From positions 62,001 through 126,000 of the forward strand of contig JAQGLT010000002.1 in assembly GCA_028292745.1 (NCBI GenBank): 64,000 bases of DNA, written 5' to 3'. Below the pieces are notes generated by a model. It ran no database searches. It was not told the DNA's origin and was given only the letters and a program-made list of their open reading frames with translations. Positions 1-64,000 of this stretch are shown in pieces. This DNA is from Polaromonas sp. Its GTDB lineage: Bacteria > Pseudomonadota > Gammaproteobacteria > Burkholderiales > Burkholderiaceae_C. A program made the position numbers and the translations under genes. Numbering within the stretch: the first letter of the stretch is position 1; each line of letters opens with the position of its first letter.

Positions 1-1253
<1,253 letters not shown>

Positions 1254-3434
1254 ATGCCCCCTGACGACATTGCCCGGCTGGCGCTTGACGCCTTCGACCT
1301 CGTCGTGGATGCCTCGGGCGCCTTTCGCGACCGGCCCGGCCAGCGGCTCATGGCGGAAAAAGTCGCCCAGACGTTCAGCGCCGCCACGCTGGGGAAAACG
1401 GAAGAGGGCGGCGATGAGCCCACGCGCGCCATCGCGGTGATCCAGGCCGGCACGGGCGTGGGCAAGTCGCTGGCTTACTGCGCGCCGGCCATAGCGGTTG
1501 CCCTGGCGCGCAACACCCGGGTCATGATCTCGACGGCCACTGTGGCCTTGCAGGAGCAACTGGTCAACAAGGATCTGCCGGCGCTGGCCGCTTTATTGCC
1601 GCAGCCTTTCCGTTTCGGGCTGGCCAAGGGACGGGGCCGCTATGTCTGCAAGCTCAAGCTGTCACGCCACGGCGGCACAGCCGACCCGGCCGATGACGAC
1701 GATCTGTTCGCCGACGAGCTGGCGGCGGCCGCGCCCGCGCATGTGGTGGCGGCGCGCAGCACGTTTTACGCCCTGCTGGCGCGTGACTTGTCCAGCGGCG
1801 TCTGGGACGGCGACCGGGACAACTTGGCCCAGCCGCCCGAATCCGATGCCTGGTCGCCCGTGGCGGCAGAGGCGAGTTCGTGCACCGGCAAGCATTGCCC
1901 GGTTTTCAGCCAGTGCACTTATTACGAAAAACGCAAGGAGCTGGTGGGTGCGCAGGTGATCGTGGTCAACCACGACCTGCTCATGTCATCGCTCGGCTCA
2001 CGCATGCTCCCGGAGCTGGACAACTGTCTGCTGGTGCTCGACGAGGGCCACCATTTGCCAGCGGTGGCGCTAGACCATTTCGCCGCCTCGATGGACCTGA
2101 GCCGCACGACCTGGCTGGAAAGCCTGGCCAACCGCGCGCGTCGCATCGGCGGCCTCATGACGGTCACCGAATCGGCCGACGTGCCGCGGCTGGCCGCGCA
2201 GCTGCGCCAGGGCATGGTGGAGGTGAGCCGGTTGCTGATGGATATGCACGGGCAGGCATTCAAGGAGGCGCGGGCCGGGCAGGGGCCAGTCCGTTTTCGC
2301 CTGCCGCGCGGCGCCTTGCCCGAGGCGCTGGACGAGCCGCTGCGCCTGCTCAATGCGCTGGCCGAGAGTTTTCTGGCGATTCTGAATACCATTGCCCGGG
2401 CCTTGCGCTCGGCCATGCGCGACCAGCCCGACGAGGCCCGCCGCCTGTCGATCCTGTATGCCCAGCTGGGCATGCTGTCGCCGCGCCTGGAAAAGGTGCA
2501 GTCCACCACCGAGCTGCTGCTGAAGGCGGCCGAAAGCGACCAAGACAGCGTGCCGGTGGCCAAATGGTTCACCTTTGAAACCGGCGAGGGCGGGCTCGAC
2601 AGCGGCCTGGTCATCATCAAGGCGCATGCCAGCCCGATCTTGCCGGGCAGCACGCTGCGCCTGAATTTCTGGTCGCGCGTGCGGGCGGCCGTGGTGACCT
2701 CGGCCACCCTGACCAGCTGCGGCGAGTTTGATTTTTACCTGCGCGAGTCCGGCTTGCATGACGACCCCGCCGTCAGCGCGCTGGAGGTCGCCAGCCCGTT
2801 CGATTACGCCGCCCAGGGCCGGTTCGTGACGGTGCAGACCCATGCCGACCCCAAGCATGCCGAGGCTTTCACGGCCGAAATGGTGCAGGCTCTGTTGGGC
2901 GACGTGGCGCTGGTCGAGCACGGGGCGCTGTGCCTGTTCACCTCGCGCAAACAGATGGATCAGGCTGTTGCCATGCTGACCGAAGCGCTGCGCGCCAGGG
3001 TGCTGGTGCAGGGCGAACTGCCGCGCACCCTGCTGCTCAGGCGGCACCGCGCGCAGGTCGAGGCCGGCGGCGCGTCGGTGATTTTCGGCATGCAGTCGTT
3101 CGGCGAGGGCCTGGACCTGCCGGGCCAGCTGTGCGAGACGGTGTTCATCGCCAAGCTGCCGTTCGCGCCGCCCGATGACCCGGTCGGTGAAGCCCGGGCG
3201 GAGTGGCTGCGGTCGGTGGGGCGCGACCCATTCAGCGAACTGGTCGTACCCGCCACGGCCATGCGGCTGGCGCAATGGGCCGGGCGCGCCATTCGGACCG
3301 AAACCGACCGCGCTTTTGTTTATTGCTATGACCGGCGGCTCGTCAACACCAGCTATGGCCGCCGCTTGCTGCAGGGGCTGCCGCCATTCGTGCAGCAGCG
3401 CCGCAGCGCCGCTGGCGTGGTGTCGCAGCCCTGA
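1254..3434 (+). CDS. dinG: ATP-dependent 5'-3' DNA helicase DinG
   Basis: Superfamily 2 iron-sulfur helicase of the XPD/DinG type, acting on R-loops, forks and G-quadruplexes. The 726 residues are close to the usual length. Walker A is GTGVGKS (66-72) and the DEAH-type box is LDEGHH (262-267). Four cysteines that should bind the 4Fe-4S cluster sit at C132, C210, C215 and C221. The x4/x5 spacing of the last three is the same as in the E. coli protein. The ATG at 1254 has only a weak ribosome site. I see no LexA box just upstream, unlike the SOS-regulated E. coli gene. It is convergent with livF, with a 7-bp gap. Confidence 0.95.
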   Translation: MPPDDIARLALDAFDLVVDASGAFRDRPGQRLMAEKVAQTFSAATLGKTEEGGDEPTRAIAVIQAGTGVGKSLAYCAPAIAVALARNTRVMISTATVALQEQLVNKDLPALAALLPQPFRFGLAKGRGRYVCKLKLSRHGGTADPADDDDLFADELAAAAPAHVVAARSTFYALLARDLSSGVWDGDRDNLAQPPESDAWSPVAAEASSCTGKHCPVFSQCTYYEKRKELVGAQVIVVNHDLLMSSLGSRMLPELDNCLLVLDEGHHLPAVALDHFAASMDLSRTTWLESLANRARRIGGLMTVTESADVPRLAAQLRQGMVEVSRLLMDMHGQAFKEARAGQGPVRFRLPRGALPEALDEPLRLLNALAESFLAILNTIARALRSAMRDQPDEARRLSILYAQLGMLSPRLEKVQSTTELLLKAAESDQDSVPVAKWFTFETGEGGLDSGLVIIKAHASPILPGSTLRLNFWSRVRAAVVTSATLTSCGEFDFYLRESGLHDDPAVSALEVASPFDYAAQGRFVTVQTHADPKHAEAFTAEMVQALLGDVALVEHGALCLFTSRKQMDQAVAMLTEALRARVLVQGELPRTLLLRRHRAQVEAGGASVIFGMQSFGEGLDLPGQLCETVFIAKLPFAPPDDPVGEARAEWLRSVGRDPFSELVVPATAMRLAQWAGRAIRTETDRAFVYCYDRRLVNTSYGRRLLQGLPPFVQQRRSAAGVVSQP

Positions 3435-3441
3435 CCTGACG

Positions 3442-4176
3442 CTAAACGCCCAGGTACTGTTGCAGCAGCTCCGGCTGGGCATGCAATTCGGCCGAGCTGC
3501 CTTCGAACACCACCTCGCCCTTGACCAGGATCACATTGCGATCGGTGATCTGGCTGACGTGCTTCCAGTTCTTGTCGACGATGATGCTGCTGATGCCGGT
3601 GCCCTTGACCAGCTGGCAGATGCGCCAGATTTCCCGCGCGATCAAGGGCGCCAGGCCTTCGGTGGCTTCATCGAGAATCAGGACGTCCGGGTTGGTCATC
3701 AGGGCGCGGCCGATGGTCAGCATCTGCTGTTCGCCGCCGCTGAGCTGCTGGCCGCCATGGCCCAGGCGCTCCTTGAGCCGTGGAAACGTGTCCAGCACCC
3801 GGTCATACGTCCAGTCGCGCTGGCCACGGGTGCCGGCGCGGGCGGCCATTTTCAGGTTTTCCACCACGCTGAGGTTGCCGAAAATGCCGCGGCCTTCCGG
3901 TACATAGGCAATGCCAAGCCGTGCAATCTCGTAGGGCGCGCGCCCCGTCATGTTGTGGCTGGCGATGGCAACCGTGCCCGAGCGCGGCCGCACCAGTCCG
4001 ACGATGCTTTTGAGCAGCGTGCTCTTGCCCATGCCGTTGCGGCCCATCAGGCCAATGGTTTCGCCGCGCGCCACGGTAAAGCTGAGGTCTCGCAGGATAT
4101 GGCTGGCGCCGTAGTAGGTGTTGATCTTTTGCGCATGGATCAGCAAGTCCTGGCCGTCGATTCCTTGGGGTATCAT
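3442..4176 (-). CDS. livF: branched-chain amino acid-type ABC transporter, ATPase LivF
   Basis: Second ATPase of a HAAT-type importer; it energises uptake through LivH/LivM at the inner membrane. It has 244 residues with Walker A GRNGMGKST (45-53), signature LSGGEQ (145-150) and Walker B VLILDE (165-170). It lacks the long insert seen in LivG, which identifies it as the F subunit. Its ATG overlaps the livG stop by four bases (ATGA at 4176-4173), so it is translationally coupled as the last gene of livHMGF. The substrate could be leucine-type amino acids, or aromatic or short organic acids, since such transporters are often redeployed in Comamonadaceae; the sequence does not decide. Confidence 0.92.
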   Translation of the reverse strand: MIPQGIDGQDLLIHAQKINTYYGASHILRDLSFTVARGETIGLMGRNGMGKSTLLKSIVGLVRPRSGTVAIASHNMTGRAPYEIARLGIAYVPEGRGIFGNLSVVENLKMAARAGTRGQRDWTYDRVLDTFPRLKERLGHGGQQLSGGEQQMLTIGRALMTNPDVLILDEATEGLAPLIAREIWRICQLVKGTGISSIIVDKNWKHVSQITDRNVILVKGEVVFEGSSAELHAQPELLQQYLGV

Positions 4177-4937
4177 GCGCTTTCCTCTCCAGTGTCTTCG
4201 CCAAGGTAAGCCGCCTGCACGCCGGCATCGGCCCGAATCTGCGCAGGCGTGCCGCTGGCAATCACCTGGCCGTTCACCATCACGGTCAATTGATCGGCCA
4301 GGGTGAACACCGCATCCATGTCGTGCTCGACCAGCAAAATGCCGTGGTCTTTCTTCAGGCTCAACAGCAAAGCGACCATGCGTTCGGCCTCGACCGCGCC
4401 CATGCCGGCCAGCGGCTCGTCGAGCAGCAGAACCTGCGGCCCGGTGGCCAAGGTCATGGCAATTTCAAGCTGGCGCTGCTCGCCGTGACTGATGGTGCCG
4501 GCAATGCTGTGCAAACGGTTTTCAAGGCCAGAAAGCTCGATAGCGCGCGCCGCGCGGGCATTGATACCTTCAAATTTCGTAGCACGGCGCAGCCAGCTTC
4601 CCGCGTGCGGCTCGCGCGACTGGGAGGCCAGCCGGACATTTTCCCAGACGGTGAACGGCAGGAAAATATTGGTTTTCTGGTAGCTGCGGCCCAGTCCCTG
4701 GGCCGAAATTTTTTCAGGGCTCCAGCCTGTCACATCCTGCCTGCCCAGGACAACCGAACCTGACGTAGGCGGCAAGTCGCCCGACAGCAGATTGGTCAGG
4801 GTTGATTTTCCTGCGCCATTTGGCCCAATGACGGCGTGAATGTGGCCCTGCAGCAGATCGACCGATACGCCGTTGACAGCGGCCAGTCCACCAAAACGCT
4901 TGGTCAGCCGCGTGGCACTCAAAAGCACCTGGCTCAT
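4173..4937 (-). CDS. livG: branched-chain amino acid-type ABC transporter, ATPase LivG
   Basis: First ATPase of the same importer, 254 residues. Walker A is GPNGAGKST (38-46), the signature is ISHGEQ (149-154, with His replacing the usual second residue of LSGGQ) and Walker B is VLLLDEP (169-175). The frame is open for another 108 codons upstream, but the start at 4937 is chosen because it overlaps the livM stop as ATGA and begins the conserved ABC fold at once. It overlaps livF the same way at its other end, so livMGF form a tightly coupled unit. Confidence 0.93.
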   Translation of the reverse strand: MSQVLLSATRLTKRFGGLAAVNGVSVDLLQGHIHAVIGPNGAGKSTLTNLLSGDLPPTSGSVVLGRQDVTGWSPEKISAQGLGRSYQKTNIFLPFTVWENVRLASQSREPHAGSWLRRATKFEGINARAARAIELSGLENRLHSIAGTISHGEQRQLEIAMTLATGPQVLLLDEPLAGMGAVEAERMVALLLSLKKDHGILLVEHDMDAVFTLADQLTVMVNGQVIASGTPAQIRADAGVQAAYLGEDTGEESA

Positions 4938-5971
4938 GCCGTATCTCCTTCCCCGCGAACCGCTGGATTGGGCTGCCTGGCCTTGCCAATGCGTCCGGCC
5001 AGCCCCAGCACGCCGCGGGGTGCGAAAGTGACGAGCAGCACGATGAACAAACCCATCCAGAGCTGCCAGTGTTTGCCCAGGTTCACATTGCCTACCTGGG
5101 GCAGGTCCTTGAAGACATGAAGCAGGTATTCGAACGTGAAGGCGCCGACAATTGCGCCGGCGAAATTTCCCATGCCGCCCAGTACCACCATCATGATGGC
5201 ATGCGCGCTCATCTGAAAGCCCATGAGTTCCGGGTTGATATAGCCGGTCTGCGCACCCCACAGGTAGCCGGCCAGCCCGGCCAGGCTGCCGGCCAGGGTG
5301 AAAGCGGCAAGCTTGTAGCGAAAAGTGCCAAAGCCCATCGCCCGCATCCGGTGTTCATTGACACGGATGCCGGCCAACGCCCGGCCAAACGGACTCCAGA
5401 GCAGGCGTCGCAAAAAGGCATAGACCAGCACCATGGTGACCAGCGTGAAGTAATACAGCGTTCGCTTGCTGTCCAGGTCGAACGGCACCCAGCCGAACAC
5501 GGCGGTGCCGGGCTTGAAGTTGATGTAGAGCCCGTCCGAGCCGCCGAGCGCCTTGTTGTCGAAAAACAAAAAGAACACCATCTGGGCAAATGCCATGGTC
5601 ACCATGATGAAGTAGATGCCATGGGTACGCACGACGAAAAAGCCAATGATCAGCGCGGCCAGCCCTGAGCCGAGCACGGCCGCCGGCAGGCTCCACCACA
5701 GGCTGATCGCCTCGCCCTGGGGCGTTAAAAAAGCCAGCGCATAGCCGGCCAGGCCGAAATAGGCGGCATGCCCCAGCGAGACCAGCCCAGTGACGCCCTG
5801 AAGCAAGTCCAGGCTCATGGCGAAAATCGCCAGAATCATCATGCGCGTCACCATTTCGATATAGAAATCGGTTCCGGTAAAAGGAAAGGCGAGCAAGGCC
5901 ACCACGCCAAGCGCCAGTGTGAACTGCAGGCTGGGGGGCAGAATTTCGAGATTGTTGTTTGCCGTGCTCAT
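4934..5971 (-). CDS. livM: branched-chain amino acid-type ABC transporter, permease LivM
   Basis: Inner-membrane permease of the importer. With the start at 5971 it has 345 residues, beginning with a short polar leader and followed by many hydrophobic segments. The family motif GLVSLGHAAYFGLAGY is near residue 65. The upstream open frame (to about 6151) is ignored because the 5971 ATG overlaps the livH stop as ATGA. It pairs with LivH to form the pore. It probably has eight to ten membrane spans; I have not computed the topology. Confidence 0.92.
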   Translation of the reverse strand: MSTANNNLEILPPSLQFTLALGVVALLAFPFTGTDFYIEMVTRMMILAIFAMSLDLLQGVTGLVSLGHAAYFGLAGYALAFLTPQGEAISLWWSLPAAVLGSGLAALIIGFFVVRTHGIYFIMVTMAFAQMVFFLFFDNKALGGSDGLYINFKPGTAVFGWVPFDLDSKRTLYYFTLVTMVLVYAFLRRLLWSPFGRALAGIRVNEHRMRAMGFGTFRYKLAAFTLAGSLAGLAGYLWGAQTGYINPELMGFQMSAHAIMMVVLGGMGNFAGAIVGAFTFEYLLHVFKDLPQVGNVNLGKHWQLWMGLFIVLLVTFAPRGVLGLAGRIGKARQPNPAVRGEGDTA

Positions 5972-6831
5972 TGCTTGAATAGCCCCTCGGGTTTCCACAG
6001 CAGCACTGCTGCCATCAAGATGTAAACCAGCATGCCGGCGACCTGGGGAAGCAGGACCTTGCCAAAGGTATCGACCAGGCCAACCAGCAGCGCGGCGATT
6101 AATGCGCCACGGACCGAGCCGATGCCGCCAATGACCACCACCACAAAACACATGATGAGCACCTGCGAACCCATGTTGGGATAAACGCTCGCCACGGGCG
6201 CGGCAACCATCCCCGCCACGGCGGCCAGACCCACGCCCAGGGCAAACACGACTGCATGGATCAGCTTGATGTTCACACCCAGCGATTCAGCCATGTCGCG
6301 GTTGAAGGCGCCGGCCCGTATTTTCATGCCCAGGCGAGTCTTGGAAATCAGAAGATAGAGGCCTGCCGCCAGCGCCAGGCACACCCCTGACATGAACAGG
6401 CGGTACACCGGGTACGAGAGGTTGTCGGTCAAGCCGATCGAGGCGCCCAGCACATCGGGAACTGGTACGCCGTGCACATCGTCACCCCACAAAATAGAGC
6501 GCAATTCTTCAAAAATATAGATCAGGCCAAAGGTCAGCAGCACCTGGTCCAAGTGGGCGCGATGGTAAAAATGGCGAAACAGCAGCCACTCCAGCGCCAG
6601 GCCGAACAGCACTGACAGAGCTACCCCGCCAAGAATGGCCAGGGTCAGGCTGCCGAACTGGGCGCTGAGCGACCAGGCCAGGTAAGCGCCCAGCATGTAA
6701 AAGCTGCCATGCGCGAGGTTCACCACGCCCATGATGCCGAAAATCAGCGTCAGCCCCGCAGCCAGCATGAACAACAGCAGGCCGTATTGAACGCTGTTCA
6801 GCAGTTGGATAAAAAAATTGGCGATGTCCAT
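5968..6831 (-). CDS. livH: branched-chain amino acid-type ABC transporter, permease LivH
   Basis: First permease of the importer, 287 residues and almost wholly hydrophobic. The conserved GVVNLAHGSFYMLGAY is near residues 35-50. It is the first gene of livHMGF, and each following gene overlaps the previous one by four bases. It lies 271 bp downstream of the binding-protein gene on the same strand. A terminator-like hairpin sits between them, so the four membrane and ATPase genes may be expressed at a lower level than the binding protein. Confidence 0.92.
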   Translation of the reverse strand: MDIANFFIQLLNSVQYGLLLFMLAAGLTLIFGIMGVVNLAHGSFYMLGAYLAWSLSAQFGSLTLAILGGVALSVLFGLALEWLLFRHFYHRAHLDQVLLTFGLIYIFEELRSILWGDDVHGVPVPDVLGASIGLTDNLSYPVYRLFMSGVCLALAAGLYLLISKTRLGMKIRAGAFNRDMAESLGVNIKLIHAVVFALGVGLAAVAGMVAAPVASVYPNMGSQVLIMCFVVVVIGGIGSVRGALIAALLVGLVDTFGKVLLPQVAGMLVYILMAAVLLWKPEGLFKQ

Positions 6832-7054
6832 AGTGCAGACTCAGTCAGGACGATGACCGAGCGACAAAAAATTCGCCGCTGCGGTCAAAAAAACACCGGA
6901 AATATGGCGTATTCGGCTTATGGCAGGGCCTTTTCTCACAGAGGCAAGGTAGAGAGGGTAGGGGGTCGGTGTCATGGTGGATCGATACAGTACGGCAGGG
7001 TCGTTGGCACGTCATGCTCTTGCGGGCAACTAAGGATATGGTGAAAAACCAGCA

Positions 7055-7086
7055 TAAAAAAGGGAGGTCCAAATGCCTCCCGTTTT
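7055..7086 (-). terminator. rho-independent terminator after the binding-protein gene
   Basis: On the minus strand, GGGAGG (7081-7076) pairs with CCTCCC (7067-7062) across an 8-nt loop and is followed by a run of T (7061-7055). It lies 16 bp after the stop of the periplasmic binding-protein gene and before livH. This position would let the binding protein be made in excess of the membrane complex. Confidence 0.8.
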
Positions 7087-7102
7087 TGCGAGTGCGCGTT
7101 TG

Positions 7103-8290
7103 TCAAGCCATTTTGCAGCCAACACCCGAATCGGACAGCGCCTTGGCGGCAATGCCGGTGACCTTGTTTTCCTTGTTTTCAACCACCCGCAGGTAGATGT
7201 CCTGCACCGGATTATGGGCTTTGCTCATGGTCCACTTGCCGCGCGGGCTGTCAATCGTGGCGCCTTCCATGGCCTTGTACAAGGCGGGCTTGGCCGACAA
7301 GTCCCCCTTGACCGCATTGGCCCCCTGGATAAGCAGCAATCCGGTGTCGTAACCCTGGACGGCATAGACATCTGGCTGGGCACGAAAGGCCTTGGCGTAA
7401 TCCAGCCGGAATTTCTTGTTGCGCGGTGTGTCCAGCGAATCGCTGTAGTGCATCGTGGTCACGATGCCTTCAGCGGCCGGGCCTGCTGCGTCGAGTACGC
7501 CTTCGGTCAGGAAGCCCGAACCATACAACGGAATCTTGCCTTTGAGGCCTGCCGCCGCATAGTCGCGGATGAACTTGGCCGCGCCGCCGCCTGCAAAAAA
7601 GCAGGCGACCGCGTCGGGTTTGAGTGCGGCGATCTCGGTCAGCAGCGCTTGAAATTCCACATTCGGGAAAGGCAGGCCCATCTCCTTGACGATGGTGCCG
7701 CCTGCTGCGGTATAGCTTTCCTTGAAACCCTCGAACGCTTCATCGCCGGCCGCATATTTCCAGGTGATCCAAACCGCTTTTTTATGCCCTTTGGCGACCA
7801 TAACCTGACCCAGGGCCCGAGTGGGCTGGGAATTGCTGAACGAGGTACGGAACACATTGGGCGCGCACAAGGCGCGTGTTGCCGCATGAACACCGGCGTT
7901 GGGAATCAGGCACAGTACGCCGCTGTCGCGTGCTACTTTCTGGATGCCCATCTGAACACCTGAATGGACGGTACCGACCAGCACGTCAACCTTGTCGCGC
8001 TGCACCAGCTTGTTGGCGTTTTCTATCCCCTTCGAGGGCTCTGACTCGTCGTCCACCTTGAAATACTCGATCTCCCGGCCGCCCAGCTTGCCACCCTGTT
8101 CATCAATGGCCATTCGAAAGCCATTTTCAATCGCCACGCCAAGCTGGCTGAACGTGCCTGTGTAAGGAAGCATGAAACCGACCCGAACCTTGCCCGACTG
8201 GGCACGAACAACTTGAGGCAGAAGCAATCCGGTGGATGCAGCGCTAATAACGGCAGCGCTTCGGGTAAGGAGAAGACGGCGAGTTGACAT
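7103..8290 (-). CDS. periplasmic substrate-binding protein of the liv-type transporter
   Basis: Type I periplasmic binding protein (Leu/Ile/Val-binding, peripla_BP_6 type), 395 residues. It has an N-terminal signal with a double Arg and a hydrophobic core (MSTRRLLLTRSAAVISAAS), ending near VVRAQ at about residue 29. The mature start, KVRVGFMLPYTGTFSQLG, is typical of the family. The start at 8290 follows AAGGAAA; the open frame 12 codons longer lacks such a site. It delivers ligand to LivHM. Many Comamonadaceae paralogues of this family bind aromatic or dicarboxylic acids, so leucine should not be assumed. Confidence 0.9.
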   Translation of the reverse strand: MSTRRLLLTRSAAVISAASTGLLLPQVVRAQSGKVRVGFMLPYTGTFSQLGVAIENGFRMAIDEQGGKLGGREIEYFKVDDESEPSKGIENANKLVQRDKVDVLVGTVHSGVQMGIQKVARDSGVLCLIPNAGVHAATRALCAPNVFRTSFSNSQPTRALGQVMVAKGHKKAVWITWKYAAGDEAFEGFKESYTAAGGTIVKEMGLPFPNVEFQALLTEIAALKPDAVACFFAGGGAAKFIRDYAAAGLKGKIPLYGSGFLTEGVLDAAGPAAEGIVTTMHYSDSLDTPRNKKFRLDYAKAFRAQPDVYAVQGYDTGLLLIQGANAVKGDLSAKPALYKAMEGATIDSPRGKWTMSKAHNPVQDIYLRVVENKENKVTGIAAKALSDSGVGCKMA

Positions 8291-8370
8291 AAAGCTTTCC
8301 TTTTTGAATGAACAGGTATGACCCAAATAATAAGAGGGTAAACCGTCTAACTGACTAGTGTAAAACCCGA

Positions 8371-8401
8371 GCTTTAGAGTTGAATTGTTTAGTTCTAAAG
8401 C
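8371..8401. promoter_or_regulatory. inverted repeat upstream of the binding-protein gene
   Basis: GCTTTAGA (8371-8378) and TCTAAAGC (8394-8401) form a perfect 8-bp inverted repeat 80 bp upstream of the binding-protein start. It is a candidate operator or hairpin. No regulator gene is adjacent, and the function is inferred from position only. Confidence 0.35.
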
Positions 8402-8537
8402 AAAACTGATGGCTTGAACAAGAATGCAGGCGCCGCAAAGTCCCTCAAGGAAGGTTTTCTACCCTCAGTTAGGTTCACCCGGCCATACCTAGCCTAGGAA
8501 CAACGCTACAGCATCCAAATGTTCGCTGGTTGAAAGT

Positions 8538-9014
8538 TCAACTGCCTTCGCAACCTGCCTTGGCCAGCCATTCGCGGCACCAGTGAACGCCTGCTGTTTC
8601 CGGCAGGGCCTCGCTGCTGGCATCAAGACAGCAAATCTCACCAACACGTTGCGCACCCAAATCACGTAGTCGTTCGTCAAACTTTTTGCCACCAAAGCAG
8701 AAGGTGGACTGATGGCTGCCGCTGTCGCCCAAGGCGATCACGCCATAACGCACATGACCTAAAAATTGAGGTTGAAAGGCAAGAGATTCATAAAACGCCT
8801 GTGCATTGTCTGGGACGTCGCCACTGCCGTAAGTCGAGGTGCAGATGAGGTAAAGGGTGTCATTGGATTTTTCAACGTCAAAAATGCCACTATCCAGGTC
8901 ATCCATCAGTCGAACCTCAATAGCTGCCACCAAGTCGGCACAGTCCATCTCAATAGCTTGTGCTACGTAGTCCGCAGTGCTGGTCATGGTGCCTACAAGT
9001 ATGGTGAGTTTCAT
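8538..9014 (-). CDS. MioC-like flavodoxin domain protein
   Basis: Small FMN-binding electron carrier, 158 residues, a single flavodoxin fold. The N-terminal phosphate loop is VGTMTSTADYVA (7-18) and the second FMN loop is TSTYGSGDVPDNA near residue 60, as in MioC and sulfite reductase flavoproteins. A third loop, LGDSGSHQSTFCFGGKKFD, follows. In E. coli, MioC is linked to biotin synthase activity. Here the partner is unknown, because the neighbours are a transporter and a divergent dioxygenase. It is complete and has no membrane segment. Confidence 0.82.
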   Translation of the reverse strand: MKLTILVGTMTSTADYVAQAIEMDCADLVAAIEVRLMDDLDSGIFDVEKSNDTLYLICTSTYGSGDVPDNAQAFYESLAFQPQFLGHVRYGVIALGDSGSHQSTFCFGGKKFDERLRDLGAQRVGEICCLDASSEALPETAGVHWCREWLAKAGCEGS

Positions 9015-9278
9015 TGCCAGGTCCAGAAAGAAAAAGCCGCGTTGTCGTTATGACCGTTAAAAAGTTTATTTTGTTTGGCCGATCAGCTGGTTTATCTCAG
9101 CATCGATGCACTAAACGGTTGAATCGTACAGCTTTAATGTTGGCCTAATGTCCAACAACAACATCTCGGCGAAGTCAATGGCCTAAATGGTTAGCGCTTC
9201 CCTGTAGGGTAAATGCGTTTTTTGCTGAACAATAAATCGCGGTTACAAAAAATCGTGAAAACAAATAAGGCAGGGAGC

Positions 9279-10109
9279 ATGAATAAAGAACTCACCTCGA
9301 AGGAGGTTGCTCAGTTCCATGAGCAAGGATTTGTTTCTATACCCCAAATAACCACTGCACTGGAAGTAGCGTGGATTCGTGAAAGCTACGATCGTCTTTT
9401 TGAGCAGTGCGCAGGCTGGGAAAAAGGGGACTTGTTTGATTTCGCAGGAACCGATGAACCGGGCGCAGCATTAAAGGCCCCACAGTTATCGGATCCCTCG
9501 AAATACGAACCAGCGCTGAAAAATACCTTGTTCCGCGCCAACGCATTTGCAATTGCCAAGCAATTGCTGGGTCCTGCCGCTGAACTGGTTTTCGAACATG
9601 CCATGCTCAAACCTGCAAAATCAGGCGCGCCGACACCCTGGCATCAGGACGAAGCTTTTTATGCCAAGGGGGTAGATAACCAGGCGATCACCTTTTGGAT
9701 GCCATTGCAGCCCGTGGATACGACAAACGGCTGTCTTGATTTCATTCCAGGTAGCAATAAAAAGCCACTTCTTCCCCATCGAAGGATCAACGGTGACCCG
9801 CGTATACACGGACTGGAGGCGCTGGGCGTGGATGACAGCCTGAGCATTTCATGTCCCTTGCAGGCTGGTGGCGCAACAATTCATGGCTACCACACACTTC
9901 ATCATGCAGGCCCCAATCTGTCTGACGAGCCCAGACGTGCTTATGCCCTTCTGTTCGGGTTGCGTTCACCGTATTACCGGGTGAAGGAAGATTTTCCTTG
10001 GAACCGGGGCATGGCCACTGCGAGGCACAAGCGCGCTGTGAAGGCCGATGGCTTGGTGCGTCGCTACACAAACAATTTAAGGTCGGCAGCAAAGGCCATA
10101 TTGAGGTAA
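9279..10109 (+). CDS. phytanoyl-CoA dioxygenase (PhyH) family protein
   Basis: Probable Fe(II)/2-oxoglutarate-dependent oxygenase, 276 residues. The iron ligands are visible as the HxD pair in PTPWHQDEAF and the distal His in HTLHHAGPN, followed by RRAYALLFG with a basic residue for 2-oxoglutarate. The start at 9279 follows GGCAGGGAGC; the 22-codon longer reading has no such site. The substrate is unknown. The family acts on phytanoyl-CoA, ectoine, halogenated compounds and many secondary metabolites. It is divergent from the flavodoxin gene, with 264 bp between. The tRNA-Arg island begins about 90 bp downstream. Confidence 0.85.
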   Translation: MNKELTSKEVAQFHEQGFVSIPQITTALEVAWIRESYDRLFEQCAGWEKGDLFDFAGTDEPGAALKAPQLSDPSKYEPALKNTLFRANAFAIAKQLLGPAAELVFEHAMLKPAKSGAPTPWHQDEAFYAKGVDNQAITFWMPLQPVDTTNGCLDFIPGSNKKPLLPHRRINGDPRIHGLEALGVDDSLSISCPLQAGGATIHGYHTLHHAGPNLSDEPRRAYALLFGLRSPYYRVKEDFPWNRGMATARHKRAVKADGLVRRYTNNLRSAAKAILR

Positions 10110-10198
10110 CGGTTCAATGTACACATTTTCAATGTTCATGTAGAACTGGGAAACGTAGTAAAAAGAGTAGTGAAAAGCCGAGATCACAAAACTTGAAT

Positions 10199-10213
10199 CC
10201 GGAGGGGATTGAA
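10199..10213. repeat. left attachment-site duplicate
   Basis: CCGGAGGGGATTGAA matches 14 of 15 bases of the tRNA-Arg T-arm/acceptor region at 13262-13276, in the same orientation. It is read as the attachment-site copy left at the distal end of the island. Confidence 0.65.
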
Positions 10214-10266
10214 TATCTGGCTGCAACCTGCATGAATGCTGGGCTCTTCTTGGCTTGCTTTAAAAT

Positions 10267-10286
10267 ATACCGCCATAAATACCGCC
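10267..10286. repeat. ACCGCC array at left island end
   Basis: Two copies of ATACCGCC separated by ATAA. The 20-mer is identical at 19 positions to 13120-13139 at the other end. It is a candidate arm-type site for the integrase, 53 bp inside the left attachment repeat. Confidence 0.6.
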
Positions 10287-10402
10287 AAAAAGAAAAGTGA
10301 TCCCTTTGTCGCTGCTTTGCAGGTCAAGCGGCTGACGCTGCGTCAACAGGACTCTCAGCTGCCACCGTCTTTGCGATCCGGGCCCTTGGCGATACGCGTA
10401 TC

Positions 10403-10433
10403 AAAAACAACGGGCTCAATTTTGAGCCCGTTG
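10403..10433 (-). terminator. rho-independent terminator at the left part of the island
   Basis: A perfect 12-bp stem (CAACGGGCTCAA at 10408-10419 with TTGAGCCCGTTG at 10422-10433) is followed on the minus strand by TTTTT (10407-10403). It would end leftward transcripts coming from the recombinase and toxin-antitoxin region. The stretch 10434-10776 between it and the recombinase holds only short open frames that I do not recognise. Confidence 0.75.
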
Positions 10434-10776
10434 ACGCCCTGCAATCTCGCTCTCGCCGCTTCGTTGCTGAGGTTGCAGCATTTCAAATGGAACAATTTCA
10501 TTGGATGCGATGAGGGCTTGAAAGGTGCTTTTTGAAAAAGCACGTCCCACCGTTGGACGAGCCTTCCTCGTGCGTGTGGAATCAAAAGGGGGTCGCCAAT
10601 CGTTACCACCTCTTTGCCATCTGTTGCGGCTTGTTGTAACCCTGTTGCAGGGCTGGCAACTTCTGGCAACTCCACAGCAACTTTTGCTGCTGACTTTCTG
10701 CTGACTTTTAATAGATTTTAATAGCAAGCTTTCTAAGCCTGACTTGTATCAATTGCTAATCTGGGATAAGGGTCGC

Positions 10777-11206
10777 CTACATTGGCACGACCGGCGCCAC
10801 GGGCTCCGAAAACTGTTGAAACTCTGGAACCGATTCATGAATGGTGCTTAGAAACCGCGCAAGGATTTCTGCCACCACCGCCGCTTCAGCCGGCTCGTTA
10901 CCCCGCTCGGGTCGCGTGGTCGATCGCAATGCGGTCGGTAACCATAAGGCGCCCAAGTCCAGGGCAGCAGCACCCCCGGCCCGCAGCTTGGCGAGTCGGC
11001 CGCGCCGCATCCGCTCCGTAATGAGGGTGCGCTCGTATTCAGCCACGGCCCCGCGAATTTGTAGCAGCGACTGATCGTGCGGATCCTGGCTCATCGGCCA
11101 GTCCAAAAACTCGACTTGGCAGCCATGCTGTTCGAACTCTTTGAGCAGCAGCATTTGATGCACATAATTGCGCGCCAGCCGGTCAGGGGTGTCCACAGAA
11201 CCGGCA
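10777..11206 (-). pseudogene. serine site-specific recombinase fragment, frameshifted
   Basis: Internal part of a resolvase/invertase-type serine recombinase. The fragment TPDRLARNYVHQMLLLKEFE, then DPHDQSLLQIRGAVAEYERTL and ERMRRGRLAKLRAG, is typical of large serine recombinases. The N-terminal catalytic serine region is missing. After RAG the frame is lost at a run of C (10972-10976), and the conserved LLPWTWAPYGYR continues in another frame. Near 10895-10910 the reading returns to the first frame (EPAEAAVVAEI). So at least two frameshifts and an N-terminal truncation are visible. It is non-functional DNA left from an earlier element. Confidence 0.8.
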
Positions 11207-11237
11207 GCAGTCCAGTTATGCCGCGTAGCGGCCTGCG

Positions 11238-11504
11238 TCAATCGTCGTAGTGCCCACGGCACGCGATCACGTCAAAATCAACATCATCAGCGGCATAGAC
11301 CAAACGGTGTGTCTCGTCGATGCGCCTTGACCAGTAGCCTGCCAAGTTGCCCAGCAGCGGCTCTGGCTTCCCGATACCAGCGAAGGGGTCACGCCGCGCC
11401 GCTTCGATCAGGGTGTTGATGCGCTTCAAGGTCTTTTTGTCCTGTCCCTGCCACCAGGTGTAGTCTTCCCACGCTGCCGGGGTGAAGCGGATAGCACGGC
11501 TCAC
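11238..11504 (-). CDS. yoeB: YoeB-type toxin (ribosome-dependent mRNA interferase)
   Basis: RelE-superfamily endoribonuclease that cuts mRNA at the ribosomal A site when freed from its antitoxin. It has 88 residues, the usual size. KPEPL (residues 46-50), SRRIDETHRLVY and the C-terminal GHYDD carry the Glu, Arg and His-Tyr residues expected for catalysis. The reading frame is intact although both recombinase genes around it are broken. The ATG overlaps the antitoxin stop as ATGA (11504-11501), giving tight coupling. It is the toxin of the only complete gene pair left on the island. Confidence 0.93.
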   Translation of the reverse strand: MSRAIRFTPAAWEDYTWWQGQDKKTLKRINTLIEAARRDPFAGIGKPEPLLGNLAGYWSRRIDETHRLVYAADDVDFDVIACRGHYDD

Positions 11505-11758
11505 TCAGGATTGACCAGTTCGCGCCTCGCCGCCTTGCCCGCCTTGTGCTGCGCAATGGACTTGGCCAGGTGCGCTGCATTGGCTGGGGTTGCCAGCAAG
11601 TGCATGGTTTCCATGATGCTCTGGTAATGGTCAAGCGACATCACCACGGCGTCTGAACCGTCCCTGCGGCTGATGATGGTCACGTCAGCATCCTCATGCA
11701 CCGTATCAAGCACGGCTTTCAGCGAGCTACGCGCTTCGGAATAGGTAATGACTTTCAT
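11501..11758 (-). CDS. yefM: YefM/Phd-type antitoxin
   Basis: Antitoxin and autorepressor of YoeB, 85 residues. The N-terminal DNA-binding Phd/YefM fold reads MKVITYSEARSSLKAVLD, followed by DADVTIISRRDGSDAVVMS, both typical. The C-terminal half should wrap the toxin. A strong ribosome site (AAGGAGC) lies 7 bases before the ATG. A perfect 12-bp palindrome lies just upstream and is the likely operator. It is first in the two-gene operon, as is standard for the family. Confidence 0.93.
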   Translation of the reverse strand: MKVITYSEARSSLKAVLDTVHEDADVTIISRRDGSDAVVMSLDHYQSIMETMHLLATPANAAHLAKSIAQHKAGKAARRELVNPE

Positions 11759-11781
11759 TTTGATGCTCCTTGACTTGTACC

Positions 11782-11793
11782 TGAACTAGTTCA
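11782..11793. promoter_or_regulatory. palindromic operator candidate for yefM-yoeB
   Basis: TGAACTAGTTCA is a perfect 12-bp palindrome 24 bp before the yefM start, next to TTGTAC. Autoregulated Phd/YefM operons carry such palindromes over the promoter. The assignment is by position. Confidence 0.6.
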
Positions 11794-11834
11794 AGTTTAA
11801 GTCATATCGTGTCAGGGCGCATCAACCCATTCGT

Positions 11835-13088
11835 TCACGCCGCCTTGAACTGGATGACTTCAGCCCCACTCCGCAGCTTGTCCAGGTAGCAGGCCCATTC
11901 AAGCATCATTACGCGCCGCTGCTCCATGAATTCGGCTCGGTCGTAGGCCATGCCCAGCGGCCCGGATTCGCCGTGAGCCAGCTGCGCCTCGATCACATCC
12001 GCAGAGATGCCGGGCATCCGCTCGATCATCAGCGTCCGGGCCGTGGCCCTGAACCCGTGGGCGCTCATCTCGTCTTGGCTGAAGCCCATGCGCCGCAGCG
12101 CCGCGTTGATGGTGATGTCGCTCATCGGCCTTTCACCCGTGCGCAGGCTAGGAAACACGTAGCGGCCATGCCCGGTCAGCGGTCGCAGCTCAGCCAGGTA
12201 GGCGAGGGCTTGTGGCGCCAGCGGTACCAGGTGAGGCCGGCCGTTGACCTTCTGGTGCTTGCGCCGCTTCATGTCCTGGCTCGGAATGGTCAGTAAGGCA
12301 TCGTCAACATTCACCCAGGCCCATTCCATCTGCCGGATGTTGCCAGGCCGCTGAAACAGCAGCGCCGACAGGGCCAGCGCCGCCTTGGTCATCGGTTGGC
12401 CGGAATAGCCGGCAATGGCCCGCATCAGTTCGCCCACCTTAAACGGCTCCAAGATGGCAGCCATGTGGGTGACATTGACTGGCTTCAGTGCGCCGTGCAG
12501 GTCCAGGGCAGGGCTGCGCTCACAGCGACCGGTCTGCACGCCATATAGAAACACTTGCCCGGCCGTCTGGCGCAGGGTGTGCGCAGTTTCGATAGCCCCG
12601 CGTTTTTCCACCCGGCGCAAGGCTTCCAGCAAGGCCGGGGCGGTAATGGCGGCCAGCGGTAAAGCTGGCCCAGGTAGGGAAACAGGTCTTTCTCAAGGCC
12701 GCGCAGCCACTTGGCGGCATACCCGGTTGACCAGTAATCGCCCTTGCTCTTGTGGAACTCCCGCGCTACCAGTTCGAAGGTGTTTGCCGCGGCTGCTGTC
12801 GTGGCGTGCTTTTCCTGGCGCTTGGCAAGGCTGGGGTCTATACCCGCCGCCAGCAGTTCGCGCGCCTTGTCGCGCCGTTGCTCTGGCCTTGGCCAGCGAT
12901 ACGGCTGGGTATGCACCCAGCGCCAGCGTCTTTCGCTTGTCGGCAAAGCGGTAATTCATACGCCAATACTTGCCGCTTGCGTTGACCAGCAGGTACATGC
13001 CGCCGCCGTCGGTGTGCTTGTCGCCTGCAGGTGCGCCGGTGGGTTTAATGTTCTTTGCGAACGTGTCGGTTAGCGGCATGGAGTCCAT
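11835..13088 (-). pseudogene. int: P4-type tyrosine integrase, two frameshifts
   Basis: Phage P4-family integrase, about 410 residues if repaired. The N-terminal DUF4102-type domain reads MPLTDTFAKNIKPTGAP, then DGGGMYLLV and KRKTLALGAYPAVSLAKAR. The frame then shifts near 12885 to RRDKARELLAAGIDPSLAKR and shifts again near 12660 after LFPYLGQL. The C-terminal catalytic domain has GNIRQMEW (Arg), HGFRATARTL (His-x-x-Arg), LAHGE (His) and AYDRAEF (Tyr), all present. The start is 13088 or 13079. It lies beside the tRNA-Arg 3' end. A sequencing error could mimic a frameshift, but two in one gene beside a second broken recombinase argues for decay. Confidence 0.85.
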
Positions 13089-13090
13089 TT

Positions 13091-13152
13091 GGCGGTATGT
13101 CTTCAGGCGGTAGTAGGAGATACCGCCATAAGTACCGCCGTTTTGGCGGTAT
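13091..13152. repeat. GGCGGTA array at right island end
   Basis: Five copies of an 8-mer GGCGGTAN lie within 62 bp: 13091, 13107 and 13145 on the plus strand and 13120 and 13132 inverted. The inner 20-mer (13120-13139) recurs at the left end of the island. The array lies directly upstream of the integrase start, so it may serve both as integrase arm sites and as integrase autoregulation sites. Confidence 0.6.
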
Positions 13153-13186
13153 GTCATGGTAGCCCTTGAGACTGTATGAGACAACA

Positions 13187-13221
13187 AAAAACCCGCTGCA
13201 CCTATGAGATACGCGGGTTTT
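13187..13221 (-). terminator. rho-independent terminator downstream of tRNA-Arg
   Basis: On the minus strand the stem AAAACCCGC/GCGGGTTTT with a 16-nt loop is followed by TTTTGTTG. It lies 33 bp beyond the tRNA 3' end. Because it is inside the island boundary, the element appears to supply the terminator for its host tRNA. Confidence 0.75.
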
Positions 13222-13253
13222 GAGGTGTTATGAGACGCTATGAAATGCGAATG

Positions 13254-13330
<77 letters not shown>

Positions 13331-13334
13331 ATAT

Positions 13335-13362
13335 AAAAAAAGCCCACTAAGTGAGCTTTTTT
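13335..13362 (-). terminator. hairpin between the two tRNA genes
   Basis: On the minus strand AGCTCAC-TTA-GTGGGCT pairs fully if one G-U pair is allowed, and is followed by TTTTTTT. It lies after tRNA-Pro and before tRNA-Arg. It could terminate most tRNA-Pro transcripts or act as a processing signal; no separate promoter for tRNA-Arg is obvious. Confidence 0.55.
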
Positions 13363-13372
13363 AAATTGAAAT

Positions 13373-13449
13373 TGGTCGGAGTACAAGGATTCGAACCTTG
13401 GACCCCCTGGTCCCAAACCAGGTGCGCTACCAGACTGCGCCACACTCCG
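13373..13449 (-). tRNA. tRNA-Pro (anticodon TGG)
   Basis: 77-nt cloverleaf including an encoded CCA. The acceptor stem is CGGAGTG/TACTCCG and the anticodon loop TTTGGGA carries TGG, with a standard TTCGAAT T-loop. It decodes CCA and other proline codons. It is upstream of tRNA-Arg on the same strand. Confidence 0.97.
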
Positions 13450-13460
13450 ACAAGTTGGTC

Positions 13461-13488
13461 ATTATAGTACGAAAATTTAAGCAAGCAG
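13461..13488 (-). promoter_or_regulatory. promoter of the tRNA-Pro gene
   Basis: A perfect TATAAT (-10) is at 13466-13461 on the minus strand, 12 bp before the tRNA. A weak CTGCTT (-35) is 16 bp further upstream at 13488-13483. The spacing and the perfect -10 fit a stable-RNA promoter. Confidence 0.6.
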
Positions 13489-13607
13489 TCTGCAAAGTCA
13501 TTTTTTGAGCAGCTACGCACGTCGTTTTTAGGGTGAAAATTCCGAGTATCGCTTCAGTGCTGAAAGCAGCAGGTGGCGAATGCTCGAATCCATGCAACGC
13601 TTTCATG

Positions 13608-14840
13608 CTATCGGCTCAATATCAATGTCCGCTTGCGCCAAGCCTCGGGCAATAAGTCAAACAGGGGACTGGGTTCGCGCTGCAGTTGCGGGCCTGCGCC
13701 AGCGGTAATGAGCAAAGGCCCATTTTTCGACAGATTCAACTGACTGAGTTCCTGCATCCACTGCACGTCGAGCTCGCCGGTCGGTGTCGGGCGGGAAAAA
13801 ATGAGTGCCAACATTCGCTTGGCTTGGGCACTTCCCTTGCTTTCAGCAAGCCGGTAGAGCCGGATGGCCTCGGCATAGTTGGCCGGCCGGCCTTCTCCGC
13901 GATGGAATCGTTGCGCATTGAGAAATAGCTCCTCGGCAGACAGCGATGCCGGCGAAGTGGATTCGCCTTTTTGCAGTTGAGCGGAAACATAAGAGAGATT
14001 GGCTGCGGCAACCGCCGATGTGCCCGAAGCTGCCTTGAAATACTCTTGGGCTTCGGTTAATCGCCCTTCGGCAACACTCAGCAGACCCAGTTCAATCCGG
14101 GCATTCACGTCGCCTCTTTGTGCTGAGCGCAGCAGCAACTCCCGCGCGGGCACAGACGCGCCGGCCACCGGCTGACCCGACTGGGGTGTCGCCAGCTGCA
14201 GGGGCGACAGACGGGATTCGACGACCCATTCCAGGAAATCGGCCCGTGCCGGATTGACGCTGCGCAGCAGTCCGATCCATCGGCGCGCGCCGCCCGGATC
14301 AGGTTGGCCCTTGCAACCCTCAATCTCACACCAAGCCAGGCCGGCACTGGACAGCGGCTCTCCCAGAGCCCGGGCGCGTTCAAACCACAAGGCTGCCTGA
14401 ACAGGATCACGCGTCACGCCCGAACCATGCAGATAAATCAGCCCGAGCAGCCACGCTGCCCTGGCGGCGCTGGCCGTTGCTGAGGTTCTCGGCAACGACG
14501 CACCGTTGGCGGAATTGGCAGAAGGGGTTCGAGGCAGGGCACTGGCCTGGGATTTGAGGCGCTGAATATCACGATTTGCTGCGGAATCATCAGGCCCCTG
14601 CATGCGAAGCGGGGCCGCAAGTGCAGGAGCCGGATCAAACTGCTGCGCTGGCTGCGCTCGAACCTGTGCGTGCACCACGCCCCAGCCGCCGATCAGCAGC
14701 AAGAGGAGGAGCGCCATGCCGATGGACGCCATTGCACGCAGGCGCCGCTTCTGTTCGGCCCTGCGATTGCAATGGTCGCGGTAGTCTTGGTTGTCCCAAT
14801 TAACGCGGCGTAGCGAATGCCTGTCAAAAAACAGTGTCAC
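13608..14840 (-). CDS. Sel1-like repeat membrane protein of the amyloid-like operon
   Basis: 410-residue protein with a cytoplasmic basic N-terminus and one membrane segment (about 39-57, leucine-rich). A long periplasmic part carries Sel1-like/TPR helical repeats, for example AAWLLGLIYLHGSGVTRDP with ALWFERARALGEP (about 130-165) and AEAIRLYRLAESKGSAQAKRML (about 320-345). Such repeats usually scaffold protein complexes. It is the last gene of a four-gene operon, 10 bp after the CsgG-like gene. No catalytic motif is visible. Its role in the operon is inferred to be assembly or regulation of secretion; no equivalent exists in the E. coli csg operons. Confidence 0.72.
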   Translation of the reverse strand: MTLFFDRHSLRRVNWDNQDYRDHCNRRAEQKRRLRAMASIGMALLLLLLIGGWGVVHAQVRAQPAQQFDPAPALAAPLRMQGPDDSAANRDIQRLKSQASALPRTPSANSANGASLPRTSATASAARAAWLLGLIYLHGSGVTRDPVQAALWFERARALGEPLSSAGLAWCEIEGCKGQPDPGGARRWIGLLRSVNPARADFLEWVVESRLSPLQLATPQSGQPVAGASVPARELLLRSAQRGDVNARIELGLLSVAEGRLTEAQEYFKAASGTSAVAAANLSYVSAQLQKGESTSPASLSAEELFLNAQRFHRGEGRPANYAEAIRLYRLAESKGSAQAKRMLALIFSRPTPTGELDVQWMQELSQLNLSKNGPLLITAGAGPQLQREPSPLFDLLPEAWRKRTLILSR

Positions 14841-14850
14841 GCCGTTCTCC

Positions 14851-16590
14851 TCAGTTAACAGCAGTTGCCGGCGCGGCTCGGCGGGGAATCACGTTCCATT
14901 GCATGGTCTGCTCGACATAACCGTTGTTGCCCAATGCCTGGGTAAACGCATCCTTGACACTTGCCATTCCCCGTACCCCGGGAATGACCGTTAACCCCTG
15001 GGCCTGCAGCGGAGCAGGAAGTTTTGGGAGCACATTTTGGTCCGTTGCAATGCAGCTCACGGTCTCGGTGCCTGGCGCGCCTGTATCGAGCACAAAGCCG
15101 GGCGTTGAGCTCATCCAGTCGGGAATTCTGATTGCCAGATTGGCCGATACCAGGGCCGATGGATTGGTTGCGTTGGGCAGCAATCGAATCACGTTGCCGC
15201 CGGCCTCGGATAAATAGCAGTAGAGGTAGGAGGCCTTGGAAAGCGTGGCGGACAGGAATATCTGCTGGCCTGATTCGAAAACGGTCTTGTCGACCACCGT
15301 GTTTTCAATTTGCATGTCAATCCGTGTCGGCTTGGCGGATGCGCCGTAAGGCACGGCGTTCGCCTCTGCAAGGAGGGTGTCATCTTCGCTGACGCTGTGG
15401 GGGCTCTTTGCGGCAGGCACACTAACGGCCAGGGGCTCTGAGGACATGGTGGACCAGCCAATTCGCGTCAATTTGCCATTTTCGTTCAGGCCGACAAAGT
15501 TTCGAAGGGTGCGCTCGTAAGTGGGGAAATCGACCACGCCTGAAGCAATCAGCCCGCTGTCAGCTTGAAAGCGGCCTAGCGCCACCCGGAATTCAGGGCT
15601 GTTGGCAGGCAGCTTGTCGCTGCCCGCACCCAGGTAGCCGTGGCTCATCAGCGAACGGGTGATCAGCCCCTGGTGGATGCCGGTATTGCCTTCGTCGTAC
15701 CAGTCGCGAAGCTGGCGCTGTATGTCCGGATGGGTTTGCTCCAGGGTCAGGCATTGCCAATAAGGCACCCGTGCCCATTTGCCCGTCAACTCGATCATGG
15801 CGACTTCGACCAAGGTGCGTATGGCCGCGCCTGAGCCCTGGGTATAGTCGCGCCCCACGTTGAACTTCCACCCATATTCGCTGATGCGGCCGGCCAGGTC
15901 CAGCCCTTGCCCGCTGTTTCCAACAACGACTTCATTCGCCGAATCAAGGCCCGGTATCAGGGTGCGGGTGCGAAAATCACCGAGGTGAAGCTCCAGACCG
16001 ATGATGGTTGCATTGCGGTTGCGGCTGTACCCGGTTTCGAGCCGGGAGGCAGAGGTGCCCACATCGAAGCGGTTGTTCAGCACGTTTTGATCGACAAATG
16101 CCACGGCCCCCGACACATAGATGGCTGGGCGCTGCAACTGGATCTGGTTGTTGTTCAGCAGGATGGTCGTGAGGTTTTGCACTGTGTCCTGGCGTGCAAT
16201 ATCAACTTCATAGTCAACATACCTGAAGGCATTACTCAAGCGGGACATTTGCGAGAGCGCCGTGACAATCATTTCCTTGGTGGCGACCGGCACGCGGGTA
16301 GAAATGTCGGGGATTTGCTTGCTGGCAATCAGAGTGGTGGGCAACTGGGTTGCCCGAAACAGCTGGTCCATGCACATCAGGGAATCGGAGAAGCTGGAGA
16401 TCGAGCGAACCGGCCTGCTGGTCGGACGGTTCGCCGCATGCCCGTAAGACCGGTATTCCGTGTCTTCCCTGGAGTCCATTGGCGTGGCGCAACCTGTCAG
16501 GAGCGTCAGAATTGAAAGAAGGGCAACACCCATCATTTGCTTGATGGGGTCTTTTGCTGCAGTTGTTGTGGTTGTTTCAGGCGTTCTCAT
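14851..16590 (-). CDS. CsgG-like outer-membrane lipoprotein with extra C-terminal domains
   Basis: 579-residue lipoprotein. The signal ends in a lipobox LLTGC (Cys34). Residues about 75-290 follow the layout of CsgG, the curli secretion pore: ATKEMIVTALSQMSR, then QRPAIYVSGAVAFVDQNV, then NATIIGLELHLGDFRTRTLI, then a closing helix TLVEVAMIELTGKWARVPYWQC. E. coli CsgG stops near 277 residues. This protein continues with a segment like a peptidoglycan-binding fold (about 330-375) and a DUF4384-like beta domain (about 425-540). The open frame reaches 40 codons further upstream, but the 16590 start gives the proper signal peptide. CsgG kinship is judged by pattern and order, not by a computed alignment. 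Confidence 0.72.
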   Translation of the reverse strand: MRTPETTTTTAAKDPIKQMMGVALLSILTLLTGCATPMDSREDTEYRSYGHAANRPTSRPVRSISSFSDSLMCMDQLFRATQLPTTLIASKQIPDISTRVPVATKEMIVTALSQMSRLSNAFRYVDYEVDIARQDTVQNLTTILLNNNQIQLQRPAIYVSGAVAFVDQNVLNNRFDVGTSASRLETGYSRNRNATIIGLELHLGDFRTRTLIPGLDSANEVVVGNSGQGLDLAGRISEYGWKFNVGRDYTQGSGAAIRTLVEVAMIELTGKWARVPYWQCLTLEQTHPDIQRQLRDWYDEGNTGIHQGLITRSLMSHGYLGAGSDKLPANSPEFRVALGRFQADSGLIASGVVDFPTYERTLRNFVGLNENGKLTRIGWSTMSSEPLAVSVPAAKSPHSVSEDDTLLAEANAVPYGASAKPTRIDMQIENTVVDKTVFESGQQIFLSATLSKASYLYCYLSEAGGNVIRLLPNATNPSALVSANLAIRIPDWMSSTPGFVLDTGAPGTETVSCIATDQNVLPKLPAPLQAQGLTVIPGVRGMASVKDAFTQALGNNGYVEQTMQWNVIPRRAAPATAVN

Positions 16591-16613
16591 GGTATTTTTT
16601 CTTTTGAGAGGCA

Positions 16614-16675
16614 AAAAAAGCGCCGTGGCAGCGCCAACATATCCGCCGTCCAGTGAGGGCGGCGTTTTTCCAAGC
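16614..16675 (-). terminator. GC-rich hairpins before the CsgG-like gene
   Basis: On the minus strand two GC-rich inverted repeats (CGCCGCCC/GGACGGCG and a short GCGC stem) end in TTTTTTT, in the 94-bp gap between the small exported protein and the CsgG-like gene. A leaky terminator here would give more of the upstream structural proteins than of the secretion proteins. Confidence 0.5.
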
Positions 16676-16684
16676 AAACCTGTC

Positions 16685-17116
16685 CTACCTGCAAATGTTG
16701 ACGAGGTCACCTCGCAGAACCACGATTTGCTGCTGGCCGCTGATGCCTTTGCTGCCCATGGTGCCTCCTGCGGATGAAATGCTGCCTACTTCCTGTACGC
16801 AGGTCTTGCTCATTCCTTGCGAGCTGGCTGTGTTGACAACGTCGTTATTTGTAAGAATCGTGCCGTCGTTGGCAGTGCCGGAGAAAGCCTTTGCTTCGTA
16901 CCGCGCAACGCGTGCCTTCATCCATGCAGGCAGGTCATGACTGCCGTCCATTTGCCCCGATTTTTGCAATGCGCCGCCAGGCAGGTTCAGGTGGCGTACA
17001 GGGGCAGATAGTTTTACCGGATCTTCACCGGGTACTTGCTGCGCCATCGCGGGCACTGCACTTCCCAGCGCCAACAGGACAAGGGCATTCTTCAGTGTGG
17101 TAAGTGTGTTGACCAT
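16685..17116 (-). CDS. small exported protein of the amyloid-like operon
   Basis: 143 residues with a clear signal peptide (cleavage after about residue 25, AMA). The start at 17116 follows GGAG at proper spacing; the 20-codon longer frame would spoil the signal. The mature part is Gly/Ser/Asn-rich in its C-terminal half (TANDGTILTNNDVVNTASSQG, then SISSAGGTMGSKG) and has only two cysteines, which could pair. I recognise no family. Its position between the repeat protein and the CsgG-like pore matches that of a minor subunit, nucleator or CsgE/F-like accessory factor. I see no sequence similarity to CsgE or CsgF. Confidence 0.7.
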   Translation of the reverse strand: MVNTLTTLKNALVLLALGSAVPAMAQQVPGEDPVKLSAPVRHLNLPGGALQKSGQMDGSHDLPAWMKARVARYEAKAFSGTANDGTILTNNDVVNTASSQGMSKTCVQEVGSISSAGGTMGSKGISGQQQIVVLRGDLVNICR

Positions 17117-17207
17117 GCCTAAGCTCCAGGTTAAAACAAGGATTGGCACCTTCTGCGCAATACAGAAGAGTGCCAATTTCCAACTTCTTATGCCATCAAG
17201 GCGGCAA

Positions 17208-17636
17208 TCATTGGCAGGTTACGCAAGCGTTGTTGGAAGAAACGTTCTGCACCGCAACCGTACCGGCGCCAGCTTGGTTACTTACCAGGGCCAGTGTCAA
17301 ACCAACGCTCTGATTGGAGTCACCCACAATGTTGACTTCACCATAGTTGGAAGCCAGGTTCTGGGTTGCCCGGGCGAAAGCGCCACTGGCAGAGTTGGCA
17401 ACGATTGCTCCCCTGCCTGCGACTGACTGATTGGAATTGCCACTGATTTCAATGGTTCCAGAGTTGCTTGCCAGGTTTTGCACAGCCCTGGCACCAATGC
17501 CACTGGATGTATTGAGCGTGGCGCCCAGGATCATGGAGGTCGACTGGGTTGAGGTGCCGATGATGTTGATAACGGGGTCACCCGCGAAGGCAGAGGTTGC
17601 GAGGGCGGCAAAAGCGATGAGTACGAGTTTTTTCAT
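17208..17636 (-). CDS. exported Asn/Gln/Ser repeat protein, candidate amyloid subunit
   Basis: 142 residues with a strong signal peptide (cleavage after about residue 18, SAFA). The mature part is three repeats: 20-59, 60-98 and 99-135. Their shared pattern is GxIxIxGxSNQSV, about 12 variable Gly/Ala/Ser residues with AxVxN, then AxAxQNLASN. Alternating beta-prone residues with ladders of Asn, Gln and Ser at fixed positions is the hallmark of curlin-type amyloid subunits, although the repeat is longer than the 22-residue CsgA unit. A short tail ends ACVTCQ. It is the first gene of the operon, with ribosome site GGGAG. Function is inferred; it is not a recognised named family. Confidence 0.72.
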   Translation of the reverse strand: MKKLVLIAFAALATSAFAGDPVINIIGTSTQSTSMILGATLNTSSGIGARAVQNLASNSGTIEISGNSNQSVAGRGAIVANSASGAFARATQNLASNYGEVNIVGDSNQSVGLTLALVSNQAGAGTVAVQNVSSNNACVTCQ

Positions 17637-18037
17637 GGTGAGCTCCCAAAAAGTTGACTGACATTGATCAGATGGACCGAAAACTTCAGCCCAGCCGGTT
17701 GGTTTGACATTGCTGACAGGAAGTTGGTTTGTCATTTGTTCGCTGCTTGCTTTGTCGAGTTCAGTTTCGTGGGGGATTCAAAACTCATCAATAACCCCAA
17801 CTAGCTACACAGTTGGCTGTGTAAGGAATTGCCCTTTCGTGTTATTTCGAATGGTTGTGCTTCTCAAAGGCTGGTATGGCTTATCTCCATCGAGGGGTTT
17901 ACCTGTTGAGTAATGAAGGTAGTAATTTGCGGAAAGCTCAGCAATTTCTTGTAACTTTTGCGCTTGTTGATGGCTTTTGAATCTGGATTTAGGCACTTAT
18001 TTGGGGCAGAAACACCAAATTAGAGACAGTGATTTAT

Positions 18038-18079
18038 GCATGGAAAACAACCTGTCACGTGAGAAATTATTTTCAATGC
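18038..18079. repeat. 42-bp imperfect palindrome centred on CACGTG
   Basis: The two 21-base arms match at 16 positions; three of the five mismatches would be G-U pairs in a minus-strand RNA. The centre is TCACGTGA. It lies about 400 bp upstream of the amyloid-like repeat gene. It may be a dimeric regulator site, an RNA hairpin or the remnant of a small transposable element. Confidence 0.55.
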
Positions 18080-18318
18080 CCACTTTGAACAGCTGCATTG
18101 CTGAGCTGTATTGCCACGGATTGAGCATGCGCGAGCATGTACAGAGAGGCGCGAGAGTGAACCCCTGACCGGCAAACAGCCTCACATTTCCTGTTCGCCA
18201 GTGCCACGCTTGGCGCCTTCTTGCGCCGGGACAAGGAAAAAGAACCGGGAAGGCCGGGAAAATTGCGCCTATGGCTTATCAAGACGCCTGAGTGAGAAAT
18301 GCCTGCGCTGCTTGCAAC

Positions 18319-18346
18319 TGTCATTTCCGCCTTCGCGGAAATGACA
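18319..18346. repeat. REP-like hairpin
   Basis: A perfect 12-bp stem with a CTTC loop: GTCATTTCCGC at 18320-18330 against GCGGAAATGAC at 18335-18345, plus one outer pair. It resembles the short REP palindromes with GTCATTCCCGCGAA-type cores found in many proteobacteria. Confidence 0.6.
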
Positions 18347-18516
18347 CGGGCGATCAACGTCTGAAACACGTAGTTGATCGGGCCAAAACAGGATGCCGCG
18401 CAGGCAGAGCCTGCACATACAGCTATGAGTTCAGGAGCGATTAGCTGCTGGCTTTTGCTGTTGCCCCTCAGGGTGAAGCTGCTCTAGAAGCGAAGGTCAC
18501 GCAAGAAGATTGATGA

Positions 18517-20334
18517 TCACGTTCTGGCACGTGGCAGATAAAGGGTAAACACTGATCCACGGCCCACTTCGCTAACAACCCTGACATGACCGCCTGATTC
18601 CTTGGCGAAACCAAAGACTTGGCTTAACCCAAGGCCGGTCCCTTTTCCCGCAGGTTTGGTCGTAAAAAAAGGCTTGAAAATCGCGTCGAGCTTTTCCGCT
18701 GGAATGCCGCAGCCAGTGTCGGCTATCGAAATTGCCACAAAGTCCCTGGGCTGGAGTTCACTGCCAGCGTCAGGTGGCAGGTCGTTTGCCGGTTGTACCT
18801 GAATGCTGATCTGTCCCTTGCCATTCATGGCGTCTGCGGCATTGACCAAGAGGTTCACCAGTGCGGTTTCGAACTGGCTGATATCGCCTGTTGCAAAGTA
18901 CGCATCTTCCTTCGGCTGCTCCAGATGGATCAGCACGTTCGTCCCCAGGAGCGGGCGCACCAGCTCGACCACGCTTTGCACCTGCAGCGCCACGTCGAAT
19001 ACTTCAGGCCTGAAGGGCTCCTGCCGGGTAAAGGCCAGCAAATGGGCCGTCAGCTTGGTGGCACGCTCGGCGGTGTCAAAAATACGATCCATGTAGCGCA
19101 CGCGCTGCTCGACCGGCACGTTGTCAGCGCGCACCAGCTGGATGCATACGCTGATGATGCCCAGGAGGTTGTTGAAGTCGTGCGCAATACTGCTGGTGAG
19201 CTGCCCCAGGACATCGAGCTTTTGCGACTGGCGCAATACACCTTCCAGGCGCAGCAGCTCGTCGGTACGCTGGTCGAGTTGGCTGTTCATCTCGCGCAGG
19301 GTAAGTTCTGCCTGAAGCCGCTGCAATGATGCCCAGGTGCGTTCGGCGACGGCTTCGACCAATGCCTGCTCGCTGTCCGTCCAGACACGTGGCTGGGGGC
19401 TGTGCACAAATAAGATGGCGGCGAGGTGACCCTCCTTGACAAGGGGGGCAAGGAGGTACGCACCGGGATGAGGCGGGGCGCCCATTGCCTGATGGGCTGC
19501 AGCTGATTTCGGCAATTCAGCGCTTGCATCGTTGACTGCCACGGTCTGGCCTGCCAGCAGCCGTGCGGCTACTGACGGCGAAATCTCGTCGAGTTGATGG
19601 GGGAGCAAAGCGTAGCCTTCGGCACACTCAGGATGCCACCGCACCGAGCCTTGGTGGATGTCGACCTCGCCATAGCACACGCAATCCGTACCCAGGAATT
19701 GGCCCAGGGTCTTTGCCACGGTTGCCATCAAGGTGGGCGGATCATTGATGCCCCGCTGGGCAATGCCAAGTTCGGCCCAGAAAGTGTGCTGGCGATGGGC
19801 CTGGACCTGCTGCTGCTCGGCCAATACTTTTTCGGTCTTGTCGATGGGCAAGCAATAAACACCGGCCACCGCGCCGTTGTCATCGCGAAGCGGCATGAAG
19901 CACAGCGACCACCAACTCGGTGTGTCGGTGCCGTTTCGGTTCAGCGTGAGGGGCATGTTCTCGTAGTAAGAACCCTTGCCAGCCAGTGCATTGCTGACAA
20001 TCGGCTCCAGATCGCTCCACACGTCAGACCACAGCTCGGTAGCAGGGTGGCCCAGAAATCCGTCGAAGCGGCCACCCATCATGTCGCGGTAGCTGTCGTT
20101 GAAAAAAGAAAGCAGTTCGGGCCCCCACGCCACAATCGTTGGCTGCGGGCTGGTAAGAATGGTCGCCAAAATCGTTTTTAACGCATTTGGCCAGGTCTGG
20201 GGCGCGCCAAGTGACGTGCTCATCCAGTCCTGACGACTGATGAGTGCGCCGATGTCCCCGCCGTTGACCAAAAACCCAGGCACTTGGGCGGACAATGCAT
20301 GCGCATCGGCCTGTGGAGGTGAAGGTGTCGTCAT
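18517..20334 (-). CDS. PAS-GAF sensor histidine kinase, orphan
   Basis: 605-residue soluble two-component kinase. A PAS-like domain lies at about 30-170 (QPTIVAWGPELLSFFNDSYRDMMG), a GAF-like domain at about 185-345 and a coiled linker to 375. The H-box SSIAHDFNNLLG has the phospho-acceptor His385. N-box NLLVNAADAM, G1 DTGCGIP, F-box FKPFFTTK and G2 GTGLGLSQ are all intact. No membrane segment is seen, so it senses a cytoplasmic signal. No response regulator is next to it. It lies upstream of the amyloid-like operon on the same strand, but the 880-bp gap makes a direct operon unlikely. Confidence 0.88.
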   Translation of the reverse strand: MTTPSPPQADAHALSAQVPGFLVNGGDIGALISRQDWMSTSLGAPQTWPNALKTILATILTSPQPTIVAWGPELLSFFNDSYRDMMGGRFDGFLGHPATELWSDVWSDLEPIVSNALAGKGSYYENMPLTLNRNGTDTPSWWSLCFMPLRDDNGAVAGVYCLPIDKTEKVLAEQQQVQAHRQHTFWAELGIAQRGINDPPTLMATVAKTLGQFLGTDCVCYGEVDIHQGSVRWHPECAEGYALLPHQLDEISPSVAARLLAGQTVAVNDASAELPKSAAAHQAMGAPPHPGAYLLAPLVKEGHLAAILFVHSPQPRVWTDSEQALVEAVAERTWASLQRLQAELTLREMNSQLDQRTDELLRLEGVLRQSQKLDVLGQLTSSIAHDFNNLLGIISVCIQLVRADNVPVEQRVRYMDRIFDTAERATKLTAHLLAFTRQEPFRPEVFDVALQVQSVVELVRPLLGTNVLIHLEQPKEDAYFATGDISQFETALVNLLVNAADAMNGKGQISIQVQPANDLPPDAGSELQPRDFVAISIADTGCGIPAEKLDAIFKPFFTTKPAGKGTGLGLSQVFGFAKESGGHVRVVSEVGRGSVFTLYLPRART

Positions 20335-20708
20335 TTCGCCTTCATGGTTGGGTCGGGACCAATGATCTTCTAGGTGCTGCAGCCAAGCTCAGACAAGTCC
20401 CTCACGCTGTAACATTCTGCCAAGCATTAAGCGATGCACCTAATTGGTGCTAATGCATTTACTGAAACTGATGTGTGCGAAACGGTTGCGGTAGATCTGT
20501 GCATGCCCCCAGTTTCCTTTGGTTCAGGGAAATGAAAAATCCCTTAAATTAATAGGCCGATAAGAAAATCTGGGTAACAAAAGCAAATCTTAATGTCCAG
20601 CTCCAGTGGCTGGTCTGCTGTGCTAACCAGCTCCGGCCGCTGGTCATAAAATACAGCGCCTCGGTAGAACCGCTTCGCTGCACTGCGTCTGACGCTTTAC
20701 TCATCATC
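20335..20708. other. gene-free region with short GCTGG repeats
   Basis: 374 bp without a supported gene. Two imperfect copies of CCAGCTCC-x4-CGCTGG type sequence lie close together (about 20598-20646). Nothing else stands out. Confidence 0.35.
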
Positions 20709-21419
20709 TCAGCGTTTCTGATATTGGGTGCTGCCAAACAGGATTTCCCGTTCTTTGTCATCGCGTATGGGTTTACGCAACTCGGCCAGTACCGCGACGC
20801 CACGCTGGACGGCCGGCCGCTCGCTGATCAGGTCAAACCAGTTTTTAAGCCTCGGGTAGTCGGCCCAGTCAATGCCTTGGTCTTCCCAGCTGCGCAGCCA
20901 CGGAAAAATGGCCATGTCGGCCACCGTGTACTGGTTGCAGGCAATGAACTTGCTGCGTGCCAGCTGCTTGTCCATGACGCCGTAGAGCCGCCGGGTTTCA
21001 TTGGTGTACCGGTTCACGGCGTAATCGATTTTCTCGGGGGCGTATTTGCGGAAATGATGCGTCTGGCCCAGCATCGGGCCGACGCTTGCCATCTGGAACA
21101 TCAGCCACTGCAAGACCTGGAATTTGAGCCGGTCGCTTGTGGGCAGAAATTTTCCGGTTTTCGATGCCAGGTAGAGCAGGATGGCGCCGGACTCGAACAG
21201 CGCCATCGGCTTGCCGTCCGGACCGTGGGGATCGACCAGCGCGGGAATCTTGTTGTTGGGGCTGATGGCAAGAAACTCGGGCGTGAACTGGTCGCCGGCG
21301 CCAATGTTGATCGGAAAGACCTGCCAGTCGCGGCCCAGGCGAAGGCCGCATTCCTCCAGCATGACATGGACTTTGTGGCCGTTGGGCGTGGGCCAGGAGT
21401 AGACGTTGATCACAGGCAT
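20709..21419 (-). CDS. glutathione S-transferase, YfcG/Nu-class type
   Basis: 236-residue GST-fold protein. The N-terminal thioredoxin-like domain has SWPTPNGHKVHVMLEE (Nu-class TxNxxKV motif, with Thr/Asn in place of a catalytic Ser or Cys) and NKIPALVD with the cis-Pro, followed by ESGAILLYLA, which binds the glutathione glutamate. The C-terminal helical domain has the ADMAIFPWLRSW motif. In E. coli YfcG has disulfide reductase activity. The start at 21419 follows CGAGGA. It lies near acyl-CoA genes on the same strand but 220 bp apart. Confidence 0.9.
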   Translation of the reverse strand: MPVINVYSWPTPNGHKVHVMLEECGLRLGRDWQVFPINIGAGDQFTPEFLAISPNNKIPALVDPHGPDGKPMALFESGAILLYLASKTGKFLPTSDRLKFQVLQWLMFQMASVGPMLGQTHHFRKYAPEKIDYAVNRYTNETRRLYGVMDKQLARSKFIACNQYTVADMAIFPWLRSWEDQGIDWADYPRLKNWFDLISERPAVQRGVAVLAELRKPIRDDKEREILFGSTQYQKR

Positions 21420-21536
21420 GTCCTCGGTTGGTGGTGATGCCACTTTAAAAGAAAACAACAAAGATGATCGGCCCACGGCCCAGCGCGCATTGCATGCCCG
21501 CACCAAGCCAGCGCAAGCATAAAAGTGGTGTTTTAT

Positions 21537-21595
21537 GCCTCTAGCGCAAGCTGGATAAGCTTGATAAGCTTGATAAGCTATTTATTTGATAGCAA
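21537..21595 (+). repeat. dispersed Comamonadaceae-type repeat, copy A
   Basis: GCCTCTAGCGCAAGC, followed by three GATAAGCTT-like units and a TATT-GATAGCA end. It shares the GCCTCTAGCGCA start and the TAGC-AT-rich-GATAGCA end with the other copies in this window. It lies between two genes. Confidence 0.6.
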
Positions 21596-21641
21596 ATGAA
21601 CTTTCAATGAGCTTTTAAAAAGCGGTCTGCCCACTGCCTGC

Positions 21642-22901
21642 TTACCCACCGCGCGTGACCGGCATGTCGATTTCCCCCGGCATCTGCAGATGCCTGGCCA
21701 GTTCCAGCTTGGCCAGCGACGCCCGGTGCACCTCATCCGGGCCGTCGGCCAGGCGCAGCGTGCGCTGGTTGGCATAGGCGTAGGCGAGCGGAAAGTCATC
21801 GGACACGCCGCCGCCGCCATGCGCCTGAATGGCCCAGTCGATGACCTGGCAGGCCATGCTGGGCGCCACCACCTTGATCATGGCGATCTGGGCCTTGGCC
21901 ACCTTGTTGCCCACCGTGTCCATCATGTAGGCCGCGTTGAGCGTCAGCAAGCGCGCCTGCTCGATCATGCAGCGCGAATCGGCAATCCGTTCGCTCCAGA
22001 CCGACTGGCGGGCAATCGGCTTGCCAAAGGCGACGCGGGAATTGAGCCGCTTGCACATCAGCTCCAGCGCGCGCTCGGCAATGCCGATGCTGCGCATGCA
22101 GTGGTGGATGCGTCCGGGGCCCAGGCGCCCCTGGGCAATTTCAAAGCCGCGCCCTTCGCCCAGCAGCAGGTTGCTGGCGGGCACGCGCACGTTGGTCAGA
22201 CGCACTTCCATGTGGCCGTGCGGGGCATCGTCGTAGCCGAAGACGCTCAGCGGCCTGATCACCGTCACGCCTGGGGAATTGGCCGGCACCAGGATCATCG
22301 ACTGCTGCTCGTGGCGGCCCGCTTGCGGATCGGTCTTGCCCATGACGATGTATACCGCGCAGCGCGGATCGCCTGCGCCCGAGGACCACCATTTGAGGCC
22401 ATTGATCACATAGTCGTGGCCGTCGCGCTCGATGCGACACTGCACATTGGTGGCGTCGGATGAAGCCACATCCGGCTCGGTCATCAAGAAGGCCGAGCGG
22501 ATTTCGCCCTTGAGCAGCGGGTCCAGCCACTCGTCCTTGTTGGCTTCGGAGCCATAGCGGGCAATGGTTTCCATGTTGCCGGTGTCGGGCGCGGAGCAGT
22601 TGAACACCTCGGCGGCGAACGGCACGCGGCCCATGATCTCGCACAGCGGCGCGTATTCGAGGTTGGACAGACCCTCGGGCGCACGCGGCGAATGGGGCAG
22701 GAACAGATTCCACAGGCCGGCGGCCCGGGCCTTGGGCTTGAGCTCTTCGATCAGGGTGGTGGGAATCCAGGCATTGCCTGTCGCCCGGTTTTCGGCGATT
22801 TCGCGAAAAAAGCGTGCTTCGTTCGGATAAACATGCGCGTCCATGAACTTCAGCAAGCGTGCCTGCAGTTCCTGTACTTTGGGGGTGTAGCTAAAGTCCA
22901 T
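21642..22901 (-). CDS. acyl-CoA dehydrogenase
   Basis: FAD-dependent oxidation of an acyl-CoA to the 2-enoyl-CoA, passing electrons to ETF. 419 residues, slightly longer than short/medium-chain enzymes. Family motifs are [15 protein letters not shown] (FAD contact), [39 protein letters not shown] and the C-terminal [14 protein letters not shown]. The last two mark the ACAD10/11-like bacterial clade rather than classic FadE. The start at 22901 follows CAGGAGA. The next gene upstream is a phosphotransferase, and in ACAD10/11 proteins those two domains are fused, which supports a joint pathway for hydroxy-acyl or branched substrates. Confidence 0.92.
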
Positions 22902-22951
22902 GAAATTCTCCTGAAGGGTCGGTTCGTGAGGTGCGCGTTGAAAACAGCTTC

Positions 22952-24043
22952 TCAGGCTTGCGCCTTGCGGGCAAAGTCCCATGCCATCCGGGCCAGGGCC
23001 GGCCCACCGGCCGCCGCGCTGACGGCCTGCGCGCTGGAGGCGGTGCCTGCCTCGACCCGTTTGGCAATGCCTTGCAGGATGGCGGCAAGGCGGAACAGGT
23101 TGTAGGCGAGGTAAAAACTCCAGTCGGTTTTCAGCGCCTCGGGCGTGGCATGGCCGGTGCGCTCGCAATAGCGGCGGATGTAGGTTTGCTCATCGGGAAT
23201 CCCGAGGCTGGCCAGGTCCAGCCCGCCAATGCCCCGGAAGGCACCGGGTGGAATATGCCAGGCCATGCAGTGGTAGCTGAAATCGGCCAGCGGATGGCCC
23301 AGCGTGGACAGTTCCCAGTCCAGCACCGCCAGCACCCGCGGCTCGGTGGGGTGAAACAACAGGTTGTCGAGCCGGAAGTCGCCATGCACGATAGAAACCC
23401 TGCCTTCATCCCGCGCACTGGCCGGAATGTGGGCGGGCAGCCAGTCCATCAGCCGGTCCATCTCGTCGATGGGCCGGGTCATGGAGGCCTGGTATTGCTT
23501 GCTCCAGCGGCCAATCTGCCGCTCGAAATAATTGCCGGGCTTGCCATAGCCGGCCAGGCCGCATTCGGCAAACCGCACGGTGTGCAGGGCGGCAATGACA
23601 CGGTTCATCTCGTCGTAAATCTCGCCGCGCTGGGCGTTGTCCATGCCCGGCAGCGACTGGTCCCACAGCACCCGGCCCTCCACGAACTCCATGACATAAA
23701 AGGCGCGGCCAATGACGGACTCGTCTTCGCATAGGCAATACATCCTGGGCACCGGCACCGCGCTGCCTTGCAAGCCCTGCATGACCTTGAATTCACGCTC
23801 GATCGCATGCGCCGAGGGCAGCAGCCTGGCAACCGGGCCGGGCTTGGTGCGCATCACATAAGACCTGCCCGGCGTGAGCAGCTTGTAGGTCGGGTTGGAC
23901 TGGCCACCCTTGAACATCTCCACCGCCAGCGGGCCGCCAAAGCCCGCCAGGTGCTGGACCAGGTAGGTGCGCAGGGCCTCGGTGTCGAATGCCTGGGCGG
24001 CATCGACCGCCCGGGTGCCGATGAAGTGGTCGAAATTGGTCAT
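22952..24043 (-). CDS. APH-family phosphotransferase (ACAD10/11 kinase-like)
   Basis: 363-residue kinase-fold protein of the aminoglycoside phosphotransferase family. It has the ATP-site stretch [20 protein letters not shown], the catalytic loop HGDFRLDN and the metal-binding [15 protein letters not shown]. Bacterial homologues next to acyl-CoA dehydrogenases correspond to the kinase domain of mammalian ACAD10/11, which phosphorylates 4-hydroxyacyl-CoAs before dehydrogenation. By context it should do the same here. Antibiotic resistance is not implied. It is upstream of and probably co-transcribed with the dehydrogenase (50-bp gap). Confidence 0.88.
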
Positions 24044-24068
24044 GCGCTGCAGGCCTCCGTCAGGGTTG

Positions 24069-24794
24069 CTATTTGTCGGCGTCCGCCTCCGAAATACGCA
24101 TCAGCATTTCGCGGTTGCGCACCACCAGGCCGGTGGACTCGATGCGGATCGCGCCCTCGCGCTCCATGGCCTTGAGCTCCTGGTTGACCCGCTGGCGCGA
24201 GGCGCCCAGCAGCTGCGCCAGTTCTTCCTGCGCGAGCTGCAGGCTGATGCGCATCTCGCGTCCGTCCGACAGGCTCGGCACGCCGTAGCTGCGCACCAGG
24301 TGCAGCAGCTGCTTGGCCAGGCGCGCGCGCAGGGGCAGGGTGTTGAGGTCTTCCACCAGGCCGAAAAGCTGGCGAATCCGCCGTGCATGCAGGCGCAGCA
24401 GCGCTTCGTACAGCTCGACATGGCGCGCCAGGATCTTGCGCAGGTCGGCACGCGCCACGCACAGGGTCGTCGTCGCGCCATGGGCATAGGCGTCGTGCGT
24501 GCGCCGCTCGCCGTCGAAGATTGCCACGTCGCCGAACCAGATGCCTGGCTCCACATAGGTCAGCGTGACCTGCTTGCCCGAGACCGAGGTCGAGCTCACC
24601 CGCACCGCACCGGTGGCGCAGGCGATCCATTCTTCCGGTGGATCGCCACGGGTCGCAATCATGTCGCCGTCCTTGAACCGTTTGACGTAAGCGCATCGCA
24701 GAATGTCGTGCCTCAGGGAAGGGGAGAGGGTTGAAAACCAGCGGCCGCTGTTAATGGCCGCTCTTTCGTCTATCGTAAGAATAGGATCGTCCAT
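24069..24794 (-). CDS. Crp/Fnr family transcriptional regulator
   Basis: 241-residue regulator with an N-terminal cyclic-nucleotide-binding-type beta barrel (FKDGDMIATRGDPPEEW, then VEPGIWFGDVAIFDGERRTHDAYA) and a C-terminal winged helix (LAQEELAQLLGASRQRVNQELKAME). The Fnr cysteines are absent, so it is not an oxygen sensor of that type. It is first in the run with the phosphotransferase (25-bp gap) and acyl-CoA dehydrogenase. It is therefore a likely local regulator of acyl degradation. Confidence 0.9.
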   Translation of the reverse strand: MDDPILTIDERAAINSGRWFSTLSPSLRHDILRCAYVKRFKDGDMIATRGDPPEEWIACATGAVRVSSTSVSGKQVTLTYVEPGIWFGDVAIFDGERRTHDAYAHGATTTLCVARADLRKILARHVELYEALLRLHARRIRQLFGLVEDLNTLPLRARLAKQLLHLVRSYGVPSLSDGREMRISLQLAQEELAQLLGASRQRVNQELKAMEREGAIRIESTGLVVRNREMLMRISEADADK

Positions 24795-25213
24795 GGTCTG
24801 TCTTTTCGGTGACTAACAAGCTGTGCATTGTCGCTTTAGCGACTTGCGTGCAGGGGCTCTGTGTCGCCTGGGTGTCGCGCAGGCGCTTGATGCTGTGCCC
24901 CCGGCCGCGAGCATGCCGTGGCGCCCCTTGCCCAGACGAGCTGACCGTGAAAGCAGTGGTCGGCGCAATTTGAGCAGTGCTGCGAGCAAGCGGCGTCATG
25001 GCAGGCGGCGGGGTGGGCTTTGGTCATGAAATGAAGCCACGCATTGATGTGAATGCATTTTTCGCATCAAAAACGCCTCCAGCGCAGGTAGGGTAAGCGT
25101 TAATAGCTATAAAAACTATAGCATCAAGCCCTGTTGCCCCCGTAGGGGCCGCAGGCAAGGCAGCAAGCGCCAAGTGTGCTTGCCAAGGCCGCCTGCCGGC
25201 CTGGCCCGCTGGG
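24795..25213. other. gene-free region with a dispersed repeat
   Basis: 419 bp without a convincing gene. It contains dispersed repeat copy B (25074-25123). The remainder probably carries the promoter of the regulator gene. Confidence 0.4.
25074..25123 (+). repeat. dispersed Comamonadaceae-type repeat, copy B
   Basis: GCCTCCAGCGCAGGTAGGGT is followed by AAGCGTTAATAGCTAT and AAAAACTATAGCA. The right half is a TAGCTATA/TATAGCA hairpin. It is intergenic and has the same layout as the copies inside asparaginase and tex. Confidence 0.65.
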
Positions 25214-25993
25214 CTAGCGGTAATGGGGCGGGCGCTTGTGCAAAAACGCCTCGATGCCTTCACCGCCGTTGGCATGGTGCAGGTTGCGGACAAAATGGTT
25301 GCGTTCGCTGTCCAGGTGCTGGCTCATGGTGTTGGTGGCCGCGTCGTTGATGAGCTCCTTGATGCTGGCCAGCGCATTGGGTGCCCGGGCATTGAGCCGG
25401 GCCGCCAGCACCAGGGCTTCGCTGAGCGCGCCGCCGGCGGGCGTGACGCGGTTCACCAAACCCAGCGCATGCAGGCGGCCCGCACTGATGCGCTCCGCGC
25501 CCATCAGCAACTCGCTGGCCAGCGCGCGGGGCAGGGCGCGGGCCAGCCGCCAGCTGCCACCGCCGTCGGGGGACAGCGCTACCGTGCTGTAGGACATCAC
25601 AAACACGGCATCATCGGCGGCAACGACAAAGTCGCAGGCCAGCGCCAGCGAAAAACCGGCTCCAGCGGCCGCGCCTTCGACGGCCGCGATGACCGGCTTG
25701 GGATAGGTGCGGATGGCATCGATCCAGTTGTGCAGCGCTTCAATGCTCTGGGCCTGCACTTCGGGCGACTCGCGCCGGTTGGCCTGCAGCCGCTGCAAAT
25801 TACCGCCGGCGCAAAACACCGGGCCTTCGCCGGTGAGCACCACACTGCGGATTTCAGGGTTGTTCTCGGCGGCGTTCAGGGCCTCGATGCCGGCCGCGTA
25901 AATAGCGGGTCCGAGCGCATTTTTATGCTGCGGATTGCTCAGCGTGAGAATCAGGCTGGCGCCCTCGCTGGTGCTTTTCAGGGAGCCGGACAT
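25214..25993 (-). CDS. enoyl-CoA hydratase/isomerase family protein
   Basis: 259-residue crotonase-fold enzyme. The CoA/oxyanion-hole segments CAGGNLQRL (about 61-69) and EGAAAGAGFSLALACD (about 105-120) are intact. STVALSPDGGGSWRL has Asp where many hydratases have Glu, so hydratase or isomerase activity cannot be fixed by reading. It starts 1 bp after the stop of the upstream 3-hydroxyacyl-CoA dehydrogenase gene, so the two act in consecutive beta-oxidation steps. Confidence 0.9.
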   Translation of the reverse strand: MSGSLKSTSEGASLILTLSNPQHKNALGPAIYAAGIEALNAAENNPEIRSVVLTGEGPVFCAGGNLQRLQANRRESPEVQAQSIEALHNWIDAIRTYPKPVIAAVEGAAAGAGFSLALACDFVVAADDAVFVMSYSTVALSPDGGGSWRLARALPRALASELLMGAERISAGRLHALGLVNRVTPAGGALSEALVLAARLNARAPNALASIKELINDAATNTMSQHLDSERNHFVRNLHHANGGEGIEAFLHKRPPHYR

Positions 25994-25994
25994 G

Positions 25995-27515
25995 TCAGCT
26001 TTCCTCGTGCATCAGGCTCAGGCCAATGGCCCCCCGGCGGCGCAGCCACGGGGAGGGGCGGTAGCGCTGATCGCCATAGACGGTCTGCATGTTGAACAGC
26101 ACCTCCAGCACATTGGTCGGACCGTAGCGGTCGCCCATCGCCAGCGGCCCCATGGGGTAGCCCAGGCCGAGCGTGACGGCCGTTTCCAGGTCCTTGGGAC
26201 TGCAGATGCCCTGCTGGCAGATGTCGCTTGCAATGTTGACAATGGTGGCGACCACCCGCTGGGTAACGAAGCCGCCACTGTCGCGGATCACGCTGACGGC
26301 CTTGCCGTCGCGCGCAAACAAGGCATGCGCGGCGTCGCGCATGTCGCTGCGGGTCGCCGGATTGGTGGCCAGGACGCGCCGTTTGGTGACGGCGTCATCG
26401 ATCAGCATGTCGATCCCCACCGTGCGGGCCGGATCGAGCCGCTCGACAACCGCAACGGTCGTGATGTCAAAGCCCAGCGGTGCCACCAGCGTCAGCGCCT
26501 GCAGGGAAGGCGACGCGCCAGTTTCGATATGAGCGCCCAGGTCTTTCAGTAATTGGAGCAATTCCGAGCGCCGGGCCGCCCGCAGAGACACCCAGACCGG
26601 CGGCATTTCCGCCACTTCGGGCACGGCCGCTTCGGCAGGCAACTGTGCCGCGCCCGCGTCGTAACGGTAAAAACCCTCCCCGGTCTTTCGGCCCAGCAGG
26701 CCGCCCGCCAGGCGCTGCGCCGTGATGACGCTTGGGCGATAACGGGCTTCCTCGTAATATTGGTGATAAATCGATTCCATCACCGGATGCGACACATCCA
26801 GCGCGGTCAGATCCATCAGTTCGAAAGGCCCGAGCTTGAAACCGGCCTGTTCACGCAAGATCCGGTCGATGGTGGCGAAATCGGCAATGCCTTCGCTGAC
26901 GATACGCAGCGCTTCGGTGCCGTAGCCCCGGCCCGCATGGTTGACGATAAAGCCCGGCGTGTCCTGTGCCTGCACCGGGGTATGGCCCATCTGCTGGGCG
27001 TACTGGCTCAGGCCGGTGCAGGCGCGGGCACTGGTTTTCAGGCCGGCGATGACCTCCACCACTTTCATCAGCGGCACAGGGTTGAAGAAGTGATAGCCCG
27101 CGAACCGACCAGGATGCTTCAGCGCGGCGGCAATCGCCGTGATGGACAGGGATGAGGTGTTGGTGACCAGCACCGCCTCGGCGGACACGATGGATTCAAG
27201 CTCGGCAAAAAGGGCTTTCTTGATGTCCAGCTTCTCGACGATGGCCTCGACCACCAGATGGCAGTCCGCCAGGTCAGCGAGCACCTCGGCAACCAGGAGC
27301 CGGGACTTGTGGCCGTCGGCCGTGTCCGCGTCTATTCGGCCTTTTTCAACCAGCTTGCTCCATTGGCTGCAGATGGCTTCACGCGCTTTTTCAGCCGCCC
27401 CCGCCTGGGCGTCCATCAGCCTGACAACACTTCCCGCCTGCACGGCAATCTGGGCAATGCCGCGTCCCATGGCCCCGGTGCCAACGATGCCAACGGTCTG
27501 GTAAATAATTTGCAT
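25995..27515 (-). CDS. 3-hydroxyacyl-CoA dehydrogenase (PaaH-like)
   Basis: 506-residue NAD-dependent enzyme. The Rossmann motif is GIVGTGAMGRGIAQIA (9-24). The HAD signature region carries NTSSLSITAIA and GYHFFNPVPLMKVVEVI. A 3HCDH C-terminal domain (TPGFIVNHAGRGYGTEAL) is followed by a second, shorter copy of that domain (about 405-500). The two-domain length fits PaaH/PaaC 3-hydroxyadipyl-CoA dehydrogenases of phenylacetate degradation, but no other paa gene is in the window. It is paired with the enoyl-CoA hydratase. Confidence 0.9.
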   Translation of the reverse strand: MQIIYQTVGIVGTGAMGRGIAQIAVQAGSVVRLMDAQAGAAEKAREAICSQWSKLVEKGRIDADTADGHKSRLLVAEVLADLADCHLVVEAIVEKLDIKKALFAELESIVSAEAVLVTNTSSLSITAIAAALKHPGRFAGYHFFNPVPLMKVVEVIAGLKTSARACTGLSQYAQQMGHTPVQAQDTPGFIVNHAGRGYGTEALRIVSEGIADFATIDRILREQAGFKLGPFELMDLTALDVSHPVMESIYHQYYEEARYRPSVITAQRLAGGLLGRKTGEGFYRYDAGAAQLPAEAAVPEVAEMPPVWVSLRAARRSELLQLLKDLGAHIETGASPSLQALTLVAPLGFDITTVAVVERLDPARTVGIDMLIDDAVTKRRVLATNPATRSDMRDAAHALFARDGKAVSVIRDSGGFVTQRVVATIVNIASDICQQGICSPKDLETAVTLGLGYPMGPLAMGDRYGPTNVLEVLFNMQTVYGDQRYRPSPWLRRRGAIGLSLMHEES

Positions 27516-27567
27516 TTTTTAATTTATTTATGTTTAGGTATGGATGAAGGAATGCCCAAAGCCCAGC

Positions 27568-28575
27568 TTATCGCCTGACCTGCAGAGCGCCGGGATTGAC
27601 AATGTTGGTGGGCGTTCCTTCGATGAAATTGACCACGTTGTCAAACGCCGCGCCAAAATACATTTCATAGCTGTCCTGCTCCACATAACCGATGTGCGGC
27701 GTGCAAATGCAGTTTTCCAGCCGAAGCAGGGCATGGCCCTGCAAAATGGGTTCGGATTCGAACACGTCAATTGCCGCCATTCCAGGCCGGCCGCGATTCA
27801 GCGCGGCAATCAGGGCTTCGGGCTCGATCAGCTCGCCCCGCGACGTATTGACCAGCAGCGCGGTCGGCTTCATGAGGGCCATGTCTTCCGCTGTCACGAT
27901 GCCGGTGGTTGTGTCGCTCAGCCGAAGGTGCAGGCTGAGCACGTCGCACTGCTTGAAGAGGTCGGTTTTGCTGGGGGCCAGCTCAAACCCATCGGCCTGA
28001 GCGCGTTCGCGTGATGCCTGGCTGCCCCAGATAATCACCCGCATGCCAAATGCCCGTCCGTAGCCGGCAACCAACTGACCGGTCTTGCCATAACCCCAGA
28101 TCCCCAGTGTCTTGCCCTTGAGAACCATGCCCAAGCCAAAATTCGGTGGCATGGAGGCGGATTTAAGACCTGCCTGCTGCCAGGCGCCATGCTTCAGGCT
28201 TGAAATGTACTGAGGCAGCCGACGCATGGCCGCCATGACCAGCGCCCAGGTGAGTTCAGCAGGCGCGACCGGTGAGCCCGTGCCTTCGGCCACCGCAATC
28301 CCGCGTTCGGTACAGGCCGCCACATCCACATGGCTGCCGATGCGGCCGGTTTGCGCCACCAGCTTGAGCTTGGGAAGCTTTTCAATCACCTGGCGGCTGA
28401 GATGCGTTCGTTCGCGGATCAGTACGATCACGTCCGCATCTTTCAGCCGGACCGTCAGCTGGCCGGCGCCTTTGACGGTGTTGGTGTAGACCTTGGCCGG
28501 ATAGGCCTCCAGTTTGGCTGCGCAGGCGAGTTTTCGCACCGCGTCTTGGTAGTCGTCGAGGATCACAATATTCAT
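27568..28575 (-). CDS. D-isomer-specific 2-hydroxyacid dehydrogenase
   Basis: 335-residue NAD(P)-linked dehydrogenase of the SerA/phosphoglycerate family. The cofactor loop is GIWGYGKTGQLVAGYG. The catalytic Arg is in NTSRGELIEP, the Glu in DVFESEPI and the His in CTPHIGYVE. The natural substrate is not evident; homologues include hydroxypyruvate and 2-ketogluconate reductases. The start at 28575 (MNIVILDDYQ) gives the usual N-terminus; a 44-codon longer frame is discarded. Confidence 0.9.
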   Translation of the reverse strand: MNIVILDDYQDAVRKLACAAKLEAYPAKVYTNTVKGAGQLTVRLKDADVIVLIRERTHLSRQVIEKLPKLKLVAQTGRIGSHVDVAACTERGIAVAEGTGSPVAPAELTWALVMAAMRRLPQYISSLKHGAWQQAGLKSASMPPNFGLGMVLKGKTLGIWGYGKTGQLVAGYGRAFGMRVIIWGSQASRERAQADGFELAPSKTDLFKQCDVLSLHLRLSDTTTGIVTAEDMALMKPTALLVNTSRGELIEPEALIAALNRGRPGMAAIDVFESEPILQGHALLRLENCICTPHIGYVEQDSYEMYFGAAFDNVVNFIEGTPTNIVNPGALQVRR

Positions 28576-28812
28576 GCGGATATTGTGCCTCCAAGATGCG
28601 GCTGTTCGGACTGCCGCTGGTACGCATGGGTAGCCCGTGCCGTGCCTTGGCCTGGCACGCGGTTGATGCTTTCCATTCGACATTCGCCCAGTTCTGACTC
28701 GGCTCAATAACTGGCGACCGGATTTACGAAAGATTCAGCGCGCTGGAGCCCAGCGCATGGCGACAGGCCTAGGGTGCCGCGCCACCCGAGAAAACGAAAT
28801 TCAATGGGAAAT

Positions 28813-29214
28813 TCACTGCACCTCGGTTGTCTGCAGCGCCGCCATGCGATCGAGTTCAGCGCAAACGTCAGCCATGCGCCCTGAGATAACCATGCGACCG
28901 GCGCAGTCAGAACTGATGGCCGAATCGGATTCGCGCACCACCCTCAGGTTGCCGCGGGGCAAATTCTTTTTGACCGATTGAGGACGAACTGCCGGTTCAG
29001 CTGGTTCACCTGCAAACGCCATGGGGTCATTCGCCGCCGGGGTTTGGTGTGCAAGGGACTGCCGCTGGCCCATGGCCGCAACAGGGCGTATCGAAGATGA
29101 AACCGAAGCGCGACCGAGCGAGTTTTTGAAGTGGGTCAGCCAAGGCGCCAAAGCCTGAACCGAAGCACTCCAGAAGGGTTGCGTGGATGCATTTGAAAAA
29201 CTGATGATTCTCAT
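28813..29214 (-). CDS. small uncharacterised protein in the lexA operon
   Basis: 133 residues, no recognised domain. The first 75 residues look disordered. The last 45 are compact and look conserved: LPRGNLRVVRESDSAISSDC, then AGRMVISGRMADVCAELDRMAA. I recall similar small proteins in Comamonadaceae but no function. It lies 128 bp downstream of lexA on the same strand, so it may be an SOS-coexpressed gene, in the place where some bacteria have a cell-division inhibitor. The start at 29214 follows GGAG; the 12-codon longer frame lacks a site. Confidence 0.7.
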   Translation of the reverse strand: MRIISFSNASTQPFWSASVQALAPWLTHFKNSLGRASVSSSIRPVAAMGQRQSLAHQTPAANDPMAFAGEPAEPAVRPQSVKKNLPRGNLRVVRESDSAISSDCAGRMVISGRMADVCAELDRMAALQTTEVQ

Positions 29215-29342
29215 GAAGAACTCCGGTTTGGAAAATGTTGATACAGGCACACGCCGGTCTGCCCGAAAGACAAACCGATTAATTCGACAGGATGCTGGCT
29301 TGGATGCAGGCCCCGCCAGTCAAGGGCAGATGAGGAGGGAGG

Positions 29343-30047
29343 CTAAATCATCAGGTTGCCGCGGATCAGGCCGACTGCCAGGCCTTCCAGCTCAAAAGGC
29401 TCGCCTGGCTGCACCACGATGGGCTTGAAGTCGGGGTTTTCAGACAGCAATTCGATCAGCTGCTGGTTGCGGTGAAATCGCTTGACTGTGACCTCGTCAC
29501 CCAGCCGGGCCACCACGATTTGCCCGTTCTTGGCTTCCCTGGCCTGTTTAACGGCCAGCAGATCGCCGTCCATGATGCCGACATCGCGCATGCTCATGCC
29601 GCGCACCTTGAGCAGGTAGTCGGGCTTTTGCTGAAATAGGCTGCTTTCGAACACATAGGTGCGCTCAATGTGTTCCTGCGCAAGAATCGGGCTGCCTGCC
29701 GCCACACGTCCCACCAGCGGCAGCGCAAATTGGGCAAGACGCTGCAGGGGCACTGAAAGCTGCTGCAGGCGCGCCTCACTTGTGGAGTCGTGCCCGCCCA
29801 GGCGAAGCCGAATCCCGCGCGATGTTCCACTGACCAGCTCGATGACCCCTTTGCGGGCGAGCGCCTTCAGATGCTCCTCGGCCGCGTTGGGTGAGCGAAA
29901 GCCCAGTTCAGTGGCGATTTCCGCACGGGTAGGCGGCGCGCCGGTACGGGAAATGGCCGTTTGGATCAGTTCAAGAATTTCAGCCTGCCGGGCTGTAAGC
30001 TTGGGCCTGTCGGCGGATAAATCAGAAAAATTATTGAAAGTGCTCAT
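29343..30047 (-). CDS. lexA: LexA, SOS repressor and auto-protease
   Basis: 234 residues, longer than E. coli LexA (202) owing to a short leader and a linker insertion. The N-terminal winged helix reads [13 protein letters not shown], then [22 protein letters not shown]. The self-cleavage site is RVAAGSP with the scissile A117-G118. The catalytic dyad is S152 (GMSMRDVG) and K189 (VTVKRF). On DNA damage RecA filaments trigger cleavage and derepress SOS genes. A perfect LexA box lies in the divergent promoter region, so it should be autoregulated. Confidence 0.97.
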
Positions 30048-30122
30048 GAGCGCTAAGTCCTTCGATTAAATCCAGAAAAATCTGGAGCGGCTTCAAGTCA
30101 TGCTGACATAAGCGCTTGTTGC

Positions 30123-30138
30123 CTGTATGTTTGTCCAG
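30123..30138. promoter_or_regulatory. second, half-conserved LexA box
   Basis: CTGTATGTTTGTCCAG has one perfect half-site and a degenerate second half. It lies 19 bp from the perfect box, at two turns of helix. Tandem boxes before lexA are common. Confidence 0.45.
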
Positions 30139-30141
30139 TGA

Positions 30142-30157
30142 CTGTATTTTTATACAG
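30142..30157. promoter_or_regulatory. LexA box between lexA and asparaginase
   Basis: CTGTATTTTTATACAG is a perfect CTGT-N8-ACAG operator of the beta/gammaproteobacterial type. It lies about 95 bp before lexA and 27 bp before the asparaginase ATG. So it could also repress the divergent gene. Confidence 0.88.
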
Positions 30158-30183
30158 GTTTGATTAAAAGGCAAGCCCACACC

Positions 30184-31149
30184 ATGAAACGTTTCAATCT
30201 GGTCATTCTGGCAACCGGGGGGACGATTGCAGGCCGCGCTGTCAGCGCTGGCGACAATATCGGCTACACCGCTGCGCAGGTGGACATCGACCACTTGCTG
30301 GCGGCGCTTCCGGGGGGGACAGGGGGCTGGCCTGTCATCACCGAGCAGCTTGCACAGGTAGACAGCAAGGACATGAGTTTTGCCGTCTGGGCGAAATTGG
30401 CTGACCGTGTCAATCACTTTTTAGCGCGTGGCGATGTCCAGGGGATTGTCATCACGCACGGCACCGACACGCTGGAGGAGACAGCCTATTTCCTGCAGGC
30501 GGTGTGCCGACCCGCCAAGCCGGTTGTGCTGACATGCGCCATGCGGCCAGCCACAGCATGGGCGCCCGATGGCCCGCAAAACATTCGTGATGCACTGGCT
30601 GTTGCCTGCCATGAGGGCGCCCATGGCGTTGTGGCGGTTTGTGCCGGCACGGTTCACAGCGCATTCGATGTGCAAAAAGTGCACACCTACCGGCTCGACG
30701 CTTTCAGTTCAGGCGATGCCGGCCCTATAGGCTATGTCGAGGAAGGACAGGTCAGATTATTAAGAAATTGGCCTGTAGCGCAAGAGGGTAAAGCGCAAGC
30801 AGCTATCGAAAATATAGCAAATTGGCCGCGTGTTGAAATCATCATGAGCTATGCGGGTGCCAGTGCTGCGATTGTGCGGGCACTTGTCGCGCAGGGCGTG
30901 CAGGGCTTGGTGGCTGCCGCGACGGGCAACGGCACGTTGCACCATGCCCTGGAGGCCGGCCTGATCGAGGCTCAGGCTGCAGGCGTCAAGGTGGTGCGTT
31001 GCACACGCTGCGCGAACGGCCGCGTGTTGCCCCGTGCGGGCGATATTTTCGCTGATTCGGAAGGGTTGACACCGGTAAAAGCCAGGATTGCGCTCATGCT
31101 GGAATTATCGACATGCGACATCCCCCGCAAAACTCTGGTCTTGCCCTGA
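30184..31149 (+). CDS. L-asparaginase, cytoplasmic
   Basis: Hydrolyses asparagine to aspartate and ammonia. 321 residues with no signal peptide. First catalytic Thr is in ATGGTIAG (T14) and the second with its Asp in THGTDTLEET (T94, D95). Substrate-site CAMRPATA and the C-terminal TGNGTL segment are also present. Residues about 197-212 (VAQEGKAQAAIENIAN) are encoded by an in-frame copy of the dispersed repeat (30770-30820), lying in a surface linker between the two domains. The start at 30184 is the only ATG near; an upstream TTG is possible. The nearby LexA box may link it to SOS control. Confidence 0.9.
   Translation: MKRFNLVILATGGTIAGRAVSAGDNIGYTAAQVDIDHLLAALPGGTGGWPVITEQLAQVDSKDMSFAVWAKLADRVNHFLARGDVQGIVITHGTDTLEETAYFLQAVCRPAKPVVLTCAMRPATAWAPDGPQNIRDALAVACHEGAHGVVAVCAGTVHSAFDVQKVHTYRLDAFSSGDAGPIGYVEEGQVRLLRNWPVAQEGKAQAAIENIANWPRVEIIMSYAGASAAIVRALVAQGVQGLVAAATGNGTLHHALEAGLIEAQAAGVKVVRCTRCANGRVLPRAGDIFADSEGLTPVKARIALMLELSTCDIPRKTLVLP
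30770..30820 (+). repeat. dispersed repeat, copy D, inside the asparaginase gene
   Basis: GCCTGTAGCGCAAGAGGGTA then AAGCGCAAGCAGCTATCGAAAATATAGCAA. It has the same order of elements as the intergenic copies and is in frame with the gene. The encoded peptide VAQEGKAQAAIEN is almost the same as the one the repeat encodes in tex. Confidence 0.7.
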
Positions 31150-31162
31150 GGCGCAGGCATAA

Positions 31163-31188
31163 AAAAGCCACCCCGAAGGATGGCTTTT
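31163..31188. terminator. bidirectional terminator between asparaginase and adk
   Basis: AAAAGCCA and TGGCTTTT form a stem around CCCCGAAGGA, with A and T tracts outside. The two genes converge here, so it can serve both. Confidence 0.8.
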
Positions 31189-31205
31189 GAAGGCTTGGTT
31201 ACTTC

Positions 31206-31895
<690 letters not shown>

Positions 31896-32019
31896 TCACG
31901 CTGGCGGCGCGCAAGCGATTACAACCACCACCGACTGAAGCTGGCGTGAGCGCTGCCGCCGTTTACCGCAGGGTGCTTACGTTTTTCGCAAGGATATCAT
32001 GCACATCCTGAAAAACCGC

Positions 32020-32817
32020 TCATGCCGCAGCAGGCAAAACACTCTCATCGTTCAGCTGGCTGCGCACACGCGCCAGATCTTCAGGCGTATCAACCCCCGT
32101 GCCTGGCGCCTGATCGGTCACATGCACGGCAATCCGGTAGCCATGCCAGAGGGCACGCAGTTGTTCGAGCGATTCAAGCCGCTCCAGTGGCGCTTGCGGC
32201 AATTTGGGGAATTCGCGCAGAAAACCGACCCGGTAGGCATAAAGCCCGATATGGCGCAGCGGACTGGGCAAAAGGCTGTGCGACGAACTGGCGCCTTCCC
32301 ACCACGCCTTGCCGATAAAGTCGCGTGCGGCAGGAATGGGCGCGCGGCTGAAGTACAGCGCAGTCTGGCGGGCATCCAGCACCACCTTGACCACATTCGG
32401 ATTCTGCAAATCAGCCAACTGTGAAATTGAATGCGCGGCCGTGCTCATGGCGCAGTCCGGGCGTTCGCCAAGCAGGCGTGCCACAGCGTTGATCAGCGCG
32501 GGTTCGATCAAGGGCTCGTCGCCCTGCACATTCACGACGATGGCGTCATCGGCCAGCCCGAGGATGTCACAGGCTTCGGCCAGCCGGTCGCTGCCGCTGG
32601 GATGGTCCCGCCGGGTCAACACCGCCTGGACACCGAGGGCTGCGCATTTTTCAATAATCTCAGCGCTGTCAGCGGCCACCACTGTACGCACGGCGCTACT
32701 TAGCAAGGCGCGTTGGGCCACGCGCACGACCATGGGCACGCCGTTGATGTCGGCCAGTGGCTTGTTGGGCAGCCGGGTAGAAGCCATGCGTGCCGGAATC
32801 AGGACAGTAAAACTCAT
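32020..32817 (-). CDS. kdsB: CMP-KDO synthetase
   Basis: 3-deoxy-D-manno-octulosonate cytidylyltransferase, which activates KDO for lipopolysaccharide core assembly. 265 residues. Substrate motifs [17 protein letters not shown] (N-terminus), [14 protein letters not shown] and [10 protein letters not shown] are complete, as is the C-terminal [13 protein letters not shown]. The ATG at 32817 is preferred to a TTG at 32835 that would overlap the upstream gene. It is downstream of the Trm112-like gene (7-bp gap). Confidence 0.96.
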
Positions 32818-32824
32818 GCTGGCA

Positions 32825-33007
32825 TCACAGGCCAAGTTCTTCGTCGGTCAGTGTTCTTGCCTCATTTTCAAGCATTACCGGAATGCCGTCGCGCACGGGA
32901 TAGGCCAGCCGGGCACTGCGGGAAATCAATTCGTTTTTTTCCCGGTCATAGTCGAGCGGTCCCTTGGTCACGGGGCAGACCAGCAATTCAAGTAATTTGG
33001 TGTCCAT
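32825..33007 (-). CDS. Trm112-like small protein (UPF0434, YcaR type)
   Basis: 60 residues. [21 protein letters not shown] begins the family, and [17 protein letters not shown] is its signature. In E. coli the equivalent is YcaR, also located between lpxK and kdsB. It has only one Cys, so it does not bind zinc like eukaryotic Trm112. The role is unknown, possibly as a methyltransferase partner. The start at 33007 overlaps lpxK by 20 bp. Confidence 0.92.
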
Positions 33008-34019
33008 GCTTGGATGGTAATGGAGAAAGCAGCGGTGCCAGCAACGCATCCAGCGCATAGAAAAAGGCCGGCTCCGGTGAAAACTCCAGAGGAACGGCGA
33101 GTACTTTTCGTGCGGATATACCCGGCAGGGCGAACAGCTTGACAGCATCTTTTTCAGTGCACAGCAAAGTCTGCTCGACGCCGTCCCCGAGATCCTCATG
33201 TTTGAAAATATGATGGTCTGGCAATGCCACGGTTTTATCAAGCGTCAGGCCACACGCCCTGAGCATGTCAAAAAAAGCCCCGGGGTTGGCGATGCCGGCC
33301 AGGGCCGTTATGGGCTGACCCCGAAGGTCCGCCAACCGAACCTGAATGCCGTCGGGCCCCAGTGCAAATTCTGCCAGCCGACGCGTGGAGGAAAAGCCTT
33401 CAAATGCCGGGTTTTTGCCAGTGTGCAGCACAAGGTCAATGCCTTGGTCTAGACGTTCTGGCCACGGTTCGCGCAACAGTCCGGCAGGAAGCAGCCAGCC
33501 ATTGCCTACGCCCCTGTCGTCGAACACCGCAATTTCAATGTCGCGCTGCAACGCATAGTGCTGAAGCCCGTCATCGCAAACCACCACGGCAGTTGCCGGG
33601 TAGGCAGCCAGCAAGTCACGAACGGCTTCAGTACGTCGTTTTGCTACAAAAACAGGAGCACCCGTTGCCCGGTATATAAGCGCTGGCTCATCACCTGATT
33701 GTGTAACAGGCGTATCTGGCCTGACTTCAAGGTTGTGGTGCGCAGAACGACCGTAACCGCGTGAAACCACGCCTACTTGCATTCGTTGGGCATGCAAATG
33801 CTTGACCAATGCAATTGCCAAGGGTGTTTTCCCCGCACCGCCGGCTATCACGTTGCCCACGACGATGATGGGCACGCCAAATCGCTCAGACGTCAGTATC
33901 CCGCGTCGGTAAAGGGTTTGGCGCCATCGCACGAGCAGGCCATGAAGCTGCGCCACTGGCCAAAGCAGGTAGGCGGCTGCGCCGCGTGCAAGCCAAACGT
34001 TTAACAGCAGTTGTTTCAT
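32988..34019 (-). CDS. lpxK: tetraacyldisaccharide 4'-kinase
   Basis: Inner-membrane-associated kinase adding the 4'-phosphate to lipid A. 343 residues. The N-terminal hydrophobic helix [16 protein letters not shown] anchors it. The P-loop is [12 protein letters not shown] (55-66) and the Asp-rich [11 protein letters not shown] follows. Residues beyond are typical. It sits between exbD (39-bp gap) and the Trm112-like gene (overlap), the standard betaproteobacterial order. Confidence 0.96.
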
Positions 34020-34058
34020 GCGTTGTGCTGCTTTGGCGCAAATGGCGGCGCAGGTGGC

Positions 34059-34487
34059 TTACTTCGCGCCAGCCAGTGCCGTGCTTTGCGTGGCAAACGT
34101 AATCTGGGTCAAACCCTGGCGCCGGGCAGCTTCCATGACGGTAATCACAGCCTGATGCGTAGCGTTGGCATCAGCACTGATGACGATGACCGTGCCCTTA
34201 TCAGCCTTGGCAGCGAAAGCCAGTGCGCTGCCAAGAACTTCGATTCCACGCCCATCCACCCGGTTTTTATTGATCATGTAACGGCCATCGCTGCTGATTG
34301 AAACAATAACCTCCTTGGGATGATCGCGCTGCTGCTCTGCGTCAGCGGTGGGAAGCCTGACCTGAAGTTCTGTGAATTTGCTATAGGTGGTTGAAAGCAT
34401 CAAAAAGATGAGCACGACCAGCAAAACATCAATAAACGGAATCAGGTTGATTTCGGGCTCGGCGCGCAAGTGGGGACGAAAATTCAT
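34059..34487 (-). CDS. exbD: ExbD/TolR family protein
   Basis: 142 residues with one N-terminal membrane helix (about 17-34). The conserved transmembrane Asp is in NLIPFIDVLLVVLIFLM. The periplasmic domain follows. With ExbB it forms a proton-driven motor that energises TonB or a Tol-like partner. No tonB is adjacent. It overlaps exbB by four bases (ATGA). Confidence 0.93.
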   Translation of the reverse strand: MNFRPHLRAEPEINLIPFIDVLLVVLIFLMLSTTYSKFTELQVRLPTADAEQQRDHPKEVIVSISSDGRYMINKNRVDGRGIEVLGSALAFAAKADKGTVIVISADANATHQAVITVMEAARRQGLTQITFATQSTALAGAK

Positions 34488-35116
34488 TTGCGCAGTGTGT
34501 TGAGGTGACGCATGAAGCGCTCAGCCGAAAGCTCCATGGACAGTAGATAACCATCGACCCGCGCACGAAAATAGCGCCAGAAAATAAGCGCAGGTATGGC
34601 TACCATCAGGCCAAAAGCCGTGTTGTAGAGCGCCATGGATATGCCTTGAGCGAGCTGAGCAGGATTGCCAGCCCCTGCCGTTGGGCCCGTGCCCGTGTGC
34701 GCGCCAAAAATCTCGATCATCCCGATGACCGTACCCAGCAGCCCCAGCAAGGGCGCCGCTGAAGCTATAGTGGCCAGCGCGGCGAGATAGCGTTCAAGTT
34801 GGTGTGCCGCCTGGCGGCCTGCACCTTCCAGTGTGGCACGCAGATCGCCTTCGCTGATGCGTGGGTTGACGCTAAGCGCTTGAAAGCCGCTTGCCAGTAT
34901 CGTGCCGAGCAAAGAGTTTTGCTCCAGCTTCAGCACAATATCGGCGGAAGGCGTTGACGTTCGCGAAACAGCGATAGCTTCGCCCAAAAGTCTGGGAGGC
35001 GTGATTTTCTTGATCTGGAGGCTCAGAAAACGCTCAATAATCAATGCCAGTGCCACAACAGAGCAGGCTAAAAGCGGCCAGATCGGCCAGCCTGCGGCTT
35101 GTATGATCGAAAACAA
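34484..35116 (-). CDS. exbB: MotA/TolQ/ExbB family proton channel
   Basis: 210 residues with three membrane segments: N-terminal about 12-30, then AALATIASAAPLLGLLGTVIGMIEIF at about 110-137 and MALYNTAFGLMVAIPALIFW at about 155-175. The Gly/Ala/Thr-rich second and third helices are the motor core. It is first in the block leading to lipid A and KDO genes, so outer-membrane biogenesis genes are co-transcribed. Confidence 0.94.
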   Translation of the reverse strand: MFSIIQAAGWPIWPLLACSVVALALIIERFLSLQIKKITPPRLLGEAIAVSRTSTPSADIVLKLEQNSLLGTILASGFQALSVNPRISEGDLRATLEGAGRQAAHQLERYLAALATIASAAPLLGLLGTVIGMIEIFGAHTGTGPTAGAGNPAQLAQGISMALYNTAFGLMVAIPALIFWRYFRARVDGYLLSMELSAERFMRHLNTLRK

Positions 35117-35466
35117 TGCGCGTCTCCAGATGACTATGGGTAACTATTGGTGCTGGATTATGGACTACCCATTGCTTGTCATTGCCTCACTAACGACGCT
35201 TAAAGAAATGAGTTTCGTTGGACAAACATTCCAGGCTTAGCCCACAAAATCTGTGGATAACTTTGTGGGCAAGTCTGTGCAGAGCGGGTGGCAGACCGCG
35301 CCAGACGGTGATTATGACAAATCGATGAAAATTTAGGCATTTAAATTTCATTAAAAATCAATGACTTACATCGACAAATCAAGCTTTTCAACACGTTCAT
35401 GCAGGCCCTTGCGCTACAGCCGGGCAGCTGTGGAGTACTGTTGCTTTTGTGTTCACGCCGTTTGTC
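35117..35466. other. divergent region between exbB and xseA
   Basis: 350 bp with no supported gene. It holds the two divergent promoters and a 31-bp inverted repeat with a perfect DnaA box in its loop (35240-35270). The middle part (about 35320-35370) is AT-rich. Confidence 0.5.
35240..35270. promoter_or_regulatory. inverted repeat with a DnaA box in its loop
   Basis: GCCCACAAA (35240-35248) and TTTGTGGGC (35262-35270) form a perfect 9-bp inverted repeat. The 13-base loop contains TGTGGATAA, which on the other strand is the consensus DnaA box TTATCCACA. DnaA binding here could link expression of xseA or exbBD to replication state. Confidence 0.55.
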
Positions 35467-36786
35467 ATGGTTGAGGAGTTTTCTACCTTTGAAGGGCGTG
35501 AGAGGCCCTTACTTGGGCAGGGTATGCACATCTGGCCGGTGGGCTCATTGCTGCGCGCCATCGCGGACAGCCTGGAAGCCAGGTTTAACCCGGTAGCGGT
35601 TCAAGGGGAATTGACGGGATTTTCACGTGCGTCAAGCGGCCACTGCTATTTTTCGCTCAAGGATACGCAAGGTCAGGTGCGCTGCGCCATGTTCAGGCGG
35701 GCGGCGAGCCTGCTTGATTTTTCTCCACGCGACGGTCAACTGGTCGAGTTGAGGGGCCGGTTGGGCATCTATGAACCGCGTGGCGAACTGCAGCTGGTGG
35801 TCGAGTCAATGCGACAGGCCGGACAGGGCACTTTGTTCGAAAAGTTTTTGTTGCTCAAGGCGAAGCTTGAGGCGCAAGGCCTTTTTGACGCAGCGCGCAA
35901 ACGGCCGTTGCCACTTCTGCCTCGGGCCATCGGTGTCGTTACTTCGTTGGGCGCTGCGGCATTGCATGATGTGGTCAGTGCATTGCAGCGGCGCGCCCCG
36001 CATATCCCTGTGGTGATTTACCCTGCCAGCGTACAGGGGGCACAGGCCGCCGCTGAGTTGCGGGAGGCGGTGTCTGCTGCTTGCCAGCGGCGTGAACAAG
36101 ACCGGACTGATGTGCTTCTGCTGGTGCGCGGCGGGGGTGCCATAGAAGATCTATGGGCTTTTAATGATGAGTTGCTGGCGCGGGCCATTGTTGCCGCACC
36201 GATGCCGGTGATCAGCGGAGTAGGGCATGAAACGGATTTTACGATTGCCGATTTTTGTGCCGATGTTCGCGCGCCAACTCCCACGGCGGCCGCTGAACTT
36301 TGCGCGCAACCGCAAACAACCTGGCTCAGCGCACTCGACCTGGCTTTTTCACGCCTGCAAAATGGCGTGGACCAGCAGATGGAGTCACATAACCAGCGCC
36401 TGGATTGGGCAGCGTCCCGTGTCAGCCGTCCCTCGCATCTGGTGACGCGGCAGCAAGCCCGTCTGGCAAGCATTGCACAACAGCTGAGCTATGCAATGCG
36501 CTCAACATTAAGGAACGAGCAGGGCCGGCTGCAGACCCTGGGAAACGACTTTCCCAGAGAAATCATCGGCAGCCTGCAGCGTAGCCGCAATCAAATCGAA
36601 CAGGCCAAGCTGCGCCTTGCGTCGCTCGATCCAAATCTGGTACTGCAACGTGGCTACGCATGGGTGGCAGACCTGCAGGGCCAGCCCATCACTTCTGTAA
36701 AAATGACGCATACCGGTCAACCCGTGCGCGCTACCCTTGCGGATGGAGAGGTCGATTTGACGGTCGCTGCACGTCGGCTCATTTAG
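35467..36786 (+). CDS. xseA: exodeoxyribonuclease VII large subunit
   Basis: Catalytic subunit of ExoVII, which degrades single-stranded DNA in both directions. 439 residues. The N-terminal OB fold ([18 protein letters not shown], then [22 protein letters not shown]) is followed by the catalytic core with [19 protein letters not shown], then [15 protein letters not shown] and [24 protein letters not shown] long coiled coil fills about 290-390. The start is uncertain: ATG 35467 has no clear ribosome site and a GTG at 35449 is possible. The small subunit xseB is not nearby. Confidence 0.95.
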
Positions 36787-36844
36787 TTTTTACAATGTCC
36801 CTTGTATGTCAATGGACATCTCATCAACAATCAAAAGGAAAATC

Positions 36845-37426
36845 ATGGAACACACGCTTCCCCCACTCCCGTATGCAATTGATGCGCTGGCCCCGCATTA
36901 CAGCCAGGAAACCCTCGAATACCACCATGGCAAGCACCACAATGCTTATGTGGTCAATCTCAACAACCTGCAAAAAGGCACTGAGTTTGAATCCATGACG
37001 CTTGAGGAAATCGTCAAGAAATCCAGCGGCGGCGTGTACAACAATGCGGCCCAAATATGGAATCACACCTTTTTCTGGAACTGCATGAAACCTGCCGGCG
37101 GCGGTGAACCCGGCGGTGCGTTGGCAGAAGCCATCAATGCCAAGTTTGGCTCGTATGCAGCCTTCAAGGAAGCGTTTGTTAAGTCCGCTGTCGGCAATTT
37201 CGGCTCAGGCTGGACCTGGCTGGTCAAGACTGGCGACGGTGCGGTGGATATTGTCAATACCGGTGCAGCAGGCACCCCCCTCAAAACAGGAGAGAAGGCG
37301 CTGATGACGGTGGATGTTTGGGAGCATGCTTATTACATTGACTACCGCAACCAGCGCCCCAAATTTGTCGAAACTTTCCTGTCTAACCTGGTGAATTGGG
37401 AATTTGCCGAGGCTAATTTCGCCTGA
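36845..37426 (+). CDS. sodB: iron superoxide dismutase
   Basis: Cytoplasmic dismutation of superoxide. 193 residues, the usual length. Metal ligands are in [11 protein letters not shown] (His), [10 protein letters not shown] (His) and [13 protein letters not shown] (Asp and His). The Gln of NNAAQIWNH occupies the place that distinguishes Fe-type from Mn-type enzymes. A good ribosome site (AAGGAAA) precedes the ATG. A strong terminator follows. It is 58 bp after xseA and likely has its own promoter. Confidence 0.97.
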
Positions 37427-37457
37427 CCCCTTGTAGCTTACTGACGCCTTACCCTTC

Positions 37458-37484
37458 AAAAAGCCGACATGATGTCGGCTTTTT
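37458..37484 (+). terminator. terminator of sodB
   Basis: AAAAAGCCGACAT and ATGTCGGCTTTTT form a perfect 13-bp stem around a single G, so in RNA a 4-5 nt loop. The A and T tracts make it usable from both sides, and the next gene converges. Confidence 0.9.
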
Positions 37485-37512
37485 GCTATCAATTTTCAAT
37501 AGTCGCCAAGCG

Positions 37513-38007
37513 TCAGCGCCGGGCTTCAAAAATAGGTCCACCCAGCTGGCTGCCTGGCTTGATGCCCTTTTTTGCAAACCAGCCTTTGTTCATTTCAAGT
37601 ACATAACGAACTGGTGTGCTGGAGCAATGGGGATCGGTGGTTTGCGGTTTCATGTCGGCCATGTTCACGATGGTGCCGTCATCGGCAACGAAAGCAGCCG
37701 TCAGTGGAAGTAGCGTGTTTTTCATCCAGAAGCATTGCCTGCTGGCTTCCTCGAAGACAAACAGCATTCCTTCGTGCTGGGGCATCTCTTTTCGCTGCAT
37801 CAGCCCTGTCTGTCTTTGTTCTGGCGTCCAAGCCACCTGCGCATCGATCACGTACAGCCCGGCCGTTATTTTGGTGCGCTCCAGATTCATCTGCGGCGCT
37901 TGCTGCGCCAGTGCCAGACCCGACAGGCTGAGCATGACGAGCGTTAGCGCGCGAAACAAGCCTAAGCAGGCTTGACCGAAATTGACCGGAGAGTTTGTAA
38001 GCGGCAT
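37513..38007 (-). CDS. DUF192 family exported protein
   Basis: 164 residues with an N-terminal signal (hydrophobic 18-34, cleavage near LALAQ). The mature DUF192 fold reads VAWTPEQRQTGLMQRKEMPQ, then GMLFVFEEASRQCFWMKNTL, then ADMKPQTTDPHCSSTPVRYVLEM. The family is widespread, probably periplasmic, with no proven biochemical role. The start at 38007 is chosen for the signal peptide. It converges with sodB. Confidence 0.88.
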   Translation of the reverse strand: MPLTNSPVNFGQACLGLFRALTLVMLSLSGLALAQQAPQMNLERTKITAGLYVIDAQVAWTPEQRQTGLMQRKEMPQHEGMLFVFEEASRQCFWMKNTLLPLTAAFVADDGTIVNMADMKPQTTDPHCSSTPVRYVLEMNKGWFAKKGIKPGSQLGGPIFEARR

Positions 38008-38056
38008 TTGAGCACCGGAGTAAGTTAATTGGAGCGGGCACATAAGCGACGCCCGT

Positions 38057-38085
38057 AAAAAAGCCCGCACAGGGCGGGCATTTTG
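38057..38085 (-). terminator. terminator after the Ala/Lys-rich exported gene
   Basis: On the minus strand GCCCGC-CCTGT-GCGGGC is followed by TTTTTT. It lies 18 bp after the stop of the upstream gene on that strand. Confidence 0.85.
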
Positions 38086-38102
38086 ACTGAAGTCGGTAAA
38101 AA

Positions 38103-38438
38103 TTACTTTTTAGCTTCTGCTTTTTTCGCAACTACTTCAGCTTTTTTTGCTGCGGCAGCATCGGCTTTTTCCTTTTTGGCCGCAGCGGCTTTTTCTTTCT
38201 TGGCGGCTTTTGCCGCAGCTTTTTCTTCTTTGGTCATTGCTGCCGGCTTGGCAGTCACGGCAGGCGTTGCGGCGACTGCAGGAGCAGACACGGCCTTGGC
38301 GTTAGCTGCAGCGGGCGCGACTGCTGGCGTGGCTGCAGCGGCTGGCGCAGCGGGCTTGGCTGGTGTGGCGGCAGGGGCTTGTGCAAACGCACCAGCAGCG
38401 AAAAGGCCAGCGATCAATGCTGCAAGAATTTTGTTCAT
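38103..38438 (-). CDS. exported Ala/Pro/Lys-rich low-complexity protein
   Basis: 111 residues. Signal peptide MNKILAALIAGLFAAGAFA, then an Ala/Pro/Val-rich linker and a Lys/Ala/Glu-rich tail with repeated AKKEKA units resembling histone-H1-like or helical cationic tails. A good ribosome site (AAGGAA) precedes the ATG at 38438. Small proteins of this type are common and abundant in Comamonadaceae but have no proven role that I know. It has its own terminator and lies alone, so it is a single-gene transcript. Confidence 0.82.
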   Translation of the reverse strand: MNKILAALIAGLFAAGAFAQAPAATPAKPAAPAAAATPAVAPAAANAKAVSAPAVAATPAVTAKPAAMTKEEKAAAKAAKKEKAAAAKKEKADAAAAKKAEVVAKKAEAKK

Positions 38439-38653
38439 TTGGATTCCTTGGGTAGCTTGGTAATGCGATTGGCAAAACACCCCGAACCATTCGGAGGCAC
38501 TACCGTAACGAAGCTGAACTGCAGTAGGTTGACAGACACTTGCTGTACTGCCTGAAAAATTTTTACAGTTAAAATTTAGGGGTTTTACCTTAACTGCCGA
38601 AAGTGGCGCACCGCAGGACGGGCGCTTCTCACGCCTACCGGAGACTTCTGTAC

Positions 38654-39907
38654 ATGTACCAGCACATCAAGGTGCCCACTCAGGGCGAGAAAATCACTGT
38701 CAATGCCGACAACTCGTTGAATGTGCCTGACGAGCCCATCATTCCATTCATCGAGGGCGACGGCACCGGTGTCGATATTTCTCCGGTGATGCTGAAGGTG
38801 GTGGATGCCGCAGTGGCAAAGGCTTACGGTGGCAAGAAAAAAATCCATTGGATGGAAGTGTTTGCCGGCGAAAAATCGACCAAGATCTATGGTCCCGATG
38901 TATGGCTGCCTGAAGAAACCCTGCATGCTGTCAAGGACTACGTGGTTTCTATCAAGGGCCCGCTGACGACGCCCGTGGGCGGCGGCATCCGCAGCCTGAA
39001 CGTGGCGCTGCGCCAGGAACTGGACCTCTACGTCTGCCTGCGCCCCATTCAGTACTTTGCCGGCGTCCCTTCGCCTGTCAAGGAACCGCAGAAAACCAAC
39101 ATGGTGATTTTTCGCGAGAACTCTGAAGACATCTATGCGGGTATTGAATTTGAATCAGGCAGCGACAAGGCCAAGAAACTCATCAAATTTCTGCAGGACG
39201 AGATGGGTGTCAAGAAGATTCGTTTTCCGGACACGTCCGGCATTGGCATCAAGCCAGTGTCCAGCGAGGGCACTGAACGCCTGGTACGCAAGGCTATCCA
39301 GTATGCGATTGACAACGACAAGTCCAGTGTGACCATTGTGCACAAGGGCAACATCATGAAGTTCACCGAAGGCGGCTTCCGTGACTGGTCTTATGCATTG
39401 GCCCAAAAGGAATTCGGCGCTGAAATGATTGACGGCGGCCCCTGGTGCCAGTTCAAAAATCCGAAGACCGGCAAGGACATTATTGTCAAGGACGTCATTG
39501 CCGATGCTTTCCTGCAGCAGATTTTGCTGCGCCCTGCCGAGTACAGCGTGATTGCCACGCTGAACCTGAACGGCGACTATATTTCGGACGCGCTGGCCGC
39601 CCAGGTAGGCGGTATCGGCATAGCTCCGGGTGCAAACCTGAGCGACACCATTGCGATGTTTGAGGCGACCCACGGCACGGCACCAAAATACGCTGGCAAG
39701 GATTATGTGAATCCCGGTTCCCTGATCCTGTCGGCTGAAATGATGTTGCGCCATATGGGCTGGACCGAAGCAGCTGACCTCATCATCAGCTCTATGGAAA
39801 ATTCGATCACCTCCAAGAAGGTCACCTATGACTTTGCGCGTCTGATGGAAGGCGCAACGCAGGTGAGTTGCTCTGGTTTTGGACAAGTGATGGTCGAAAA
39901 CATGTAA
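38654..39907 (+). CDS. icd: NADP-dependent isocitrate dehydrogenase
   Basis: TCA-cycle enzyme, 417 residues, same class as E. coli Icd. Phosphorylation-site Ser is in [13 protein letters not shown]. Substrate and metal residues are in [47 protein letters not shown] and the cofactor stretch [14 protein letters not shown]. The ATG at 38654 follows GGAGAC. The longer open frame upstream lacks support. It has a strong terminator and is monocistronic. Confidence 0.97.
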
Positions 39908-39934
39908 GACGCCTGGCCTGATTCAGGGCACTGA

Positions 39935-39968
39935 CCGCCTCGGGAGCAATCCTGAGGCGGTTTTTTTC
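39935..39968 (+). terminator. terminator of icd
   Basis: CCGCCTC-G-GGA-GCAA-TCC-T-GAGGCGG followed by TTTTTTT, 27 bp after the icd stop. Confidence 0.92.
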
Positions 39969-40083
39969 ATGCCTTTGCGTGATGGTCATCCACGATTGCA
40001 TGGCAACTGCTTGAATGTCGCGTGTCTGCCACCAATTGCCATGTCCACCACATTGAATGACACCGATGGCTAGAATGATTTTC

Positions 40084-40452
40084 ATGGCAACAAAACCTCC
40101 TCAATCTCCCGTGCAACCGCCAGCGCCTGTCGTTAAACCGGCCAACCCCAATGGGGGGGAATCGGTTGTGCTGGAGCGCCGACCGCAAAAAACCAAGCCA
40201 CCGCAGATGTACCAGGTGGTATTGCTGAATGATGACTACACACCGATGGAATTCGTGGTGGTGGTTATTCAGGAGTTTTTTAGCAAGGACCGGGAAACCG
40301 CGACCCAGATCATGCTGAAAATCCACCTCGATGGCAAAGGCATTTGCGGAGTATTCTCCAGAGACGTGGCCGCAACAAAAGTGGACCAAGTAACGGAAGC
40401 GGCCCGAAAAAATGGTCATCCCCTCCAATGTGTCAGCGAACCCATTGAATAA
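40084..40452 (+). CDS. clpS: ClpS, ClpA adaptor for N-end rule substrates
   Basis: 122 residues. After a Pro-rich flexible leader the folded core reads [24 protein letters not shown] with the substrate-pocket NDDYT and the conserved Met, then [19 protein letters not shown], which contacts ClpA. It delivers N-degron proteins to ClpAP. The start is uncertain between 40084 (MATKPPQ) and 40066. It is 82 bp upstream of clpA on the same strand. Confidence 0.95.
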
Positions 40453-40534
40453 CTGTAAAAACGGAACAATATCCTGTCCAGAAGCCAAGAGAATTCAGTA
40501 AAGTATTTATCCAAGCAAGCCGAAAGGAAAATCT

Positions 40535-42871
<2,337 letters not shown>

Positions 42872-42930
42872 TGCCGATTGCCGCGCCTGAACGTGGCGTC
42901 TGATGCCTGTTAAAAAAGCAGGCATGTCAA

Positions 42931-42966
42931 AAGGGCCGGTAGCATGACGCTGCCGGCCTTTTTGCT
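42931..42966 (+). terminator. terminator after clpA
   Basis: GGCCGGTAGC-ATGAC-GCTGCCGGCC (one G-T pair) followed by TTTTT, about 60 bp after the clpA stop. Confidence 0.88.
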
Positions 42967-43035
42967 GCTTGCTCTTGAAAAGAGAGCAGCCTGCCCTTGT
43001 GCGGATTGCGCCGGAAGCCGTTTTATCTTGAATGA

Positions 43036-44493
43036 ATGGAAAAACCACGCATGGATTCCCATACCTTTCTCTGGCATGACTACGAGACCTTCGGCCTCAA
43101 TCCGCGCCGTGACCGGCCGGCGCAGTTCGCGGGCATCCGCACCGATGCGCAGCTCAATGAAATCGGCGAGCCGCTGATGATGTACTGCCAGCCTGCCGAT
43201 GACTATTTGCCCGATCCGGCGTCCTGTCTGCTCACCGGGATCACGCCGCAGCACTGCCTGGAGCACGGCGTCGCCGAGCATGTGTTCGCCAGCCGGATCG
43301 AGCAGGCGCTGGCGCAGCCCGGCACGATTGGCGTGGGCTACAACACCATCCGTTTTGACGACGAAGTGACGCGCCACCTGTTCTGGCGCAACCTGATCGA
43401 CCCCTACGGCCGCGAATGGCAGAACGAATGCGGCCGCTGGGATCTGCTCGACGTGGTGCGCATGGCGTACGCGCTGCGGCCCGGCGGCATCCAGTGGCCG
43501 CTCAAGCCCGATGGCCAGCCCAGCTTCAAGCTCGAAGACCTGGCGCGGGCCAACGGCCTGGTGCACGAGGCTGCCCACGATGCCCTGTCGGACGTGCGCG
43601 CCACCATCGCGCTGGCCCGGCTGCTGCGCGCGGCCCAGCCCAAGCTGTTCGACTTTTGCCTGGGGCTGCACAAAAAGGCCCGCGTGGCCGCTGAGCTGGG
43701 CCTGCCCGCCACCGCCCAGATGGCGCGGCCGTTCCTGCATGTCTCGGGCATGTTTCCCGCCGAGCGCGGCTGCCTGGCCGTCATGTTTCCGCTGGCGACC
43801 CATCCGGCCAACAAGAACGAAATCCTGGCCTGGGACCTGGCGCATGACCCGGGCGAGTTGCCCCTGCTCGATGTGGCGACCTTGCGCCAGCGGCTCTTCA
43901 CCAAGTCGGCGGACCTGCCCGAGGGCGTGCAGCGCCTGCCGATCAAATCGGTCCACCTGAACAAGTCGCCGATGGTGGTGCGCAACCTCGCTACCCTGAC
44001 GCCGGAAATGGCGGCGCGCTGGGGCGTGGACAAGGAAAGGGCGCTGCGCCACGCCGAAATCGCGGCCGGCCTGCCCGACATGAGCCTGGCCTGGGCGGAA
44101 GTCTTTCAGCGCGCCGCGCAGCCTGCCTGCGACGTGGATGAAGACCTCTACAGCGGCTTTCTCGACAATGCCGACCGCCGCCGGCTGAACCAGCTGCGCG
44201 AATTGTCCGGCGCCGAGCTGGCCCACAGCCGCATGGGTTTTGATGACCCACGGCTGCAGGCGCTGGTGTTTCGCTACCGGGCGCGCAACTTTCCGGGTAC
44301 CCTGACGCCGGAAGAAAGCGAGCGCTGGCAGGCACATCGCATTGCCCGGCTTCTGGAGGGCGAGGGCGGCGCGCGCAATGTCGATGCGCTGTTTGCCGAG
44401 ATCGATGCGCTGGCGGAAACCGCTGACGAGCGCGCCGAAACGATTCTGGGGGCGCTGTACGACTATGCGGAAGCGATCGCGCCCGAGGCCTGA
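43036..44493 (+). CDS. sbcB: exodeoxyribonuclease I
   Basis: Processive 3'-5' single-strand DNA exonuclease used in mismatch repair and recombination. 485 residues. DEDDh catalytic residues: WHDYETFGLNP (Asp, Glu), GYNTIRFDDEVTR (Asp) and HEAAHDALSDVRATIALA (His, Asp). The C-terminal SH3-like and helical domains follow. The start at 43036 has an alternative at 43051. No ribosome site is clear. It follows the clpA terminator, so it has its own promoter. Confidence 0.96.
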   Translation: MEKPRMDSHTFLWHDYETFGLNPRRDRPAQFAGIRTDAQLNEIGEPLMMYCQPADDYLPDPASCLLTGITPQHCLEHGVAEHVFASRIEQALAQPGTIGVGYNTIRFDDEVTRHLFWRNLIDPYGREWQNECGRWDLLDVVRMAYALRPGGIQWPLKPDGQPSFKLEDLARANGLVHEAAHDALSDVRATIALARLLRAAQPKLFDFCLGLHKKARVAAELGLPATAQMARPFLHVSGMFPAERGCLAVMFPLATHPANKNEILAWDLAHDPGELPLLDVATLRQRLFTKSADLPEGVQRLPIKSVHLNKSPMVVRNLATLTPEMAARWGVDKERALRHAEIAAGLPDMSLAWAEVFQRAAQPACDVDEDLYSGFLDNADRRRLNQLRELSGAELAHSRMGFDDPRLQALVFRYRARNFPGTLTPEESERWQAHRIARLLEGEGGARNVDALFAEIDALAETADERAETILGALYDYAEAIAPEA

Positions 44494-44575
44494 TCCCTTT
44501 TTTAATCCATCCATCCGCTGTGTCGCTGCTCCGCTTCGGCCGTTACAGCATGCGGCTAAATGAAGCCTTTGGCTC

Positions 44576-44625
44576 TGCTATTTAATTGATAGCTGGTAGC
44601 GCTGATGCCTGCTGCGCCAGAGGCC
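44576..44625 (-). repeat. dispersed Comamonadaceae-type repeat, copy C
   Basis: On the minus strand: GGCCTCTGGCGCAGCAGGCA, then TCAGCGCTACCAGCTATCAATTAAATAGCA. It sits in the 140-bp gap between sbcB and the convergent GST gene. The whole repeat is complete, including the AGCTAT/ATAGCA hairpin. Confidence 0.7.
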
Positions 44626-44633
44626 GAAAACGC

Positions 44634-45386
44634 TTAAATTTCGGGTGTGCGCGCCTGGTTGGACGCCGGGCTTGGCGCAGACGGGAAAGCAATGCCCGCC
44701 TGGCCCGGCTGCCACGGCGGGTATTTGTGCATCACCTGCGCCAAGCGCTCGCTGCAGGCCCATTGGCTCAGCCATGTTTTCAGGTGAGGCCATGGCTGGG
44801 CTGCGAACCAGGTGGCATCGGTGTGGGCGAACTGGCGCACAAACGGCAGGATCGCCATGTCCGCCAGGCTTGCGGCAGGGCCGAACAGCCAGGCGTGCCG
44901 GGTCAGGCGCAGGTCGATCTCCCTCAGCCAGTGCGCTGCAAAACTGCGGTGCATTTCCAAAAACCGCTGCATGTCGCCCGCATGCTCGGCCGGGTAGCGG
45001 TTGGGGTACTTGTAGCGGTCCAGGTGGTGCTTGAAAGCGCCATCGTTCTGGGCAACCAGCGCCTGCATGGCCTGCACGTTTCCCTCTGCAGGCGTCAGCC
45101 AGCCTTGCGGATCGTTTTGCGCCAGGGCCCAGTGCATGATGGCCAGGCTTTGCTCGATGACTTGTCCGTTCGGCAGCACCAGCACGGGGACGGTGGCCTT
45201 GGGGGAGGCGGCCAGCAGCGCTGCCGGTTTGTGGCGCAGCACCACTTCGCGCAGTTCGCAAGGCACGCCGCTTGCCGCGATGGCCAGGCGCGCCCGCATG
45301 GCATAGGGGCAGCGGCGAAACGAGTAAAGCACAGGCAAACCCTTTGCGGTGTCGCGGTCTGCGGTGTCGAAGGCAAAATTCACCAT
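44634..45386 (-). CDS. glutathione S-transferase family protein
   Basis: 250 residues. The thioredoxin-like part has SFRRCPYAMRARLAIAASG with a CPYA site in the place of the active-site Cys/Ser, then SPKATVPVLVLPNGQVIEQSLAI with the cis-Pro. The C-terminal helical domain has SLADMAILPFVRQFAH. The CPYA motif fits omega/CLIC-like GSTs with thiol-transferase activity. It starts 10 bp after the trhO stop and is probably co-transcribed. The start at 45386 is the first Met of the fold. Confidence 0.88.
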   Translation of the reverse strand: MVNFAFDTADRDTAKGLPVLYSFRRCPYAMRARLAIAASGVPCELREVVLRHKPAALLAASPKATVPVLVLPNGQVIEQSLAIMHWALAQNDPQGWLTPAEGNVQAMQALVAQNDGAFKHHLDRYKYPNRYPAEHAGDMQRFLEMHRSFAAHWLREIDLRLTRHAWLFGPAASLADMAILPFVRQFAHTDATWFAAQPWPHLKTWLSQWACSERLAQVMHKYPPWQPGQAGIAFPSAPSPASNQARTPEI

Positions 45387-45396
45387 GGCCGCTTTT

Positions 45397-46350
45397 TCAT
45401 GCGCTGCCCGGCTGCCGAGCGCCGATGTGGGCCTGCTGCCGGGCCTCCGCCAGCGCGACCTGGCGCTGGCGTTCGCGGTAGCCTTCTTTTTGCGCTGGCG
45501 TTGTGCTGGCATGGCAATGCGCGCAGCTCACACCGAGTTCATACAGGGGCGAAGCGCGGTCATCGGCGCTCAGCGGATCGCGGCAGGACCGGCACAGCGT
45601 GTAGTGGCCGGCGGCCAGGCCATGGCCGACCGACACGCGCTCATCGAACACAAAGCATTCGCCCTGCCACTGGCTGTGCGCCTCGGGCATGGTTTCCAGG
45701 TACTTGAGAATGCCGCCTTCCAGGTGGTAAACCTCTTCGAACCCCTTGGCGCGCAAGTAGGCCGTCGATTTTTCACAGCGGATGCCGCCGGTGCAGAACA
45801 TGGCGACCTTGGGCTTTTTGCCGTCTGCGCTCGGCGCCAGCCGGCCGCCCTCGGCCATTTCCTTTTCGACCCAGCCGGGCAGCTCTGAAAAACTGTGCGT
45901 GCCGGGGTTGATGGCGCCCTTGAACGAGCCGATGCCCACCTCGTAGTCGTTGCGGGTATCGACCAGCACGACCTGCGGGTCTTGCAGCAGCTGGTTCCAC
46001 TCCTGCGGCTTGACGTACCGGCCCGCCATCAGCGCCGGGTGCACGTCGGGCACGCCCAGGGTGACGATTTCGCGTTTCAGCCGGACTTTCATGCGGTGAA
46101 ACGGCATCCGGGCAGCCCAGGCTTCCTTGTGCTCCAGCGCCGCCAGGCGGGGGTCTTGCCGCAAGAATGCCAGCACCGCGCGCACGCCTTCCGACCGGCC
46201 GGCAACCGTGCCGTTGATGCCTTCGGAGGCCAGCAGCAAGGTGCCCTTGACGCCGTGGGCTTCGCAGCACGCCAGCAGCGGCGCCTGCAGCCCGGCGAAA
46301 TCGGGCAGTTCGACAAATTTATAGAGGGCGGCGGTCAGGAAATCATGCAT
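45397..46350 (-). CDS. trhO: tRNA uridine(34) hydroxylase TrhO (rhodanese family)
   Basis: 317 residues. An N-terminal acylphosphatase-like domain (FVELPDFAGLQAPLLACCEA, then GTLLLASEGINGTVAG) precedes the rhodanese domain with the active-site loop MFCTGGIRCEKS. A C-terminal Cys-rich tail (CRSCRDP and CAHCHAS) may bind zinc. The enzyme uses oxygen for 5-hydroxyuridine formation at the tRNA wobble position. The start at 46350 gives the standard N-terminus MHDFLTAALYKF; a longer frame is rejected. Together with the GST gene it forms a two-gene transcript. Confidence 0.92.
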   Translation of the reverse strand: MHDFLTAALYKFVELPDFAGLQAPLLACCEAHGVKGTLLLASEGINGTVAGRSEGVRAVLAFLRQDPRLAALEHKEAWAARMPFHRMKVRLKREIVTLGVPDVHPALMAGRYVKPQEWNQLLQDPQVVLVDTRNDYEVGIGSFKGAINPGTHSFSELPGWVEKEMAEGGRLAPSADGKKPKVAMFCTGGIRCEKSTAYLRAKGFEEVYHLEGGILKYLETMPEAHSQWQGECFVFDERVSVGHGLAAGHYTLCRSCRDPLSADDRASPLYELGVSCAHCHASTTPAQKEGYRERQRQVALAEARQQAHIGARQPGSA

Positions 46351-46635
46351 GGGATAAAGGCAAAAAAAGACAGGGGCGGGCGCCTTGCGACAGCGCGAGC
46401 TTGCGACACCATGCGCACGACACAGGGCCCGCTTGGTTTTGGAATTATCCGGCGTGCGGCCGGCTTTGTAGTAACCCGCCGACAAAAAAGTTTGCTGCAT
46501 TGCAGCAAAATGCACGGCAATGAATAAAAATGAACCGGAACGGCCGCGGCCGCTGGGTGTTCACCGGCTCTGCTGTTTTCCTGACCTGCACTTCTCAACG
46601 GCTAAATGCCTCAACGGCTTATTGCCATCGATTCC

Positions 46636-47877
46636 ATGACGAAAAGCCTCACCACTCTCTGGCTTAAAAGCCTGCGCCGCGTGGGCAAAGCCCAGCAAGC
46701 GCAAGGCCGCAAGATTTTCAAAACCCTGTTGACCCAGGCCGTGCGTGCGCCGGTAGCCGTCCGCGCCAAGGTCGCAAAGACCGCCCGCCCGGTGGCTGTC
46801 AACCCTCTCAAGGCCGTCCAGGCACCGGCTGTGAAGGCCGTCAGGTCGGTCCAACCGGCAAGGCCCGCCACGCCGCAGCGCGGACTGGCGGCCACATCCG
46901 CCATCCCCGCCATGCAGTTGCCCGCCTTGCACGGAAGCTGGAAAAAGTCTTTTTTCACGCTGCCCGGCACCGGGCTGGCGCCCGCCCGGCGCATGCTGTA
47001 CTGGCTCTATCTGCCCTCGCAGCTGGCCAGCGAGCCGCGCCCGCTGGTCATCATGCTGCACGGCTGCAAGCAAACGGCGACTGACTTTGCCGCCTCCACC
47101 CGGATGAACCAGCTGGCCGAGCGCAAGGGATTCGCGGTGCTGTATCCGCAGCAGTCTCAGGCCGCCGATTCGAACCGTTGCTGGCACTGGTACAGGCGCG
47201 CCACGCAGCAGGGCCATGGCGACGTCGGCCTGATTGCCGAAATGGCCAGTCAGGTGCAGCGCAAGCACCGGCTGGACGCGACGCGCACCTATGTGGCGGG
47301 GCTGTCGGCCGGGGCCGGGCTGGCCGCCATCCTGGCCTTGCGCCACCCGGGGCTGATTGCCGCCGCCGGCCTCCACTCGGCGCCTGTCTTTGGCACCAGC
47401 GACTCGCCCATGAGCGGCTTTCAGGCCATGCAGCAGGGCGCTGCAATGGCCCACCGCGACGTGGCCCAGGCGTTCTGTGCGGCGCAGCCGCAGTTTCCGG
47501 GCATGCCGGTCATCCTGGTGCAGGGCAAGGGCGACCCGGTGGTGCGCCGCATCAATGTCGATCATCTGGCGGCGCAGTTTGCCATCATCAATGCGCCGTT
47601 CATCACGAGCAGCGAGCCGACACTGCGCAGCTATGCCGGCCGAAAAGGGGGGCGCAGTCCGCGCCACGCGTACAAGACCGCCACTTCTTACGCCGGCAGG
47701 AGGCCCGAACTCGTCAAGTGCGAGATTGACACGCTCGGCCACGCCTGGAGCGGCGGCGAGGGCAGCTTGGATTACAGCGCGCCCGAAGGCCCGGATGCGA
47801 CGCTTTTGCTGTGGAATTTTTTTTCCCGCCACAAGCGCTCCCAACCCGTGCCTGCGGCTGAAAGCGCCTTGAGGTAG
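46636..47877 (+). CDS. PHB depolymerase/LpqC-type esterase
   Basis: 413-residue alpha/beta hydrolase. A long basic, Ala/Val/Pro-rich N-terminal region (1-85) looks disordered. The catalytic domain carries MLHGCKQTATDFAAS (oxyanion Cys-Lys), the nucleophile GLSAGAG, an Asp in QGKGDPVVRRIN and a His in LGHAWSGG. The pattern fits intracellular or exported poly(3-hydroxybutyrate) depolymerase-like esterases; PHB is common in Comamonadaceae. No signal peptide is obvious. The start could also be 46606. Substrate is not proven. Confidence 0.85.
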   Translation: MTKSLTTLWLKSLRRVGKAQQAQGRKIFKTLLTQAVRAPVAVRAKVAKTARPVAVNPLKAVQAPAVKAVRSVQPARPATPQRGLAATSAIPAMQLPALHGSWKKSFFTLPGTGLAPARRMLYWLYLPSQLASEPRPLVIMLHGCKQTATDFAASTRMNQLAERKGFAVLYPQQSQAADSNRCWHWYRRATQQGHGDVGLIAEMASQVQRKHRLDATRTYVAGLSAGAGLAAILALRHPGLIAAAGLHSAPVFGTSDSPMSGFQAMQQGAAMAHRDVAQAFCAAQPQFPGMPVILVQGKGDPVVRRINVDHLAAQFAIINAPFITSSEPTLRSYAGRKGGRSPRHAYKTATSYAGRRPELVKCEIDTLGHAWSGGEGSLDYSAPEGPDATLLLWNFFSRHKRSQPVPAAESALR

Positions 47878-48001
47878 CAGGGTAGCCGCCGCTTGTCTGC
47901 CGGAACTGAAATTTTGTAATAAAAAGCTGTTTTGCCCAGGCGGTATGTGCGGTGCAAGCTATCCTTTTCGGAGCAGAAACAGAGCTTCGGCCAAGGTGGG
48001 G

Positions 48002-48550
48002 CTATTTTTCAGACTGAACGAGCCACGTTTTGAAGCTGGTGCGCAAGCGACTCCAGGCCTTCTTGTTCCAGCGCCGGGTTCGCCGCCCCAGGCGCCAGGG
48101 GTAAGACACGCGTACCCGGCGCAGCATCCGGTCTTTCCAGCGCTTCCAGGGCGTGTAGAGGCGCGCAAACCAGCCAATCCGCATCAGGGCGGGCTGGGTC
48201 AATTGAAAGAGGCGCGCCGCGAGTGCCGTTCCGGCCACCTTGGCGGACAGGATCAGCGCCATGCCGCCGGCCAGATGTCCCTTGCCGAGCAAAAAAAGCG
48301 CCAGCAGCTTGATGGGAACCAGGGCCAGCGCAGGAACCCCAAAGGCCAGCAGGGCAGCCCAGGGCGGCAGGCCGAGAATGAAACGCTCCAGCTGGCGCCA
48401 CAGCGGCAGGCGGCCCAGGGCGGCAAAGCATCGGGCCAGCGGCTCCCAGCCCCATTCCTCGAAAAGCAGCAGCAGCGCGACAGGCGCGAGCAGCAGCCCC
48501 TTCAGGAGCCGTTTAAGCAGGGGAATCAATTTTGCGCCAGCCAGGGTCAT
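48002..48550 (-). CDS. small membrane protein, unknown function
   Basis: 182 residues. Two long hydrophobic stretches (about 12-30 and 57-90), another (about 93-115), and a very basic C-terminal tail with WKRWKDRMLRRVRVSY and KKAWSRLRTSF. I recognise no domain. Basic tails of this kind are common in inner-membrane proteins with cytoplasmic ends. It lies 37 bp after the LapA-like gene on the same strand. Confidence 0.65.
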   Translation of the reverse strand: MTLAGAKLIPLLKRLLKGLLLAPVALLLLFEEWGWEPLARCFAALGRLPLWRQLERFILGLPPWAALLAFGVPALALVPIKLLALFLLGKGHLAGGMALILSAKVAGTALAARLFQLTQPALMRIGWFARLYTPWKRWKDRMLRRVRVSYPWRLGRRTRRWNKKAWSRLRTSFKTWLVQSEK

Positions 48551-48587
48551 GGCTGGAGCTTAACCCCGGTGCCGGGCGGCTGGCGGC

Positions 48588-49133
48588 TTAGCGAAAAGTG
48601 GTGTTTCCGTCGGCCGGCGGCAGCACGCGGGGCACGCTGGCAACGCCAGCACCAGCGCCAGTGCTGCGTTGCGCCAGGCGGTCTTCAAGCTGCCCCAGGT
48701 GGGCCGCCAGCGTGTTGTCCGATTGCTCGATGCGCTGCAGCAGCACCTGCTGCTGCTGGGCAAAGCGGTCGGCTAAAACCGCGCCCAGCGCCGACTCGCG
48801 CTGCTGCGTGGCGAGCGCCTGGCGTTCCAGGTAGGTGCGCAATTCGGTGAAACGGGAAGCTTCGGCCTTGTCGGCGAGTTCGCGCTGCGCGTCGAGCTCG
48901 CGGGTATGGGTTCGCGCCTCCAGCACATGCTTGCGCTGCATGTAAAGCATGCTGATCAGAAAGATCACGGCCGTCAGCACCAGCAGCATCAGCATGACCA
49001 GCCCCAGCGGAATCTGGATGGTGGTGACGCCCAGGTTCAAGGGGCTGGCCCGCGTGAACTCCTCGACGTTCAGCGCCACAAAGCCTGCAATCAGCAAGAT
49101 GGCCAGGATCAAAAGAAGGGTGCGAAAACGCAT
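48588..49133 (-). CDS. LapA-like two-helix membrane protein with coiled coil
   Basis: 181 residues. Two membrane helices (about 4-22 and 41-62) separated by a short NVEEFTRASPLNLGVTTIQIPLG loop, the layout of LapA/YciS proteins. A long charged coiled coil follows (about 70-155). In E. coli LapA/B control LpxC stability; here the coiled coil is longer and lapB is not adjacent, so the function is only suggested. The start at 49133 follows GGGGAG. Confidence 0.72.
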   Translation of the reverse strand: MRFRTLLLILAILLIAGFVALNVEEFTRASPLNLGVTTIQIPLGLVMLMLLVLTAVIFLISMLYMQRKHVLEARTHTRELDAQRELADKAEASRFTELRTYLERQALATQQRESALGAVLADRFAQQQQVLLQRIEQSDNTLAAHLGQLEDRLAQRSTGAGAGVASVPRVLPPADGNTTFR

Positions 49134-49307
49134 GGAAAAACTCCCCGAATAAATTGTAAAAACAGCCGTGTAGCTCGGCAGGATTATCGGCTCCAAGCCC
49201 GTTTTTCCCTGTGGGACAATTCCGCCCTTTGACGTCAGGGGCGTCACAGGGCAATCACTGGGCAGCCGGTGCCGAGCCCCGCATTGACGCCCAACTTTTC
49301 TACAACC

Positions 49308-51692
49308 ATGCAAAAAATCATCCGCCAGCTTGCCGCAGAAATCAAGGTTCAGGAACACCAGGTCACCGCTGCCGTGGACCTGCTGGACGGCGGGGCCACG
49401 GTGCCGTTCATTGCCCGCTACCGCAAGGAAGCCACCGGCGGGCTCGACGACATCCAGTTGCGCGAACTCGCGCAGCGGCTGGGCTACCTGCGCGAGCTCC
49501 AGGAACGCCGCGAGACGGTGCTCAAAAGCATTGAGGAGCAGGGCAAGCTCACGCCTGATCTGCGCGGCGCCATCGAGTCAGCCGCCACCAAGCAAGACCT
49601 GGAGGACGTGTACCTGCCTTACAAGCCCAGGCGCCGCACCAAGGGCCAGATGGCCCGCGAGGCAGGCATCGAGCCGCTGGCCGACGCCCTGTTTGCCGAT
49701 CCGATGCGGCTGCCGGCAGAGGCGGCCGCCGCCTTTGTGAAAAGCGAAAAGAACGAAAGCGGCGACGATTTCACCACCGTGCAGGCCGTGCTTGACGGCG
49801 TGCGCGACATCCTGAGCGAGCGCTGGGCCGAGGATGCGCCGCTGGTGCAGTCCCTGCGCGGCTGGCTGTGGTCCGAAGGCCTGCTGGCGTCCCGGCTCGT
49901 TGCCGGAAAAGACGAAAACCATGCCGACCACAGCAAGTTCCGCGATTATTTCGACTACGACGAGCCGATCGGCCGCGTGCCCTCGCACCGGGCGCTGGCG
50001 GTGTTCCGGGGCAGGGGGCTGGAGATTCTCGATGCCAAGCTTGTGCTGCCCGAGCCGCCCGCGCCCGGCCAGCCCAGCCTTGCCGAGGGCAAGATCGCGC
50101 TGCACCTGGGCTGGCGCCACCAGGCGCGGCCGGCCGACGACCTGATCCGCAAGTGCATCGCCTGGACTTGGCGCGTCAAGCTCAGCCTGTCGCTGGAGCG
50201 CGACCTGTTTACCCGCCTGCGCGAGGACGCCGAGAAGGTTGCCATCAAGGTGTTTGCCGACAACCTGCGCGACCTGCTGCTGGCCGCGCCGGCCGGCCCC
50301 CGCGTGGTGATGGGGCTGGACCCGGGCATTCGCACCGGCGTGAAGGTGGCGGTGGTGGACGCCACTGGCAAGCTGGTCGAGACCGCCACCGTGTTTCCGC
50401 ACGAGCCGCGCAAGGACTGGGACGGCTCGCTGCACACGCTGGCCAAGCTGTGCGAAAAGCACGGCGTGAACCTGATCGCCATTGGCAACGGCACCGCCAG
50501 CCGCGAAACCGACAAGCTGGCGGCCGATTTGATCAAAATCATGCCAAAACAGGCTCTAGCGCAGGCGGGGCATGCGCAGGCTGCTATCGAAAAAGTAGTG
50601 GTCAGCGAGGCCGGCGCGTCGGTCTATTCGGCCAGCGAATTCGCCAGCCAGGAAATGCCCGATGTCGATGTGAGCCTGCGCGGCGCGGCCAGCATTGCCC
50701 GCCGCCTGCAGGACCCGCTGGCCGAGCTGGTCAAGATCGACCCGAAATCGATCGGCGTGGGCCAGTATCAGCACGACGTGAACCAGAGCGATCTGGCGCG
50801 CAGCCTGAGTGCGGTGGTCGAGGACTGCGTGAACCGCGTCGGCGTGGACCTGAACACGGCCAGCGTGCCGCTGCTGGCACGGGTCTCGGGGCTGAGCCAG
50901 ACGGTCGCCAAATCGGTGGTGCGCTGGCGTGACGCGAACGGCGCCTTTGCCAGCCGCGCCGATTTGCTCAAGGTGACGGGGCTGGGCGCCAAGACGTTCG
51001 AGCAGAGCGCCGGCTTTTTGCGCCTGCGCGGCGGCAGCAACCCGCTGGACATGACCGGCGTGCATCCTGAAACCTATCCGGTCGTCGAAAAGATCATGGC
51101 GCACACCGGCAAGCCGGTCGCCGAGCTGACGGGCCGGGCCGAGATGCTCAAGAGCCTGAAACCCGAGCTGTTCGCCAATGAAAAGTTTGGCGTCATCACC
51201 GTGAAGGACATCCTGGCCGAGCTGGAAAAGCCGGCCAGAGACCCGCGCCCGGACTTCAAGGTGGCACGTTTCAATGAGGGCGTGGAAGCCATCCAGGACC
51301 TGAAGGAGGGCATGCTGCTTGAAGGCACGGTCAGCAACGTGGCGGCATTCGGCGCCTTCATCGATATTGGCGTGCATCAGGATGGTCTGGTGCATGTGAG
51401 CCAGCTGGCCAACAAGTTCGTGACCGATGCGCGCGAGGTCGTCAAGACCGGCGACATCGTGAAGGTGCGGGTGACCGAGGTCGATGTGGCGCGCAAGCGC
51501 ATCGGCCTGACCATGAAGCTCGGCGATGCGCCGCCGCGCCGCGACGGCCCGCGCGACAACCGTTTTGAAAGCGCCGGGCGCGGCCAGTCGCCACGCGGCG
51601 GATCCGGCGCAGGCCGGTCGGCCGCACTTCAGCCCGCGTCGGCGACGGCCATGGAATCGGCTTTCGGCAAGCTGGCGGCGCTGAAGAAATAA
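49308..51692 (+). CDS. tex: Tex, transcription accessory / RNA-binding protein
   Basis: 794 residues. Tex-N helical domain 1-190, a YqgF-like RNase H fold (MGLDPGIRTGVKVAVVDATG about 340-360), helix-hairpin-helix (VPLLARVSGLSQTVAKSVV) and a C-terminal S1 domain (LLEGTVSNVAAFGAFIDIGV, then DGLVHVSQLANKFV). Residues about 412-430 (MPKQALAQAGHAQAAIEKV) come from an in-frame copy of the dispersed repeat and lengthen a surface loop by about eight residues compared with the E. coli protein as I recall it. It is a global factor for transcription and stress tolerance. The start at 49308 is the typical MQKIIRQLA. Confidence 0.95.
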   Translation: MQKIIRQLAAEIKVQEHQVTAAVDLLDGGATVPFIARYRKEATGGLDDIQLRELAQRLGYLRELQERRETVLKSIEEQGKLTPDLRGAIESAATKQDLEDVYLPYKPRRRTKGQMAREAGIEPLADALFADPMRLPAEAAAAFVKSEKNESGDDFTTVQAVLDGVRDILSERWAEDAPLVQSLRGWLWSEGLLASRLVAGKDENHADHSKFRDYFDYDEPIGRVPSHRALAVFRGRGLEILDAKLVLPEPPAPGQPSLAEGKIALHLGWRHQARPADDLIRKCIAWTWRVKLSLSLERDLFTRLREDAEKVAIKVFADNLRDLLLAAPAGPRVVMGLDPGIRTGVKVAVVDATGKLVETATVFPHEPRKDWDGSLHTLAKLCEKHGVNLIAIGNGTASRETDKLAADLIKIMPKQALAQAGHAQAAIEKVVVSEAGASVYSASEFASQEMPDVDVSLRGAASIARRLQDPLAELVKIDPKSIGVGQYQHDVNQSDLARSLSAVVEDCVNRVGVDLNTASVPLLARVSGLSQTVAKSVVRWRDANGAFASRADLLKVTGLGAKTFEQSAGFLRLRGGSNPLDMTGVHPETYPVVEKIMAHTGKPVAELTGRAEMLKSLKPELFANEKFGVITVKDILAELEKPARDPRPDFKVARFNEGVEAIQDLKEGMLLEGTVSNVAAFGAFIDIGVHQDGLVHVSQLANKFVTDAREVVKTGDIVKVRVTEVDVARKRIGLTMKLGDAPPRRDGPRDNRFESAGRGQSPRGGSGAGRSAALQPASATAMESAFGKLAALKK
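50552..50598 (+). repeat. dispersed repeat, copy E, inside tex
   Basis: GGCTCTAGCGCAGGCGGGGC then ATGCGCAGGCTGCTATCGAAAAAGTAG. It has the same frame and peptide (ALAQAGHAQAAIEK) as the copy in the asparaginase gene. The terminal hairpin is slightly degenerate. Confidence 0.68.
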
Positions 51693-51821
51693 GGGGCGCG
51701 CCGGGGCAAGCGCCTTATGCAGCTGGGCATGAACTCGTTGTGGCGGCGATTGGGGTTGCTTGCAGCGGCTATTCTGAAAAATAAGTAACAAGTAGAGCGT
51801 TTTTGATTATCCAGTCTGCAT

Positions 51822-51846
51822 GTATAGCTATAGAAATAGTAGCAAA
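51822..51846 (+). repeat. partial dispersed repeat, copy F
   Basis: Only the right end is recognisable: TATAGCTATAGAAATAGTAGCAA. It lies between tex and the convergent iron alcohol dehydrogenase gene. Confidence 0.45.
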
Positions 51847-51858
51847 TCTCCGACTGGA

Positions 51859-52995
51859 TCACATCGACGCCAGCAGCATGTCGCGGTAGTCCTGGCGGCT
51901 TGCCAGGCGCGGATTGGTCAGGTGGCAATGGTCGGCCATGGCGCCGTCGATCACCGATTCAAACTGGCTTTCGCTCACGCCCACGGCGCCCAGCCCGGTG
52001 GGCAAGCCCAGGCGGGCGCTCATTTCGCGCAGGGCCTGGGAAATGTCATCGGCCGACGCGAGTCCCATGGCGCGGGCCATGCGCGCCAGCCGCCGCTCTT
52101 TCTGCACCGAGGGGGCATCCGCGTTGAAACGCACCACCGCAGGCAAAAACAGCGCATTGAGCGTGCCATGGTGCAGGCGTGGGTCCACGCCGCCCAGACT
52201 GTGGCTCAGCGAATGCACGCAGCCCAGCCCTTTCTGAAACGCCATGGCGCCCTGCATCGAGGCACTCATCATGTTCAGCCGCGCCTCCCGGTCGCTGCCG
52301 TCACGCGTGGCGCGCTCGATGTGCGTCCAGCCGCGCTCCAGACCGTCCAGTGCAATGCCGTCGGCCGGCGGGTTGAAGGCGGCCGACATGAATGTTTCCA
52401 TGCAGTGCGCGATCGCATCCATACCGGTGGCGGCCGTCAGGCGGGCGGGCAGGCCGAGCGTCAGTTCGGGATCGCAAATGGCGGTCTTCGGCACCAGGTG
52501 CCAGGAGTGAAACCCCAGCTTGCGGTGATCGTCCACGATGATGATCGCGCCGCGCGCCACTTCGCTGCCGGTGCCGCTGGTGGTGGGCACGGCAATCAAG
52601 GGCGCTGCCCGGTCGGTGATTTTGGGCGAACCGCCCTCGATGGTGGCGTAACTGGTAAGCGGCCCTTCATGCGTCGCCGCAATCGCCACGCCCTTGGCGC
52701 AGTCAATGGCCGAGCCGCCGCCCACGGCAATCAGGCCGTCGCAGCCGCTCGCCTTGTACAGCGCCGCTGCAGCCATCACGGCGGCCTCGGTCGGGTTGGA
52801 GGGTGTCTGATCGAAGACGGCCACTGTCATCCCGGGCAGGGCGTCCAGCGCCTTTTGCAAGATGCCTGCCGCCTTCACGCCCGCGTCGGTCACGATCAGG
52901 GGGCGGGTGATGCCGACCCGCGCGCATTCCTGCGCAAGCAGCCGGATGGCGCCAAATTCAAACTGGATCTGGGTAACGTAGTAGATGAAGGCCAT
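51859..52995 (-). CDS. iron-containing alcohol dehydrogenase family
   Basis: 378 residues. The NAD-binding GGGSAIDCAKG is at about 96-106, and PTTSGTGSEVARGAII follows. Metal-binding His and Asp residues are in TGMDAIAHCMETF, KGLGCVHSLSHSLGG and RLHHGTLNALFLP. It could be a 1,3-propanediol or 4-hydroxybutyrate-type dehydrogenase; maleylacetate reductase is less likely because of the sequence around the His motifs. The substrate is not fixed. The huge upstream open frame is a shadow of the opposite-strand hydrolase; the ATG at 52995 is standard. Confidence 0.88.
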   Translation of the reverse strand: MAFIYYVTQIQFEFGAIRLLAQECARVGITRPLIVTDAGVKAAGILQKALDALPGMTVAVFDQTPSNPTEAAVMAAAALYKASGCDGLIAVGGGSAIDCAKGVAIAATHEGPLTSYATIEGGSPKITDRAAPLIAVPTTSGTGSEVARGAIIIVDDHRKLGFHSWHLVPKTAICDPELTLGLPARLTAATGMDAIAHCMETFMSAAFNPPADGIALDGLERGWTHIERATRDGSDREARLNMMSASMQGAMAFQKGLGCVHSLSHSLGGVDPRLHHGTLNALFLPAVVRFNADAPSVQKERRLARMARAMGLASADDISQALREMSARLGLPTGLGAVGVSESQFESVIDGAMADHCHLTNPRLASRQDYRDMLLASM

Positions 52996-53169
52996 GGCAG
53001 GTGTCTCTTTCTGCGTTGTACGATGCGAAACTGTTGATGCGAACCCTACTTTAAAGGCTGTGGGCACGAATGAGTGGCAAAGGTAACCCTGACAACCGTC
53101 GCCTGGGCGATAGAGCCTGTGGGCCTGCGGGCGCGGGCAATGCAGCGCGTATGTGCGATGCGTTCGTAA

Positions 53170-54135
53170 ATGCAACCTAGAACCCCTGAAAGCCTGCTGA
53201 CCCCGACCATGCGGGAGGTGATCAGCCGCATCGCGCGCGCCAATCGCCCGGCGTTTCATACCCTGGCGCCGACGCAGGCCCGCGCTGCCTACGAAGCGGG
53301 TTCCAGCGTGCTGGAAATTGCCCCTGCGGCATTGCGGCGGGTGGAAGACTTCACGATTCCGGTGCGTGATGGCCATGACCTGCCTGCGCGGCTGTATGCG
53401 CCGTCGGCCGAAAAACTGCCGCTGCTCGTGTACTTTCACGGCGGTGGTTTCACCATTGGCAGCATCGAAACGCATGACGTGCTGTGCCGCCAGCTTGCGC
53501 ATCTCGCGGGTTGCGCGGTGGTGTCGTTGGGCTACCGTCTGGCGCCAGAGTACAGGTTCCCGACCGCGGCCCATGACGCCTGGGACGCACTGCAATGGCT
53601 GGCGCGCCAGGCCGGCGTGCTGGGCCTCGATGCGGCCCGGCTGGCCGTGGGCGGCGACAGTGCCGGGGGCACCCTGGCCGCGATGTGCGCGGTGCTGGCG
53701 CGCGACGCCGGCATGCCGATGGCGCTGCAGCTGCTGTTCTATCCCGGTTGCGCCGCTCGTCAGGATGCGCCGTCGCACCGCAGGTTCGCAAAAGGCTTTG
53801 TGCTGGAAGACGCCGACATCCGCTGGTTTTTTAACCTGTATGCGCCTTGCCCGGCAGATCGGGAAGATTGGCGGTTCGCGCCGCTCAATGCGCCGCACCT
53901 GGACGATGTGGCGCCGGCCTGGGTTGGACTGGCCGAATGCGATCCGCTGGTCGACGAGGGCGTGATGTATGCCGACAAGCTGCGGGCTGCGGGCGTTCCG
54001 GTCGATCTTGAAATTTACCGGGGCGTGACCCATGAATTCATCAAGATGGGTCGCATCATTCCCGAGGCACGCCAGGCGCATGCCGATGCCGCGCGGGCAC
54101 TTCGCCATGCGTTTGGTCTCAAAGAGCGAGCATGA
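53170..54135 (+). CDS. HSL-family alpha/beta hydrolase (esterase)
   Basis: 321 residues. Hormone-sensitive-lipase-type oxyanion motif YFHGGGFTIGS (about 94-104), nucleophile elbow GGDSAGGTL (Ser about 164), Asp in ECDPLVDEG and His in GVTHEFIKMG. Cytoplasmic; no signal peptide. It should cleave short-chain esters or lactones. It is divergent from the alcohol dehydrogenase gene (174 bp between), and the two may act on the same pathway. Confidence 0.92.
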   Translation: MQPRTPESLLTPTMREVISRIARANRPAFHTLAPTQARAAYEAGSSVLEIAPAALRRVEDFTIPVRDGHDLPARLYAPSAEKLPLLVYFHGGGFTIGSIETHDVLCRQLAHLAGCAVVSLGYRLAPEYRFPTAAHDAWDALQWLARQAGVLGLDAARLAVGGDSAGGTLAAMCAVLARDAGMPMALQLLFYPGCAARQDAPSHRRFAKGFVLEDADIRWFFNLYAPCPADREDWRFAPLNAPHLDDVAPAWVGLAECDPLVDEGVMYADKLRAAGVPVDLEIYRGVTHEFIKMGRIIPEARQAHADAARALRHAFGLKERA

Positions 54136-54365
54136 CCGGGTAGGGCATTCGTTTAGTCGCCGCCTGCGCTGGCCGAAGTCGCCACGCAGGAAAGCATGCC
54201 GTGCTCTTTCAGGAGCTGGGGTTTCTGCCGGTGGTCAGGACAACACCGACCACTTGGCCCTGCGCGTGGTGACTAGCAAGCCACTGGAAAAGGCATCGAA
54301 CCGAGATCGGATGAGATGGCACGTGAAAAATTCAAATGTAATCTACACATGTTTATTCACACAAC

Positions 54366-55238
54366 TCAATGAAAATCAGACTTCATAAAAAATGTCTGGA
54401 CAGAAGAGTTGAAGGAGGCACTGCCGGTGCCTCCATCGGGTTTTTCATGCGAATGCGTTCTTTCTTCCATCCGTATCTGCCAGCATCCTGGGTTTTTCAA
54501 GGTTGGCTCGCGACTGGCCAAGACCAGCGTGCTGCAGCGCGTTCCGTAACCCCGTTCAGGAAAGCTGACAAACATACTCGATAAAGCGTATTCGACCGCT
54601 TCGGAAACGCCTGTGACCGGTAACCGCGCTGCCTGCACGCGTTCATCATTCATGAGCGCTGTCCATACGGCCTCTTGCAGAACATTGATATCCGGGTGGT
54701 TTTCCTGCCTGGCCAGGCAAGCTGCCAAAGCCGCTTTCAGTGCGACGGTTTTCGGCCAAGGCGTGTCCAGTGCGGCGTTGGAGAGGCCGTACACACCAGG
54801 CTGCAGGACCTGGGCTTTCCAGGCGGGTGCAGCCGCCGTTGATTTGTTCGTCACCCATGACCAGGAATTTCTTTCAATATCGCCAAGCACCAGATTGAAA
54901 CCGCCATAAGCGCCGGCGTCTTGCGCCAGCGATGCAACAAAACTTTCGGCATCGGCGTGGGCTTCAAGCCAGCGAGTAACCAGTCCGCCCCGCGAAAACC
55001 GACCAGTTTGGGCGTTTGCTTCGCGCACATTGGTCAGAAACGCCACCCGTCCGTTTGGCGTCAAGCCCAGCCAGGTTCCTCCCGCTCGCAAATCGCGTCC
55101 AGAGACGATTGGCTGACCGCCATCTGTCTGCCAGCGGGCCAACGGCAAGGTCGGGCGGTTTAAAAACTCGTCCCGATTGGAGGCAATCACCATCGGCCAG
55201 CGCTTGGAAACACCGATGGCAAACGCAATCAGGCACAT
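54366..55238 (-). CDS. NRDE (TANGO2-like) family protein
   Basis: 290 residues. The family name motif is at the N-terminus: MCLIAFAIG followed by VIASNRDEFLNRPT, then GRDLRAGGTWLGL and the conserved RVAFLTNVRE. The C-terminal GYGTRCSTLVLAS is also typical. TANGO2 homologues are connected with heme trafficking in recent work. The normal end seems to be near the EERT motif; the last 25 residues (from HSHEKPDG) include a DNA hairpin (GGAGGCAC/GTGCCTCC at about 54415-54435) and may be a late stop-codon loss. Confidence 0.88.
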   Translation of the reverse strand: MCLIAFAIGVSKRWPMVIASNRDEFLNRPTLPLARWQTDGGQPIVSGRDLRAGGTWLGLTPNGRVAFLTNVREANAQTGRFSRGGLVTRWLEAHADAESFVASLAQDAGAYGGFNLVLGDIERNSWSWVTNKSTAAAPAWKAQVLQPGVYGLSNAALDTPWPKTVALKAALAACLARQENHPDINVLQEAVWTALMNDERVQAARLPVTGVSEAVEYALSSMFVSFPERGYGTRCSTLVLASREPTLKNPGCWQIRMEERTHSHEKPDGGTGSASFNSSVQTFFMKSDFH

Positions 55239-55261
55239 GTCATTGCTTGCAAGGCCATGGC

Positions 55262-56212
55262 CTAAATATCTTCCAGTAGTGAGTAGGGCAGCGCCAGCAG
55301 CGTCAGGGCCGCACCTGCCGCGCTGCCCAGGGCCAGGCGTTTGTCACCAGGATGCTGGGCCGCATCAGCCGCCGCCGAGGTCTGCATTGAAACGATCGCA
55401 TCGAATCCGCCCAAGGGATGCGGCGCCGCGGCCGCCACCAGGCCGCAGGGTTGATCTGAGTCCATGACCTGGAACACATCCTGTCCGGCGGCAGGACTTT
55501 CATCGGTATGGACCAGGTAGGCGCGCCGTTTCAAGGTGCCGCGAAACTGGCTGCGTGCGACGATCTCCTGGCCGGGGTAGCAACCTTTCTTGAAGTTCAC
55601 GCCGCCCACCGATTCGTAGTTGAGCATTTGTGGCACAAAGGCTTCAAAAATTGGCTGCGTGACCATGGCGATGCCCGATTGCACTTCAAGCCAGTTCCAA
55701 ACCGCCAGATCGATGGGTGCGCCTTCGGGCGCTGACAGCCCTGCAGGGGCACACCACAACGCACGCGCCTGACCCGCGCCGGGGTACAGAAATACAGCAT
55801 TCGCCGCGCCAAATTCAGTCATGGCCCAAGGGGCATGGGGGCCGTCCGCTAATGCGCCGGCAGCGCTGCCGGCAATGCCGTAGAGCGCCAGCTCTTCACT
55901 GGCGTCGCTCAGCTTGACCTTGGCGCGCATCACGAACATTGACAGGCGCTTGAGCGTGGCCGCCAGAATGTCGCGGCTGCACACCAGCAAAACTTCTTCC
56001 TCGCTGCGTTTGAACAAAATAAAGCTGGCCTGCATGCGGCCTTTTGCATTGCAGAATGCTGCCAGACGGGCCTCAGCCAAGCCCAGCAAAGCGACATCCT
56101 GTGTCAGCTGGCTCTGCAGGAACTTCACCGTGTCTTCGCCAAGGGCCCGAATCACACCAAGGTGTGTCAACGTGGCAATGCCTGAAATCTGGAGTGACGG
56201 GGGAAGGGTCAT
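55262..56212 (-). CDS. ygfZ: YgfZ, folate-binding Fe-S cluster assembly factor
   Basis: 316 residues of the GcvT-like fold. The signature KKGCYPGQEIVARSQFRG with its conserved Cys is complete. RALGEDTVKFLQSQLTQDV and FCNAKGRMQASF are the N-terminal family motifs. It helps maintain certain Fe-S enzymes using tetrahydrofolate. It is divergent from mltG (84 bp between) and 23 bp upstream of the NRDE gene on the same strand. Confidence 0.95.
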   Translation of the reverse strand: MTLPPSLQISGIATLTHLGVIRALGEDTVKFLQSQLTQDVALLGLAEARLAAFCNAKGRMQASFILFKRSEEEVLLVCSRDILAATLKRLSMFVMRAKVKLSDASEELALYGIAGSAAGALADGPHAPWAMTEFGAANAVFLYPGAGQARALWCAPAGLSAPEGAPIDLAVWNWLEVQSGIAMVTQPIFEAFVPQMLNYESVGGVNFKKGCYPGQEIVARSQFRGTLKRRAYLVHTDESPAAGQDVFQVMDSDQPCGLVAAAAPHPLGGFDAIVSMQTSAAADAAQHPGDKRLALGSAAGAALTLLALPYSLLEDI

Positions 56213-56296
56213 GAAGGTCCGCTGTGGTTGTGTAGAGTGCCTGAATTATCATAGGCCTCTGATTTTTGGGTGGATTGCTGAAAAGGTGACTAGGCT

Positions 56297-57304
56297 GTGC
56301 GTCGTGTTTTTACAAGTCTGCTGATTGTGTTGATGGCCGCAGCCGTGCTGCTGGCAGGCAGCGTGTGGTGGTGGCTGCAAGAACCCATGCCTTTGCGCGT
56401 GCAGCCCGGCAATCAGGTGGTGGACCTTGAAATAGAACATGGAACGACTGCCAACGTCGTGGCCGAAACAGTGGTTGCCAGCGGCGCCGATGTGCCGGTC
56501 CTGCTGCTGCAGGCATGGTTCCGTTTGTCAGGAAAGGCCCGGCTGATCAAGGCTGGCAGCTATGAACTGGTGCCGGGCACCACGCCGCGCGCACTGCTGA
56601 GCATGCTGGTACGCGGCGAGGAAGCGCTCAAAAGCGTCACACTGGTTGAAGGGTGGACATTTCTCCAAATGCGCGCAGCGCTACAAAAAGCAGAGCAGCT
56701 TGTCCCCGATACAGCTGCGCTAACCCCCGAAATGATCATGGAAAAGCTGGGTAAACCTGGTATACATCCTGAAGGGCGGTTTTTCCCGGATACCTATACC
56801 TATGCCAAAGGCTCCAGCGATCTGGGCGTGCTCAAACGCGCTGCGCGTGCCATGGACAAGCGGCTCGACGCCGCTTGGCGCTTGCGAAGCGCCGACACGC
56901 CCCTGAAATCACCGGATCAGGCGCTGATCCTGGCGAGCATTGTTGAAAAGGAAACAGGGAAATCGCAGGACCGGGCGCAAATTGGCGGGGTTTTCAGCAA
57001 TCGCCTGCGGATCGGCATGCCGCTGCAAACCGATCCAACCGTCATTTATGGCTTGGGTGCCCAGTTCGACGGCAACCTGCGCAAGCGCGACCTGCAGACC
57101 GATACCCCGTACAACACCTATACCCGGCAGGGCCTGCCGCCCACGCCGATCGCCATGCCGGGCAAGGCGGCCCTTCTGGCTGCTGTGCAACCGGCATCGA
57201 CCCAAGCGCTGTATTTTGTTTCGCGGGGCGATGGAAGCAGCCAGTTCAGCGCCAATCTGGACGAGCACAACCGTGCTGTCAATAAATACATTCGAGGCCG
57301 ATAA
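56297..57304 (+). CDS. mltG: MltG endolytic murein transglycosylase
   Basis: 335 residues starting at GTG. One N-terminal membrane helix (about 5-25), then the LysM-like part and the YceG catalytic domain, with the Glu in [11 protein letters not shown] and the later [22 protein letters not shown], then [17 protein letters not shown]. It cleaves nascent glycan strands and sets their length. It is 8 bp upstream of tmk; the mltG-tmk-holB order is common in proteobacteria. Confidence 0.96.
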
Positions 57305-57312
57305 GCAACAAC

Positions 57313-58014
57313 ATGACCCACCACGGCCTTTTCATCAGCTTTGAAGGCATCGACGGCGCCGGCAAATCCACCCACATTGCCAGCTTGGCCGATGCCTTTC
57401 GTTCAGAGGGCAGGGCGGTGACGTTGACCCGTGAACCGGGCGGCACGCTTTTGGCAGAAAAGCTGCGCACGATTTTGCTGGACGACGCCATGGATTCGTT
57501 GACTGAATCGTTGCTGATTTTTGCTGCCAGGCGCGACCATCTGGTACGCGTGATCGCGCCTGCCTTGCTGCGCGGCGAGGTCGTGCTGTGCGACCGTTTC
57601 ACCGATGCGACCTTTGCCTATCAGGGGGCTGGTCGCGGATTCGATACGAGGGTCCTGGCTTGTCTGGAGCAATGGGTTCAGTCCGATGAAGGACTGCTGG
57701 GCGACCCAGCGGGCAACCAGCCCATGAGGCCGGAGGTTGACACCGTGCTCGAACCGCACCTGACGGTCTGGTTTGACCTGCTGCCCGAAGAAGCCGCCTC
57801 GCGGCTGGCTGGCGCGCGTTTGCCCGACAGGTTCGAGTCCGAGCCCATCGCATTTTTCAGCCGCGTCGCCCACGGCTATGCTGAACGCCAGCGTGGCCAT
57901 TCTGAACGTGTGGTGCGGATTGACGCCGCGAAAAGTCGTGAAGCGGTCTGGCTGGATGTGCTGCAGGTGGTTGTCGAAAAAGGCTGGCTTCAAGCCGTCC
58001 GGTTGTCATCATGA
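57313..58014 (+). CDS. tmk: thymidylate kinase
   Basis: Makes dTDP from dTMP. 233 residues, longer than usual (about 210) because of an insertion after the lid ([18 protein letters not shown]). P-loop [11 protein letters not shown] (9-19), [15 protein letters not shown] and the [16 protein letters not shown] lid are intact. The stop overlaps the holB start by four bases (ATGA). Confidence 0.96.
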
Positions 58015-59141
58015 TCGAGGCCAGTTCATCCTCAGCCATAGCGCCGCCCCAAGGTCTGGCTCCGTGGCTGCAAACCCAGTTGGCCTCCTTGTTGGAACAG
58101 CGTGGCCATGCGTGGCTTCTTTATGGGCCGTCAGGGCTGGGCCAGTTTGATCTGGCGCTGGCTTTGGCCAAGGCTTGGCTATGCGAGCAACTGGCAGCAG
58201 ATGGTGCTTGCGGCCACTGTGGAAGTTGCCACGCGGTGGACGTGCATACCCATGCGGATCTGTGCATGTTGATGCCGGAAACCTTGTCGATGAAGCTGGG
58301 TTGGCCGCTGGACGAGAAAACGCAGGACGATCTGGACAGCAAAAAACGCAAGCCCAGCAAGGAGATCAAGGTTGATGCGGCCCGTGATGCCGTTTCATTT
58401 ACCCAGTTCACCCGTTCTCGCGGTACCACCAAGGTGGTGGTGGTATTTCCAGCCGAACGCATGAACCACATCACCGCCAATACCCTCCTTAAAACGCTGG
58501 AAGAACCGCCGGGCGCGGTCAAGTTCATTCTGGCAACGGAAGCTGCCCATCAGCTTTTACCGACAATCCGCAGCCGTTGCCTGGGGCATGCCATGGTATG
58601 GCCCGGTTTCGAGGAGGCGCTTTTTTGGGTCAACACTGAATTAGTGCGCCGGAACAGCGCAAACGAATCTTCTAAAAAGCTGGCGCACCCTGTCGATCCA
58701 ACCGATATTAGAACCCTGTTGATCGGGGCTGGCGGGCGCCCGGATGATGCGCTGACCTGGGCGCAGAACAGCTTGCCGCATGACGCTGCGCAGCACTGGC
58801 AGGCACTGCCCAAAGCCATGGCCAGGGGGGATGTGAGCGCTTTGGCCGATTGGACGCCCGCCACAGCCGTGAATGCGTTGCAGAAACTTTGTCATGACAT
58901 GTGGGCCGTTCGGGTGGGCGCATTTCCCCGATTTTTTAGCATTGAGGATTTGCCTGGCCATCAACTGGACAAAGCGGCGGCTAGCGGCCAACCAGGCCAC
59001 ATTCGCAGTGAACTTCATGCACTCGCTGACTGGTCTAAAGACCTCAACAGCATTGCGCGCACCGTGGAACATCCCTACAACCCAGGATTGCTGATGGAAT
59101 CTCTGGTCAGTCGAGCCCACGCAGCGCTTAATGCTCACTAG
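58011..59141 (+). CDS. holB: DNA polymerase III delta' subunit
   Basis: Clamp-loader subunit, 376 residues. The P-loop region is [14 protein letters not shown] with the essential Lys replaced by Gln, so it does not bind ATP at that site, as known for delta'. Zinc-type Cys are in [12 protein letters not shown]. The SRC motif is in [12 protein letters not shown]. It includes the conserved [21 protein letters not shown]. It is translationally coupled to tmk and followed by the PilZ gene. Confidence 0.95.
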
Positions 59142-59198
59142 GGAGTGGACAATGCCGCAACCCATCCCTGTAACACGGGTCTACTTTAGAAAAGCGCC

Positions 59199-59579
59199 AT
59201 GAGCACAAAACCTGTTACCAGTTCCCCAACCGTGGCAGCGCCGCGCCCCAGCATTATCCAGTTGGCGATCAAAGAGAAAAGCGAACTCTATGCTGCCTAT
59301 ATTCCACTTTTCAAGGAAGGCGGAATATTCATTGCGGCTACCCGCGCCTACAAACTCGGCGATGATGTGTATGTGTTGCTGACGCTTCCGGACGATATTC
59401 AGCGCTATGCAGTGACTGGAAAAGTAGCATGGATCACACCCGCCCAATCATCCGGAAACCGGGCGCAGGGAATAGGCGTCCGATTCCCTCCCGACGAAAA
59501 ATCCCGCGTGCTCAAAGCACGGATTGAAGAAATTCTTGGCGCACATCTGGCGTCAGATCGTCCAACACAGACTATTTGA
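59199..59579 (+). CDS. pilZ: PilZ domain protein (type IV pilus type)
   Basis: 126 residues. A PilZ fold, with VLLTLPDDIQRYAVTGKVAWITP and GIGVRFPPDE near the C-terminus. The c-di-GMP-binding RxxxR motif is absent from the N-terminal part, as in the Pseudomonas and Xanthomonas PilZ needed for pilus biogenesis. It sits after holB, as in Pseudomonas. No other pilus gene is in the window. Confidence 0.9.
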   Translation: MSTKPVTSSPTVAAPRPSIIQLAIKEKSELYAAYIPLFKEGGIFIAATRAYKLGDDVYVLLTLPDDIQRYAVTGKVAWITPAQSSGNRAQGIGVRFPPDEKSRVLKARIEEILGAHLASDRPTQTI

Positions 59580-59618
59580 ATGTCATCTACATATTAAATA
59601 ATCTCAAAATAAAATTCA

Positions 59619-60419
59619 ATGTTTACCGATTCTCACTGCCACCTAAGTTTCCCCGATTTGAAAAGCGATTTGACCCAAATTCGCAAGGAAATGGAACAAG
59701 CAAAGGTAGACAGGGCGTTGTGCATTTGCACAACACTGGAGGAATTTGAGACAGTGCATGAACTTGCGACAAGCTATGACAACTTTTGGTGCACAGTCGG
59801 CGTTCATCCTGACAACGAAGATGTGCAAGAGCCGAGCCTTGATGATCTGGTAAGTCGCGCAAGCTTGTCAAAAGTAGTCGGTATTGGCGAAACTGGGCTG
59901 GACTATTACAGGCTTGGACAGCGCAGTATCGGTGACATGGAATGGCAGCGTGAACGCTTCAGAGTGCATATCAGAGCGGCTCGAAAAACCGGCAAGCCTT
60001 TGGTCATCCATACGCGCAATGCGTCTGGCGACACTTTGGGCATTTTAAAAGAAGAGGGTGACAGTGGCGCGGAAGGAAGCAGCAGCCTCAAGGGCGTTTT
60101 CCACTGTTTTACGGAAAGCGAAGCAGTAGCGCGCGCTGCATTGGATCTTGGTTTTTATATTTCCTTTTCAGGCATCATCACCTTCAAAAGTGCGGCCGAT
60201 ATTCAGGCAATAGCCCGCTTCATACCGCTGGACAGACTGTTAATTGAAACAGACAGCCCTTATCTGGCCCCTATGCCTTACCGGGGTAAAACGAACAATC
60301 CATCTTATGTACCTTGGGTGGCCAAAAAAATCAGCGAAATCAGGCAACAACCGCTTGAGGTCATCGCTCAAGCAACCAGTCGAAATTTCGAGCAGCTGTT
60401 CACTGGCGTCAACGTCTAA
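59619..60419 (+). CDS. TatD family metal-dependent hydrolase
   Basis: 266 residues of the amidohydrolase fold. Metal ligands: DSHCHLSFPDL (HxH), GETGLDYYR (Glu), VIHTRNASGD (His), HCFTES (His) and ETDSPYLAP (Asp). It is likely a 3'-5' DNase of the TatD/YcfH type, with repair or RNA roles. It is 39 bp after pilZ on the same strand. Confidence 0.93.
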   Translation: MFTDSHCHLSFPDLKSDLTQIRKEMEQAKVDRALCICTTLEEFETVHELATSYDNFWCTVGVHPDNEDVQEPSLDDLVSRASLSKVVGIGETGLDYYRLGQRSIGDMEWQRERFRVHIRAARKTGKPLVIHTRNASGDTLGILKEEGDSGAEGSSSLKGVFHCFTESEAVARAALDLGFYISFSGIITFKSAADIQAIARFIPLDRLLIETDSPYLAPMPYRGKTNNPSYVPWVAKKISEIRQQPLEVIAQATSRNFEQLFTGVNV

Positions 60420-60431
60420 CGGATAAAAATT

Positions 60432-61094
60432 GTGCCTAACGCTGGAAAATTGCTATGTCTGCTTGCCCTGACTTTTACCAGCCTTGGAGTAGTCCATGGA
60501 GGTTCCTATGAGGATTTTTTCAGAGCTATTGCACAAGACAATGCAGTCAAAGTAAAAGAACTGCTGGTACGTGGTTTTGACCCCAACACGACAGATCCCA
60601 AAAGCCAAACGGGCTTATACCTTGCATTGAAAGAACCGTCACCTAAAGCGTCGCAGATTTTGATTGAGTGGCCCAAAACGGATGTCAACAAGCTCAATCC
60701 ACAGGGCGAAAGCGCGCTCATGCTGGTTGCATTGAAAGGACAGCTGGACCTGGCTGAAAAGCTGATCAAGAAAGGAGCGGACGTCAACAAGTTCGGCTGG
60801 ACACCATTGCATTACGCTGCAAGCGGTGGACACACGCAAATTATCAATATGCTGCTTGAGAACCATGCCTATATCGACGCCGAATCACCCAACGGCACGA
60901 CGCCCCTGATGATGGCGGCCATGTATGGAAGCTCAGCAGCGGTTAAATTGCTTTTAGAAGAAGGCGCTGATCCACAACTCAAAAATCAACAGGGATTGAC
61001 CGCCCTAGAATTTGCCCAGCGGGGCAATCGTCCCGATACAGTTGAAGTCATTGCAGCTGCACTAAGAAAAAAACAGCTGACTGGGCGCTGGTGA
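60432..61094 (+). CDS. exported ankyrin-repeat protein
   Basis: 220 residues starting at GTG, 12 bp after tatD. A signal peptide (about 1-23, LGVVHGG) suggests the periplasm. Ankyrin repeats then fill 25-215, for example ESALMLVALKGQLDLAEKLIKKGADVN, WTPLHYAASGGHTQIINMLL and TTPLMMAAMYGSSAAVKLLLEEGAD. Periplasmic ankyrin proteins near catalases are known from Pseudomonas (AnkB next to katB), and a catalase lies 1.6 kb downstream. The partner is not shown. Confidence 0.9.
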   Translation: MPNAGKLLCLLALTFTSLGVVHGGSYEDFFRAIAQDNAVKVKELLVRGFDPNTTDPKSQTGLYLALKEPSPKASQILIEWPKTDVNKLNPQGESALMLVALKGQLDLAEKLIKKGADVNKFGWTPLHYAASGGHTQIINMLLENHAYIDAESPNGTTPLMMAAMYGSSAAVKLLLEEGADPQLKNQQGLTALEFAQRGNRPDTVEVIAAALRKKQLTGRW

Positions 61095-61133
61095 AACTTA
61101 TCTTCCACGATGTATATTATGTTAAGTTAGATT

Positions 61134-61154
61134 GGCACAAAATTACTTTGTGCC
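61134..61154. terminator. weak hairpin downstream of the ankyrin gene
   Basis: GGCACAAA and TTTGTGCC form a perfect 8-bp stem with a 5-nt loop, followed by TGTTTCCTT. It is a candidate terminator with a poor T tract. Confidence 0.45.
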
Positions 61155-61219
61155 TGTTTCCTTATAGGAACCAATTAGCGTAAGACGAAACATATTCTTG
61201 CTGTGGTGATCGCAGTGCG

Positions 61220-62173
61220 ATGGCAAACTGTATTATGCAAATCATTTCTCAGATGGCTTTAAAAAGGCATGCCTTATATATCATTAAGAGTACAGCCGCT
61301 CTCCTCGTTGTGTTCGGTACCGCCAATGCTACGGCACAGGGAAGCGAATCAGAGGTTGCTAAGTTGCTTCAAAAGCATGAAGCTCTCAAGCCTCAACTTG
61401 TACATAATCCCTTCCGCAGGCCTTTGTTTCTTGAATCTGTTGAAAAAACAAATACCGTCAGCAGCTCAGTTTACGCCGTGCTTAATTCCCCCTTCTCCAG
61501 GGTAAGCTCAACTTTGAAAAAGCCGGATGGCTGGTGTGAGGTGCTGATTCTCCATCTCAATACCAAGTACTGCCGGGCAAATACAGACACAGCCAAGTCA
61601 ACCCTAGCAGTTAATATCGGAAAAAAAACTCCTCAACCTTTATCCGACGCTTTTTCATTGGAGTTTTCGTATAGTTTGGTTACTGCTTCTGAAAACTACC
61701 TTTCTATAGAGCTCCATGCAGATGAGGGACCACTCAAAACAACTGACTATGCAATAGTGCTTCATGCTGCCCCCCTGCCTGAAGGCAAAACTTTTATTAA
61801 CTTACGCTATTCCTATGGTTATGGGCTGGCTGGACGTCTTGCAATGCAAGGGTATCTTTCTACACTAGGCCGTGGAAAAGTAGGATTTACAAGAATAGGA
61901 ACTGATGCGCAAAGTGGCTTTGTAGAAGGCATGCGGGGAGCAGTTGAACGTAATACCATGCGTTATTACCTCGCAATCGAGGCCTATTTAATGTCATTGA
62001 CGCAACCACCAGCTCAGCAGCTAGATACCCGGCTGAAATATTGGTTTGATGCTACAGAAGAGTACTCGCAGCAACTTCATGAAGTAGATCGGCAGAGCTA
62101 TTTAACTATGAAAAAAGAAGAGTATCAGCGGCAACAAAGCGTTTCCACGTCCACTTCTGTTAACACTCAGTAA
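61220..62173 (+). CDS. exported protein, unknown function
   Basis: 317 residues with a signal peptide (hydrophobic about 21-36, ending TATAQ). The mature part has a middle beta-rich domain (LILHLNTKYCRANTD, FSLEFSYSLVTASENYLSIEL) and a glycine-aromatic stretch RYSYGYGLAGRLAMQGYLSTLG, then a C-terminal helical, charged region with many Tyr and Gln. It resembles conserved exported proteins of beta- and gammaproteobacteria seen near outer-membrane or polyester genes; I do not know a function. GC content is lower than in earlier genes. Start codons at 61235 and 61256 are possible. It is probably transcribed separately. Confidence 0.72.
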   Translation: MANCIMQIISQMALKRHALYIIKSTAALLVVFGTANATAQGSESEVAKLLQKHEALKPQLVHNPFRRPLFLESVEKTNTVSSSVYAVLNSPFSRVSSTLKKPDGWCEVLILHLNTKYCRANTDTAKSTLAVNIGKKTPQPLSDAFSLEFSYSLVTASENYLSIELHADEGPLKTTDYAIVLHAAPLPEGKTFINLRYSYGYGLAGRLAMQGYLSTLGRGKVGFTRIGTDAQSGFVEGMRGAVERNTMRYYLAIEAYLMSLTQPPAQQLDTRLKYWFDATEEYSQQLHEVDRQSYLTMKKEEYQRQQSVSTSTSVNTQ

Positions 62174-62202
62174 ATAGCTAATAGTGCTTTTATTTTTGAG
62201 AT

Positions 62203-62382
62203 TTACACGAATCGTGCTGGAAGTGGGCTTCCAGGCTCGCGTACAGGAATTACTGGTGGTGCGTTAGACGGTTCGTCAATGTCTGGAAACGGTGTTGAAT
62301 CTGGAGGAACAATAATCTGTTCCTTTTCCTCAGGAATCGGTATGGCTGGATTAGGCTTGGGGGTAGGAATCGTATCGGGCAT
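62203..62382 (-). CDS. 59-residue proline-rich protein
   Basis: Short gene on the minus strand with an excellent ribosome site (GGAGAATTG just before the ATG at 62382). The product has about 30% proline with alternating Pro/Glu/Ile (MPDTIPTPKPNPAIPIPEEK at the start, PARFV at the end). No signal peptide and no Cys. Codon choice is coherent and the opposite frame looks random. Similar small Pro-rich proteins occur in beta- and gammaproteobacteria but their role is unknown to me. It converges with the exported-protein gene and is divergent from katE, so it could share the catalase promoter region. Confidence 0.72.
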   Translation of the reverse strand: MPDTIPTPKPNPAIPIPEEKEQIIVPPDSTPFPDIDEPSNAPPVIPVREPGSPLPARFV

Positions 62383-62667
62383 TCAATTCTCCAAAGATAG
62401 CTTTGATGTTCGTAGCTTTTTCGTCTTGACTATCTATGTTACTTGTTTCTTTGAATTTAATTTCAATTCATCAGATGTGTAGATTACATTAATTTCATGG
62501 GTTAAGCTGATGCTTACTATGGCAAGACAGGTTGCCATATTGCATACCGGCATTGACCTACGTTTCATCTGCTCCAATTCCCGTATGGTTAGCAGAGTGT
62601 ATTTTTATTTAAAAATTGCTCTTCGACTGGTCGTTGTCGCAGGAGTTTGCTGTTAACAAGGAATTTC

Positions 62668-64000
62668 ATGTCATCGCTTTCAAAGCGCAATGGGGCCACC
62701 TCACGTAGTCCTGCTACTCAAACAAAAATCACACCAGATAAGAAAGCACAGCTTGAAAACTTTACGGTTTTAGCTGCCCAGGGACTCAGCAGTAATCAAG
62801 GTGTGCAAATTCCGGACAACCATAATTCACTCAAGGCTGGCGACCGCGGCCCTACCCTTCTAGAAGATTTCATCCTTCGCGAAAAGATTAGCCATTTTGG
62901 ACATGAGCGTATTCCGGAACGAGTCATTAATGCGCGAGGTTGTGGTGCCCATGGCTACTTTAAGACCTATAAGTCCATGGTGCAATTCACAAGCGCTGGA
63001 TTTTTGCAAGATCCGGAACTTGAAACCCCGGTTTTTGCGCGTTTCTCCTCTTCTACCGGTTCTCAGGGTTCAGCCGATACCATGCGGGATGTTCGCGGTT
63101 TTGCCGTAAAGTTTTATACCCAAGAAGGAAACTACGACCTGGTCGGCAACAGCATGCCTGTCTACTACATCCAGGATGCAATTAAATTTCCAGACTTGAT
63201 TCATGCGCTGAAGCCCGAGCCCAACCATGAAATGCCCCAAGCTAGCAGTGCCCACGATACGTTTTGGGATTTTGCTTCGTTGATGCCCGAAGTAACCCAC
63301 ATGTTGATGTGGACCATGTCGGATCGCGGATTGCCTCGCAGTCTGCGGATGATGGAAGGATTTGGTGTTCATACCTTTCGTTTTATCAATGCGCAAGGGG
63401 ACGCATTCTTCGTTAAATTTCACTGGAAGCCCAAACTGGGCGTGCATGGACTTGTATGGGATGAAGCTCAGAAAATTGCGGGAAAAGACCCCGACTTTCA
63501 TCGCCGTGATTTGTGGGAAGCCATCGAGGCAGGCAACTGCCCGGAATGGGAATTGGGCGTGCAAATCGTTGACGCGGGCAGAGAAGATGAGTTGGGTTTT
63601 GACATTCTTGATCCAACCAAACTCATTCCGGAATCGCAGGTGCCGGTACAGCTGATTGGAAAGATGGTTCTGAATCGGAATGTCGAAAACTTTTTTTCCG
63701 AAACCGAACAGATCGCCTTTCATCCCGGGCATCTGGTTCCTGGCATCGATTTTTCAAATGATCCTCTTCTACAAGGACGTTTGTTTTCCTACACTGACGC
63801 TCAACTGACCCGCCTTGGCGGACCCAACTTTCATGAGCTTCCCATCAATCGAAGTGTCTGCCCCATTCATAATTTTCAGCGCGGCGGTTCCCATCGACAG
63901 GCAATCAGCAAAGGGCGAGTTGCTTATGAGCCCAATACGCTTGGAAATGGCCTTGAATTTCGGGTTGATGGAGCAGCCCAGGGCTTCCAGCCTCACTCCG
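62668..64000 (+). CDS. katE: large-subunit (clade II, HPII-type) catalase, C-terminus cut by window edge
   Basis: Decomposes hydrogen peroxide. The visible 444 codons start after ribosome site AAGGAA. An N-terminal extension, then [20 protein letters not shown], the active-site His in [11 protein letters not shown], the Asn in [20 protein letters not shown], and the heme-ligand Tyr region [23 protein letters not shown]. These follow E. coli KatE closely. The N-terminal arm and motif spelling favour the 700-750-residue HPII class, so a C-terminal flavodoxin-like domain is expected beyond the window. In E. coli the class is stationary-phase regulated. Confidence 0.95.

Follow-up and report, generated by a model that had tools for sequence, protein, structure and literature searches.

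The question raised by this locus is whether a cluster of four genes in Polaromonas sp., one of them for an exported repeat protein and another for a CsgG-like lipoprotein, belongs to the curli family or is a fibre-assembly system of another kind. The initial annotation of the window (the whole 64,000-nucleotide stretch that was analysed, positions 62,001 to 126,000 of contig JAQGLT010000002.1) had described a four-gene operon of divergent curli type, and the open reading frames agree with its gene order: between 13608 and 17636 the minus strand carries, in order, genes for the repeat subunit, a small exported protein, the lipoprotein and a Sel1-repeat protein. We consider it probable that this operon secretes and assembles a surface fibre in a curli-like manner; its membership of the curli family is not supported, and an amyloid function is what we infer from its parts. 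The operon and its signals comprise:

17208-17636, minus strand: candidate fibre subunit, exported, 142 residues, with three 39-residue repeats (QN.[AS]SN motif) and a C-terminal CxxC
16685-17116, minus strand: small exported protein of about 143 residues, with a conserved PGEDP-type stretch and two invariant cysteines
14851-16590, minus strand: candidate lipoprotein pore, 579 residues, with lipobox Cys34, a CsgG/HfaB-type core and DUF4384
13608-14840, minus strand: Sel1-repeat protein, 410 residues (Pfam Sel1 E 1e-11), with one N-terminal hydrophobic segment
17140-17181, minus strand: stem-loop 3' of the subunit gene, a candidate for differential expression (folding against shuffles; recurs in relatives)
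16619-16635, minus strand: terminator-like hairpin and T-run in the gap between the small gene and the pore gene (found by scan; not conserved)
17762-17807, minus strand: candidate promoter/operator element 5' of the operon, TAGCTAGTTGGGGTTATTG ... GAAACTG (by its score in upstream regions)

The first gene product had been described as an exported protein of three Asn/Gln/Ser-rich repeats, and this holds: a signal peptide is recognised by eye, residue identity at an offset of 39 is 0.36, a value that none of 200 shuffles reached, and 53% of the mature chain consists of N, Q, S, T or G. The annotation had held that a non-beta, non-secreted repeat protein would speak against its reading; what AF2 predicts, behind the export signal, is a beta-solenoid (pLDDT 91.8, pTM 0.82) with about four strands per repeat. 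The genome holds a single subunit copy. Across 79 repeat proteins the QN.[AS]SN-type motif recurs at a spacing of 37-41 residues in 159 of 177 intervals, with strict counts from 1 to 7 per protein and three motifs in 46 of the 79; among 47 aligned proteins with three repeats (the window's own plus 46 picked from the 54 of the 79 that pass a length filter), 46 have the C-terminal CxxC. Two Polaromonas MAGs carry tandem subunit genes of differing sequence (L109, 4242-5418; L113, 4326-5391), which by analogy with CsgA and CsgB could possibly be major and minor subunits.

The suggested comparison of this protein with curlin repeats was negative. No curlin repeat (PF07012) is found in the window subunit or its close relatives, the period being 39 and not the 23 +/- 5 residues of a curlin repeat (PMC10192328); a curlin profile search of the whole genome gave no match, and the minimal curlin motif QxGx2N is absent from the window subunit and present in 1 of 47 close-relative subunits. 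Neither this subunit nor the small protein has a convincing match to curlin, HfaA or other families, with no HfaA-named profile listed for either at the thresholds used. A profile-level match in the PDB between the subunit family and a mushroom lectin-like protein (E 0.004) extended over roughly one and a half repeats, and we regard it as chance. Against PHROG the subunit gave 0.012, the pore 1.2e-7 and the Sel1 protein 1.3e-12; a phage search using the pore sequence came back empty.

The third gene product had been taken for a CsgG-like lipoprotein with a proper lipobox, and both parts of that reading are supported: the lipobox is LLTGC, with Cys34 invariant across 27 aligned lipoproteins, and structure prediction with structural comparison gives it the fold of CsgG, the best CsgG entry scoring 4 Z units above PelC and the lowest of eight 1.6 above. 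The CsgG/HfaB-type core (residues ~61-283) precedes a peptidoglycan-binding-like stretch (~328-359, E 0.063) and DUF4384 (~438-518). Two long low-confidence insertions between strands of the model (mature residues 135-158 and 192-217) appear by eye to sit where CsgG has its membrane hairpins. As for the CsgG family profile, against which the annotation proposed to check the 579-residue protein, PF03783 does not match it, and is not among the matches listed at E 0.5 for any of the 27 members; the combination that was to count against the reading, a missing profile with an unlike fold, is thus not what was found, since the predicted fold is that of CsgG. The closest profile is HfaB (NCBIfam NF037935), which at 18.6 bits falls short of its cut-off of 300 and which is matched by 24 of the 27 members at E up to 0.5, with a best E of 1.2e-6.

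The second small exported protein and the Sel1-repeat membrane protein are likewise as the annotation had them. For the former, the ATG one codon 5' of the GTG is the likelier start (our alignments used the GTG); the conserved PGEDP-type stretch lies near the mature N terminus, the invariant cysteines are C105 and C141 in the numbering of the 142-residue reading, and a family search rose nowhere above chance level. In the latter, the single N-terminal hydrophobic segment was recognised by eye.

At the E 1e-3 threshold the lipoprotein was found in 54 of 250 genomes of the same family, more distant forms included; G099 and G200, both sampled from the same genus, gave no match. The search for the same gene order in relatives, which the annotation had proposed, was productive: among 40 regions, four genes in order were seen at our own locus and at 26 others (within L031-L057; the Sel1 gene of L055 is split into two open reading frames). 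A second scan, in which the best 80 of 99 named loci were retained, and which overlaps the first so that the counts cannot be added, gave a complete set, ordered by stop codon, in 73 of 80; the other seven (L086, L088, L122, L131, L136, L143 and L148) are cut by contig ends, and the Sel1 gene is present in 76 of the 80, the four without it being likewise cut at contig ends. These 80 are mostly Comamonadaceae: Polaromonas, Hydrogenophaga, Acidovorax, Limnohabitans, Delftia, Comamonas and Ottowia. In a class-level sample of 321 genomes there was a match in 23, our own included, and 16 of the other 22 matched through the C-terminal domains only.

Around the operon, the window holds a tyrosine integrase in pieces (11835-13187, minus strand; the Arm-DNA-binding domain in one open reading frame, the central and catalytic domains in another) adjoining tRNA-Arg and tRNA-Pro (13254-13449), the only two Rfam matches above their cut-offs between 13000 and 18600. 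A YefM/YoeB-type toxin-antitoxin pair (11238-11758, minus; Pfam E 6e-21 and 9.1e-37), a resolvase fragment (10777-11262, minus) whose match to the model of the resolvase N-terminal domain is confined to positions 69-144 and, 5' of the operon, a PAS-GAF sensor histidine kinase (18517-20334, minus) are also present. The tRNA position is not general, since among 42 of the 80 loci that were scanned the same Arg/Pro pair occurs in one (L098), a tmRNA in one (L102) and nothing in 40.

Beyond this close group, in which the Sel1 gene is constant, there are distant pores, of 25-41% identity where measured, and these too have repetitive exported neighbours. Ten such repeat proteins (at L058, L059, L060, L061, L062, L064, L200, L201, L204 and L217, the last a plasmid locus of Azospirillum lipoferum) share little sequence. 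Of ten examined for period, nine have a best value of 34-38 residues; the exception, L060, gives 71, roughly double 35, a result that 6 of 200 shuffles equalled. None was recognised among the inspected open reading frames of L063 and L216 (Azospirillum ramasamyi). The existing annotation of the two Azospirillum pores (31% and 30% identity over 89%) goes no further than DUF4384. A small protein with the cysteine pair is found by profile at L059 (E 1.2e-8), L058 (9.4e-7), L061 (0.0019), L201 (0.0025) and L200 (0.0084), and by eye beside the L060 and L217 pores; no profile match was obtained in L062, L063, L064 or L204, and a Sel1 protein was not recognised in L060-L064. All three repeats of the L061 subunit (8050-8406, minus) contain QxGx2N, a motif absent from the other ten subunits checked; this possibly links the module to the curlins and speaks against a sharp line between the two. 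A curlin profile is not among the matches listed at E 0.5 for ten of the distant subunits, L061 included.

Several of these loci have further components. Beside the pore and Sel1 genes, L058 (7562-8386) and L059 (8672-9454) encode one more exported protein, part of which (IN.A.G.GAVA.QN) resembles the subunit, followed in L059 by what looks by eye like a short LuxR-type regulator. Immediately 5' of the distant pore, L062 (7959-9431) and L064 (4133-5584) have a large exported repeat protein of 490 and 483 residues, respectively, that of L064 with weak LpxA profile hits. L065-L070 form a further lipoprotein group, of ~24-26% identity, with a CsgG-like core.

How the subunit might be made in excess over the pore was also considered. 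The leaky terminator that had been placed before the pore gene is there as a hairpin (16635-16619), but the region has 7 terminator-like sites against 6.6 in shuffles, folding of the stretch is unremarkable (z -0.46) and a stricter test places a terminator in this gap in 1 of 68 relatives. For the stem-loop at 17140-17181 the stretch has a z of -2.3, with 4 of 200 shuffles folding equally well. In relatives (the window not among them, and with shuffles that preserve base composition only), a hairpin exceeding all 20 shuffles follows the subunit gene in 46 of 77 and the small gene in 10 of 75; terminator-like hairpins follow the subunit gene in 16 of 77 against 1.7 expected. Judged from sequence, this putative stem-loop is a better basis than the terminator for an argument of high subunit and low pore expression.

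Upstream, an element of the form TA.CC..TT..GG.GATTGG - GA[AC]ACTG reaches threshold in 48 of the 75 regions scored, that of the window among them, where first-order resamples average 1.2, and its unscored part TA.C[CT] occurs in 34 of 75 against 1.9; the element was derived from the sequences later scored, which are related and not independent. At 7.0, the window's own copy falls short of the threshold, which is 8.5. A loose sigma-54 pattern is seen upstream in 3 of 75 (shuffle mean 0.15), and none of the 75 regions has a strict sigma-54, FliA, sigma-70 or extended -10 pattern. As the genome has 11 sites for the element and 12 for a reversed control, we see no regulon there.

With curli this operon has in common the predicted pore fold, a small exported N/Q-rich subunit, a variable repeat number and the clustering of genes, and to that extent the curli-type label survives; it does not extend to the subunit, with its 39-residue repeat and no curlin motif or profile, nor to PF03783, and the pore is much longer, with its DUF4384 and peptidoglycan-binding-like stretch, and a Sel1 gene is added. 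CsgE and CsgF, which had not been recognised, have no profile match in the genome (88.4% complete), in which CsgG and curlin profiles were also unmatched; the CsgE and CsgF searches did detect E. coli as a control, but at that completeness a copy of either could have been missed. It is most improbable that we are looking at a true but degenerate csg operon, with its curlin repeats and Csg factors drifted past recognition. The CsgG fold, the exported N/Q-rich repeats, the L061 motifs and the canonical csg (csgBAC) operons reported in Burkholderiaceae (PMC12822426) would suit it, but the period, the near absence of QxGx2N from close relatives, the missing CsgE, CsgF and curlin matches and the lack of any listed for the distant subunits do not. 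Moreover PF03783 matches occur in 57 of 150 genomes of the family, strongly (E ~1e-64) in 3, so that recognisable CsgG genes exist there separately; an earlier survey placed two curli systems in Betaproteobacteria, both in Burkholderiales, and termed unspecific CsgG hits likely paralogs (PMC3521004).

Closer at hand is HfaABD, the Caulobacter holdfast anchor, whose HfaB is the pore's nearest profile and which likewise has small exported proteins beside the pore gene. HfaA is CsgA-like and forms SDS- and heat-resistant multimers, and HfaB is required to target HfaA and HfaD (PMC6707917); together with the shortness of three-repeat subunits, this would fit a short surface multimer that tethers polysaccharide or another matrix component without a long fibre. 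We hold this unlikely: no HfaA-named match was listed at the thresholds used, and relatives with up to seven motifs better suit a fibre. The HfaB model, of 264 positions, does not extend to the pore's DUF4384 and peptidoglycan-binding stretch. Still less probable is a scaffold in the periplasm or outer membrane that shares a CsgG-like core domain with PelC or FlgT and exports nothing, beside a soluble, for example ice- or ligand-binding, beta-solenoid; the margin of CsgG entries over PelC, the insertions at the expected hairpin sites and the invariable pairing of the lipoprotein with a repetitive exported protein all speak against it. To Fap there is a likeness in repeat length and, by eye, in an N..A.G...QN pattern, and FapC was the sole Foldseek hit for the subunit at E 1e-3 or below, with a weak structural score; a PDB sequence search gave no FapC profile match, the pore here has a predicted CsgG-type fold, and the gene order differs from that of fap.

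A lipoprotein of predicted CsgG fold, encoded together with a repetitive, N/Q-rich predicted solenoid that has an export signal, points to secretion and assembly at the surface. We propose that the subunit and small protein reach the periplasm via Sec and that the lipoprotein would form a CsgG/HfaB-type ring in the outer membrane, tied to the cell wall by its C-terminal part (the peptidoglycan-binding-like stretch and DUF4384), which could also stand in for the CsgE adaptor. That neither CsgE nor CsgF was found suggests that these fused domains and the small protein take over their work; the best candidate for a plug, nucleator or anchor is the small protein, given its cysteine pair and conserved N terminus. 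The subunit would pass the pore unfolded, fold outside as a short beta-solenoid and stack end to end, probably into an amyloid-like fibre; the Sel1 protein may be a membrane-bound periplasmic helper, and the stem-loop may let subunit exceed pore. Going further, we suggest tentatively, and short of regarding it as probable, that the operon represents a third class of bacterial functional amyloid system, as yet without a name: short subunits of 34-39-residue repeats forming FapC-sized layers and not curlin arches, with a CsgG/HfaB-type pore whose own cell-wall anchor and DUF4384 replace CsgE and CsgF, common in Comamonadaceae and with dissimilar-repeat versions in other Pseudomonadota, including Azospirillum.

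Among the matches listed in an open-access part of the literature (preprints excluded) there was no description of this four-gene operon. A GTDB-wide survey used curlin and Fap repeat models (PMC12822426), which the present repeats would probably not pass; since it sought such repeats near known genes, a system with other repeats would probably be missed. If our reading is true, a common group of freshwater, soil and wastewater bacteria has a fibre system that has gone uncounted, and a single pore family serves several repeats that are dissimilar in sequence and roughly equal in size, so that substrate recognition by a CsgG-type pore would become directly testable.
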